Below, one piece after another: positions 1-41,259 of a stretch of DNA of 41,259 bases. Position 1 is the first letter of the stretch; the number at the start of each line of letters is the position of its first letter. This DNA comes from an uncultured Granulicella sp. Its GTDB lineage: Bacteria; Acidobacteriota; Terriglobia; Terriglobales; Acidobacteriaceae. The notes below the pieces were generated by a model that was not told the origin of the DNA, did no database searches, and saw nothing but the letters and a program-made list of their open reading frames with translations. The translations under genes were made by a program, and so were the position numbers. The stretch lies in contig CALMON010000246.1 of assembly GCA_937871785.1 (NCBI GenBank), positions 1 through 41,259 on the forward strand, given 5' to 3'.

Positions 1-33
1 TTGAACCCATCCAGTGGAGCACGGGAGATGGCG

Positions 34-678
34 TCACTCCTCCGGAGAACCAGAATTTGCGGAGGGGAGGGGAGCGGTCTCAAAGAGACCCTCGGGCAAG
101 TCCATGTCGATGCGACGCTCAGCGATGTTTACCGAACTGAGCTGGCTGCGGACGAAGGGCACCAGGGCGGCTTCCGGATCGTTCCCAGAGATCCGGGAAC
201 ACGCTGGCACAACGCAGAGCAGCGGCGGAGCGTCTTCGAGGCGAGTGCGGCCATCCGAAGACATGGCGAATTCGATGTCGACGACCTCACCGGCCAGAAC
301 ATTGCCATTGAAAAGCCGGCAGCCGATCAGGTCGCTCACGTAGAAGGTGTCGGCGCCAAGCGCGGGGCGTTCCTGCGCCGGAAGCATCAGGCGCGTTCCG
401 GCCAGGGCTTCCGCTTCCGTAATGCTGTTGCAGCCGGGAAGCTTGACGACCACGCGGCCGGCGTTTTTGCCGGTGGGCAGCCAGTGCTCCTCCAGGACGA
501 CGCGTTCTGCCGTCGCTGCCGGGGCGGTTGCATCGCGAGGCACCAGGAACACCCCGGCCGGAGCGGCAAGGAGGTCCGGGGTATCGGTAAGGAGGTCGGC
601 GAGCAGCTCGCCTCGGCGTCCTTGCGGACGAAGAAGGCGAGCAAGTGTGACAAAGTCGGATGAAGAGTCTGGCGGCAC
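34..678 (-). CDS. rimM: Ribosome maturation factor RimM
   Basis: RimM binds ribosomal protein S19 and helps mature the 16S rRNA head domain of the 30S subunit. The protein shows the RimM N-terminal beta-barrel opening (FVTLARLLRPQGRRGE), the central E-W...G..V.KLPG...EAEALAG segment, and the PRC-like C-terminal half (FYVSDLIGCRLFNG, then VPFV and DLPEGLFE). It is the third gene of a leftward rpsP-khpA-rimM operon. I place the start at the GTG at 678 because homology begins about nine residues later, giving 214 residues, somewhat longer than the usual 170-185. An ATG at 720 preceded by GGGAG is an alternative start. The C-terminal tail (about 15 residues after the family core) is poorly conserved. 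trmD would be expected next, off the left edge. Confidence 0.93.
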   Translation of the reverse strand: MPPDSSSDFVTLARLLRPQGRRGELLADLLTDTPDLLAAPAGVFLVPRDATAPAATAERVVLEEHWLPTGKNAGRVVVKLPGCNSITEAEALAGTRLMLPAQERPALGADTFYVSDLIGCRLFNGNVLAGEVVDIEFAMSSDGRTRLEDAPPLLCVVPACSRISGNDPEAALVPFVRSQLSSVNIAERRIDMDLPEGLFETAPLPSANSGSPEE

Positions 679-843
679 CCGTTTATTGTAGGCGTGATGG
701 TGGAAAGTTGCGCCGCACATTGGCTCCCATGTGCTGAACGAGGTGTCGCCCCGCACTGCCATTTGGCTGATGTCTATGCGCTTGACGCGCAGGTGTGGAC
801 GCGAATTGCGAGAAGGTTGAACGCGGATGCCGGATGAGCGAAT

Positions 844-1152
844 CTACCGATTGAAATTCGGCTCGCTCTCTCCATTCTCAACAATGTCGAGAGAAAAGCG
901 ATGCTGAAACTTCATGCTGGCCGCGCCCAGGATCGTCCGCAAGGATCGCGCTGTGCGGCCCTGCTTGCCGATCACCTTGCCGATGTCGTTCGCGGCGACG
1001 CGGAGTCGCAGCAGGGTGGCGTCGCCGTCGGCAAGCGCTTCGACGTGTACCGCGTCCGGCTCGTCAACGAGAGCTTTCGCGATCTGGTTCATAAGTTCAA
1101 GCATGTCGGGAACAGGATTGTTCCCCACCATCGGATCTGCCGTTTCGGCCAT
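844..1152 (-). CDS. khpA: KH-domain RNA-binding protein KhpA
   Basis: This is a small single-KH-domain RNA-binding protein of 102 residues. The diagnostic GxxG loop is present (VIGKQGRTARSLRTIL, about residues 60-75) after the LRLRVAANDIG strand. It has a family-typical C-terminal strand followed by a short acidic/Asn-rich tail. KhpA proteins usually lie between rpsP and rimM, exactly as here, and have been linked in other bacteria to RNA binding with KhpB and to cell-size control. The spacer from rpsP (230 bases) is unusually long for this operon and holds two inverted repeats, so this gene may be attenuated or processed separately from rpsP. Confidence 0.9.
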   Translation of the reverse strand: MAETADPMVGNNPVPDMLELMNQIAKALVDEPDAVHVEALADGDATLLRLRVAANDIGKVIGKQGRTARSLRTILGAASMKFQHRFSLDIVENGESEPNFNR

Positions 1153-1238
1153 TCGCGCGTTTCCTCGGAGACTTGCGACCTGCGTCGCAAAATTCTTGCT
1201 GTCCGGAGTTGCCGGACCAGGCCCGTTTACCAGCGACT

Positions 1239-1260
1239 GTTGCCTAACTAGTTAAGCAAC
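1239..1260 (-). repeat. Inverted repeat in the rpsP-khpA spacer (proximal)
   Basis: A 22-base near-palindrome: GTTGC and GCAAC arms around the perfect palindrome TAACTAGTTA, with one mismatched pair. It lies about 90 bases upstream of khpA and directly downstream (in transcript sense) of a larger hairpin. It could be an RNA stem or a dimeric protein-binding site. Nothing in the sequence decides between these. Confidence 0.5.
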
Positions 1261-1261
1261 C

Positions 1262-1304
1262 ACTCGCCACATAAAACCGCGATTTCGCGGCTTATGAGGC
1301 GAGT
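1262..1304 (-). terminator. Long hairpin between rpsP and khpA (attenuator or processing site)
   Basis: A 43-base inverted repeat. Outer arms ACTCGCC/GGCGAGT pair over 7 bases, then CATAA/TTATG, then an inner CCGCGA/TCGCGG stem, with only small internal mismatches. Read leftward, as this operon is transcribed, the inner stem is followed by TTTTA, so the short form resembles an intrinsic terminator, whereas the long form continues through the T-run. It sits downstream of rpsP and upstream of khpA, which suits partial termination or RNA processing that gives more S16 than KhpA/RimM. Confidence 0.6.
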
Positions 1305-1382
1305 TTACGTGAGGTCGGAAGGTACCGGGAGACTCTTTGGGAACTGCTCATGCGTGACCCAGGTTACTAAAGTTATAGTACT

Positions 1383-1655
1383 TTAGGCGGAGATCGGCTC
1401 GGCAACAGCTGTGGTGTTTTCGGAAGCCGCCGCGGCCTTCTTCAGCAGCTTGGCCATCGTGTCCGAAGGCTGCGCGCCCTTCGACATCCAGTAGGCGATG
1501 CGGTCCTGCTTCAGCAGGACGGTCGCCGGGTCGGTCCGCGGGTTGTAGGTGCCGACAACTTCTACCGAGCGGCCATTGCGGGCGCGATCCTTTTCAATAA
1601 CAACGACGCGATAGTGGGGCTGCTTGCGTGCGCCAACGCGCGCCAGACGAATCAT
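1383..1655 (-). CDS. rpsP: 30S ribosomal protein S16
   Basis: Ribosomal protein S16, a 90-residue component of the 30S body. The family signature is clear at the N-terminus (MIRLARVGARKQPHYRVVV, then RNGRSVEVVGTYNP) and continues through the DRIAYWMSKGAQPSDTMAKLL helix. I start at the ATG at 1655 because S16 proteins begin exactly with this M-I-R-L pattern; an upstream in-frame ATG at 1679 would add eight unconserved residues. The Ala/Glu-rich C-terminal tail is variable in the family. It is the first gene of the leftward rpsP-khpA-rimM operon. Confidence 0.96.
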   Translation of the reverse strand: MIRLARVGARKQPHYRVVVIEKDRARNGRSVEVVGTYNPRTDPATVLLKQDRIAYWMSKGAQPSDTMAKLLKKAAAASENTTAVAEPISA

Positions 1656-1752
1656 CAACACAGGGGTGTTTCCTCTCAAAACGCTTGAATGTTGTTCATG
1701 GGTCCCTGCGGCAGGGCTACTGTGTCACAATGCCTGGTGAAGAACCGAACAC

Positions 1753-2721
1753 CTAAGTATCACGGATTTCACTCGAATTCGCAAGGATTTCTGCATCAGA
1801 GTCCGCGACTGGCGGGAAGAGGAAGCGAAGCACCTGGTCGAAGCGAGCCGCCCAGGCTTCCTCGTCATGAACCGCCCCCGGAACCCGCAGGTAGGCGAGG
1901 TCGATCCCGTCGCGCCAGCCACGGAGCTCCAGCCGGCGGTGCAGAAGGTCTGTATCGCGCAGATGGCGCAAGCCTTCTCCCGTGCCCATATCGAGCCAGA
2001 TCTTCAGGGCCGGCCTGGGTTTTGCCGCATTCACCAACGCCAGAACGCTCCGGTTGTCCCACCAGACGGAAGGCGAGCAAACGGCCAGTTTGCCAAAGAC
2101 CGAGGGGTAATCCAGGCCGAGCGCCAGGGAGATCAGTCCGCCGAGCGAAGAGCCGCCAAGAGCCGTGTTGACGGCTTCTGGCAAGGTGCGGAAGCGCGCG
2201 TCTACTGCTGGTTTCAAGTCTTCGACCAACAAACGGCCGTAGCGACCGCCTTCGCCGCCACCGTAGCGCAGGGCGCGGGTCGGCGTGTACTCCGCCATGC
2301 GCCGCACCCCGGTATTGGCGACGCCCACCAGAATGACGGGTTCCACGAGGCCGCGGCGGATGAGGTCATCGGCTGTGGACCCCGCGCGCCAGGTGCGGTT
2401 CACAACGTAGGAGGTGCGACCATCGATGAGGTTCTGCCCGTCGTGAAGGTAGAAAACGGGGAAACGGCGCGAAGGCTCCGTCAGGTAGGCTTCAGGGAGG
2501 TACACGTTGATGTCGCGGTCATCGCGTAGAAACCGGGAGTGGAAACTGCGTGCGACGAGGTAGCGAGGGTTCTCGTCAAGCCAGTTGGACCGTCCGTCAG
2601 CGTAGGCGGGGGGTGGGAGTGGCTGCGGATCGAAGATCGCTGTCGCACCCTGCGCGGAGGAGAGTTTCTCGTCGTCGGAAAACAAAAGATTCAAAGGAAG
2701 ACTCAAAGGTAGACACTTCAA
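1753..2721 (-). CDS. Fes-like alpha/beta-hydrolase (enterochelin-esterase family)
   Basis: A predicted alpha/beta-hydrolase of the esterase D/Fes superfamily (putative serine esterase). Visible are a PVFYLHDGQNL strand-turn, the nucleophile elbow GGSSLGG (GxSxG with the second Ser as nucleophile), an LDMGTGEG segment in the usual acid region, and a late histidine (GAVHDEEAW). No signal peptide is seen, so it is likely cytoplasmic. The start is uncertain: no ATG occurs in the N-terminal region, the furthest upstream start is a TTG at 2721, and recognisable homology begins only around PPPAYADGRSNWLDENPR. It is transcribed away from the ATP-grasp cassette, so the 47 bases between may hold divergent promoters. 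Substrate unknown; siderophore esterase activity should not be assumed. Confidence 0.8.
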   Translation of the reverse strand: MKCLPLSLPLNLLFSDDEKLSSAQGATAIFDPQPLPPPAYADGRSNWLDENPRYLVARSFHSRFLRDDRDINVYLPEAYLTEPSRRFPVFYLHDGQNLIDGRTSYVVNRTWRAGSTADDLIRRGLVEPVILVGVANTGVRRMAEYTPTRALRYGGGEGGRYGRLLVEDLKPAVDARFRTLPEAVNTALGGSSLGGLISLALGLDYPSVFGKLAVCSPSVWWDNRSVLALVNAAKPRPALKIWLDMGTGEGLRHLRDTDLLHRRLELRGWRDGIDLAYLRVPGAVHDEEAWAARFDQVLRFLFPPVADSDAEILANSSEIRDT

Positions 2722-2768
2722 CCGGCGGTGCAGGTAGTCTTGAGACTAGCAGAGAGAACAGGCGGAGC

Positions 2769-3485
2769 ATGAACAGGGAATACCACAAATGGTACTCGCA
2801 CCAGCTTGGCCGTGAGATGGACATCCTGGTCTTCGGTCATGCCGGCCTGCCAGCGGTGGTCTTTCCTACGTCGCAGGGCCGCTTCTTCGAGTTTGAAGAG
2901 CGGGGCATGGTCAATGCGGTGCGCGACAAGCTTGAGGGTGGCCGACTACAACTGTTCTGCGTCGATTCGGTGGACGCGGAAAGCTGGTATAACCGTGGCG
3001 TTGGGCCTGACTGGCAGATTGCTCGGCACATTCAATACGAGAACTACATTCTTCGCGACGTTCTCCCGTTTCTTCGTTCAAGGAACGGAAGTCCTGCTTT
3101 GATCGCTCTTGGTTGTAGCTTCGGCGGCTACCACGCCGTCAATATTGCTCTTAGGCATCCTCATCTTTTCAGTGGGTTTCTATCCATGAGCGGTGCGTTC
3201 GACATGAAGGCGATCGGGTTTTTACGGGACTTCTATAACAACGATTGCTACTACAACCTTCCACTCGACTATGTTCCGCACATTCACGATCACGACTACC
3301 TCGAGGCGCTGCGACGGAACACGTACGTGTTGGCCACTGGAGTCCACGATCAGTGCTGGGACGACAATGAACGCATGGCCGCAACTCTACGAAATAAAGG
3401 TATTCCTGTGCAATTGGATGTTTGGGGAAACGACGCGCGCCACGACTGGCCTTGGTGGCAGGGTATGGTGCAGAAGTTTCTGTAA
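2769..3485 (+). CDS. Alpha/beta-hydrolase (COG4947-type esterase) of the amidoligase cassette
   Basis: A 238-residue alpha/beta-hydrolase and the first gene of the cassette. The nucleophile elbow is GCSFGG (Ser117), with a likely acid at Asp194 (GVHDQCWDD) and base at His225 (NDARHDWPWW), a complete triad in the right order. The start LGREMDILVFGHAG and the VFPTSQGRFFEFEERGM segment are typical of the 'esterase/lipase superfamily' group COG4947. The ATG at 2769 has GGAG very close upstream. The next gene follows after 32 bases. In this setting the enzyme may hydrolyse, deacylate or transfer an acyl group in the pathway run by the downstream ligases; that is inference. Hydrolase fold: high confidence; substrate: unknown. 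Confidence 0.85.
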   Translation: MNREYHKWYSHQLGREMDILVFGHAGLPAVVFPTSQGRFFEFEERGMVNAVRDKLEGGRLQLFCVDSVDAESWYNRGVGPDWQIARHIQYENYILRDVLPFLRSRNGSPALIALGCSFGGYHAVNIALRHPHLFSGFLSMSGAFDMKAIGFLRDFYNNDCYYNLPLDYVPHIHDHDYLEALRRNTYVLATGVHDQCWDDNERMAATLRNKGIPVQLDVWGNDARHDWPWWQGMVQKFL

Positions 3486-3517
3486 GTTTCGAGAGATTCT
3501 CCCAAAGGGCGGTAGCT

Positions 3518-4534
3518 ATGAAGAAAATTGGTGTCTTGTTCGGTATGGAGAATACATTTCCGGGAGCTCTGGTCGAGAAAATCAACTCGATGGAGCTTGA
3601 CGGCATCAGCGCGGAATTTGTGAAGGTCGGTGGAGTCGAAATGGCGAAGCCTTGCCCGTATGCGGTCATCGTCGATCGCATTTCGCACGATGTTCCTTTT
3701 TACAGGTCCTACCTCAAGAATGCGGTTCTCACCGGAACACAGGTCATCAACAATCCCTTTTGGTGGTCGGCTGACGACAAGTTCTTCAACTATGCGTTAG
3801 CTGAGAAGTTAGGTGTAGCCGCTCCCCGCACCGTGCTCCTTCCCCATAAGTATTTTCCTCCGATGACGACGGACCGGAGCTTTCGGAATCTTGAGTTTCC
3901 CTTACAGTGGGATGCTATCTTCGACTACGTGAAATTTCCCGCTTTCCTGAAGCCTCACGATGGCGGCGGATGGAGAGACGTCTATCACGTTCACAACCGC
4001 GAAGACTTCTTTGCTGCCTACGACCAATCCCGCGACCTATGCATGACCCTGCAGGCCGCCGTAAACTTCAAGGAATATTTTCGCTGCTACGTCGTCGGAC
4101 AGAAGGACGTTCGCATCATGGCGTACGACCCGCGGCGACCCCATGAGCATCGTTACGTGTTGGAGCTGCAGCAGTATCCCGATGGTCTGCTCGAACGGGT
4201 AGAAAAGGACGCGCTGACGTTGTGCAGAGCCTTGGGGTATGACCTTAACACGGTGGAATTTGCCGTAGAAGATGGCATTCCGTACGCAATCGATTTCATG
4301 AATCCCGCGCCCGATGCGGATCGGCATTCTGTCGGAGAAGACAATTTCGCCTGGATCGTCGACAAAGTGGCGGCGCTCGCTGTGGAGAAGGCGGAACAAG
4401 CTGCGCAGCCAGCGGAATTTCGCTGGTCGAGCTTTCTTCAGGGAAGCGCAAAGAACTCAACATCCCCAACACCGATAGCCCTCCCTCCTGCGAAGAAAGC
4501 TACAGCTACAAAACAAACCAAGCCGCTGAAATAG
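3518..4534 (+). CDS. ATP-grasp amide ligase (RimK/D-Ala-D-Ala ligase-like fold)
   Basis: A 338-residue ATP-grasp protein. Seen are an N-terminal pre-ATP-grasp segment (residues 1-80), a nucleotide-binding Lys145 in FLKPHDGGG, a long central domain, and the metal-binding end motif in EFAVEDGIPYAIDFMNP (Asp259 and Asn262). Members of this fold couple ATP hydrolysis to joining a carboxylate and an amine through an acyl-phosphate. The start at ATG 3518 follows AAAGGGCGG; the open frame reaches further upstream but overlaps the previous gene. After residue 308 the protein ends in a Ser/Thr/Pro/Lys-rich basic tail not part of the fold. It lies 31 bases upstream of the GCS2 ligase gene. Specific substrates cannot be read from the sequence. 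Confidence 0.87.
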   Translation: MKKIGVLFGMENTFPGALVEKINSMELDGISAEFVKVGGVEMAKPCPYAVIVDRISHDVPFYRSYLKNAVLTGTQVINNPFWWSADDKFFNYALAEKLGVAAPRTVLLPHKYFPPMTTDRSFRNLEFPLQWDAIFDYVKFPAFLKPHDGGGWRDVYHVHNREDFFAAYDQSRDLCMTLQAAVNFKEYFRCYVVGQKDVRIMAYDPRRPHEHRYVLELQQYPDGLLERVEKDALTLCRALGYDLNTVEFAVEDGIPYAIDFMNPAPDADRHSVGEDNFAWIVDKVAALAVEKAEQAAQPAEFRWSSFLQGSAKNSTSPTPIALPPAKKATATKQTKPLK

Positions 4535-4565
4535 CCTGTCGTACCACGCCTTCTGGAGGTCCGCT

Positions 4566-5675
4566 ATGCGCCCTACCTTCTCCTTGGGAATCGAGGAAGA
4601 GTATCAGACAATTGATCCCGAAACTCGAGATCTGAAGTCGCACATTGCTACAGAAATGCTGGAGCAGGGAAAGCTTCGACTCGAAGAGCGAGTAAAGGCG
4701 GAAATGCATCAGTCGGTGATCGAGGTCGGAACACGCATTTGTCAGAATATTGATGAAGCTCGGGTCGATATCTATGATTTGCGCAGAAACATGATTCGTC
4801 TCGCTGAGGAAAACGGTCTGGTTCTCGTTGCGGGAGCTACGCATCCTTTTGCGGACTGGAAGGACCAGGAAATTTACCCCGATCCGCGCTACGACAAAGT
4901 TGTTGAGGATTTGCAGCTTGTGGCGCGGTCGAACCTGATCTTCGGGCTTCATGTGCATGTCGGCATCGAAGATCGGGAAGACGCTATACGTATTATGAAT
5001 TCAATGCGGTATTTTCTCCCGCATATTCTTGCGTTGTCGACGAACTCTCCCTTTTGGCTGGGCATGGAGACCGGATACAAAAGTTATCGGGCAAAGGTGT
5101 TTGAACACTTTCCAAGAACGAACATCCCCGATTATTTCTCCGGGTATTCGGAGTTTGAGAGTTATGTTAACTTGCTCGTGAAAACCAACAGCATCGATAA
5201 CGCGAAAAAAATCTGGTGGGATATTCGTCCGCATCCCTATTTCAACACGATCGAGGTTCGCGTCTGCGATATTCCTCTCAGGGCGGAGGAGACCATTGCT
5301 ATCGCGGCATTGATCCAGGCCACGGCTTGCAAATTATGGAAGTTACATGAGAGCAATCTGGATTTCCGTCAGTATTCGCGAGCTTTGCTGATGGAAAATA
5401 AATTCCGAGCCGTCCGGTACGGTCTGGACGGTAAATTGATCGATTTCGGCAAGCAGGAGGAGGTCGATGAGCGGGTCCTTATCGGAGAATACCTCCGTTT
5501 CGTAGCGGACGAGGCAGACGAGTTGGGAAGCTGCGATGCCATCGAGCATATCCACCACATGCTTGAGCAGGGCTCCGGAGCTGATCGTCAGTTGAGGGTT
5601 TTCCGTGAGACCGGGAACCTTAAAAAGGTTGTTGACTATATGGTGGAAGAGACCCGCGCGGGTCTGGGATTGTAA
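4566..5675 (+). CDS. Carboxylate-amine ligase, GCS2/YbdK family
   Basis: A member of the glutamate-cysteine ligase type 2 family (YbdK-like carboxylate-amine ligases), glutamine-synthetase fold, 369 residues, as usual for the family. Diagnostic motifs: GIEEEYQ (residues 8-14, metal and substrate glutamates), EVGT (about 53), GLHVHVG (about 127), and WDIRPHPYFNTIEVRVCD (about 218-236). A strong GGAGG precedes the ATG. E. coli YbdK shows only weak gamma-glutamylcysteine ligase activity, and this organism encodes bacillithiol synthesis (BshC), so a role in glutathione synthesis is unlikely. Third gene of a five-gene operon with two ATP-grasp proteins, so it probably joins an amino acid or amine to a cassette-specific intermediate. 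Confidence 0.93.
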   Translation: MRPTFSLGIEEEYQTIDPETRDLKSHIATEMLEQGKLRLEERVKAEMHQSVIEVGTRICQNIDEARVDIYDLRRNMIRLAEENGLVLVAGATHPFADWKDQEIYPDPRYDKVVEDLQLVARSNLIFGLHVHVGIEDREDAIRIMNSMRYFLPHILALSTNSPFWLGMETGYKSYRAKVFEHFPRTNIPDYFSGYSEFESYVNLLVKTNSIDNAKKIWWDIRPHPYFNTIEVRVCDIPLRAEETIAIAALIQATACKLWKLHESNLDFRQYSRALLMENKFRAVRYGLDGKLIDFGKQEEVDERVLIGEYLRFVADEADELGSCDAIEHIHHMLEQGSGADRQLRVFRETGNLKKVVDYMVEETRAGLGL

Positions 5676-5718
5676 GTAGTTCGGTAGTGACAAGAATTTG
5701 GAAGTGATGGAAGGCCGT

Positions 5719-6753
5719 ATGACAGATCTATTACAAGTGAAGTTCCCTGATGAATTTTCACCAGGTGCCCGCAATGCCATTGTGACGTGCCTTCGTATCA
5801 ACCCGTCTGAAAAGGTGACACTCATCACAGATCGCCGCTGTCTGGAGATTGCCGCGTCTTTGGCAGCTGAGTTGGAGGCGAGTGGTTGCACATGGCATTC
5901 TTTTGTTCTTGAAGAGGTTGCGGCCCGACCGCTGGCTGGCATGCCTCAGGTAGTTCTCGATGACATGGAAACCTCGATAGTGAGTATTTTCGCAGTGCAA
6001 GTTCAGCCGAATGAACTGCGCTCGCGCATGGACATGACGGATGTCGTGAACCGTCGCCACATGCGGCACGCGCACATGGTGAACATCACGCCTGAGGTAA
6101 TGGTAGAGGGAATGCGTGCGGACTTCAACGCCGTTGACCGCCTAAGCCAAGTGGTGCTCGATAAGGTGCGGGAAGCGAGCTATATTCGGGCGACCACGGC
6201 GGCTGGAACGAACATTCGCGCGGAGATGAACCCGGAGTACAAATGGCTGAAGACTTCAGGGATCATCAGCACAGAAAAATGGGGAAATCTGCCAGGTGGC
6301 GAGTGCTTCACATCGCCAGGCGAGGTTAACGGAAGATTTGTTGTAGACGGTGTTGTGGGAGATTTCCTCTGCGCTGAGTACGGGATTCTGCAGGAAACGC
6401 CGTTGACTATTGAGCTTGAAAACAATCGGATTACTTCCATCTCTTCCCGCAATAAAGAGTTAGAAAAGCAGTTCTGGCAGTACACCCACACGGATGAGAA
6501 CTCCGACCGGGTGGGTGAGTTTGCGATTGGAACAAACATCGGAGTGGAACGAGTAATTGGAAATATTCTTCAGGATGAGAAGTTCCCCGGCATCCACATC
6601 GCTTTTGGAGATCCTTATGGGACGCACACGGGAGCTCCGTGGAAGTCGACGACGCACATCGACGTGGTTGGTCTTTCCTTCAACATCTGGCTAGGCAGAC
6701 CTGACGGCGAAGAACAAATTATGAGTGAGGGTAAGTTTCTCATTGAAGCATAG
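5719..6753 (+). CDS. M29-like metallo-aminopeptidase (aminopeptidase T/AmpS-type, COG2309)
   Basis: A 344-residue protein of the thermophilic aminopeptidase group. Motifs: AGTNIRAEM, LPGGECFTSPGEVNGRFVVDG, GEFAIGTN, HIAFGDPYGTH and STTHIDVVG. Candidate dinuclear metal ligands in the family's order are Glu195, Glu267, His293, Tyr300, His313 and Asp315, all present, so it looks catalytically competent. It is slightly shorter than free M29 enzymes (about 400). I start at ATG 5719 because GGAAGG lies 4 bases upstream; an ATG at 5707 and a TTG at 5698 are alternatives. Its place between ligase genes suggests removal of an N-terminal residue from a pathway peptide, or clearance of mis-made products. 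That is inference. Confidence 0.85.
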   Translation: MTDLLQVKFPDEFSPGARNAIVTCLRINPSEKVTLITDRRCLEIAASLAAELEASGCTWHSFVLEEVAARPLAGMPQVVLDDMETSIVSIFAVQVQPNELRSRMDMTDVVNRRHMRHAHMVNITPEVMVEGMRADFNAVDRLSQVVLDKVREASYIRATTAAGTNIRAEMNPEYKWLKTSGIISTEKWGNLPGGECFTSPGEVNGRFVVDGVVGDFLCAEYGILQETPLTIELENNRITSISSRNKELEKQFWQYTHTDENSDRVGEFAIGTNIGVERVIGNILQDEKFPGIHIAFGDPYGTHTGAPWKSTTHIDVVGLSFNIWLGRPDGEEQIMSEGKFLIEA

Positions 6754-6776
6754 TTTCTGGCAGATCAGAGGTGTAC

Positions 6777-7991
6777 ATGCTTGAACCATTTCGAACGCTA
6801 TGCAACAACGCATTTACCGATGAGCTGTACCATGAACTACTCGAAAGGCTAGATGCTGCGACAGGAACGCACGTTGCGTTCCGGGTTGCAGAAACGCCGT
6901 GCTTCTTTTCTCCCTCACTGCTGGAAGAAATGATTGGCGCCGGCATTGAGCTCACAAAGCAACTCCTTGAGAACCCTGATTACATGCGGCGGTCGAGTGA
7001 GGCTATACCTGCGGACTTCAAAGTGCGTCGTGAGAGCGCCAAACCGCACTTTATGACGGTTGACTTCGGTCTCGTGCGTTCCGAAGATGGTCGTTTGCGT
7101 CCGAAGCTGGTGGAGATGCAGGCGTTCCCGTCTATCTTTGGATACCAGCCGCTGCTCGCGGAAGAGTACCGCAGAATGTATCGCCTGGACCCTGAGCTTG
7201 AGAGCTTGTTCGCCGGCTTAGATGACGGGGCTTACTGGAAGCTTCTGGGGGAAGTGATTCTGGGGTCGCACCCTGCTGAAAACGTGGTGCTCCTAGAAGT
7301 GGACCCATTTCAGCAAAAAACCTTGCCTGATTTTCTGATGCACCAAAAGAAATTGGGCATAGCCATCGTGGATGTCACTCAGGTAGTTCAACAGGGTCGA
7401 AAGCTGTTCTATTCAAAGGAAGGTATGCTTACGCCTATCCATCGCATTTACAACCGCGTAATTGTAGATGAGCTTGAGCGTAAGCAGATCAGGTTACCGT
7501 TTAACTACGGAGATGATCTGGATGTTGAATGGGCTGGCCATCCTAACTGGTATTTCCGCATCAGCAAGTTTTCGATACCCTATTTACAGCATGAGACGGT
7601 GCCGAAAGCTGTCTTTCTGGATGATTTTTTTGCGCGACCAGACAGCCATGGACTTCCCAAGGATCGTCGTCAATGGGTGTTGAAGCCTTTGTATAGCTTT
7701 GCGGGCAAGGGCATCCAATTTGAGCCGAGTGAAGGCGATCTCCTATCCATTCCGGTCGAGGATCGGCGGAAATACCTTTTGCAGGAAAGGGTTCAGTTTG
7801 AGCCTGTGATTCGAACGCCGGCGGGGATGACGCAAGCGGAGATTCGCATTCTGTACGTGTGGCCGGACGGGCGAGAGATGATTCCGATGACCAGCCTCGT
7901 AAGGATGGGGCGAGGGTTGATGAGGGGCGTCGACCACAACCGCGATCGAACGTGGGTGGGCGGTTCTGCGGGTTTCTTTCCAAAACGGTGA
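6777..7991 (+). CDS. Second ATP-grasp protein, glutathionylspermidine-synthase-like
   Basis: A 404-residue protein resembling the circularly permuted/glutathionylspermidine-synthase branch of ATP-grasp enzymes. Features: PKLVEMQAFPSIFGYQP (about 109-125, an acidic substrate/metal segment), LLEVDPFQQKTLPDF (about 172-186), RIYNRVIVDEL (about 223-233), and the ATP-binding strand QWVLKPLYSFAGKGI (about 299-313, Lys303 and a glycine-rich loop), then LLQERVQFEP. The ATG at 6777 has AGAGG at a 5-base spacing; a GTG at 6771 is an alternative. It is the last gene of the cassette, 23 bases after the aminopeptidase. Enzymes of this fold ligate amines or amino acids to a carboxylate; whether this one adds a residue before or after the other ligases is unknown. 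Confidence 0.78.
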   Translation: MLEPFRTLCNNAFTDELYHELLERLDAATGTHVAFRVAETPCFFSPSLLEEMIGAGIELTKQLLENPDYMRRSSEAIPADFKVRRESAKPHFMTVDFGLVRSEDGRLRPKLVEMQAFPSIFGYQPLLAEEYRRMYRLDPELESLFAGLDDGAYWKLLGEVILGSHPAENVVLLEVDPFQQKTLPDFLMHQKKLGIAIVDVTQVVQQGRKLFYSKEGMLTPIHRIYNRVIVDELERKQIRLPFNYGDDLDVEWAGHPNWYFRISKFSIPYLQHETVPKAVFLDDFFARPDSHGLPKDRRQWVLKPLYSFAGKGIQFEPSEGDLLSIPVEDRRKYLLQERVQFEPVIRTPAGMTQAEIRILYVWPDGREMIPMTSLVRMGRGLMRGVDHNRDRTWVGGSAGFFPKR

Positions 7992-8066
7992 GCCATCGCG
8001 GTGTGTTCGCTTTAGAATAACGAGAGATTCACGATCAAAATGCGCCAGAGGGCGGAAGGAGAGCGG

Positions 8067-8384
8067 TTGTCCACCTCACAAAACGATACTCCGGTTCGTA
8101 CGGCGGTACGCTTTCCTCTTCACCTGAATGTGACCCTTACATGGTCACAGGGCGAAGTGCATGCCATCACCGAAGATGTTTCGGCGAATGGCATCCTCTT
8201 CCTTGCAGACAACCCCCCTCCCGTGAACGCGCGCGTCGACTTCAAGATGACGATGCCGGCCGAGGTGATGGGTTCTGCGGAAGATGTCACGTTGCACTGT
8301 GTTGGACGCATCGTTCGCCACATGCAGACCTCCGGAAAAAACATGGCGGCTGCGGTGATCGATGAATATTCTCTCAAAGGCTGA
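8067..8384 (+). CDS. PilZ-domain protein, predicted c-di-GMP receptor
   Basis: A single PilZ domain of about 105 residues. Both c-di-GMP motifs are intact: RxxxR in VRTAVRFPL and DxSxxG in EDVSANGI. It is therefore likely to bind c-di-GMP and act on a partner by protein contact, in the cytoplasm. I prefer the TTG start at 8067 because AAGGAG lies exactly 5 bases upstream; an in-frame ATG at 8040 would add nine residues without a clear ribosome site. A LuxR-type regulator follows after 6 bases, so the two are probably co-transcribed and may form a signalling pair. The 75 bases upstream separate it from the amidoligase cassette. Confidence 0.85.
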   Translation: MSTSQNDTPVRTAVRFPLHLNVTLTWSQGEVHAITEDVSANGILFLADNPPPVNARVDFKMTMPAEVMGSAEDVTLHCVGRIVRHMQTSGKNMAAAVIDEYSLKG

Positions 8385-8390
8385 GCAATC

Positions 8391-9194
8391 ATGAAAACTG
8401 AGGAATCGCTTCCGACAGAGGCGCTGGATCACTCTGAAAAGCCGGGTGTTCGTCCGGATGGAGTGGAACAGGAAGAGTTTGGGCAGGGAATCCGGGTAAT
8501 ACTGGCAGACTCGCAGGCTATCTATCGCGTGGGCATGCGCAAGGTGTTCGCGCTTGAAGATGATATTCGCGTGGTAGCGCAGGCCGAAAGCCTCGACAAT
8601 CTGTACGCGGCCTTGCAGCGGTTCCCGACGGACATTGTGGTGCTCGAGGGCGCTATGATTGCCCGGCAGCCAAATGCCGTGCCTGAATTTGTACGGCGCG
8701 CCCCGGATGCGAAGCTGATTGTGCAGATCTCTGAAACGGACGAAGCTAGCACGGTAGAGCTCTACCGCCGCGGCGTGCGTGGTGTGGTGCCGAGGTCGAT
8801 CTCGCCTGATCTGCTGATCAAGTGTGTCCGCAAGATAGCCGCAGGAGAGACCTGGATTGACAACAAGTCGATCAGTCTGGTCATTGACGCGTATCGTTCG
8901 CAGGCCCAAACACTGACCAACCCACGTTCGCAGCCGAAACTCTCGCTGAAAGAGCTTTCGATTATCGCCTGCATTACGCGGGGCATGCGTAACAAAGAGA
9001 TTGCGTATCAGATTGGAACCACCGAGCAGGTTGTCAAGAACTATCTGCGCAAGATTTACGATAAACTCGGCGTATCCGACAGGCTGGAACTGGCGCTGTA
9101 CTGCATGCACCACGAATTGCTGAAGAAGGGGCATGTGACCCCGGTAGAAGGTACAGACGATGGCTCGGTCAACACGGATGAAAGTTTGCTGTAG
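8391..9194 (+). CDS. NarL/FixJ-type regulator with degenerate receiver domain
   Basis: A 267-residue protein with an N-terminal extension (1-33), a receiver-like domain (about 34-155) and a LuxR helix-turn-helix (about 184-243: LSLKELSIIACITRGMRNKE then VKNYLRKIYDKLGVSDR). The receiver fold is recognisable (IRVILADSQAIYRVGM; GVRGVVPRSISPDLL) but the phospho-acceptor position carries Glu86 (DIVVLEGAMI) instead of Asp, the acidic pocket has one Asp (Asp40), and the conserved Lys is Arg135. It is thus likely to act without classical phosphorylation, or to be constitutively in one state. No histidine kinase is adjacent; the neighbours are a PilZ protein and an MFS transporter. DNA-binding role: confident; target genes unknown. 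Confidence 0.88.
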   Translation: MKTEESLPTEALDHSEKPGVRPDGVEQEEFGQGIRVILADSQAIYRVGMRKVFALEDDIRVVAQAESLDNLYAALQRFPTDIVVLEGAMIARQPNAVPEFVRRAPDAKLIVQISETDEASTVELYRRGVRGVVPRSISPDLLIKCVRKIAAGETWIDNKSISLVIDAYRSQAQTLTNPRSQPKLSLKELSIIACITRGMRNKEIAYQIGTTEQVVKNYLRKIYDKLGVSDRLELALYCMHHELLKKGHVTPVEGTDDGSVNTDESLL

Positions 9195-9212
9195 GGTGAG
9201 CGGTCGTACAAC

Positions 9213-10499
9213 ATGGTAGGGCAGATTGCCGCGTTGACGCCTCCTCAGCGACGCGCGTTTAGCGCCTGCTTTCTGGGCTGGTCGCTGGACGCGTTTGACT
9301 ATTTCCTCTTGACGTACTGCTTCGACTCCGTCGCACGCGAGTTTCACGTCAGCTTGAAGGTCGTTGTGGAAAGCCTGTTCTGGACGCTGGCACTGCGACC
9401 TGCGGGAGCTTTGCTGTTCGGTGTACTGGCGGAGCGTTTTGGGCGCAAGCCAGTGCTCATGATCAACATCGCATGCTTCTCGGCCATCGAATTTGCCACT
9501 GGGTTTGCGCCTACGTGGACGATCTTTCTTCTGACCCGCGCTCTGTTCGGCATCGCCATGGGCGGTGAGTGGGGCGTCGGAGCCGCGTTGGCGCTGGAGT
9601 CGCTACCGACCGAGGGTCGAGGTTTTTTTTCCGGACTGCTGCAGGAAGGGTATGTGACCGGCAATCTGCTGGCTGCGGCCGCCGCGGGGCTTTTCGGCTT
9701 GTATGTGGCGCACCTGCACCCCGTTGGCTTTGCGGGGAGTTGGCGTTTGTTGTTTGTTTTAGGCGCGCTGCCGTCTCTGCTGGCGGTGTGGCTGTTGTCG
9801 CGCGTGGACGAGTCTCCTGTTTGGCTGGCGGGCCGGCAGGCGCGAGCGGACAAGCGAGCCGCGCCAGCGCTGGGCTATCGTGCCCAGATTTCCAGCGCCA
9901 AGTCCGTCATGACGCAGTACGGACGCTCGTTTGTGTACCTGACGGTTCTGATGTTTGCGTTCACATCCTTCAGCCACGGAACGCAGGATTTGTACGCAAC
10001 GTTTGTGAAGCATGATTACAGCCTGTCCGTCCCGACGGCGTCGGCAGTGGCGATCGTCGGCAACCTGGGCGCGTTTGCCGGCGGCATCCTTTGCGGAACG
10101 CTGTCGGAAAGGTTTGGTCGCCGGCGCACCATCATCATCGCCTCGTTGCTGGCCTTGCCTATGGTGCCATTATGGGCCTACAGTCACACGGCTGTGCTGT
10201 TGGCGGCCGGGGGATTCCTGATGCAGCTCATGGTGCAAGGAGCCTGGGGCATCATCCCAGTGCACCTCAATGAGCTTTCTCCAGGCCCGGTTCGAGCGAT
10301 CTTCCCGGGCCTCGCGTACCAGTTGGGAAACCTGCTTTCGTCGCGCAATGGGGTGTTCCAGGCCGCGCTTGCGGCCAGGTATTTCGGGGGAAGGTTCGCT
10401 CCGGTGATGGCGGGAACTGTGGTCGTGGTGGGCTTGCTTGTGGCCGCTGTGACCGGCGCGGGGCCGGAGGCGAAAGGCCGTAAGCTTGAGGTAGGGTGA
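9213..10499 (+). CDS. MFS transporter, metabolite:proton symporter (sialate/aromatic-acid type)
   Basis: A 428-residue inner-membrane protein with about 12 hydrophobic segments. The MFS loop 2-3 motif occurs as GVLAERFGRKP and again between helices 8 and 9 as GTLSERFGRRR; the GIAMGGEWGVGAAL segment and the N-terminal FSACFLGWSLDAFDYF are typical of the sialate/4-hydroxybenzoate symporter branch. The ligand cannot be deduced. It begins 18 bases after the LuxR gene, so it may be the last gene of the PilZ-LuxR unit. It could export or import the amidoligase product, but also any organic acid; nothing in the sequence links it firmly to the cassette. Confidence 0.88.
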   Translation: MVGQIAALTPPQRRAFSACFLGWSLDAFDYFLLTYCFDSVAREFHVSLKVVVESLFWTLALRPAGALLFGVLAERFGRKPVLMINIACFSAIEFATGFAPTWTIFLLTRALFGIAMGGEWGVGAALALESLPTEGRGFFSGLLQEGYVTGNLLAAAAAGLFGLYVAHLHPVGFAGSWRLLFVLGALPSLLAVWLLSRVDESPVWLAGRQARADKRAAPALGYRAQISSAKSVMTQYGRSFVYLTVLMFAFTSFSHGTQDLYATFVKHDYSLSVPTASAVAIVGNLGAFAGGILCGTLSERFGRRRTIIIASLLALPMVPLWAYSHTAVLLAAGGFLMQLMVQGAWGIIPVHLNELSPGPVRAIFPGLAYQLGNLLSSRNGVFQAALAARYFGGRFAPVMAGTVVVVGLLVAAVTGAGPEAKGRKLEVG

Positions 10500-10522
10500 T
10501 CTCTGCCGTACGCGTGCCGGTT

Positions 10523-10561
10523 GCGGGTCTCGCCGGCTGCATTGACCGGCGTCTCTCCCGC
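10523..10561 (+). ncRNA. Structured segment in the leader of the nitrite/sulfite reductase operon
   Basis: A nested inverted repeat: outer arms GCGGG/CCCGC and inner arms GCCGG/CCGGC with a 9-base loop. It lies 24 bases after the MFS stop and about 160 bases before the reductase gene, and a terminator-like hairpin follows it at 10677. The arrangement would suit a cis-regulatory leader RNA, but I recognise no known riboswitch class. Confidence 0.35.
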
Positions 10562-10676
10562 ACGTATCCTTTCCGTATGACCTCGCCGTTCCGTATCGCT
10601 GCTTGTTGTCCTGCTGCCGGCGCCGGGGTTTGTGTCGCTGCTCGTTGACCGAGCGCGCCAAAACAGACCATTGAGT

Positions 10677-10699
10677 GCCCACCCTTAGAGTGGGCTTTT
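10677..10699 (+). terminator. Intrinsic terminator just before the reductase ribosome site
   Basis: Perfect 6-bp stem GCCCAC/GTGGGC with a 7-base loop followed by TTTTCT. It ends only 11 bases before the GGAGAG ribosome-binding site of the reductase gene. It either ends the MFS transcript or acts as an attenuator of the reductase operon. Confidence 0.65.
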
Positions 10700-10721
10700 C
10701 TATGTGCATTGGAGAGATGTC

Positions 10722-12515
10722 TTGAGCGATACACCGGACGTACTGTTGGATATGCAGGGGCAGGATGGCGAGTCAGGCGATGTGCTGAAGGTTGCGCCGA
10801 CGCTGGCGGCTGCGCCTTTGGCCACCAAGGAAACGAAAGCGCAAAAGGTAGAGCGTTTAAAGCGCGAGAAGAATCCTTGGACGGCCTGGGATGAAGTGCG
10901 TCAGTTTGCGCGCGAAGGCCGCGGCAGCGTGCTGCCGGAATGGACTGGAACGTACTTCAAGTGGTGGGGTGTGTACACGCAGGGCGATGGACTGGGCGTG
11001 ACGGGAGGTGTTGGCGGCGAAGGCAAGGCGAGCGAATACTTTATGATGCGCATCGGCCTGCCGAACGGCATGCTGACCTCGTCACAGCTTCACGCGATTG
11101 CCGATCTGACTTCGCAGCATGCGCGCGGGCTGGCCGATATTACGACTCGGCAGAATATACAGTTGCATTGGCTTACGATCGAGTCTTTGCCCGAAGTGGT
11201 CGATGCGTTGACGGAGATCGGGTTAAGCCCCAAAGGGGCCTGCGGCGACGTGGTGCGTAACGTCACCGGATGTCCCCTGGCCGGGATCGATGGACACGAG
11301 CTGCTTGATGCGTCGCCGCTGGCAAAGGAAATTGCTGAAAAGCTGACGGCAAACCCCGAATTCTACAACTTGCCACGCAAGTTCAAAGTGTCGGTGACCG
11401 GCTGCCCCATCTGGTGCTCGTATCCGGAGATCAACGACGTTGCCCTGACGGCGGTAAAGCGTACGGTCGCGGACGGAGCCGAAGAGATCGGCTATAGCCT
11501 GCGCGTGGGTGGGGGCTTGTCGACCGAGCCGCATCTCGCGGTGCGCATGAATGCGTTTATCCCGCAGAACAAGGCGTACGACGCGGTTAGGGCTGTGTGT
11601 GAGATCTTCCGCGAGCAGGATGCGTTGCGCGAGAACCGTACGCGCGCGCGCATCAAATATCTTTTTATGCGGCATGGGTGGACGGCTGAGCAGATGCTGG
11701 CGGCTATCGAAGAAAAGCTTGGCTACAAGTTCGACCCGTGCGACGAGGGCCCGATTGCCGAGGACGTTTATCGCGACCACGTTGGTGTCCATCCGCAGAA
11801 ACAAGCGGGGCTGAGCTATGTTGGCGCGACGGTGATCAATGGCCGGCTGAATCCGGAAGAGCTGCATACGCTCGCGTCGCTTGCCGAAACCTACGGCGAC
11901 GGGCAGTTGCGCGCGACGATCGGCCAGAACATCGTGCTGGTCAACATCCGCAACGCCGATGTGCCGATGGTCGTGCAGGAGTTGACGCGCATGGGCCTCG
12001 AAGTGGAGCCAACGGTCTTCTTCCGCGGCGCCGTCGCCTGCACCGGAACCGAGTTTTGCAAGCTTGCGATTTCAGAGACCAAGGGGTTCAACAAGTGGCT
12101 TGTTGGTGAGTTGGAAGAGCGCCTGCCGGGCTTCGACCAGGCGCTGCGCTTGCATGTGACGGGCTGCACGAACAGCTGCGGGCAGAGTTGGATCGCGGAC
12201 CTCGGGCTCGAAGGCAAGAAGGTGAAGAAGGACGGCAAGATGATCGATGCGTTCTACTTCTGCGTAGGCGGGGCTCTCGGCGAGCACGCGGGTATAGCCC
12301 GGCAGATTGGGTATCGCGCGGCGGCAGAGGATTGCCCCGAGGCCATCGAGCGGCTGCTGCGAGGGTATCTGGGCGCGCGAACGGAAGGCGAGAATTTGCG
12401 GGCGTATTTCCGGCGAACGAGCGATGAGGATTTGCGGGCACAGTTGAACGGCGCTGTTGTGGCGGCGGTAGAGCGCGATAAAGCGCCCGGGCGGGTTCCG
12501 GGGAATGTGGGTTAG
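10722..12515 (+). CDS. Siroheme-[4Fe-4S] nitrite/sulfite reductase
   Basis: Assimilatory six-electron reductase, 597 residues, cytoplasmic. It has the duplicated ferredoxin-like/siroheme domains: TTRQNIQLHWL in the first half, RNVTGCPLAGID (siroheme side), and the cluster ligands ACTGTEFC (Cys440, Cys446) and GCTNSCGQ (Cys482, Cys486), the Cx5C and Cx3C pattern that holds the 4Fe-4S cluster bridged to siroheme. I choose the TTG at 10722 because GGAGAG lies 5 bases upstream; a GTG at 10704 is in frame but overlaps no ribosome site. Sequence alone does not separate nitrite from sulfite reductase here. The next two genes make siroheme, so the operon supplies its own cofactor. Confidence 0.92.
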   Translation: MSDTPDVLLDMQGQDGESGDVLKVAPTLAAAPLATKETKAQKVERLKREKNPWTAWDEVRQFAREGRGSVLPEWTGTYFKWWGVYTQGDGLGVTGGVGGEGKASEYFMMRIGLPNGMLTSSQLHAIADLTSQHARGLADITTRQNIQLHWLTIESLPEVVDALTEIGLSPKGACGDVVRNVTGCPLAGIDGHELLDASPLAKEIAEKLTANPEFYNLPRKFKVSVTGCPIWCSYPEINDVALTAVKRTVADGAEEIGYSLRVGGGLSTEPHLAVRMNAFIPQNKAYDAVRAVCEIFREQDALRENRTRARIKYLFMRHGWTAEQMLAAIEEKLGYKFDPCDEGPIAEDVYRDHVGVHPQKQAGLSYVGATVINGRLNPEELHTLASLAETYGDGQLRATIGQNIVLVNIRNADVPMVVQELTRMGLEVEPTVFFRGAVACTGTEFCKLAISETKGFNKWLVGELEERLPGFDQALRLHVTGCTNSCGQSWIADLGLEGKKVKKDGKMIDAFYFCVGGALGEHAGIARQIGYRAAAEDCPEAIERLLRGYLGARTEGENLRAYFRRTSDEDLRAQLNGAVVAAVERDKAPGRVPGNVG

Positions 12516-12518
12516 CCA

Positions 12519-13433
12519 GTGAGTTTGTTCCCCATTTTCATGAAGCTCGCGTCGCGACCCTGCACGGTGGTGGGCGCGGGCAATATCGCGGAGTCGAAAA
12601 TCGAAAGTCTACTAACGGCGGAGGCGCGCGTGACGGTGATTGCGCCCGAAGCTTTACCGCGCGTGCGGGCTTGGGCTGAGGAAGGTGCGCTGACGTGGCA
12701 CCAGCGTGAGTATCGACACGGGGATCTCGCGGGCGCATTTCTGGTGGTCGCGGGTACGGCGACCGCTGCCGTAAATCGTGCTGTTTATGCCGAAGCGACT
12801 GCCGCAAACATTCTTTGCAATGCAGTCGATGACCCACCGTTTTGTGACTATTACTTTCCGAGCGTCGTGCGGCGCGGTGAGCTGCAAATTGCAATTTCCA
12901 CCGCGGGTGAAAGCCCGGCGTTGGCGCAGCGGCTGCGTAAGGAGTTGAACGTGGCGTTGCCGCTCGACATGGGCGAGTGGCTGATGGAGCTTGGCCGTCT
13001 GCGGCGCGAGGTGACTGCTGTCGAGCCGATTGGCGACCCGCGCAAGTCGCTGTTGCATGGGCTGGCGCAGCGCGAAATTTGCGGATACGATCTGTGCCCA
13101 TCGCGGTTGCGCGCGCGGGAACATGCCCGAGAGTTCGGGGTGCAGGTGGCGGGCGACCCGATGGTGCGGCCAACCCATGAGTCGATCGCCGTGGCAGCCG
13201 AAGGTGCGATACAAACGGCGAACGTACCGGCCATGTTGCCTCGTCTCGAAAATAAAGAATGGACGTCCGGCGAGTTTTTGCCCTTGGACCCGCAGAAAAA
13301 ACGCGGCGGTTGGATCGCAGCCGGTGTCGCGGCTGCCGGGCTGATTGCAACGGGGCTGGTCGCCGGAGCGCGAAAGGCTCCCGTTATTTCGCGAGACCTG
13401 GATCTTGAATCTCCTGAGGAGTCGGTGCTATGA
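12519..13433 (+). CDS. Precorrin-2 dehydrogenase/sirohydrochlorin ferrochelatase (CysG N-terminal type) with membrane anchor
   Basis: NAD-dependent precorrin-2 dehydrogenase, first part of siroheme formation from precorrin-2. The Rossmann nucleotide motif is TVVGAGNIAESKIE, followed by family segments NAVDDPPFCDYYFPSVVRRGELQ (split over about residues 102-124) and ISTAGESPALAQRLRKEL. Starts at a GTG three bases after the reductase stop. After the enzyme core (about residue 210) the protein adds an unusual region ending in a KKR-flanked hydrophobic stretch (about 268-288, GGWIAAGVAAAGLIATGLVAG) that looks like a transmembrane anchor. The methyltransferase domain of full CysG is absent and is encoded by the next gene, which overlaps by four bases. 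Confidence 0.88.
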   Translation: MSLFPIFMKLASRPCTVVGAGNIAESKIESLLTAEARVTVIAPEALPRVRAWAEEGALTWHQREYRHGDLAGAFLVVAGTATAAVNRAVYAEATAANILCNAVDDPPFCDYYFPSVVRRGELQIAISTAGESPALAQRLRKELNVALPLDMGEWLMELGRLRREVTAVEPIGDPRKSLLHGLAQREICGYDLCPSRLRAREHAREFGVQVAGDPMVRPTHESIAVAAEGAIQTANVPAMLPRLENKEWTSGEFLPLDPQKKRGGWIAAGVAAAGLIATGLVAGARKAPVISRDLDLESPEESVL

Positions 13434-14236
13434 CGGCGGCGAGCAGGCAAGCGGCAAAAGGAACGGTGTACCTGGTAGGCGCTGGGCCGGGCGATCCGGA
13501 TTTGTTGACCTTGCGCGCCGCGCGGCTACTGGCAGAGGCGGATGTCGTGTTCCACGACGATCTGGTGCCGGACGAGGTGCTCGCCCTGGTGCACGACCAC
13601 GCGCTGATTACGAGCGTCGGCAAGCGCTGCGGACGGCCTCGGATTACGCAGCAGGGCATTCACAAGCTGCTGATTGAGTCGGCCTGGGCAGGGCAGAGTG
13701 TGGTGCGGCTGAAATCGGGTGATCCCCTGGTGTTTGGCCGCGCCGGAGAAGAGATTGCCGCGCTGCGAGCGGCTGGGGTGCCGTTTGAGATTGTGCCGGG
13801 TGTCACGGCGGCGCTTGCCGCAGGGGCTGCACTGGAGTTGCCGCTGACCGACCGCAAGAGTGCGTCCAAGCTGATTTTCTGCACGGGTCACCACGCGGCC
13901 GACAAGACGGACGTGGCACCGATCTGGGCAGGCCCGCTGCCCGACGACGCGACGCTGGTCCTCTACATGCCCGGCCGCGACACAAGCCGGATCGCGCGTG
14001 AGCTTGCCGCTGCCGGCCTGGCCGCGGACGTGCCGTGCTGCGCCATTTCCCACGCGGCGAGGCCCCAGCAGACGCATGTGGCTTGCCGGCTGGATGCCTT
14101 GGTGAATCTTACCTGCGGGGCGGCTCCGTTGCTCCTGCTCGTCGGCCGCGCCATGGAATCCTTGCTCAAAGGCGATACTGCCGACCTTTTCTACCTTGCC
14201 GAGCAGACCCTGGCGGCAGGAACGCAAGTGCGATGA
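13430..14236 (+). CDS. cobA: Uroporphyrinogen-III C-methyltransferase
   Basis: SAM-dependent enzyme that methylates uroporphyrinogen III at C2 and C7 to give precorrin-2, the branch point to siroheme. At 268 residues it is a stand-alone SUMT. Motifs: YLVGAGPGDPDLLTLRAARL (about 13-32), VVRLKSGDPLVFGRAGEE (about 90-107), VPGVTAALAAGAALELPLTDR, and the VLYMPGRD segment. The ATG overlaps the stop of the precorrin-2 dehydrogenase gene (ATGA-type), indicating translational coupling. With no cobalamin genes nearby, its role is siroheme for the upstream reductase. Confidence 0.94.
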   Translation: MTAASRQAAKGTVYLVGAGPGDPDLLTLRAARLLAEADVVFHDDLVPDEVLALVHDHALITSVGKRCGRPRITQQGIHKLLIESAWAGQSVVRLKSGDPLVFGRAGEEIAALRAAGVPFEIVPGVTAALAAGAALELPLTDRKSASKLIFCTGHHAADKTDVAPIWAGPLPDDATLVLYMPGRDTSRIARELAAAGLAADVPCCAISHAARPQQTHVACRLDALVNLTCGAAPLLLLVGRAMESLLKGDTADLFYLAEQTLAAGTQVR

Positions 14237-14709
14237 CGCATCCGTTCTGGGGTGAAATCAAGGGCGATCAAACCGTCGCCAGCTTTCCGATTCCAGGGTT
14301 TGGACCGGCGATTCCCGTGTGCTTTGCCAATGTTCGGGTCGCCTCGGTCGACCTGACGCTCGATATGCTGGACGCCTATGCAGAGGTGTTCCGAAGCTTC
14401 GTCGCTGTTTCCGAGTCGCTCTTCCCCGTGGTGCAGCAGGAAGCTTTCCGTTATTATCGGCGCGTGTATGCGCACTATTTTGAGCATCCAGACGTTTCTG
14501 GAGAACCGGCGCTCGGGCTCGTTACGGCAGAGCTCCATGATGCGCGGCTGAAGCAACTGCTTGGAGTCGTTCTTTCAGACTGCCGCTCGGTGGAACTGGA
14601 CTTCGAGTACGACGTCGACGAGGAACACGGGCTGGCTGTGATGTTCGTTGACAATCGCTTCCATGCCGTCGGTGGCATCGCCGATTTGTCGCCGGGTCCC
14701 CTTTCGTAG
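14233..14709 (+). CDS. Uncharacterised small protein coupled to the siroheme operon
   Basis: A 158-residue soluble protein with no signal peptide or membrane segment. Its ATG overlaps the cobA stop (ATGA), so it is certainly in the same operon. It opens with HPFWGEIKGDQTVASFPIPG, and its C-terminal half has the pattern DFEYDVDEEHGLAVMFVDN followed by VGGIAD, which resembles the DUF6985-like group of small acidic bacterial proteins; that assignment is from memory and weak. No catalytic motif is evident. Its position at the end of a reductase-siroheme operon may be incidental, as such proteins turn up in many contexts. Confidence 0.7.
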   Translation: MTHPFWGEIKGDQTVASFPIPGFGPAIPVCFANVRVASVDLTLDMLDAYAEVFRSFVAVSESLFPVVQQEAFRYYRRVYAHYFEHPDVSGEPALGLVTAELHDARLKQLLGVVLSDCRSVELDFEYDVDEEHGLAVMFVDNRFHAVGGIADLSPGPLS

Positions 14710-14759
14710 AGCGCTTTTTGCTCGGGTTCAAGCAGAGCAACTTCTGCAGGTAACGTGCT

Positions 14760-15317
14760 TTAGTGGTCCGGTTTGCTGAGTTTGAGCGAAGCTTCAAAAA
14801 GCTGCAGGCCTGCAGCGCAGGCGGCATCTCCGTCGCGCATGGTTTCTGTCGGCATAAACGTGTCCTCGCCGTGGTCGAACACCGCGTCGTAATCGATCGT
14901 CCTGTTGCCGAGTTTGTCGATCGTGACCATCTGAAAGCCTGCTCCGGGTTTGGGAGCGCCTGCCCACGTGCGCCGCTCGGTGATGGCTGCATCTGGATTG
15001 GTTCGCTGTGCGTCGGCCTGCAGATCACGCGCCACTTGCTGCGCCGTCGTATGGTCCACAGGTTCCATTTCGACGATGTTCAGGCTGCAGCCGTTGGCGC
15101 CTTCGGCCTCGAACAAAACACGTTCCTCTTTGTGCAGCTTCCAGGTCGCAGGGTAGCTGAAGTCCACACCGTTATACGCATTGTGATATTGCTTGTCGCC
15201 TGGCGCAGCACTCGGAGTGGAGGCCGTATCCCTGCGGCCCTTGCAGCCGCACAGGACCAGCAAGGCTGCCAGCAGCAGCCTGCCGGCGGTTTCGGTAGGG
15301 CGGCCCTCGCCCTTCAT
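14760..15317 (-). CDS. Predicted lipoprotein (PsbP/DUF1795-like domain possible)
   Basis: A 185-residue protein with a lipoprotein signal peptide: a basic start, a Leu/Ala-rich core and the lipobox LCGC ahead of KGRRD. The mature part contains a pattern common to small exported domains (NAYNGVDFSYPATWKLHKEE, about residues 49-68), which recalls PsbP/Mog1/DUF1795-like folds that begin with a 'f.ypp.W' strand. The ATG at 15317 overlaps the stop of the upstream acyltransferase-like gene (ATGA arrangement), so the two are coupled. Function unknown. The longer open frame (to 15512) overlaps the neighbour and is rejected. Confidence 0.78.
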   Translation of the reverse strand: MKGEGRPTETAGRLLLAALLVLCGCKGRRDTASTPSAAPGDKQYHNAYNGVDFSYPATWKLHKEERVLFEAEGANGCSLNIVEMEPVDHTTAQQVARDLQADAQRTNPDAAITERRTWAGAPKPGAGFQMVTIDKLGNRTIDYDAVFDHGEDTFMPTETMRDGDAACAAGLQLFEASLKLSKPDH

Positions 15318-16438
15318 GAGTGCCGCTCCGAGCGCTTGAGCAACTCCACTAGGTCTGCCTGCCAAAGCGCTGCCGACGTATCCTTGCCGTGACCGCGGGT
15401 GTCCGGCCCGATCGGTATGATGCGGAACCGGGCGTAGGGCATATTCCTCACCAACTGCTCGGCGAGGCCGAGTTCGGGAGGATTGATGTAGTCGTCCGCC
15501 GAGTTGACCCACATGACGGGAATGGTGATGCGGTCCAAGTGCGCACTCGGATCATAGTTGCGCGAAGCGTCCATGTAGTAGATCAGGTTATTGGCGTCGG
15601 TGCTCGCGGATGTGCGGGCGAGGTACTTGTCAACGTACTCTTCGGCCGCGGCCCGCGTGGGCGCGGCTTTCTGCATGACGAGCGGCGCCGAGCCCATGAT
15701 GAGCAGCATTTCGTTCGCCCCGCGCAGCCCTTCGGTGGGCTCTGATGTGTACTCGCCGCCGAGCCACGCGGGGTCGCTCTCTACATCTTCAATGGCCATG
15801 TAGCGCATCATGCGGTTGCGGCCGGAGACCGACGAAGCCTGGCAGGCAAGCGGCATCAGCGCATCGGCAAAACCGGTGTAGGTTTCTCCCCACACAAAGG
15901 TTTGCATACAGCCCATGGACGTACCCAGGATCAGGCGAAGATGGTCAACGTGCAGACCTTCGACGAGCATCTGGTGCTGCGAGCGCACCATGTCGTCGTA
16001 ATCGTATTTGGGAAAGCGCATGTGCAGCCCGTCGGAAGGCTTGGCGCTTTCGCCGTGGCCAATGTCGTCAGGGAAGATGAGGTAGAACTTCGCGATGTCG
16101 AGCGGCTGTCCTGGGCCGAACAGCACGCCCGCAAACTGCTGCGCGAAGAGTGTGTGCGCATTGCCTCCGGTGCCGTGGAGCAGAAGGACGGCGTTATCGA
16201 CGTGGCCGGCGGCGCTACGGTGCGGCGTGCCGAGAGTCAGGTAGTGCAGCTTGAGATCGCGTAAAGTTTCGCCGCTGCCGAAGCGAAAGTTCTCCGCGTG
16301 GTAATCGCCGGGCGTGCCTTCCAAGGAAGGGCGCTGAACCGTGGTTGCGCTTGCGGCCACGAGAGGCGATGGGATCACCTGGGCCGGAAGACTGGCGGCG
16401 ATCAGTGCGGACGCGAGTGCGAGGAGGAGGACGCGCAT
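15314..16438 (-). CDS. Secreted alpha/beta-hydrolase, homoserine O-acetyltransferase-like
   Basis: A 374-residue alpha/beta-hydrolase of the MetX-like family with a signal peptide (MRVLLLALASALIAASLPAQ). It shows the oxyanion region LLLHGTGGNAHT, the elbow GTSMGCMQ (Ser174), acid Asp315/316 (NSADDYINPPE) and His350 (TRGHGKDTSA). True homoserine acetyltransferases are cytoplasmic; the signal peptide argues for a periplasmic hydrolase or acyltransferase with another substrate. I start at ATG 16438 because the signal peptide begins there; the longer frame upstream is non-coding-like and includes a dispersed repeat. Its start lies within the 3' extension of the M61 gene. The lipoprotein gene follows with overlap. 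Confidence 0.88.
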   Translation of the reverse strand: MRVLLLALASALIAASLPAQVIPSPLVAASATTVQRPSLEGTPGDYHAENFRFGSGETLRDLKLHYLTLGTPHRSAAGHVDNAVLLLHGTGGNAHTLFAQQFAGVLFGPGQPLDIAKFYLIFPDDIGHGESAKPSDGLHMRFPKYDYDDMVRSQHQMLVEGLHVDHLRLILGTSMGCMQTFVWGETYTGFADALMPLACQASSVSGRNRMMRYMAIEDVESDPAWLGGEYTSEPTEGLRGANEMLLIMGSAPLVMQKAAPTRAAAEEYVDKYLARTSASTDANNLIYYMDASRNYDPSAHLDRITIPVMWVNSADDYINPPELGLAEQLVRNMPYARFRIIPIGPDTRGHGKDTSAALWQADLVELLKRSERHS

Positions 16439-18588
16439 GGGAATCTCCGGTACGGGGGCGAGTCTACGGGTACCGCTGCGAGCGAACAGCAAATTCTCCG
16501 CTTCGCTGCGGAATGACAAACAAGAAGGAAAGTATGAGTTCGGCAGCGTACCGTCGTCCGGAAAGCTGTACAGGGCGCGGAGTCTCGGAGGAGGCTCCGC
16601 GCCTTGCAATCAGGGCTGTGCGCCGCGTACTGGCCGCGGCGCGAGTTGATGGTGGTGTCCTCGGGCGAGGGCAGCTTGGTCATGGGCGAGAGGGGCTTGG
16701 TGATCTCGTCCAGGTAGTCCGTTGTGCCGTCGACGCGCTGCAACACGGGGTATTTGTTGCCTTCGTGGTAGTCGAGGTCTGCGGTGCGCACGTAGCTTTC
16801 GCTCTGCACGATCAGGTGGATCGGCTCCGAGTTGGCTTGCGCCTTATTGATGGCTGCGTCCAGAACTTCCGGCGAATACAGCCGTCCGTCGATGGCGAGA
16901 ATCTTCTCTCCGGGAGAAAGCTTCGCCTTGTCGGCGGCGCTTCCGGCGCGCACGTCCTGGATGTTGTTGGTCGAGCCACCCGCGACGGGCGCGCCGCCGG
17001 TGTCCGCTCCGCCAATGCGAAGGCCAAGCGAGTAGTAGACGTTCGGCCCGGCAGGACCACGCGCCGCAACGCCGGAGCGGTCGGTTGCGGAGGGATGGTC
17101 AAGGAACGCGACTTTATAGCCGCCGCGCTCGATGCCGTCTTCGTCGGCGCGCGGGTTCACGAGATCGATGCGCTGATGCAGGAACGTCGCCCAGTCGTAT
17201 TTGACGACCTCATTCAGGTCTTTGATCAGTTCTTCGCGGTTGTAGGTGACGATCAGCGGTCCGGTGTTGCCGCCCTTGCCGAGGAAGATGTGCTGAAAGT
17301 CTGTGAGGGTTTTGGCACCGTTGGTCATTTTGCGGATAAGCGTGTCGGCGTCGAGCCAGACGAGCTCACCTTCCTGGTAGTAGTCCTGCCCGCGCTTGAG
17401 GTTGGCGTAGGCGTTGCCGGGACGGCGGCTGATGGAGCTCGCAATCGCGGTGTCGTCGGTGGTGCGCCAGTTGCGGCCCGGCTTGTAGTCGAGCGACGCG
17501 GCCGACGCGGCCAGCTTATCGCGGTATTGCGCCTGGGTTTCGAGGCCCGAGCGCGCGGCCAGCACGTTGCCCATATACTGCGTCATGCCTTCGTACACCC
17601 AGAGCAACTCGCCAACCTGCGGTGTGGCGAAGTCGACCTGATAGAGCTTGTCGGGACGCCGATATTTGCCGTTCCACGAGTGCGTAAACTCATGCGCCAG
17701 CAGGTCGGCGCTTCCGCCCTGGCGCGCAAAACCGAGCTCGCCAACCCCGTTGTCGGACGATTGGCCGTGCTCGAGGCCCTGACCGCCGGCGATGTCGGAC
17801 AAAGTCAGCAGAAAGTGGTACGCAAGGTAATGGCGCGAGTTATAAGCTGCACCGGTTTCATAGACGAGGTTGGTGAGTTCGGCGAGCAGCGCGGGCCGTA
17901 GGTTCGAGTCACCCGGCTCGTCGGAAACAACGTCAATATAGTGCTTCGGCGTGACGTCGGGAGCGAGCGGAAACTCGTGGAAATATTCGCCCGTAAGCAC
18001 GGGCGAGTCGAGCAGTTGCTCGACGTTGGTCGGCTGATAGTCGGTGAGGCCGCCCACCTTGGCGTTCGCGTCATACGCGCCGACGGGCAGCAACGCCGTG
18101 CCGATGCCCCAGCCGGCGGGGACCTTCACGCTGGGCTGAATGGCAATCTTGGCGACCGGCACGTGCGCGGGATACATCATCAGGCGTTCCCACTCGAGCA
18201 CGGCCATCTTGTCGGTTACGCGGCCGCCCACAACGGAGTCGAGATGGCAATGCACGCTGGTCACGCCGGCAGGAACGTCGATGTGGAACTCGAACATGTC
18301 TACGTCATCGCGGCGAAAGGGAAGCGTCTGGCCATTGCCGGTGAAGACGAGGTTCACGGTGTCGGCGACGGTGCCGTTGGGCGCGTGGTCTCCGGGGATC
18401 CACTTGACCATCGTGACGGCAAGATGGCCGGGCTTGACGGGCATGTCGATATCGGAGTGGTAGATGTGGCGCGACGCATCGGTGAGGTCGGCCACGATCT
18501 TGATGGGCTGCTGGGCGGTGAGGATGGCGGGAGCGGCCAGCGTTGTGGTGGCGGTGAGCGCGAGTGCTGCGAGGGCCTTCGAATGCAT
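16402..18588 (-). CDS. M61 glycyl aminopeptidase family metallopeptidase with PDZ domain, apparent 3' read-through
   Basis: A secreted/periplasmic M61-type zinc peptidase. Signal peptide at residues 1-26 (ending LTAQQP); beta-rich N-terminal domain; zinc motif HEFTHSWN (His299, Glu300, His303) with third ligand Glu333 (VYEGMTQYMG); PDZ domain about 525-600 (DVRAGSAADKAKLSPGEKIL). The family normally ends soon after a YLDEITKPL-like segment (about residue 625). Here the frame continues about 90 further residues that have no family character, run through a 9-bp-stem hairpin and a dispersed repeat, and overlap the next gene's start by 37 bases. The end is therefore probably not the ancestral one (stop lost or frameshift). 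Active site intact, so likely functional. Confidence 0.85.
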   Translation of the reverse strand: MHSKALAALALTATTTLAAPAILTAQQPIKIVADLTDASRHIYHSDIDMPVKPGHLAVTMVKWIPGDHAPNGTVADTVNLVFTGNGQTLPFRRDDVDMFEFHIDVPAGVTSVHCHLDSVVGGRVTDKMAVLEWERLMMYPAHVPVAKIAIQPSVKVPAGWGIGTALLPVGAYDANAKVGGLTDYQPTNVEQLLDSPVLTGEYFHEFPLAPDVTPKHYIDVVSDEPGDSNLRPALLAELTNLVYETGAAYNSRHYLAYHFLLTLSDIAGGQGLEHGQSSDNGVGELGFARQGGSADLLAHEFTHSWNGKYRRPDKLYQVDFATPQVGELLWVYEGMTQYMGNVLAARSGLETQAQYRDKLAASAASLDYKPGRNWRTTDDTAIASSISRRPGNAYANLKRGQDYYQEGELVWLDADTLIRKMTNGAKTLTDFQHIFLGKGGNTGPLIVTYNREELIKDLNEVVKYDWATFLHQRIDLVNPRADEDGIERGGYKVAFLDHPSATDRSGVAARGPAGPNVYYSLGLRIGGADTGGAPVAGGSTNNIQDVRAGSAADKAKLSPGEKILAIDGRLYSPEVLDAAINKAQANSEPIHLIVQSESYVRTADLDYHEGNKYPVLQRVDGTTDYLDEITKPLSPMTKLPSPEDTTINSRRGQYAAHSPDCKARSLLRDSAPCTAFRTTVRCRTHTFLLVCHSAAKRRICCSLAAVPVDSPPYRRFPCASSSSHSRPH
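16488..16525. repeat. Piece of an acidobacterial dispersed palindromic repeat
   Basis: The segment holds CCGC-TTCGCT-GCGG followed by AATGACAAAC. From memory, near-identical strings recur between genes in many acidobacterial genomes and give spurious peptides such as CHSAAKRR or CHSERSEE. Only one copy is in this window, so repetition cannot be shown here. Confidence 0.45.
16574..16603 (-). terminator. Hairpin inside the M61 3' extension (probable former terminator)
   Basis: Perfect 9-bp stem GGCGCGGAG/CTCCGCGCC with a 12-base loop. No clear T-run follows on the leftward strand. It lies seven bases beyond a TGA at 16610-16612 that is in another frame of the M61 gene. Its position fits a transcript end or mRNA-stabilising stem after the original stop. 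Confidence 0.5.
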
Positions 18589-18646
18589 GCGGGGGCGGTC
18601 GTCCTCTCTGGTGTTGCTGTGGGTGTGTAGAGGATACGTTATGCGG

Positions 18647-18675
18647 GCGTGGGAAGACGCAGGGACTGCCCACGC
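18647..18675 (-). terminator. Weak hairpin between the peroxidase and M61 genes
   Basis: 7-bp stem GCGTGGG/CCCACGC with a 15-base loop, in the 125-base spacer downstream of the peroxidase gene and upstream of the M61 gene, both leftward. There is no T-run, so it is only a candidate rho-independent or processing structure. Confidence 0.3.
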
Positions 18676-18713
18676 TTCCGCACAGCGACGCGGAACCTTC
18701 TGCGAAAGCCGCT

Positions 18714-19271
18714 TCAGGCGGCGAGCGCCTGCTCGATAGCTGCGATCACCTTGGGGTCGTCGGGCGTGACGTCCGGAGCGAAGCGGGCGACGGGAATGCC
18801 CTTCTTGTCGACGATGAACTTTTCAAAATTCCACAGCACGCTGGGAAAGGGTGCGGTCGGCGGCAGGCCATTCTTTTCGGCGTAGCCGTCGAGCGTGTCG
18901 CGCAGGTTGCCGCCGATGACGTGCTCGGGAATGTCCGACGTGAGTTCGGCGTAAAGGTCGTGCACCTCTGGACCGGTAACGTGGATTTTTGAGAAGAGCG
19001 GGAAGCTCACGGGGTATTCGGTCGAGCAGAACGTGGCGATTTCCACGTCGCTGCCGGGTTCCTGTCCGGCAAAATCGTTCGCGGGGAAGCCAAGAATGGT
19101 GAAGCCGCGGTCTTTGAACTGCTGGTACAGCGCTTCGAGCCCCGTGTATTGAGGAGTAAGCCCGCACTTGGAGGCGACGTTCACGATCATCAGGACCTTG
19201 CCCGAATAGTCGGCGAGGGTAGCGGGGGTACCGGTGATGGTGGTCAGGGGGATGCTGGTGAGGTTGGACAT
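18714..19271 (-). CDS. Glutathione peroxidase-family thiol peroxidase
   Basis: A 185-residue peroxidase of the GPx family, thioredoxin fold, that reduces hydroperoxides. The catalytic tetrad is complete: Cys36 (NVASKCGLTPQY), Gln70 (FPANDFAGQEPG), Trp147 and Asn148 (PSVLWNFEKF). It is a cysteine, not selenocysteine, enzyme, and Cys82 (TFCS) is in a position used as resolving cysteine in related enzymes, so it probably runs on thioredoxin. As the organism has bacillithiol synthesis rather than visible glutathione genes, the name should not be read as proof of glutathione use. No signal peptide. Monocistronic or first of a leftward unit; its upstream region is shared with the divergent arsR-type gene. 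Confidence 0.93.
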   Translation of the reverse strand: MSNLTSIPLTTITGTPATLADYSGKVLMIVNVASKCGLTPQYTGLEALYQQFKDRGFTILGFPANDFAGQEPGSDVEIATFCSTEYPVSFPLFSKIHVTGPEVHDLYAELTSDIPEHVIGGNLRDTLDGYAEKNGLPPTAPFPSVLWNFEKFIVDKKGIPVARFAPDVTPDDPKVIAAIEQALAA

Positions 19272-19361
19272 GGAAGTAGTGTACGGGGGCGAAGGTGCGT
19301 TGTGGGGAGGTCCGGGACCAGCCTGTACGTGACGACCACCTACCTGGGCGGCGTTCTTCTC

Positions 19362-19396
19362 TTGACATCGACGTAAAAACCACTACTATACGGTTG
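19362..19396 (+). promoter_or_regulatory. Promoter of the arsR-AHSA1 operon, predicts leaderless mRNA
   Basis: A perfect -35 TTGACA (19362-19367) is followed after 16 bases by TACTAT (19384-19389). Transcription would begin about seven bases on, at or next to the GTG start codon at 19396. No Shine-Dalgarno sequence exists before that GTG. The AT-rich spacer and start region is a likely autorepressor site. Confidence 0.65.
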
Positions 19397-19743
19397 TGGA
19401 TAAGCTTGGAACGGCGTTCGCGGCTCTTTCCGATCCAACACGGCGAGCGATGGTCAAGCGACTCGCACGCGGTCCTGCGTCGGTACACGGACTTACAAAA
19501 CCGTTTGCTCTTTCTCAGCAGATGATTTCGAAACACGTTGCTTATCTGGTGCGGGCAAAGATCGTAATCAAAACGAAGCGTGGGCGGGAAAGTGTCTGCA
19601 CGTTGCGACCGGAAGCAATTAAAAAAATAAGTGACTGGGCCCTGGAGTATCGCCGATTTTGGGAAGAGAGTTTCAGCAAACTGGACGAAGTTTTACGTGA
19701 GATGAAAGAGGAGGTTACAGATGGCGGACAAGACAATGAATGA
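19396..19743 (+). CDS. ArsR-family winged-helix repressor
   Basis: A 115-residue ArsR/SmtB-type regulator: LGTAFAALSDPTRRAMVKRLARG at the N-terminus, recognition region LSQQMISKHVAYLVRAKIV and the beta-wing KTKRGRESVCTLRP. The metal-binding ELCVCDL-like motif of ArsR is absent, and it belongs to the subgroup encoded beside AHSA1/START-domain proteins. It starts at the GTG at 19396, because the next in-frame Met would remove the first helix. The downstream AHSA1 gene overlaps it by 23 bases. Such pairs are generally autoregulated through the operon promoter; the inducer is unknown. Confidence 0.9.
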   Translation: MDKLGTAFAALSDPTRRAMVKRLARGPASVHGLTKPFALSQQMISKHVAYLVRAKIVIKTKRGRESVCTLRPEAIKKISDWALEYRRFWEESFSKLDEVLREMKEEVTDGGQDNE

Positions 19744-20230
19744 TGCAGAGCGGATGATGGTCACAAGAATTTTCGACGCCCCACGCCCACTGGTTTGGAA
19801 AGCGTGGACAGATCCGAACTATGTAGCGCGGTGGTGGGGACCTGTAGGATTTACCTCCCCTGTTTGTACGATCGATTTTCGCGTCGGAGGCAAGTTTCTG
19901 GTTTGTATGAAGTCGCCCGATGGGCAATTGTTTTGGAACGGCGGTGAATACAAGGAAATTGTGCTGCACGAAAAAATCCTTTATTCCATGTATTTTTCCG
20001 ATCCGGAAGGAAACAAGGTCGAACCTGCACAGTACGGCATTGACCATGAGGCAATCGACGACGTTTACGACGCCGCTCTTTTTGAGGATCTTGGCAACGG
20101 CCAGACCAAGCTAACCCTCATCGGGAACGAGACGATGGAGAGTGCCAGGGAAAGCGGACAGTTGGAGGGCTGGCAGCAGATACTTGGTAAATTTGAGGCT
20201 GTTCTGCAAGCGCCGGAGCCATCGAAGTAG
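19721..20230 (+). CDS. AHSA1/SRPBCC-domain protein
   Basis: A 169-residue START-like (SRPBCC) protein of the activator-of-Hsp90-ATPase-like family. Signature: RIFDAPRPLVWKAWTDPNYVARWWGP (residues about 15-40), then the GGKFLVCMKSPDG hairpin, and a C-terminal helix ESGQLEGWQQILGKFEAVL. The fold makes a hydrophobic ligand cavity; the ligand is unknown. It is translationally coupled to the ArsR gene (start overlaps by 23 bases), the common ArsR-SRPBCC arrangement. It probably binds or clears the compound sensed by the system. Confidence 0.9.
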   Translation: MADKTMNDAERMMVTRIFDAPRPLVWKAWTDPNYVARWWGPVGFTSPVCTIDFRVGGKFLVCMKSPDGQLFWNGGEYKEIVLHEKILYSMYFSDPEGNKVEPAQYGIDHEAIDDVYDAALFEDLGNGQTKLTLIGNETMESARESGQLEGWQQILGKFEAVLQAPEPSK

Positions 20231-20312
20231 CGGAGTGTATTGCCGCACTAAGTCGCGTTCACCGTGGGGAGGCGCACTCGCTTCCTCCTTCGGATGAGGA
20301 ACTGGTTCCGAG

Positions 20313-20341
20313 ACCGAAGCGGCCCGTCGTGCCGCTTCGGT
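20313..20341 (+). terminator. Strong hairpin after the AHSA1 gene
   Basis: Perfect 11-bp stem ACCGAAGCGGC/GCCGCTTCGGT with a 7-base loop, followed a few bases later by CTTTTGTG. A smaller stem TTCCTC/GAGGAA (20282-20301) precedes it. It should end the arsR-AHSA1 transcript and insulate the exopolysaccharide operon. The rest of the 203-base spacer shows no gene. Confidence 0.7.
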
Positions 20342-20433
20342 TACCTGCTTTTGTGTAACGGAAGAGCCATTCCCGCCGCTTGCCGCGCCACATACAATAA
20401 GGCGAGCGTAGTCGCGCTTAGGGCCGGGTTGAC

Positions 20434-21702
20434 ATGAAGTTTTCCGTAAGAGTTGCCGTCGCTGTCTGGGCCTTGCTGGCCAGCTATGCGAGCGGTCAAA
20501 GATCCCGGCTGCCGCAGGCTCTCGCCGACGCCGCGCCGGTCTGCCCGGCAGCCGATCCTTCCGCGAGCGATCCCACCTATGTTCTGCGCAAGCCGGCTTT
20601 TGAGGCACTCGCAAAGGGCGATCAGGCGGAAGCGCGCCGGCTGATGCGGTGTGCCGTTGCGGCAAACGGGAAGGACCTGGTAGCGCTTCGTCAGCTTGTG
20701 TATCTGGACCTGAACGCAGGCTTCGATGATTTGGCGATCGAGGACATCGATACCCTGCGCTTACTCGGTGCCAGTGAACCGAGATTTGAAGCGCAACAAG
20801 GCTATCTGTACTTTAAACAAAAGAAATACGATGCCGCCCGCGAGGCTTTCCAGCGTGCGGCCGTCGGCGATGACCCGGAAGTGCGGAAGGATGCGTTGCG
20901 CGCCATCCAGGTAATCGACGCGGAGTACCCGAGACAAACCCTCGAGGTGGCTGTCGATGGACAGTACCTCAATCGCTTCAACGACGGCATTGTGGATGCG
21001 TATGCGCGCTACTTCCAGCGACTGGGCAAGCGGTCTCCGCTGCGCGCCTATGCGGGAATACGCTTGCTGCGCGATACCGCGAGCCAGGTCGGCCCTTTGC
21101 CGCAGATTTTTTCCGATAACGCGTTCCTGACAGGCGTTGGACTAGCCTTCCAACCCCACGCCGCGCCTTTCTTCGTTTCCGCGGAAGCGAACATGGCGTA
21201 TGTCTTTTACTCGGGCCGAAACGGCACGTCGGCGTTGGTGCCCGACTACCGCGCCGTAGCCGGATACTATCGTTTGTTTCGTCCGCCGCCGGAGTCGAAT
21301 CTACGCAAGCTATCGTTCCAGGCGAACGGGTCCTTTGGTTTTTACTCCCGCTACCAGCGCGACGCTATAGCCTACCTGCAGCCTCAGGAAACGTACGACC
21401 TGAACGGCGGCAAAGTGCGTTTTTCCCCGTTCTTCCAGCAGAGCTTTGCCTTCGATACCAACCAGCAGTTTTACAACAACACCGCAGAGCTGATTCCCGG
21501 GCTGCAGGTGTCGCTCGCGCATTATGGTGGGGCGGCTTTGCGGGTGGAATACGTGCGCGGCTATTACCTGCCGTTTCATACAGACTCCATTAATCCGTAT
21601 GGTCCCACCTACAACGATTTCCGCGTGCGCCTCACATTCGACAAGCAGTTGCTGTTTCATCGGGCTGAAGTCGCCGGGCCCTCTGTCGAAGGGCCCCATT
21701 GA
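20434..21702 (+). CDS. NfrA-like outer-membrane protein (TPR plus beta-barrel)
   Basis: A 422-residue exported protein: signal peptide (1-21, ending YASGQ), two to three TPR-like helical repeats (about 50-160, including YLYFKQKKYDAAREAFQRA), then a beta-rich region of alternating aromatic/polar strands ending near RLTFDKQLLFHRAEVAG, as in outer-membrane barrels. It resembles the C-terminal region of NfrA, the phage N4 receptor and glycan exporter of E. coli, but is less than half its length. The next gene, an NfrB-type glycosyltransferase, overlaps its stop by two bases, which supports this assignment. Likely role: outer-membrane export of the polysaccharide made by the neighbour. Confidence 0.8.
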   Translation: MKFSVRVAVAVWALLASYASGQRSRLPQALADAAPVCPAADPSASDPTYVLRKPAFEALAKGDQAEARRLMRCAVAANGKDLVALRQLVYLDLNAGFDDLAIEDIDTLRLLGASEPRFEAQQGYLYFKQKKYDAAREAFQRAAVGDDPEVRKDALRAIQVIDAEYPRQTLEVAVDGQYLNRFNDGIVDAYARYFQRLGKRSPLRAYAGIRLLRDTASQVGPLPQIFSDNAFLTGVGLAFQPHAAPFFVSAEANMAYVFYSGRNGTSALVPDYRAVAGYYRLFRPPPESNLRKLSFQANGSFGFYSRYQRDAIAYLQPQETYDLNGGKVRFSPFFQQSFAFDTNQQFYNNTAELIPGLQVSLAHYGGAALRVEYVRGYYLPFHTDSINPYGPTYNDFRVRLTFDKQLLFHRAEVAGPSVEGPH

Positions 21703-24700
21703 TTGCGGTCGAATGGATCCTGGCTATCATGTTCTTGCTGGGCGGCTTGAACGACGCCTTCCTGGACCTGGTGTTTTACTGCGCGCCCCTGCGTCGGCGC
21801 TTGGCGCAGGGACGTGCCAACCCGACCTGCGCCGAGCAGGAACTGCATGACACCCCGGAAAAAAGAATCGCCATCATGGTGCCGGCCTGGGATGAATCGG
21901 CCGTCATCGGCGCCATGCTCGAGTCCACCTGCGACCGCCTGGAATACAAGAACTACGACATCTTTGTGGGCACGTACCCGAACGACGAAGCCACGCAGAT
22001 GGAGGTGGCGCGCGCCGCCTTCGACCGGCAAAACATCCACCGTGTCGTTTGCCCCAACGAAGGACCGACGAGCAAAGCAGACTGTCTGAACTGGATCGTT
22101 GAAACGATCAAGCTGCGGGAGCGCGACTCAGGCGAGCGCTACGAAATCTTCTGCCTTCAGGATGCGGAAGACGTCGTGCATCCGCTTACCCTCAAAGTCT
22201 TTAACCGTTTCGTCCCGGAATACGACCTGGTGCAGCTTCCCGTCATTCCGTATGAACGCGGGCTGCACAAGGTAACCGGCGGCACCTATCTGGACGAGTT
22301 CGCCGAAGTTCATCTGAAGGGCCTCACTTCGCGGCTTGCCGTAGGAGGCATGGTGCCGTCCGCCGGCGTGGGCACGGCGTTCTCGCGCGCGGCCTGCGAT
22401 GAGCTTGCGGAGCAGACCAACCATGTGCTTTTCCCCGCCGTTTCGCTGACCGAGGATTATGACTTTTCCTTCCGCCTGTTTCGCAATCAGCGAAAATCGG
22501 GCATTGCCGAAGTCTGGATAAGACGCGAAGATGCGGCGGGCCGGGCGATCAAGGAGCTGGTCGCCATCCGCGAGTTCTTTCCCGCGAAGTTCGGCGACGC
22601 GGTTCGACAGAAACAGCGCTGGATGCTCGGCATCGCGTTTCAAGGTGCTCAGAAACTCGGCTGGGGACACGGCTGGCGCGAGCGCTATATGCTCTTCCGC
22701 GATCGCATTGGCGTCCTGTCGAGCTTGCTCAACCTGTGCGCGGCGTACATCTTTTTCGATCTATATTTCTCCATCGGCCTCAACATGCTGCATGGAAAGA
22801 CCTGGCTCGAAAGTCTGCCGCCGTTCTACCCCGATCACCGCCTGGTTTGGCTGATCGACGCCAACCTGCTTCTGCTGGCCAACCGAATCTTTCAGCGGGC
22901 CCACTTCGTCGGTCAGGTAGCAAGCCGCAGGCAAATGCTGCTGGCGCCGCTGCGCCTCTTGTGGTCGAACGTCATTGACTTTTACTGCACGTTCCATGCG
23001 ATCCGCCGCTTCACCCATTCCTCCCTCACCGGCAAACCGCTCAAATGGTTGAAGACCGCGCATGAGTTTCCGAATGTGGAGGCTCTGCTGCAACGTCACC
23101 GGCCCCTGGGAGACCTGCTGCTGGAGCACCGCTTCATTTCACCAGTGCAGTTGCGCAAGGCGCTCGGCATTCAAAGCCGCGCGGCGGACCGCGAAACGCC
23201 TCTCGGCCAGATCCTGTTGACGCAGCAGGCGATCACGCCGGAGCAGCTTTTGCAGGTACTGGACTTGCAACGTGAGTCACGCCAACTCTTGCTGCAATCG
23301 GAAGAGCAGGACGCTTTGTCGCACTCCACGGCGTCTCATCTGGCCGAGGCCGATCTGACCGCCGATCTGCCCGCCGAACTTGTCTACGAAGCGTCCTCCC
23401 TCGAGGTACCCTCCAAGGCGGCCGCCTCGGTTGAGTGGCTGCAGGCGCGCAAGCGAGTCGATCAGACCGACCCCGCGCTTCCGCTCCTGCTGCATCCGCG
23501 CCGACTCGTGCTTCTGCCGCGCCGGCAGCCGGACCTGACGGCAACCACTCCGCTCGTGGCAGCAACCCCGCTGCCGGCGCAAAGCCCTGCGCCGACGCCG
23601 TCCCCCGCGCCTTTGCTAACGATGCCCGATTCCCGTGCGCCGAAGGAGGCCACCACAGGCAGCCGCCCAGCCAACCTGCCGCCACCACCTTCCAGAGTGC
23701 CCGCCAGAACGCAGGATCGCGACCTGCTGGCTCCCCAAACGGGGATCCCAAGGATTGTTCCTGCCGTTGGATCAAGAAAGAGGTATGCTTTGCTTCATTC
23801 CGTCGCTTCCCGTTGGACGTCCTCTGCGCGGCACCCCCGTTTTGTCGTAGCGATCGGCACGCGGCCGGAGGCAGTCAAGCTCGCTCCGGTGATTGCCAAG
23901 CTTCGCGACCGTGCGTTGCAGACGGGGCAGAGCGATCCCGTTTACGTCTGCGCCACCGGGCAACACGGGCAGGCCGTCCGCGACGTGCTGGCGTTATACG
24001 GCATCGCCCCCGACCGCGACCTCGGGGTGCTCACCCCAGGCCAGTCGCTCGGCAACTTGTCCGCGCGGGTGTTGTCCGGCTTTGAGGAGGTGCTGCAGCA
24101 ACTACGGCCGGAATGGGTGATCGTGCAGGGCGACACGGCAACCACGGCGATGGCCGGCCTCGCCGCGTTCTACAACAAGATCAAGGTGGCGCATGTGGAG
24201 GCCGGCCTGCGCACCTACGACCTCGAGAATCCGTTTCCGGAGGAGTTCAACCGACGCATGGTGAGCCTCTTCACCACGGTGTATTTCGCCCCCACGCAGG
24301 CAGCGAAAAAGAACCTTCTGCTTGAAGGCGTTCTTTGCAGCAAGATTTTCGTCACGGGAAACACCGGGATCGACGCCCTGATGCGCCATGCAGAACGGCT
24401 GCAATTGCAGGCTGGTGCGCGGTCGAGAACAGCGGGGGCGTTGCCCGAGCAGTCGCCTCTGAATCGCCCTGTGCGCGTCTTGATCACCGCTCATCGTCGG
24501 GAAAATCTCGATCGCGGCATCGAGAACCTTTGCATCAGCCTTGGTGAACTGACGTTCAAATATCCCGGCCGCTTTCAGTTCGTGTGGCCGCTGCACCCGA
24601 ACCCGCAGATCGGCGAAATGGTTCGGCGAAGGCTGTCCGATACTCCCGGCGTCACCCTCACGCCGCCCGCGTCGTATGATCGCCTGCTGAAACTCCTCGA

Positions 24701-25052
24701 CCGCTGCGACCTTGTGCTTACCGATTCCGGCGGCCTCCAGGAGGAAGCTCCGTCCTTTGGCAAACCCGTGCTGATTCTCCGGGAAACGACGGAGCGGCCG
24801 GAAGGCGTGGATGCGGGCATCGCCTGGATGGTCGGCAACGATCCGACCAGAATCGTCAGCTACGTGGAGCGTTTGACCCGACGCATTGAGGCGCGCGAAG
24901 TGTTTCCTGCAGAAAACCCCTACGGCGACGGCCACGCAGCCGCACGCATCGCCAACTACTTTTCGGCGCGTCCTATGCAGGAGTTCGGGGAGGCTCAAGT
25001 TCTCCATACATTGCGGTCCTCTTCCGCCGAGAGGCAGCACGCCTCGCGGTAA
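21699..25052 (+). CDS. NfrB-type glycosyltransferase fused to MshEN c-di-GMP domain and UDP-GlcNAc 2-epimerase (WecB)
   Basis: A 1117-residue fusion. Residues 3-25: first membrane helix. About 55-330: GT2 glycosyltransferase with IMVPAWDES, an acidic DAED motif (about 154) and RQKQRW (Q/RxxRW, about 304). Further membrane helices lie at about 343-358 and 382-400. About 467-530: two MshEN-type c-di-GMP repeats, PLGDLLLEHRFISPVQLRKA and PLGQILLTQQAITPEQLLQV. A Pro/Ala-rich linker runs to about 705. From 711: a full UDP-GlcNAc 2-epimerase with GTRPEAVKLAP, VQGDTATTA, EAGLRTYDLENPFPEEFNRR, ITAHRREN and DSGGLQEEA, all catalytic residues kept. TTG start overlaps the NfrA-like stop. It should make UDP-ManNAc and polymerise it under c-di-GMP control (inference from E. 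coli NfrB/WecB). Confidence 0.9.
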   Translation: MIAVEWILAIMFLLGGLNDAFLDLVFYCAPLRRRLAQGRANPTCAEQELHDTPEKRIAIMVPAWDESAVIGAMLESTCDRLEYKNYDIFVGTYPNDEATQMEVARAAFDRQNIHRVVCPNEGPTSKADCLNWIVETIKLRERDSGERYEIFCLQDAEDVVHPLTLKVFNRFVPEYDLVQLPVIPYERGLHKVTGGTYLDEFAEVHLKGLTSRLAVGGMVPSAGVGTAFSRAACDELAEQTNHVLFPAVSLTEDYDFSFRLFRNQRKSGIAEVWIRREDAAGRAIKELVAIREFFPAKFGDAVRQKQRWMLGIAFQGAQKLGWGHGWRERYMLFRDRIGVLSSLLNLCAAYIFFDLYFSIGLNMLHGKTWLESLPPFYPDHRLVWLIDANLLLLANRIFQRAHFVGQVASRRQMLLAPLRLLWSNVIDFYCTFHAIRRFTHSSLTGKPLKWLKTAHEFPNVEALLQRHRPLGDLLLEHRFISPVQLRKALGIQSRAADRETPLGQILLTQQAITPEQLLQVLDLQRESRQLLLQSEEQDALSHSTASHLAEADLTADLPAELVYEASSLEVPSKAAASVEWLQARKRVDQTDPALPLLLHPRRLVLLPRRQPDLTATTPLVAATPLPAQSPAPTPSPAPLLTMPDSRAPKEATTGSRPANLPPPPSRVPARTQDRDLLAPQTGIPRIVPAVGSRKRYALLHSVASRWTSSARHPRFVVAIGTRPEAVKLAPVIAKLRDRALQTGQSDPVYVCATGQHGQAVRDVLALYGIAPDRDLGVLTPGQSLGNLSARVLSGFEEVLQQLRPEWVIVQGDTATTAMAGLAAFYNKIKVAHVEAGLRTYDLENPFPEEFNRRMVSLFTTVYFAPTQAAKKNLLLEGVLCSKIFVTGNTGIDALMRHAERLQLQAGARSRTAGALPEQSPLNRPVRVLITAHRRENLDRGIENLCISLGELTFKYPGRFQFVWPLHPNPQIGEMVRRRLSDTPGVTLTPPASYDRLLKLLDRCDLVLTDSGGLQEEAPSFGKPVLILRETTERPEGVDAGIAWMVGNDPTRIVSYVERLTRRIEAREVFPAENPYGDGHAAARIANYFSARPMQEFGEAQVLHTLRSSSAERQHASR
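23775..23792 (+). promoter_or_regulatory. Possible internal ribosome site before the epimerase domain
   Basis: AGAAAGAGG (23775-23783) is followed after 6 bases by an in-frame TTG (23790). Initiation here would give a free epimerase of about 420 residues, close to the length of stand-alone WecB. The site sits exactly at the end of the low-complexity linker. Confidence 0.45.
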
Positions 25053-25115
25053 GACTGCGGAGATACCCACCCCGCCGACGGTGCAAGTTCGTTATCCTGA
25101 ACCTTGGGAGCAGGA

Positions 25116-26744
25116 TTGCCGTTGACCGTTGCAGCGCACACAAACAAGGTACCTTTCTGGGTCACGCGCGCGCCGGGCGTGCCGTACTTTATGACCGACG
25201 ATGGGGAGCCGTGGCATCCCATCGGGCAGAACGACGCCGTGACCTGGCATGAGTTGGGGCCGCTCTATCGGCGACGCGACGTGGCGCAGGTGGAAGCGCA
25301 TCTGCGCTGGCTGGTAGAGCACGGCGTGACGTGCCTGCGCATGATGCTCGAATATGCGCAGGAGCGGCATCGCTACTTTGAGACCGGGTTTGTGCGCGGC
25401 GGCACCGCAACTTCAGCATCGAGCGAAATGCAGCCGAAGTGGTCGCCCGGGATGGTGCGTTTCTGGGACGACCTGTTCGCGCTTTGCGAAAAGGTCGGCC
25501 TGCGGCTGCTGCTGACACCCTATGACACATTCTGGATGTGGATCAAATGGAAGCAGCATCCCTACAACCAAAAGCTCGGCGGAGTGCTGCGGCATCCTTC
25601 CGAAGCGCTGCTTTCGGCGGAAATGCGCACGGCGATCAAGGCGCGGTTGACGTTTGCGGCAGAGCGGTGGGGAGGGTCGGGCGCGCTGTTTGCGTGGGAC
25701 CTGTGGAACGAAATCCACCCGGCGCATGCGAAAGATGAGGCCGCCCCCTTCCGAGGGTTTATCGACGATTTGAGCCAGCACGTCCGCGAGGTGGAAACGC
25801 GCAAGTGGGGGCGTGCGCACCTGCAGACCGTGAGCCTGTTCGGGCCGGAGCTCGGGTGGAAGCCGCATCTGCGCGCGGAGATGGAGGAAGCCATCTTTCG
25901 CCATCCTGCGCTCGACTTTGCCACGATACACATTTACCAGCATGGCACGATCGACGACCCGAAGAACACGGTCGACGCGGCGGTGGACATGGGCCGGCAT
26001 GTACGCGAGGCCGTACTGCAGGTGCGCGATGCGCGGCCGTTTCTGGATACCGAGCATGGGCCCATCCACCGCTACAAGGACAAGCGTGTGACGCTGCCGG
26101 AGGCCTTCGACGACGAGTACTTCCGACACATGCAGTGGGCGCACCTGGCAAGCGGCGGTGCCGGTGGCGGTATGCGCTGGCCGAACCGGAGCCCTCATAG
26201 CCTGACGCCCGGGATGCGGCGGGCGCAGGCGGCGCTTGCCGGGTTTCTGCCGTTTTTAGACTGGCTGCGGTTCGACCGCGGCAATGTGACCGACGAGCTG
26301 CGGGTGTGGGGGCCGCGTGGCGAGGTAGCGGCAGACAAGGTGGCGCGGTTCGGCTGCACCGATGTCGACCAGGCGGTCGTGTACCTGCTGCGACGCGATG
26401 TGCGACGGCGGGGAGAGATCATCCGGAAAGACCGGCCCGCTTTACGGCTGCGGGTGTGGGTGCCGGGACTACGCGAGGGACGGTACCAGGTGGTTTGCTG
26501 GGACACGGTCGGGGGCCGCATGGTAAGTACGGACGAGCAGGAGCTTGGTGGCGAGCGAGCGTGTGACGTCGCCGGGGTATTGGGCGATATGGCTGTAGCC
26601 CTGCGAGAGGTGGGTATGCCCCGTAGGCTCGTGGAGCCCAGGTCCGAACTTTCGGACCCGGACCCCTCAAGTACGGGACTTCAAGAGCCTCTGCAGGGCA
26701 TGCTATTCGGTAAGGATCAACCCGTTGCGATTGTGGAGTGCTGA
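25116..26744 (+). CDS. Glycoside hydrolase, clan GH-A (GH5-like)
   Basis: A protein of about 542 residues with a (beta/alpha)8 glycosidase core. The acid/base Glu is in WDLWNEIHP and the nucleophile Glu in PFLDTEHGP, at the ends of strands 4 and 7 as in clan GH-A. Other barrel elements: VEHGVTCLRMMLEYAQ and LLLTPYDTFWMWIKWKQHPYN. A C-terminal beta domain follows (about 400-510). No signal peptide is seen. Starts are ambiguous: TTG at 25116 has GGGAG at 5 bases; TTG at 25122 and 25104 are alternatives. It follows the glycosyltransferase gene by about 60 bases in the same direction, as polysaccharide operons often carry a hydrolase (for example BcsZ with cellulose). Substrate unproven. Confidence 0.82.
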   Translation: MPLTVAAHTNKVPFWVTRAPGVPYFMTDDGEPWHPIGQNDAVTWHELGPLYRRRDVAQVEAHLRWLVEHGVTCLRMMLEYAQERHRYFETGFVRGGTATSASSEMQPKWSPGMVRFWDDLFALCEKVGLRLLLTPYDTFWMWIKWKQHPYNQKLGGVLRHPSEALLSAEMRTAIKARLTFAAERWGGSGALFAWDLWNEIHPAHAKDEAAPFRGFIDDLSQHVREVETRKWGRAHLQTVSLFGPELGWKPHLRAEMEEAIFRHPALDFATIHIYQHGTIDDPKNTVDAAVDMGRHVREAVLQVRDARPFLDTEHGPIHRYKDKRVTLPEAFDDEYFRHMQWAHLASGGAGGGMRWPNRSPHSLTPGMRRAQAALAGFLPFLDWLRFDRGNVTDELRVWGPRGEVAADKVARFGCTDVDQAVVYLLRRDVRRRGEIIRKDRPALRLRVWVPGLREGRYQVVCWDTVGGRMVSTDEQELGGERACDVAGVLGDMAVALREVGMPRRLVEPRSELSDPDPSSTGLQEPLQGMLFGKDQPVAIVEC

Positions 26745-26754
26745 ATCAAGTAAG

Positions 26755-28011
26755 CTACTGCAGGCGGATGGGCTTGGCAGCGAGCTTGATGCGGAACAGG
26801 ACGTAGGGCTTGACGCGTAGGTCCTGCCCATTGTGCATTGAGGGCTGGTTGTAGAGCTGGTTGGCAGTGACGTAAAGGTAGCCGTCGTCGGAGAGGCTCA
26901 TGGTGTCGGGCCACAGCAGACGCGGATCGTGAACGAGAGTCTCCACTACATAGCCGCTGGCGAACGCCGGGTTGGGGCTGATTCGGGCGATGCTGCTGGA
27001 CGGGGCGGCCGTTGCGTAGATGTTGCCGTCGGCATCCGACTCGAGGCCGTCCGAGGATTCCTTGCCGGTAACCATCTTCACCTGTGCGTTGGTGGCAGTG
27101 GCGGAAAGGCTACGGTCGCGCAGGGCAGCCGTAGGCACGGAGTACAGCTTGGTGGCAGAAACCGGGCAGTAGAAAAGAAGGGAACCGTCAGCCGAGATGG
27201 CGAGTGAGTCGTTATTGAAGATGCCGGGCTTAATGGGTTTTCCGGGCTCGGCTTTGTACAGGGGACGGCCGTTGGCGAACATCAGGAAGCCGGGCTCGGC
27301 GCTGACCGAAGCGACGTTGTCCAGCTTGCGCCATGCCTGGCCTGTGCGAAGGTCCACGATAATGAAGCCGGTCGGGCCTTTCTCAGAGGAGTCGGTGATG
27401 TAGGCGATACCGTGAAGGCGATCGAGACTGTACGCTTTGTCGATCACCGGGGTACCGTAGCGCAGGTCGAAGCGGACGTCGTTCAAATAGCTGGTCGGCC
27501 CGGCAATGGTCGGCGGGAGAAGAATGCTCTTGAGAATTTTGTTCGTGGCGAGATCGATAGCGACGAGCTTCGGTCCGCCCGGTACAGCGTTCTTGAGCAT
27601 CGGCGAGCCTGTATCGAGCACCCACAAAACGTTGTCAGGGGCGACCACGACGGACTGCACCGAAACGAAATGAGTTTCGTTCTGCTTCTGATCGTTGTAG
27701 TGGGTAGGGTCTGGGACATTGCGTCCAGGCCAGTCGTTGACTTCGGCATTCGGATACGCGACAGCCTTGCCGTTGACGACTTCAGCGACGGTGAAGGGAA
27801 CGTCGTCACCCCAGCGGGGGAAATTGACGAAGATGCGGTTGGTGCGCGAAACGGTGACGCCGGTAAGCATGGGACCGTAGAAAGTAGCGACAGTTTCCAG
27901 CTCGCCGACAGGAGTGTCCTGCGTGAGCCTGCCGGCGGGGGCCTGGGCGAAAAGCGAGGTGGAAGCGACGAGCGCGGTGAGCAGGAAAGGAGCGAGGTGG
28001 GTGCGACTCAT
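26755..28011 (-). CDS. Secreted major royal jelly protein/Yellow-family beta-propeller
   Basis: A 418-residue exported protein with signal peptide (MSRTHLAPFLLTALVASTSLFAQ). It has the MRJP/Yellow-type pattern: GVTVSRTNRIFVNFPRWGDD, then VQSVVVAPDNVLWVLDTG, YLNDVRFDLR, YITDSSEKGPTGFIIVDL and a late DTMSLSDDGYLYVTANQL, consistent with a six-bladed propeller. Bacterial members are usually annotated as gluconolactonase-like or royal-jelly family proteins; catalytic activity is not established. It converges on the glycoside hydrolase gene with only 10 bases between stops. An in-frame start at 28119 exists but the signal peptide marks 28011. Confidence 0.87.
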   Translation of the reverse strand: MSRTHLAPFLLTALVASTSLFAQAPAGRLTQDTPVGELETVATFYGPMLTGVTVSRTNRIFVNFPRWGDDVPFTVAEVVNGKAVAYPNAEVNDWPGRNVPDPTHYNDQKQNETHFVSVQSVVVAPDNVLWVLDTGSPMLKNAVPGGPKLVAIDLATNKILKSILLPPTIAGPTSYLNDVRFDLRYGTPVIDKAYSLDRLHGIAYITDSSEKGPTGFIIVDLRTGQAWRKLDNVASVSAEPGFLMFANGRPLYKAEPGKPIKPGIFNNDSLAISADGSLLFYCPVSATKLYSVPTAALRDRSLSATATNAQVKMVTGKESSDGLESDADGNIYATAAPSSSIARISPNPAFASGYVVETLVHDPRLLWPDTMSLSDDGYLYVTANQLYNQPSMHNGQDLRVKPYVLFRIKLAAKPIRLQ

Positions 28012-28146
28012 ACGCGTTTGGATGCATGCCGGGGAGAGAGCGTTCTCGGCCGGGTAGACATGTTCGCCGCTCCATCGCTCCATGTTGCCGCAGGTGAATG
28101 TGGCAGCATGGAGCGACAACAGCGTGCGTGAGGACGAGTAGCTTGG

Positions 28147-29004
28147 CTACGGCAGAGCTATGGGTCCAGGAGCGTTCTTCGGGGTGCTTAGATAGCCCAC
28201 CACCTGATTTTTGTTGACGGAGTTCACCACAATCTCGAAAAGCATCGGTGTTTTTCCGGAATAAAACTGAATCGGCTCGTTTAAATTCTTGTCCTTCTTC
28301 TCGATGTTCTTATCATCGGAACTCACATTCAGTGTGAACTTCGACTTTTTCACATCCACTTTCTTTAACCCAAGTTTAATCGTTCCAACCACCTTGGGTG
28401 TGTCGCCCTTGGAGACGACGAATTCATAATAATTGCGGTCGCCTTTATGTTTTAATTGCTCCAACTCATCGTGGTTAGTCGCGATCAGCCCGCTCATCAC
28501 GCCAGCATCGCCCATCACACGAGTCAGTTGCGTCTTCGTTTCGGCCAGGTCAGCCTGCGTCGACGCTACATCCGTCTTCACTCCACCTACATCCGTTTTC
28601 ACGCTGGACACATCGGTCTTCACCGAAGCCACCTGCTGTACCGTCGCCTGCTGCTCTCTTTCGAGCTTCGCCGTCGTTGCCGCCGCCACATGCTGCGCCG
28701 CGATCAACTGCGTCGACTTATCCTCAAGCTGTTTCTGTGTCAACCCAACAGACTGTCCCAGCGTTTGTCCCTGTGCGCGCAGCCGGTCGTTGGTTTCCTG
28801 CAGACGGTCGCTCAGGGCCGAGTTAGCCGAGTTTGCGGTCGCCAGCTTACCTTCTGCTACTGTCAAGTGGTTCTGCAGCCCGAATGCCCACACCAGCGCG
28901 CCCAACGACAGCACCACACCGGCCACGGACAAACCCGTAAGCCAACCGGGAGCTCTCGCTACTTCCACCACCCGCGCCGGGGTATCGCGTTCCATCTCGC
29001 TCAT
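28147..29004 (-). CDS. Membrane-anchored coiled-coil protein of unknown function
   Basis: A 285-residue protein: short cytoplasmic start, one membrane helix (about 20-43, LTGLSVAGVVLSLGALVWAF), then a long alpha-helical coiled coil (about 50-190) rich in Ala/Gln/Thr, including three VKTDV heptads, and a C-terminal Lys-rich beta domain (about 195-285, YYEFVVSKGDTPKVVGTIKL). A strong AAAAGGAG precedes the ATG. The topology suggests a periplasmic or cytoplasmic stalk presenting a small sandwich domain; the family recalls uncharacterised acidobacterial proteins. No catalytic motif. It stands alone between a leftward and a rightward gene. Confidence 0.85.
   Translation of the reverse strand: MSEMERDTPARVVEVARAPGWLTGLSVAGVVLSLGALVWAFGLQNHLTVAEGKLATANSANSALSDRLQETNDRLRAQGQTLGQSVGLTQKQLEDKSTQLIAAQHVAAATTAKLEREQQATVQQVASVKTDVSSVKTDVGGVKTDVASTQADLAETKTQLTRVMGDAGVMSGLIATNHDELEQLKHKGDRNYYEFVVSKGDTPKVVGTIKLGLKKVDVKKSKFTLNVSSDDKNIEKKDKNLNEPIQFYSGKTPMLFEIVVNSVNKNQVVGYLSTPKNAPGPIALP
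28568..28630 (-). repeat. Three 21-bp tandem repeats encoding VKTDV heptads
   Basis: Three direct 21-base units, each beginning ACATC-G on the plus strand, at 28568, 28589 and 28610. They encode successive heptads of the coiled coil (SVKTDVS, SVKTDVG, GVKTDVA). Expansion by slippage is a likely origin. Confidence 0.75.
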
Positions 29005-29281
29005 TGATGCATCTCCTTTTCCAGCATGACAGCATTCTGATGCAACTGCCGATTAGACGGAACGCCTGCACCGCTGGTTGCGTTTCCGGGTGCTTTTGCC
29101 GGGGTACTATACGGCTTTATACCTTGGTAGCCGCGGCTTCGATACGTCAGATTCTGCGGCGTTTGCGCCATCTGCAACACTCTTTGGCCTTCCCCCCTGG
29201 CCTACGTAGCGCACCGCGTTCCTCCTGACCTTCGAGGGCGGCATCTATCGCCAAGCTGCATCCTATACGCAGTTGACTACG
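29005..29281. other. Divergent intergenic region, no gene recognised
   Basis: 277 bases between the leftward coiled-coil gene and the rightward oxidase gene. It must hold both promoters. Short AT-rich words such as TATAGT and TATAAA (leftward sense, about 29103-29122) could be -10 elements, but no convincing -35 partner or RNA structure was seen. Confidence 0.4.
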
Positions 29282-30313
29282 ATGCTCTATCCCGTTGCTC
29301 CAGGAAATGACAGAACCGACGTGATTCTCGTAGGAGCCGGCATCATCGGTCTGTCGCTCGCTCTCGAGCTGTACGCACGCGGACACCGTTTAACGGTGTT
29401 GGAGTCGCGGCAGCCGATGCACGGGGCGTCGTCGGCTGCCGCCGGCATGCTGGCAGCGGACGACCCGCATAACCCCGCCGCTCTGCAGGCGCTTTCGCAA
29501 TACAGCCTCTCTCTGTACCCGTCTTTTCTGGCCGGCCTCGCCTCCGCCGCCGGCGTGGCCGTTCCTTTCCAGACCGAAAGCACCGTACAGTATCGGTCGT
29601 TCGGCTCTCCCCAGCGACTTGCCGAGCGCTCCATTGATCCTCGCCAACTCGCGGACGCCCTGCTGCGAGCCGTCGAGCTGTCTTCCATCCGCATGGTGCG
29701 TGGCGATTTCGTCTGCTCGGAAGAAACGACCACGGACATTTGCGCGCATCTCGCCGGGGGAAGCCACCTGTGCGGTACGGCCCTCGTCCATGCGGGAGGA
29801 GCCTACGCCACCAAGCTCCCGGCGGTGCCTGGGCCGGCAGTGTCGCTCGCGCCTCGCAAAGGCCAGATGCTGCGTGTCCGCACGCCAGCGGGAGCTGCTC
29901 TGACGGAGGTCCACCGCAGCGAACATGTGTATATCGTTCCCCGGCGCTTCGGCCCGCAAGCCGGCACGACCCTGATCGGTGCCACGGTAGAAGACGTAGG
30001 CTTTGACGCGAGCGTCCAGCCGGAAGCACTCATCCACCTGCGTGCGCTCGCCGCGGAACTGGTTCCCGCGCTCGGCAGCGAACGCGACGCTCCGCAGGTG
30101 GAGGCATGGGCTGGCTTTCGCCCTTACACTCCGGATACACTTCCGCTGCTTGGCCGCGTCGGGCGCTCGCGCGACTTTCTTGCGGCAGGGCATTTTCGCA
30201 ATGGCATCCTGCTAGCCCCGGCCACCGCAAACGTTATGGCGGACCTGATCGAAGCGAAGCAGCCGGCCATCGATCTCGCCCCCTTTGCGGTCACTCGACT
30301 CCGAACGACCTAG
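29282..30313 (+). CDS. thiO: Glycine oxidase ThiO-like FAD-dependent amine oxidase
   Basis: A 343-residue flavoenzyme of the D-amino acid/glycine oxidase family. The FAD-binding start is VILVGAGIIGLSLALELYAR (about residues 11-31), followed by SSAAAGMLAADDPHNP. Near the C-terminus is the ThiO signature GHFRNGILLAPATANVMADL, after RPYTPDTLPLLG. ThiO turns glycine into the imine needed for the thiazole of thiamine. No other thiamine genes are in the window, so the assignment to thiamine rather than general amine oxidation rests on family motifs. The ATG at 29282 is chosen over a TTG nine bases upstream. Confidence 0.82.
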   Translation: MLYPVAPGNDRTDVILVGAGIIGLSLALELYARGHRLTVLESRQPMHGASSAAAGMLAADDPHNPAALQALSQYSLSLYPSFLAGLASAAGVAVPFQTESTVQYRSFGSPQRLAERSIDPRQLADALLRAVELSSIRMVRGDFVCSEETTTDICAHLAGGSHLCGTALVHAGGAYATKLPAVPGPAVSLAPRKGQMLRVRTPAGAALTEVHRSEHVYIVPRRFGPQAGTTLIGATVEDVGFDASVQPEALIHLRALAAELVPALGSERDAPQVEAWAGFRPYTPDTLPLLGRVGRSRDFLAAGHFRNGILLAPATANVMADLIEAKQPAIDLAPFAVTRLRTT

Positions 30314-30349
30314 ATTTCGAACGATCTCGTCGATTACCGCGCAACCCTC

Positions 30350-30379
30350 ATGACAAGCCTTTCTTTTCTCTCAGATAAT
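30350..30379 (+). promoter_or_regulatory. Candidate promoter of the citrate synthase gene
   Basis: ATGACA (30350-30355), an 18-base spacer and GATAAT (30374-30379) lie 35 bases before the citrate synthase start, whose ribosome site is GGGAGA at 30403. Confidence 0.45.
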
Positions 30380-30414
30380 CAGGACGCACAAGATCGCGAA
30401 CCGGGAGAATCACC

Positions 30415-31545
30415 ATGTCCACTACCGCTGCCCCCAAGGGCCTGCAGGATGTCGTCGCCAACGAGTCCTCTATTTGCTTCATCGACGGAGCCAAAGGCAT
30501 CCTTTCTTACCGCGGCATCGACATTCATGAGCTCGCGCAGAAGTCCACCTTTGAAGAAACTACTTACCTGCTGTGGAATGGCAAGCTGCCGACGGCCGCC
30601 GAACTGAAGGAGTTTACGGCGCACCTTGCCTCCGCGCGCAAGCTGCCTGCCGATGTGATCGCGTTTCTGCACGCCGTGCCCAAGACGGCTTCGCCCATGG
30701 AAGTGCTGCGTACAGCCGTCTCGCTGTTGTCGATTTACGATGAAGACGAAAAATCCGTAAAGCATGACGGCAACCTGCGAAAGGCGTTCCGGCTCACCGC
30801 ACAGATCGCCATGATTATTGCGGCGTTTGACCGCATTCGCAAAGGCAAAGAGCTTGTGGAAGCCGACGAGACGCTTTCGCACGCAGCCAATTTCCTTTGG
30901 CAGTTGAACGGCACCAAGCCTTCCGACACCGCGACCAAGGCGCTCGACGTTGCGTTGATCCTCCATGCCGACCACGAACTCAACGCGAGCACCTTTGCGG
31001 CGCGCGTCATCGCCGCGACCTTGTCGGACATGCATTCCGCCATTACGGGCGCAATCGGCGCTCTGAAGGGACCGCTGCACGGCGGCGCGAACGAAGCCGT
31101 GATGCACCTGCTGAACGCCGTCGCGGCATCGGGCGAAGACCCCGTCGAGCACGTGAAGGGCATGCTGGAGCGCAAAGAAAAGATCATGGGCTTTGGCCAT
31201 CGTGTGTACACCACCGAAGACCCTCGCGCAACGCACCTCCGCCGCATGTCCGAGGACCTCGGCAAGGATTCGGGTTCCAAGTGGTTTGAAATGTCTCGCG
31301 CCATCGAGTTGTATATCAAGGACCAGAAGAAGCTGAACGCCAACGTCGACTTTTACTCGGCCAGCACCTACACGGCGCTTGGCATCGATATCGACCTGTT
31401 CACGCCGATTTTTGCCGTCAGCCGCGTCGCCGGCTGGGCCGCGCACGTCATTGAGCAGCACGACGACAATCGCCTGATCCGCCCGCGTGCCGACTACACC
31501 GGACCAGCATATCCGGCGCCGTACGTGCCCATGAACGAGCGTTAA
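30415..31545 (+). CDS. gltA: Citrate synthase
   Basis: Citrate synthase, 376 residues, which condenses oxaloacetate and acetyl-CoA at the entry of the citric acid cycle. The length marks it as the short, dimeric (type I-like) form. Catalytic residues are present: His187 (LHADHELNAST), His222 (GPLHGGANE) and Asp312 (VDFYSAS). Other family segments: LSYRGIDIHELAQKSTFEE at the N-terminus, and IMGFGHRVYTTEDPRA. It starts at an ATG six bases after GGGAGA. It appears to be a single-gene unit: own promoter, and a following outer-membrane gene with a separate ribosome site 135 bases on. A 2-methylcitrate synthase role cannot be fully excluded, but no prp genes are near. Confidence 0.94.
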   Translation: MSTTAAPKGLQDVVANESSICFIDGAKGILSYRGIDIHELAQKSTFEETTYLLWNGKLPTAAELKEFTAHLASARKLPADVIAFLHAVPKTASPMEVLRTAVSLLSIYDEDEKSVKHDGNLRKAFRLTAQIAMIIAAFDRIRKGKELVEADETLSHAANFLWQLNGTKPSDTATKALDVALILHADHELNASTFAARVIAATLSDMHSAITGAIGALKGPLHGGANEAVMHLLNAVAASGEDPVEHVKGMLERKEKIMGFGHRVYTTEDPRATHLRRMSEDLGKDSGSKWFEMSRAIELYIKDQKKLNANVDFYSASTYTALGIDIDLFTPIFAVSRVAGWAAHVIEQHDDNRLIRPRADYTGPAYPAPYVPMNER

Positions 31546-31680
31546 ATACCGTTTCCAACTCTTTTCGGAGTTCGGCAGGGATATCGATCGTGCCGGACTC
31601 CAAAGATTCACTCAATGCCTCCTTGCTTCTTTATTGTCCGAGACGTACTCTCTAGAACGACCTACAGGCAGGAGTACACG

Positions 31681-32748
31681 TTGTTTTCCTTTCGGACGCC
31701 TTTTTTTCTGGCCGCCATGGCTACCGGTGTGGTCGCGTGCGGCGCCCAGGCGCCGCCAGGGACTACCGCGACGTCCCCCGGCTCCACCGACGCGCCCCTC
31801 ACCGCACATGTCGACACAACTCCGCTTCAGGCAGCGGAGTCCCTTCGCGTGCTCGACGAGGAAGCTGGCAGCACGACCGCCTCGGCTACCACCAACGACG
31901 CCGGTCCTGTCGGGATTGTGCCCATCACGCCAGGCTTCAACGCGTCGATCGGCACGACATCGCAGCATGACTCCGCTTCAGGGTGGTCGTCGATCCTGAC
32001 ACCGAACCTGGCGTACCGGTTCAATCGACACTTCAGCGCGAATGTCGGCGTGCCGGTCTACACGTACATCAATATCTATGGCATCATTAGCCGAGTCCCC
32101 GCGACACGAACGGCAGCGGAGGTCGACACGTACGGCTTCCGAACGCACAAGTTTCTGCTCGGCGACACCGATCTCGCCGGGGCTTTTGAAGCTCATCCCG
32201 CCTTTTTCGACTACAACGTCACCACCACCCTTGGCTTGCCCACTGGCGACGACGACAACGGCCTCGGCGCCGGGCAGGTGACGTACAACATCAACAACCA
32301 TTTTGAAAAGCCGATCGGCAGCTACTTCACACCGGACCTCGAGCTGGGCATCGGTGACAGTCCGAATCTGGACGACACCCGAGTTCGCAAGAGCTACATC
32401 GACGTAGGCACCAACGCGCATTTCCAGCTCGGTGTAAACCTGCAACTGCCCTTCAACATCAGCTTCAGCAGCGACGCGTATGAAGATCTTCCGCTCAGTA
32501 CGCAGACGGTTACGTCGACAACGACGAACGGGAAAAAGGGCAAGCAGCTCAAAGTGGTGACGACGACTTCGAGCAAGAGTGTGGGCGAAGATAACGGCTT
32601 CATCAACACGCTTGACATTCCGCTCAGCCGCCACGTCACACTGTCCGGTTTCTACAATCGCTCGCTACGCAACAAGATCGATACGGGCGGCTTTAGCCTT
32701 ACGTTTCTGCTGCGTGCCCCGCCCCGCGGGAGAGAACTTGTGCATTAG
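31681..32748 (+). CDS. Predicted outer-membrane protein with lipoprotein-like signal
   Basis: A 355-residue exported protein. The TTG at 31681 has AGGAG at 6 bases and opens a signal sequence FSFRTPFFLAAMATGVVAC, where VVAC could be a lipobox; cleavage near ACGAQA is the alternative. After a Thr/Pro/Ala-rich linker (about 22-85) comes a beta-rich region of alternating strands (WSSILTPNLAYRFNRHFSAN, VTTTLGLPTGDDDNG, GNLGV-type turns) that ends in NKIDTGGFSLTFLL, compatible with an outer-membrane barrel of the 'transporter/MetA-pathway phenol-degradation' type; that is a guess. The further upstream frame to 31615 lacks a ribosome site. Confidence 0.78.
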   Translation: MFSFRTPFFLAAMATGVVACGAQAPPGTTATSPGSTDAPLTAHVDTTPLQAAESLRVLDEEAGSTTASATTNDAGPVGIVPITPGFNASIGTTSQHDSASGWSSILTPNLAYRFNRHFSANVGVPVYTYINIYGIISRVPATRTAAEVDTYGFRTHKFLLGDTDLAGAFEAHPAFFDYNVTTTLGLPTGDDDNGLGAGQVTYNINNHFEKPIGSYFTPDLELGIGDSPNLDDTRVRKSYIDVGTNAHFQLGVNLQLPFNISFSSDAYEDLPLSTQTVTSTTTNGKKGKQLKVVTTTSSKSVGEDNGFINTLDIPLSRHVTLSGFYNRSLRNKIDTGGFSLTFLLRAPPRGRELVH

Positions 32749-32933
32749 AGCAGTGTTCCTCGTGCAATTGCGGCCCTGTTTTGTGGCTGAAGGCCCGTTC
32801 ACACCAGCCTGGGCGGAGCCCGGCTACTCGGTACAGACACAGCAGAGCGCTGTCTTCATAAGGCTAACGGCGCGCTCTGCACCTGTGCAGGAACGCTTCG
32901 ACATACGCTTCGCGGCTTAAACTCGTGAACGTA

Positions 32934-32960
32934 AAAGGCCGATCCACATGATCGGCCTTT
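32934..32960. terminator. Bidirectional terminator between convergent genes
   Basis: Perfect 11-bp inverted repeat AAAGGCCGATC/GATCGGCCTTT with a 5-base loop. The AAA/TTT arms give a short T-run on each strand. It lies between the rightward outer-membrane gene and the leftward DinB gene and can end both. The rest of this 238-base spacer shows no gene. Confidence 0.85.
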
Positions 32961-32986
32961 CCCATTGCCACATACTTTGCACTGTT

Positions 32987-33604
32987 TTACTTTTTGCTCC
33001 CCGGAGGCACGACACCGTTCATGCGCAGGTATTCCACAAGCTGGCCGTAATGGTCATAACCGTGCGCGACGGCGAATGCCGCCAGCGTTGTCCGCGAGCT
33101 TTGTCCGTCCACCGGCTTGATCTGTTCAAACGCATTCGCCGGCGTGATTGTCGCTACGGCCTTGTGCGCGAAGACGAAGGAGGCTTTCAGCGCCGTGATC
33201 AGCTCGTCTTTGCTCTTCAAGTTGCCGATCGCGCGCACATCCGTATCCGGCTTCATGCCTGTGGCCGCCGAGAAGAAAAAGTAGTTCGCCTGCGCCAGGT
33301 GGGTCAACTCGCCCGTAAACGTCAGCACGGTTTCATAGGCCGCGTTTTGCCCCGGAACGAAGATCCCGGGTTTCGGGGCAAAGCTGTATTTGTCGGCGGG
33401 CATGGCTTCCGCAACGCCGAGGACGGATTTCTCAAATGGCGTCAGCATTTCTTCGAGCGCCGCGGCCGGGGTCACCAGTGTTCCGGGAGCGATGGTGGGC
33501 GCCGTACTCCCACCCTGCTGAGCCACAGCGTTCAATGGCATCGCCGCGCTCATCGCCATGCCGGTCACGGCCGCTATGGCCAACATCCCTTGCATCAATC
33601 GCAT
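32987..33604 (-). CDS. Exported DinB-family protein
   Basis: A 205-residue DinB/YfiT-like four-helix bundle. The metal histidines are in ELTHLAQANYFF and in HGYDHYGQLVEYLRMNG, the usual one-plus-two arrangement. The N-terminal MRLMQGMLAIAAVTGMAMSAAMPLNAVAQ is a signal peptide, so the protein is exported, unlike classical DinB enzymes that work with cytoplasmic low-molecular-weight thiols. In bacillithiol-containing bacteria, DinB relatives include BstA-type thiol transferases; whether an exported member has such a role is unknown. It ends at the shared terminator at 32934. Confidence 0.88.
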   Translation of the reverse strand: MRLMQGMLAIAAVTGMAMSAAMPLNAVAQQGGSTAPTIAPGTLVTPAAALEEMLTPFEKSVLGVAEAMPADKYSFAPKPGIFVPGQNAAYETVLTFTGELTHLAQANYFFFSAATGMKPDTDVRAIGNLKSKDELITALKASFVFAHKAVATITPANAFEQIKPVDGQSSRTTLAAFAVAHGYDHYGQLVEYLRMNGVVPPGSKK

Positions 33605-33693
33605 TGGTTCTCCTTGATCCTTCTTATTTCGGGGCGCATTCCTGGGCTGACCATCGCCTGCATACCCTTCGGCTACCGTAGCATCAATACAGC

Positions 33694-34920
33694 ATGGTTT
33701 CGCGCATTTATCTCGATGGCAACGCCACCACGCCGGTGCTTCCGGAAGTGGTCGACGCCATGCGGCCCTTCTGGTCGGAAAGCTTCGGCAACCCGAGTTC
33801 CGCGCACCACGCCGGCCAGCGCAGCCGCGTCGCCGTGGAGCGAGCCCGGAGCGCCTGTGCCGCGCTGCTGAACGCCCAGCCCAAGGAAATCGTTTTCACC
33901 TCCGGCGGCACCGAAAGCGACAACCTCGCGCTTACCGGCGTGCTGCAGCCTTACCTGGATTCGCGGGGCACGGCCGGCTCTCAGCCCGCCCACCTCATCA
34001 CCACGCAAATCGAGCACCACGCCGTACTGTACGCGGCGGAAGCGCTCGAGCGCCGCGGCCTCGACGTCACCTATCTCGCCCCTACAGCCGACGGCACCAT
34101 CGACCCCGCAGCGTTTGAGGCGGCGCTGCGCCCCCACACCCGCCTGGTTTCCGTGATGTTGGCCAACAACGAAACCGGGGCGATCCAGCCCGTCGGCAAG
34201 CTCGCCCGCATTGCCAAAGCCCATTCCCCCAAGCTGCTTTTCCACACCGACGCCGTGCAGGCAGCCGGCAAGCTCCGTCTCGACATGGCAGGCGAGTTTA
34301 AGAATGTCGACCTCGTCGCGCTTTCCGGCCATAAGATGTACGCTCCCCAGGGTACCGGGCTCTTGTTCGTGCGCAAAGGCGTTCAGCTCGCGCCGCTGTT
34401 CCACGGAGGGCCGCACGAGCGTCAGCGCCGCGCTGGCACGGAAAACGTCCCCGGTATCGTCGCCCTGGGACGCGCCGCCGAGCTCGCCCGCGCTTGTCTT
34501 GAATCGGAAGATGCGGCTCAGTCCTCGACCAGCCCTGGATTGTCCAGCAACTTGAGTCTTGAAGCTTCGCGAAACCAACTTGAAGCCGGCTTGCTCGCCG
34601 CGATTCCCGGCGCGCGGATCAACGCGGCAAACGCGCCGCGTATGAACAACACCACCAACCTCCTGATTCCCGGCATTGACGCCGAATCGCTTCTGATCGC
34701 GCTTGATCTGCAGGGGCTTTCCGCGAGTTTCGGCTCGGCCTGCCAGTCCGGGGCGACGGAGCCCTCACACGTCCTCACCGCCATGGGCCTTACTCCGGCA
34801 GAAGCGCGGAGCAGCCTGCGCCTTTCGCTCACGCGACTGACAACAGAGGACGACCTTACCCGCGCGCTGGCGCTGATCCCGGCGACGATCGGGCGTATCC
34901 GCGCCTCGCGGGCAACCTAA
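33694..34920 (+). CDS. Cysteine desulfurase (NifS/IscS family)
   Basis: A PLP-dependent cysteine desulfurase of 408 residues that moves sulfur from cysteine to an enzyme persulfide for Fe-S clusters or tRNA thiolation. Motifs: IYLDGNATTPVLPEVVDAM at the start, TSGGTESDNLAL, TQIEHHAV, the PLP lysine in SGHKMYAPQGTG (Lys214), RAGTENVPG, and the active Cys350 in FGSACQSGATEPSHVL. The loop around the Cys has the length of group I enzymes. A Ser/Asn-rich insertion (about 275-290) precedes the C-terminal small domain. No isc or suf partner lies within the window; trmU/mnmA may lie elsewhere. Confidence 0.93.
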   Translation: MVSRIYLDGNATTPVLPEVVDAMRPFWSESFGNPSSAHHAGQRSRVAVERARSACAALLNAQPKEIVFTSGGTESDNLALTGVLQPYLDSRGTAGSQPAHLITTQIEHHAVLYAAEALERRGLDVTYLAPTADGTIDPAAFEAALRPHTRLVSVMLANNETGAIQPVGKLARIAKAHSPKLLFHTDAVQAAGKLRLDMAGEFKNVDLVALSGHKMYAPQGTGLLFVRKGVQLAPLFHGGPHERQRRAGTENVPGIVALGRAAELARACLESEDAAQSSTSPGLSSNLSLEASRNQLEAGLLAAIPGARINAANAPRMNNTTNLLIPGIDAESLLIALDLQGLSASFGSACQSGATEPSHVLTAMGLTPAEARSSLRLSLTRLTTEDDLTRALALIPATIGRIRASRAT

Positions 34921-35160
34921 AACAAATTTAGCAGAGGGATGCAGGTGTTCTTTTCATCGCTTCTGGATAGGTCTGGACTTTAGCCCAAACATCAAAGCGG
35001 CAAGAAGGGATTTACCTCCGATGTAGGTTGCTCCCTTATGTGTCGCACCTTCAGCGCCCGGATCTTTCTCCCATTTACCTAGGCCTTTGGCCGAAGCTGG
35101 TATGTGTCGACCCATGGCCCTGAAGCCACGAGCTACACCCCAAGGTAAATCGCCTACGCT
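34921..35160. other. Intergenic region with one weak small leftward ORF
   Basis: 240 bases between convergent genes. The leftward strand holds an open frame at 34954-35115 (53 codons, from ATG 35115) with codons ending in no consistent base pattern and no ribosome site; its Lys/Gly-rich product matches nothing I know. No tRNA cloverleaf or terminator stem was seen. Confidence 0.3.
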
Positions 35161-35745
35161 TTACGGTACAGCGACAGTTTGCGGCCCCTGGTGGAACAGA
35201 TCTACCGTCAGCGTGGCGACTTTGCGCGCAGTCCAGTTCGCTTCGGTGAGGCCGTTGAAGTGGAACAGGACCATGCCTTCGGCCGACGCGCCGGGGGCCA
35301 CCTGCGCGTCACGCGGCAGCGGGCCGGAGGCAAGTGCCGCCAAGGCGGGAAAGCTCTGGAGGGTGCTCGCAGCCTGGTCGGGCGGTAGCGGATTGGCCGT
35401 GAGAATCGAGCCGTCCGGAGCGGTGAGCACCAGGGTTTCGTCCTTGATGAAGAGAGGAAGGCGCAGGTCGTCGGTAAGCTTCAGGCGGACAAGCACGTAC
35501 AGGTCCTGATCGACGCTCCCGGTGCTGCCGACGATTGTGGTGCCATTGCCGCTGCTCGTGTTTGCCGTGCCCTTGGTGACGACGCGCGCGTCGTAGACCT
35601 TTACGCTCGTGACGGCGAGATCGGCTGTCTTCCGCGGGTTCAGCAGAAAGGTTGCGGCAGCCGCCACGATCAGGATCGAAGCGGCGCTCAGGATGGCGGA
35701 GAGCGGGTTGCGGGTGGGCGGCGGTCCCAGGTTGAGTTCAGCCAT
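35161..35745 (-). CDS. Membrane-anchored protein of unknown function
   Basis: A 194-residue protein with one N-terminal membrane helix (about 16-35, LSAILSAASILIVAAAATFLL) and a beta-rich exported domain. The domain begins LAVTSVKVYDARVV, has a Gly/Ser/Thr-rich loop, then DLYVLVRLKLTDDLRLPLFI and a late VLFHFNGLTEANW and ATLTVDLFHQGP, the pattern of a single immunoglobulin-like or FxLYD-type sandwich. The ATG at 35745 is chosen because the longer frame (to 35862) lacks family-like sequence before the helix. No recognised catalytic motif. Confidence 0.75.
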   Translation of the reverse strand: MAELNLGPPPTRNPLSAILSAASILIVAAAATFLLNPRKTADLAVTSVKVYDARVVTKGTANTSSGNGTTIVGSTGSVDQDLYVLVRLKLTDDLRLPLFIKDETLVLTAPDGSILTANPLPPDQAASTLQSFPALAALASGPLPRDAQVAPGASAEGMVLFHFNGLTEANWTARKVATLTVDLFHQGPQTVAVP

Positions 35746-35866
35746 GAAGCCGATTTTACGCGGTGCGGCGGGACCGGGCGAACTGTCCCGTCGAGGTGAT
35801 GGTGGTGCCTCGGGTTCCAGCCGGGTGCTTGAAAGGGCAAGTCGTGCCGTTGCAGGCGGCACTCGT

Positions 35867-35983
35867 CTACAAGGGCAGGGGGTCGGTACCGCGCTGGAAG
35901 GCCGCGAGCGTCTCGGCGCTTACCTTGTAGCACTCCTCGCAGCTGACTCTACCCGCGTCAACCGAAAAGGAAACAAACGGCAC
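35867..35983 (-). CDS. Candidate small CxxC protein downstream of polX
   Basis: A 38-codon frame not in the usual length range. GTG at 35983 has GGAG eight bases upstream. The product ends VSCEECYKVSAETLAAFQRG plus a short Pro/Leu end, with one CxxC pair. Of its last 22 sense codons about 20 end in G or C, like the neighbouring real genes. An in-frame TTG at 36034 would give 55 residues. It follows polX in the same direction after 64 bases. The CxxC suggests metal or redox binding; function unknown. Confidence 0.4.
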   Translation of the reverse strand: MPFVSFSVDAGRVSCEECYKVSAETLAAFQRGTDPLPL

Positions 35984-36047
35984 GCCATTTGCTCCTCGAC
36001 GCCGAAGGAAAACTGCAGCTTCCGGAACATGCAACGGGTAGTGAACG

Positions 36048-37946
36048 TCATGGACGCGGGCGCAGGCTGGCGAGAAACTGCGCGAGCGGCTGCGTATTGA
36101 TGAGATCTGCGGGGGTAAGCCAGGCGCGGCGAAGCTGGACGATGCCGTGGTCGATCTGGTCGAGCTCTTCTGTGCCGTGCGCGTCGGTATTGACGATGAG
36201 CTTGCAGCCGAAATCCTTGGCGCGGCGCAGGTTCAGGTCAGACAAGTCGGCGCGCGCCGGGGCCGCATTGTGTTCGACAGCAATGCCGAGCCGCGCGGCG
36301 GTGGGCAAAAGCTGGTCGAGATCGACCTTGTAGGGCTCGCGCTTGAGCACCTTGCGGCCGGTAGGGTGGCCCACGATGTGGATGTAGGGGTTTTCGCAGG
36401 CACGCAGGATGCGGGCCGTTACTTCGGCTTCGCTCTGGTTGAAGCCGGAATGGACGGACGCGACGACCACGTCAAGTTGCGCGAGAGTCTCGATTTCCAT
36501 GTCGATTGAGCCGTCAAGCAGGATGTCGACTTCGATGCCGGCGAGGATGGTGAAGTTCGGGTGAAGGGGAAGCGCCGACGCCGGCGCGGAGTCCTGAATG
36601 CCCGATTCGCGTCGCGCTACCGCGACTTTGTAGAGGCTGGCGAGGCGGGCGTCTCCGCTCAGGTCGCGGTCTGCGGCGAGCGCGGTGTTGACCTCGGCGA
36701 TGTCGGCCTGCAGTTCAAGCGAAGCGGCGCGAATGCGGGAGGCGTGGGCGAGCGTGCGGGCATCGTCCATGCCGTTGGTCATCGTGAGCAGCTTCGAGTG
36801 GTCCGTGATGGCAATGTATTCGAGTCCGCGCGCGAGGGCAGCTTCGGCCATCTCGCGGATGGAGTTCGAGCCATCCGACTCGAAGGTGTGCATGTGAACG
36901 TCGCCGCGGATGTCCGAGCGAACGATCAATTGCGGCAGCGTGTGGTTGGCGGCAGCTTCAAGTTCGCCGCAGTTTTCGCGCAGTTCAGGCGGTATGTAGT
37001 CGAGCTCAAGCGCGTTATAGATATCGCGCTCGGTGGCTGCCGCGACGATGGTATTGTCTTCGAGCCGGAGGAGGGCATACTCGGAAAGCGTGAGGCCCCG
37101 TTTGATCGCACGCTGGCGCAGCGCGACATTGTGGTGCTTGGAGCCGGTAAAATATTGCAGCGCGGCCCCGTAGCTGGCGCGCGGCAACAGCCGGACGTCG
37201 ACCTGCAGGTTGTTGCGCAGGGTGAAGCTGACCTTGTTCTGGCCGCGAGCAAGCAGCTTGTCGATGATGGGCAGCGTGGCCACGTGCTCAACCGCCGCGG
37301 CCACGACATCGGGCTCGCAAGCCTGTCCGGTGACCAGCAGGTCGAGATCGCCGCAGGTTTCACGGCCGCGACGGAGCGACCCGGCCGGCGTAATCGTCTC
37401 GACTCCGGGAAACGCCCGGATCAGCTCGCTGATGCGCTCGGCGTGCTCGCGGGCAACGTCGATGCGAAAGCGCGAAGAATTTTTGCGGTGGTCTTCAATG
37501 CCCTGGATCAGCTTGTCGGTAAACTTCTGCCCCATGCGCGGCAGCGTCAGCAGGTCGCCGCGCTTGGCGGCTGCCTCAAGAGCGTCAATGTCCGCAATAT
37601 CAAGCGCTTCATACAGCAAAGCCACCGTTTTAGGGCCCATGCCGGGCAGCTTAAGCAGGCCCAGCATGGTCGGCCGGTATTTCTTGAGCAGCTCATCGCG
37701 CAGCGGCATGGTGCCTGTGGCGGCGAGGTCGCGTATGTTGGCGGCCATGCCTTTACCGATGCCACCGATGGCGAGCAGCGCCTTGGGGTCGGCTTCCGGC
37801 GTGGCGAGCGCGGCTAGCTGCGTGGTCTGCTGTTCGACCGCCTCCGCAGCGCGCCGGTAGGAGCGAATGCGGAACGGGTCGGCACCGTCGATCTCAAGCA
37901 ATGCGGCGGTTTCGTCCAGAAGGCGAGCGAGAGTGATGTTGTCCAT
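36048..37946 (-). CDS. polX: DNA polymerase/3'-5' exonuclease PolX
   Basis: Family X polymerase fused to a PHP nuclease, used in base-excision repair and gap filling. Helix-hairpin-helix segments: AIGGIGKGMAANI (about 59-71) and KLPGMGPKTVALL (99-111). Polymerase nucleotidyltransferase: GSLRRGRETCGDLDLL with Asp200 and Asp202, and Asp250. PHP domain: His351/His353 (DVHMHTFESDGSN), Asp382-His383, Glu472 (GIEVDIL), His499, His527 (VGHPTGR), Asp588/His590 (NTDAHG). All metal ligands are kept, so both activities are likely. At 632 residues it is longer than B. subtilis PolX (570), mainly through an insertion at about 421-463 within the PHP domain. Confidence 0.95.
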   Translation of the reverse strand: MDNITLARLLDETAALLEIDGADPFRIRSYRRAAEAVEQQTTQLAALATPEADPKALLAIGGIGKGMAANIRDLAATGTMPLRDELLKKYRPTMLGLLKLPGMGPKTVALLYEALDIADIDALEAAAKRGDLLTLPRMGQKFTDKLIQGIEDHRKNSSRFRIDVAREHAERISELIRAFPGVETITPAGSLRRGRETCGDLDLLVTGQACEPDVVAAAVEHVATLPIIDKLLARGQNKVSFTLRNNLQVDVRLLPRASYGAALQYFTGSKHHNVALRQRAIKRGLTLSEYALLRLEDNTIVAAATERDIYNALELDYIPPELRENCGELEAAANHTLPQLIVRSDIRGDVHMHTFESDGSNSIREMAEAALARGLEYIAITDHSKLLTMTNGMDDARTLAHASRIRAASLELQADIAEVNTALAADRDLSGDARLASLYKVAVARRESGIQDSAPASALPLHPNFTILAGIEVDILLDGSIDMEIETLAQLDVVVASVHSGFNQSEAEVTARILRACENPYIHIVGHPTGRKVLKREPYKVDLDQLLPTAARLGIAVEHNAAPARADLSDLNLRRAKDFGCKLIVNTDAHGTEELDQIDHGIVQLRRAWLTPADLINTQPLAQFLASLRPRP

Positions 37947-37958
37947 AAGGGGGGAAAG

Positions 37959-37980
37959 CGGCCATCAATAGAAATGGCCG
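37959..37980 (-). terminator. Hairpin directly upstream of polX
   Basis: 7-bp stem CGGCCAT/ATGGCCG with an 8-base loop, followed leftward by CTTTCC. It ends 12 bases before the polX ATG, where no Shine-Dalgarno site is visible. It may terminate the cold-shock transcript or control polX translation. Confidence 0.4.
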
Positions 37981-38097
37981 GGACCGCATCGATTGTAGAT
38001 GCGAAACCCGGCTGGAAGATAGCTTGAGGGTCGGCTACATGGCCGTCCGACTCGATCACATTCTTAATTGGCAGCTGCGGAAAATCCCGCCATGGTG

Positions 38098-38313
38098 TTA
38101 AATCGCTTTTGTGCGAGTGACCAAATCCGCCTGGGGACCTTTGGTTCCCTGGATGACGTCAAACTCTACTTCGTCGCCTTCCTTGAGCGTTTTGTATCCG
38201 TCGAGTTGGATGGAGCTGTAGTGCACGAAGACATCCGGTCCGCCGTCATGGCCCAAGAAACCGTAGCCTTTGGCATTGTTGAACCACTTTACTGTGCCTT
38301 TGAATTGTGACAT
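38098..38313 (-). CDS. Cold-shock-domain protein
   Basis: A 71-residue CspA-family protein that binds single-stranded RNA/DNA. RNP1 is KGYGFLGHD (canonical KGYGFI) and RNP2 is VFVHYSSI. It begins MSQFKGTVKWFNNA, the standard family start, with AGGATAGG just upstream; a GTG five codons earlier is rejected. The upstream untranslated region is long and structured, as in E. coli cspA, suggesting post-transcriptional temperature control. It lies 151 bases upstream of polX in the same direction. Confidence 0.95.
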   Translation of the reverse strand: MSQFKGTVKWFNNAKGYGFLGHDGGPDVFVHYSSIQLDGYKTLKEGDEVEFDVIQGTKGPQADLVTRTKAI

Positions 38314-38451
38314 TTGGCCTATCCTCACGTTCAGAGTGAACTTCCGACCTGTTTGAGTGTTTCACTTGCAGTGTTCATAGTACGAACAACCGACACGGAA
38401 CCCCGCCCTCCACGTTCTTACAAAACACTGCATTCTAAGTAGTTTATCGCG

Positions 38452-38482
38452 CAGCAAACATTACAGGGCTGTATGTTTGCTG
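38452..38482 (-). ncRNA. Stem-loop at the predicted 5' end of the cold-shock mRNA
   Basis: 31-base inverted repeat: CAGCAAACAT and ATGTTTGCTG arms extended by TACAG/CTGTA, giving about 14 pairs with one bulged base and a 2-base loop. With the -10 TATAAT at 38494-38489, the transcript would begin at or near 38482, so the hairpin would form its very 5' end. Confidence 0.6.
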
Positions 38483-38488
38483 AAACAC

Positions 38489-38494
38489 ATTATA
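38489..38494 (-). promoter_or_regulatory. Consensus -10 box of the cold-shock gene
   Basis: A perfect TATAAT (leftward) within a very AT-rich stretch (TTTATAAAAAAG just upstream). No good -35 element lies at 16-18 bases; the nearest, TTGACC, is 22 bases away. The predicted untranslated leader is about 170 bases. Confidence 0.6.
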
Positions 38495-38531
38495 CTTTTT
38501 TATAAACAAGGAGGCCGGTCAAGGTTTCCAT

Positions 38532-39185
38532 TTACTTGAAGTCAGATTTTGTTCCAGAAGCAAAATAGAGGATGCCGATCAGCGCTTTGCCGTCGATGAT
38601 CTTGCCGGACTGAATGAGTTCCAGGCAGGTCGAAAGCGGCGTCATGCGGCTTTCGATACGCTCGTCGTCTTCCGGTGTGGCGTCGCCTAGGGTGAGATCT
38701 TCGGCGAGCAGGATGTTCATGGCTTCCGTAAGAAACCCAGGGCTGGCGAAGTAGCGCACGAGCTTCGACCACTTGCGGGCACGGTAGCCGGTTTCTTCGA
38801 TGAGCTCGCGCTTGGCGCCGGGGATGGGCTTTTCGCCAGGTTCGAGCCGGCCGGCGGGGAGCTCGAGCAGGAACTGCCCGGCTGCGTGGCGATATTGGCG
38901 GATCAGCAGGATGTCAGGGTCGGCCGGGTTGCGGGAGCGGTCGACGGCCAGAATCACCACTGAGCCGTTATGACGGATGACATCGCGTCGCGCCCGCACG
39001 CCTCCGGGCTCGACGACTTCGTCCGCGGTGACGGAGAACACCTTGCCCTGGAACACGGTTTTTGAGGAAATCACCTCGGCTTTGCCCTTGAGGCTCCTCG
39101 CGGGCCCGGAACGGGTAGTCAGGGCACGGGTAGTCAGGGCAGGAGCAGTCGAGGTGTCGGCGGGCTTTGTTTGTTTGAGGGCCAT
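38532..39185 (-). CDS. Nudix hydrolase (ADP-ribose pyrophosphatase type)
   Basis: A 217-residue Nudix protein. The Nudix box GRLEPGEKPIPGAKRELIEETGY matches GX5EX7REUXEEXGU fully, so it is likely an active diphosphatase. Upstream segments EVISSKTVFQGKVFSV and GSVVILAVDRS, and the Gln-Tyr-Arg element IRQYRHAAGQFLLELPAG, place it with the ADP-ribose/NDP-sugar pyrophosphatases. The first 30 residues are Thr/Ala-rich and contain a duplicated ALTTR. The start is unsure: ATG at 39185 or 39203, neither with a clear ribosome site. It is divergent from bshC. Confidence 0.9.
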   Translation of the reverse strand: MALKQTKPADTSTAPALTTRALTTRSGPARSLKGKAEVISSKTVFQGKVFSVTADEVVEPGGVRARRDVIRHNGSVVILAVDRSRNPADPDILLIRQYRHAAGQFLLELPAGRLEPGEKPIPGAKRELIEETGYRARKWSKLVRYFASPGFLTEAMNILLAEDLTLGDATPEDDERIESRMTPLSTCLELIQSGKIIDGKALIGILYFASGTKSDFK

Positions 39186-39373
39186 AGCGAAAGCGTAGTC
39201 CATGCTTCGCGGCCGCCGCCAGGGCTCACCATAAATGTTGCTCCCAAGGAACTGCTTCGCTGCGGCGAACTGATTGCTTTTACCAACAACGATAAACTTT
39301 GCGGTTGGGCATTTCTGCATCGGTGATGCAGCCGCCGCATCCAAACAAACTCGGAGAGAATGATTCAACAAAC

Positions 39374-41023
39374 ATGACCAGCCAGCCCAGCGCCGAGTGT
39401 TTACCGATCACGGCTTTGCCGCAAATAAGCGCCCTGTTTCGCGATTACACTGACGTGGCCGCGGCCATGGAGCCGGCGGCCCTGCGGCGCTGGTACCCGG
39501 CTGACCCTTTCGACATGAAATGGGCGCAGCGGTCGCCGGTGCTCGAACCGAGCCGTCGGGAGCAGCTAACCGACGCGTTGGCCGCGCAGCAGCAGGAGTT
39601 CGGGGCGGGGACGGCAGCTCGCGCCAATGTCGAGCGCCTCCGCAACGGAGCAGCGGCCGTGGTCACCGGTCAACAGGTGGGGCTGTTTGGCGGTCCTCTG
39701 CTGACCCTGTTGAAAGCCGCGACAGCGGTGCGTAAAGCAGCTGATGCGACGCGGGAAACGGGTCGCGAGCACGTTCCGGTTTTCTGGCTGGCGAGTGAAG
39801 ATCACGATCTCGCCGAAGTCGACCAGGTCGCTCTGCTTTCAAAGAAGGCCGTGGAAACACTGCGGCTCGGAACTCCGCTTGAGAAGCCCGTGCCAGTCGG
39901 TGGACTTTCCGTCGGAAACGTTGAAGCGGCGTTGGAGCAGGCAAGTGAGCTGCTGGGGTGGGCCCCCATCGCCGATGTGTTGCGCGAGTGCTACGGCCCC
40001 GACGCGCAGGGTGTAAGTCCGACGTGGGCGCAGGCGTTTGGTCGGCTGATCGCGCGCGTCTTTGCGGAGCAGGGATTGATTGTGATGGACGCGGCGTCCC
40101 GGGAGTTCCACACGCTGGGCGCTCCGGTGCTGCGGGCAGCTCTGGAGCGCGCGGGGGAGCTGGAAGCCGCGCTGCTGGCGCGGTCGGCGGAGTTGGTGGC
40201 GGCGGGCTACCATGCACAGGTGCTCGTGTCGCCGGCGCACTCGCTGCTGTTTCTGCTGGATGCAGACACCGGCACGCGGCTGCCGCTGCGTCGGCTGGAA
40301 GACGGCAGTTGGAAGGCGGGGGCGCGAGGGTATTCGACAGCCGATCTGCTGGCTGTACTTGAAGCCGAGCCGGAGCGCCTGAGCCCGAATGCCCTGCTGC
40401 GACCGGTGTTTCAGGACGCGATTCTCCCGACAGCCGCTTACATTGGCGGGCCGGCCGAAATCGCATACTTCGCGCAGAGCGAAGTGGTGTACACCAAGCT
40501 GCTGGGCCGGGTCACGCCGGTGCTGCCGCGGCTTTCAGCCACGCTGGTAGAGCCCGCGGTGGGGCAATTGCTGGCGCAGCATGAGGTGTCACTGCCGGCG
40601 CTGTTTGAGACTCGCGACGCCGCGGGGCTGGCGCAGCGGCTGGGAGCGCGCGCGATGCCGATCGAAGCCAAACGCAGGCTTGCTGCGGTGGGCAACGCGA
40701 TGGACGCGGAACTTTCGGCGCTCACAGACTACATGACAGCGATGTCCGCCGACCTGGGGCGCGCGGCAGGCGTCAGCGCGAGCAAGATGCGCTATCAGAT
40801 GAACCGGTTGCGACGTATGTCGGCAAGCTTTGAGGTGCAAAAGCAGGCGCACCTGCTGAAGCACGCGACGGCGCTGATGTTGAGCCTTTTTCCCGAGGAG
40901 CATCTGCAGGAGCGGCTGCTGGCGGGCGTGTGGTTTCTGGCGCGATATGGCGAAACGCTGCCCGCGCTGCTGGTGGAGCACGCCGGTCAGGAATGCGCCG
41001 GACACCGGGTGATCAGCCTTTGA
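39374..41023 (+). CDS. bshC: Bacillithiol biosynthesis cysteine-adding enzyme BshC
   Basis: BshC adds cysteine to glucosamine-malate in the last step of bacillithiol synthesis. At 549 residues it is of family length. Signatures: AAVVTGQQVGLFGGPLLTLLKAA (about residues 93-116; split motif TGQQVGLFGGP), FWLASEDHDLAEVD (a cytidylyltransferase-like HxxD region), LRPVFQDAILPTAAYIGGP and AEIAYFAQ, and a C-terminal coiled coil with RLRRMS. The ATG at 39374 is preferred; the open frame upstream (to 39299) overlaps the divergent Nudix leader. Its presence implies that bacillithiol is the main low-molecular-weight thiol of this organism, which bears on the reading of the GCS2, DinB and peroxidase genes in the window. 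Confidence 0.95.
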   Translation: MTSQPSAECLPITALPQISALFRDYTDVAAAMEPAALRRWYPADPFDMKWAQRSPVLEPSRREQLTDALAAQQQEFGAGTAARANVERLRNGAAAVVTGQQVGLFGGPLLTLLKAATAVRKAADATRETGREHVPVFWLASEDHDLAEVDQVALLSKKAVETLRLGTPLEKPVPVGGLSVGNVEAALEQASELLGWAPIADVLRECYGPDAQGVSPTWAQAFGRLIARVFAEQGLIVMDAASREFHTLGAPVLRAALERAGELEAALLARSAELVAAGYHAQVLVSPAHSLLFLLDADTGTRLPLRRLEDGSWKAGARGYSTADLLAVLEAEPERLSPNALLRPVFQDAILPTAAYIGGPAEIAYFAQSEVVYTKLLGRVTPVLPRLSATLVEPAVGQLLAQHEVSLPALFETRDAAGLAQRLGARAMPIEAKRRLAAVGNAMDAELSALTDYMTAMSADLGRAAGVSASKMRYQMNRLRRMSASFEVQKQAHLLKHATALMLSLFPEEHLQERLLAGVWFLARYGETLPALLVEHAGQECAGHRVISL

Positions 41024-41056
41024 TGCCCAACCCGGGTAGACCTGTTTCGACTCCGC

Positions 41057-41259
41057 TTACACGGTGAAGCCAGTCCCGGCCGGAGGAGGCGCGGGTGGAT
41101 CTCGTGGTGAGATTGGGTCTTGCGGTGCGGTTGGGATCGACGAGACTGGTAGGGGTGCGGCTGCTTGTACCGGGGGCGGGAAGGTGGATGCCGCGTACGG
41201 TGCGGGAGGATACATTGCGCCGCCGGACACCGGCAACGCTTCGCTGCTGAGGAACCAGG
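41057..41259 (-). CDS. Proline-rich C-terminus of a gene running off the right edge (partial)
   Basis: The leftward strand is open from the window end to a TAA at 41059-41057, giving 66 residues: about one third Pro/Ala, with short runs such as YPPAPYAASTFPPPVQAAA and PRDPPAPPPAGTGFTV. The other two leftward frames give Arg- or Cys-rich products, and this frame shows mostly G/C-free-choice third positions like real genes. Such tails occur at the end of membrane or envelope proteins. It converges on bshC with a 33-base spacer. The family cannot be told from the tail. Confidence 0.55.
   Translation of the reverse strand, partial: WFLSSEALPVSGGAMYPPAPYAASTFPPPVQAAAPLPVSSIPTAPQDPISPRDPPAPPPAGTGFTV

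Follow-up and report, generated by a model that had tools for sequence, protein, structure and literature searches.

Layout of the fused gene and its partner

The window, a stretch of 41,259 nucleotides from an uncultured Granulicella sp., carries two overlapping genes on its + strand, the second of which encodes both a glycosyltransferase and an epimerase. This gene (21699..25052) reads without internal stop for 1117 residues, from a TTG codon at 21699 to a stop codon at 25050-25052. From the N-terminus, its product consists of a GT2 membrane synthase resembling NfrB, a pair of MshEN repeats, a long and predictedly disordered linker and a complete WecB-type UDP-GlcNAc 2-epimerase, and the family matches far exceeded chance. 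The same fusion was found in two further genomes of its family, the Acidobacteriaceae: Granulicella rosea DSM 18704 and G736 (68% and 56% identity). The earlier note had proposed a GT2 enzyme, tandem MshEN repeats and a complete WecB epimerase in one 1117-residue frame; its coordinates and length were exact and the fusion was confirmed, with the refinement that the two repeats represent the N-terminal MshEN subdomain only.

The GT2 catalytic domain and the membrane helices occupy residues 1-462 (21699..23084, + strand; PF13641/PF13632), with the PF13641 match at residues 56-310 (E 1.7e-33). The motifs DAED (155-158), TED (251-253) and QxxRW (304-308) were placed against E. coli NfrB, and D155, E157, D158, T251, E252, D253, Q304, R307 and W308 were invariant in an alignment of 10 NfrB-type proteins (alignment A1). 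Helices were predicted at residues 2-37, 326-364, 380-407 and 416-444 in the AlphaFold model. Two NCBIfam models for NfrB matched this half, PRK15489 (NfrB-like) at residues 7-548 (1.3e-144; 483 bits for a cut-off of 537) and NF008411 at residues 6-530 (7e-138; 461 bits for a cut-off of 1170). Since both equivalog cut-offs were missed, the protein is classed by that score rule as a homologue of NfrB rather than as an equivalog.

The two MshEN repeats lie at residues 468-524 (23100..23270, + strand). The model NF053729, which describes the c-di-GMP motif of the MshE type, matched in two stretches, the best being residues 501-531 (43.5 bits, cut-off 38), and the helices of the AlphaFold model (470-476, 482-492, 502-508 and 514-541) are predicted to form a four-helix bundle like that of MshEN_N. 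The match to VcMshE (5htl) was weak (phmmer E 0.43). Eleven of the 16 positions checked were identical to VcMshE in the window protein (L10, G11, D12, L25, L29, Q32, L39, G40, L54, L58 and Q61), and ten of them, i.e. all except D12, were common to the three fusions. R9, G18, D41 and G47 were replaced, R9 by Pro; the equivalence of R38 varied with gap placement, and the spacer between the repeats was 3 residues longer than in VcMshE. In alignment A1, no MshEN_C subdomain followed the repeats of the fusions, the sequence passing into the linker, while the free-standing NfrB proteins went on with mutually alignable sequence. This suggests that an MshEN sensor lacking the C-terminal subdomain can be positioned between two enzymes.

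The Pro/Ala-rich linker (residues 531-694; 23289..23780, + strand) is predicted to be disordered, the pLDDT being <50 for residues 538-712. Its residues 576-694 were only 15-24% identical among the three fusions, and the linkers differed by in-frame indels, the reading frame being kept throughout. Ahead of the epimerase is a short segment (R/K-Y/F-x-x-LHxVASxW, residues 695-706; 23781..23843, + strand), which is conserved in the three fusions and in a relic in genome G017, and for which a helix (693-708) was predicted with low confidence. Among the matches listed, only the three fusions and the G017 relic aligned from the first residue of this segment.

The epimerase domain (residues 716-1087; 23844..24959, + strand) matched the wecB model TIGR00236 over residues 716-1086 (2.8e-111; 372 bits, cut-off 210), and its best solved relative was E. 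coli WecB (1f6d/1vgv, E 6.7e-92). The active-site residues R10, K15, D95, E117, E131 and H213 (E. coli numbering) were retained in all three fusions. The folded alignment (A3) did not contain WecB rows, as a mixed alignment of NfrB and WecB (A2) misplaced the MshEN columns; only two aligned rows therefore cover the epimerase half, which explains its low confidence in the AlphaFold model. Among the three fusions, dN/dS (computed with an NG86-like script, synonymous sites being near saturation) was about 0.09-0.19 for the GT domain, 0.21-0.27 for the WecB domain and about 0.14-0.49 for the MshEN repeats. Both enzyme domains are thus under purifying selection. The repeats have diverged more quickly (49-79% identity) than the GT domain (72-85%).

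The upstream gene (20434..21702, + strand) overlaps with its stop the TTG start of the fusion by 4 bp. The overlap is also present in G. rosea, where the partner is 64% identical; in G736 the partner also adjoins the fusion, its stop lying without overlap before the first ATG. The AlphaFold model indicates a signal peptide, TPR helices (49-164) and 12 strands (168-407), i.e. an NfrA-type layout of a TPR domain followed by a predicted outer-membrane barrel, next to an nfrB-type gene. The Pfam matches were to TPR families only, with scores below cut-off, and the top Foldseek match was BcsC. A profile link with large nfrA genes from other loci was dropped because it vanished once the barrel columns alone were used: searched against the ORFs of the fetched loci, the barrel-only profile recovered its 8 training rows and L139, and nothing else at E 10. 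The earlier note had named NfrA as the export partner; the neighbour has the matching layout of TPR and barrel, but no sequence link between its barrel and the large nfrA genes was found.

Distribution and reality of the fusion

A search for the GT2-MshEN-epimerase architecture, as suggested by the earlier note, found it in 3 of the 398 Acidobacteriaceae genomes, in 2 of 62 genomes of the genus of G. rosea, and in none of 33 NfrB-bearing Pseudomonadota. The fusion is thus rare and patchy even within its own family. A false join of two neighbouring genes, through a frameshift, the loss of a stop in one strain or an assembly error in the linker, had to be considered, nfrB and wecB being often near each other; the presence of the same fusion in the genome of a named strain and in G736 rules this out, the frame being kept in three separate assemblies through linkers with in-frame indels, and we give this explanation practically no weight.

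Several other long frames were discarded. Three NfrB frames from Burkholderiaceae (L149, L165 and L169; 1068-1440 aa, measured between stop codons) begin with Arg-rich extensions, which we read as the upstream gene translated out of frame rather than as fused domains. Open frames of >1100 aa in G266, G144, G598 and others matched the GT over about 80-130 residues only and were taken as other GT2 proteins. In a 667-aa frame of G058, a WecB-type epimerase appears to be followed at the C-terminus by a distinct part resembling GT2; with the order of the two reversed, it represents another architecture.

The loci of NfrB relatives were surveyed for the 80 best among 567 confirmed relatives, so that rare fusions in distant groups may have been missed. 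A WecB homologue was present within the fetched stretch in 53 of these 80 loci (52 besides the fused one), and a separate wecB on the same strand in 49, upstream of nfrB in 46 and downstream in 3. One of the latter three, from Elusimicrobiota (L092), groups with the fusions. In the epimerase tree, rows L071 and L072 duplicate two of the fused domains and do not stand for free epimerases. Separate but often neighbouring nfrB and wecB genes have already been published; of the fusion itself we found no description in the literature searched, in keeping with the suggestion that the architecture may be undescribed.

Proposed function and alternatives

We propose, with a probability of about 0.74, that the protein synthesises a ManNAc-containing polymer under c-di-GMP control and is supplied by its own epimerase. 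At the cytoplasmic side of the membrane, the C-terminal WecB domain would turn UDP-GlcNAc into UDP-ManNAc; the GT2 domain would polymerise ManNAc, either by itself or within a mixed polymer, and thread the chain through the membrane helices; binding of c-di-GMP to the MshEN repeats would activate the GT; and the product of the overlapping upstream gene would provide the exit across the outer membrane. GGDEF matches numbered 8, 21 and 8 in the three fusion genomes, and a Pfam scan of 28 ORFs of the window revealed no diguanylate cyclase. One may speculate that the long disordered linker raises the local concentration of UDP-ManNAc or channels it. Free WecB is a dimer, and the equilibrium of its reaction is unfavourable to UDP-ManNAc. 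It is possible, though on balance doubtful, that this polypeptide alone makes up the whole c-di-GMP-gated machinery from UDP-GlcNAc to ManNAc polymer, in which the epimerase replaces MshEN_C, the WecB dimer pairs two synthases, c-di-GMP occupancy sets substrate formation and polymerisation together, and local UDP-ManNAc is kept above equilibrium.

In E. coli, genetic data indicate that NfrB requires WecB and c-di-GMP (PMC8669469, PMC8669472). As reported there, the use of UDP-ManNAc by NfrB-type synthases rests on such genetics and on gene neighbourhood. In the three fusion genomes (G000, G258 and G736), the fused copy was the sole match to TIGR00236, though a second WecB could be missing from the window genome, which is 83% complete. 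The retention of a natural synthase-epimerase fusion as the only WecB match in three genomes represents independent evidence for the link between NfrB and UDP-ManNAc, as the earlier note had argued.

The same sole occurrence would also fit an epimerase that is tethered yet serves the whole cell, the fusion being an accident of co-expression. WecG/TagA-family transferases are present in all three genomes (3, 1 and 2 matches), so that UDP-ManNAc may not be reserved for the fused synthase. We nevertheless consider this quite unlikely, because the frequency of separate same-strand wecB genes in the surveyed loci, together with the reported rule that wecB lies directly beside nfrB where there is no other WecB, points to a functional tie with NfrB, and because a role in supply only would presumably give no reason to maintain the frame across a fast-evolving linker. 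It is also unlikely, if somewhat less so, that the synthase uses another donor, e.g. UDP-GlcNAc, or alternates GlcNAc and ManNAc, the epimerase tuning the donor ratio for a mixed polymer. The donor evidence in the E. coli papers (PMC8669469, PMC8669472) is genetic, which leaves room for such a scheme; against it, the effect of Nfr on motility was reported to weaken when wecB is lost and to strengthen when wecC is lost, and wecB to be required for infection by N4 (PMC8669469), which points to UDP-ManNAc as the substrate.

The MshEN part could be vestigial and the synthase constitutive, with its own supply of substrate as the only limit. The loss of MshEN_C, the lengthened spacer, the four replaced residues and the faster divergence of the repeats would fit with this, as would the NfrB-type GT without MshEN in G508, from the same family. 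However, ten key positions are retained in all three fusions, and MshEN_N is reported to do most of the c-di-GMP binding in VcMshE (PMC5013675); we therefore hold a vestigial sensor to be improbable. A gated synthase with its own epimerase remains our preferred reading, and the fusion offers a single protein through which the chemistry of the glycan can be probed straight from UDP-GlcNAc, with and without c-di-GMP.

Comparison with known systems

BcsA-BcsC, for cellulose, and PgaCD-PgaA also combine a c-di-GMP-controlled GT2 synthase with a TPR/barrel exporter; they carry other c-di-GMP modules and, to our knowledge, no fused donor-making enzyme. Foldseek matched BcsA (5ej1) to the fusion protein, as it did BcsC to its partner. 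In Clostridioides difficile, an operon contains a GT2 polymerase associated with WecB, GH113 and a deacetylase, and a ManNAc-rich polymer has been proposed (PMC7710045); unlike in the fusion, these are separate genes, and the available part of that report mentions no MshEN.

E. coli NfrB, the synthase of the NGR glycan (nfrBA-ybcH operon), shares with the fusion the GT2 motifs, the membrane helices and MshEN repeats with Pro at the R9 position, and is 39-40% identical to it over the GT/MshEN part. Its gene is likewise overlapped by that of the exporter (PMC8669469), which follows nfrB in E. coli and precedes the fusion here. E. coli NfrB differs in having MshEN_C and no epimerase, WecB being encoded elsewhere, by a gene that belongs to the ECA pathway. 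The nfr-linked wecB genes of Pseudomonas, Achromobacter, Nitrosomonas, Elusimicrobiota and others bring the same two enzymes together in one stretch, but as separate proteins and usually with wecB before nfrB; the order of the fusion, nfrB before wecB on one strand, was rare among the best 80 loci. With the WecB/MnaA epimerases (1f6d, 6vlb), the fusion shares the whole domain (41-43% identity in the Foldseek rows) and the active-site residues. Whereas the solved enzymes listed are free-standing, the epimerase here forms the C-terminal end of a membrane synthase, placed behind a long linker and a short conserved segment.

Domains of the fused protein and its occurrence in other genomes

The gene at 21699-25052 (+) is a single open frame of 1117 residues, which comprises a GT2 membrane glycosyltransferase domain (residues 1-462), two MshE-type c-di-GMP repeats (468-524), a linker (about 531-694), a short conserved segment (695-715) and a WecB-type epimerase domain (716-1087). 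Both enzyme domains were backed by Pfam. With the NCBIfam models, the protein matched the NfrB-like families (1.3e-144 and 7e-138, both under the equivalog cut-offs), scored above the cut-off of the c-di-GMP motif NF053729 and was far over that of wecB TIGR00236. Among solved structures, E. coli WecB (1f6d, 1vgv; E 6.7e-92) is nearest to the C-terminal epimerase, and the phmmer match of the MshEN part to Vibrio cholerae MshE (VcMshE, 5htl) was weak (E 0.43). In an AlphaFold model of the full protein (24 aligned rows, mean pLDDT 64.8), the GT domain was confidently modelled, and helices 2-37, 326-364, 380-407 and 416-444 were compatible with membrane helices; the region 470-541 formed four helices in the layout of the N-terminal MshEN subdomain. 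The pLDDT was below 50 across residues 538-712, and confidence was low in the epimerase half because just 2 aligned rows span it. Despite this, UDP-GlcNAc 2-epimerases were the top Foldseek matches of the model; cellulose synthase BcsA (5ej1) came at rank 47 (E 1.2e-12, 555 columns).

A search of the phylum with residues 1-560 matched 26 of 396 genomes. Most of the GT domain was spanned in 15 of these, and two of the 15 had a frame of more than 1100 aa: the window's genome and Granulicella rosea DSM 18704 (G258, contig NZ_FZOU01000014.1), whose fusion is 68% identical to the window's over its full length. Between the two stretches, conservation is limited to the fusion and its upstream neighbour. 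When 398 genomes of the family were searched, 36 matched and 4 had the GT domain covered, and a third fusion (G736, 56% identity to the window's) came to light. NfrB-type matches at E 1e-20 or better were present in 33 of 398 genomes of Pseudomonadota (the phylum of an Achromobacter locus), none of them fused, since the longest frame was 794 aa; at the same threshold, in the genus of G. rosea, 2 of 62 genomes had an NfrB, both fused. Among the best 80 of 567 confirmed relatives from a contig collection across species, the only fusion was that of G. rosea itself. A WecB homologue lay within the fetched stretch, which in part of the cases ended at a contig end, for 53 of these 80 (1 fused, 46 upstream and 3 downstream on the same strand, 3 on the opposite strand). 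Residues 695-1117 matched 220 of 398 genomes of the family, and among the matches listed the three fusions were the only frames longer than 700 aa.

Identities among the three aligned fusions were 72-85% for the GT domain, 49-79% for the MshEN repeats and 57-67% for the epimerase, and just 15-24% for linker residues 576-694, where length differences are in-frame. The dN/dS values, from an NG86-like script and with synonymous sites close to saturation, were about 0.09-0.19 (GT), 0.14-0.49 (MshEN repeats), 0.21-0.27 (epimerase) and 0.36-0.81 (linker). The frame is intact across the fast-evolving linker and both enzymes are conserved; therefore, the fused form itself appears to be what selection keeps. 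A frameshift or assembly error in the linker, which would have undone the reading of the earlier note, is excluded by the fusions of G. rosea and G736, with their frame kept through the linker. This is a true, rare fusion.

Residues of the sensor and of the two enzymes

The GT motifs D155xED158, TED (251-253) and Q304xxRW308 are retained. VcMshE positions L10, G11, L25, L29, Q32, L39, G40, L54, L58 and Q61 are kept in all three fusions. Pro, which E. coli NfrB also has at this position, replaces R9, Arg replaces G18, and D41 and G47 are variable. The spacer between the repeats is 3 residues longer in the fusions than in VcMshE. In the alignment the fusions are devoid of the C-terminal MshEN subdomain, the linker beginning where free-standing NfrB proteins run on past the repeats. 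In VcMshE, this subdomain gives one contact (Asp108; PMC5013675). The predicted repeats would therefore probably bind c-di-GMP, for which MshEN proteins have affinities of 14 nM to 0.5 uM (PMC5013675). GGDEF matches numbered 8, 21 and 8 in the window's genome, G. rosea and G736, respectively.

In the epimerase, R10, K15, D95, E117, E131, H213, R214, S290 and E296 (E. coli WecB numbering) are conserved in the three fusions. Besides the fused copy, none of the three genomes (83% complete for the window's, 99% for both G. rosea and G736) has a TIGR00236 match. This fits the published rule that wecB is kept directly beside nfrB in species without another WecB (PMC8669469), the gene here being one step beyond adjacency. 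The WecG/TagA-family transferases of the same genomes (3, 1 and 2 matches) count against an exclusive use of the epimerase by the fused synthase.

Partner gene and other neighbours

The gene directly upstream (20434-21702, +) shares its last 4 bp (TTGA) with the fusion. It is kept beside the fusion in both other genomes, with the same overlap in G. rosea and none between its stop and the first ATG of the fusion in G736. In the model of its product (mean pLDDT 76, from four aligned rows), a predicted signal peptide is followed by TPR helices and twelve strands, and both of the top Foldseek matches were the cellulose exporter BcsC (E 6.2e-9 and 1.4e-7, with TM-scores of just ~0.3). Elusimicrobiota, G508 and G346 have homologues adjacent to NfrB genes. 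With a profile of the barrel alone, no match to the large nfrA genes of the other loci was obtained. The partner is NfrA-like by position and predicted layout, and at most a putative member of the NfrA family. In G346 (L058:7137-10634, +), an NfrB-type GT (614-aa frame) follows an NfrA-like barrel gene of the partner family, with no WecB match in the fetched stretch. In G508, of the same family as the window's genome, an NfrA-like gene is followed by a 470-aa NfrB-type GT without MshEN (L191:1312-4320, +), and this genome (76% complete) had no WecB match.

A 546-aa frame without Pfam match (25104-26744, +) starts 51 bases after the fusion stop. It weakly matched a DUF5060 protein (9gmj, E 1.8e-5) and contains the motif WDLWNE, so it is perhaps a glycoside hydrolase, and could trim the polymer; no counterpart turned up in the loci fetched for the G. 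rosea and G736 fusions. The window also encodes a bacterial member of the Major royal jelly protein family (26755-28119, -; PF03022, E 3e-29) and a homologue of BshC, of bacillithiol synthesis (39299-41023, +; PF10079, 1e-73).

Origin of the fusion and relation to known systems

In an NfrB tree of 94 rows, built by a quick method, the three fusions were monophyletic (SH-aLRT 100), and their nearest rows were G508 and L092, a locus of an Elusimicrobiota MAG (group support 92). In L092:2-4270 (+) the genes run nfrA-nfrB-wecB, and 12 bases separate the nfrB stop from a GTG start of wecB; wecB precedes nfrB in 46 of the 80 loci. The order of L092 is what a fusion by stop loss requires and is likely the state before fusion. 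In a simple history, the nfrB stop would have been lost, as would the C-terminal MshEN subdomain, and the linker would have grown.

In an epimerase tree (90 rows), one clade (100/100) united the three fused domains with two rows that duplicate them and a sequence from G017, of the window's genus; it had no clear sister among nfr-linked WecB. The G017 frame (L193:8560-10569, -; 669 aa) consists of linker, the short LHxV..W segment of the fusion and epimerase. Its N-terminus looks disordered, its epimerase lacks R10, K15, E117, H213 and R214 and sits on a long branch inside the fusion clade, and, as read from the sequence, it adjoins rml-type genes; the genome had no NfrB match. It may be a decayed relic of the fusion, a pseudo-enzyme. 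A 667-aa frame in G058, of the same class (L007:1468-3471, +), reads as a WecB-type epimerase followed by GT2-like sequence, which is the opposite order to the window's fusion and a different join.

In E. coli, NfrB function was shown to depend on c-di-GMP, on WecB and on residues of both its GT and its MshEN part, and a ManNAc polymer was proposed as its product (PMC8669469, PMC8669472; 2021). The neighbouring position of nfrB and wecB was already described there, and MshEN fusions with glycosyltransferases were noted earlier (PMC5013675). Searches of an open-access library did not turn up an account of any fusion between NfrB and an epimerase. This agrees with the suggestion of the earlier note that the architecture may be undescribed. 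The fusion is a new architecture within a known system. As that note also held, a true fusion, present in three genomes, supports the E. coli NfrB/WecB model, and it offers a one-protein means to test it.
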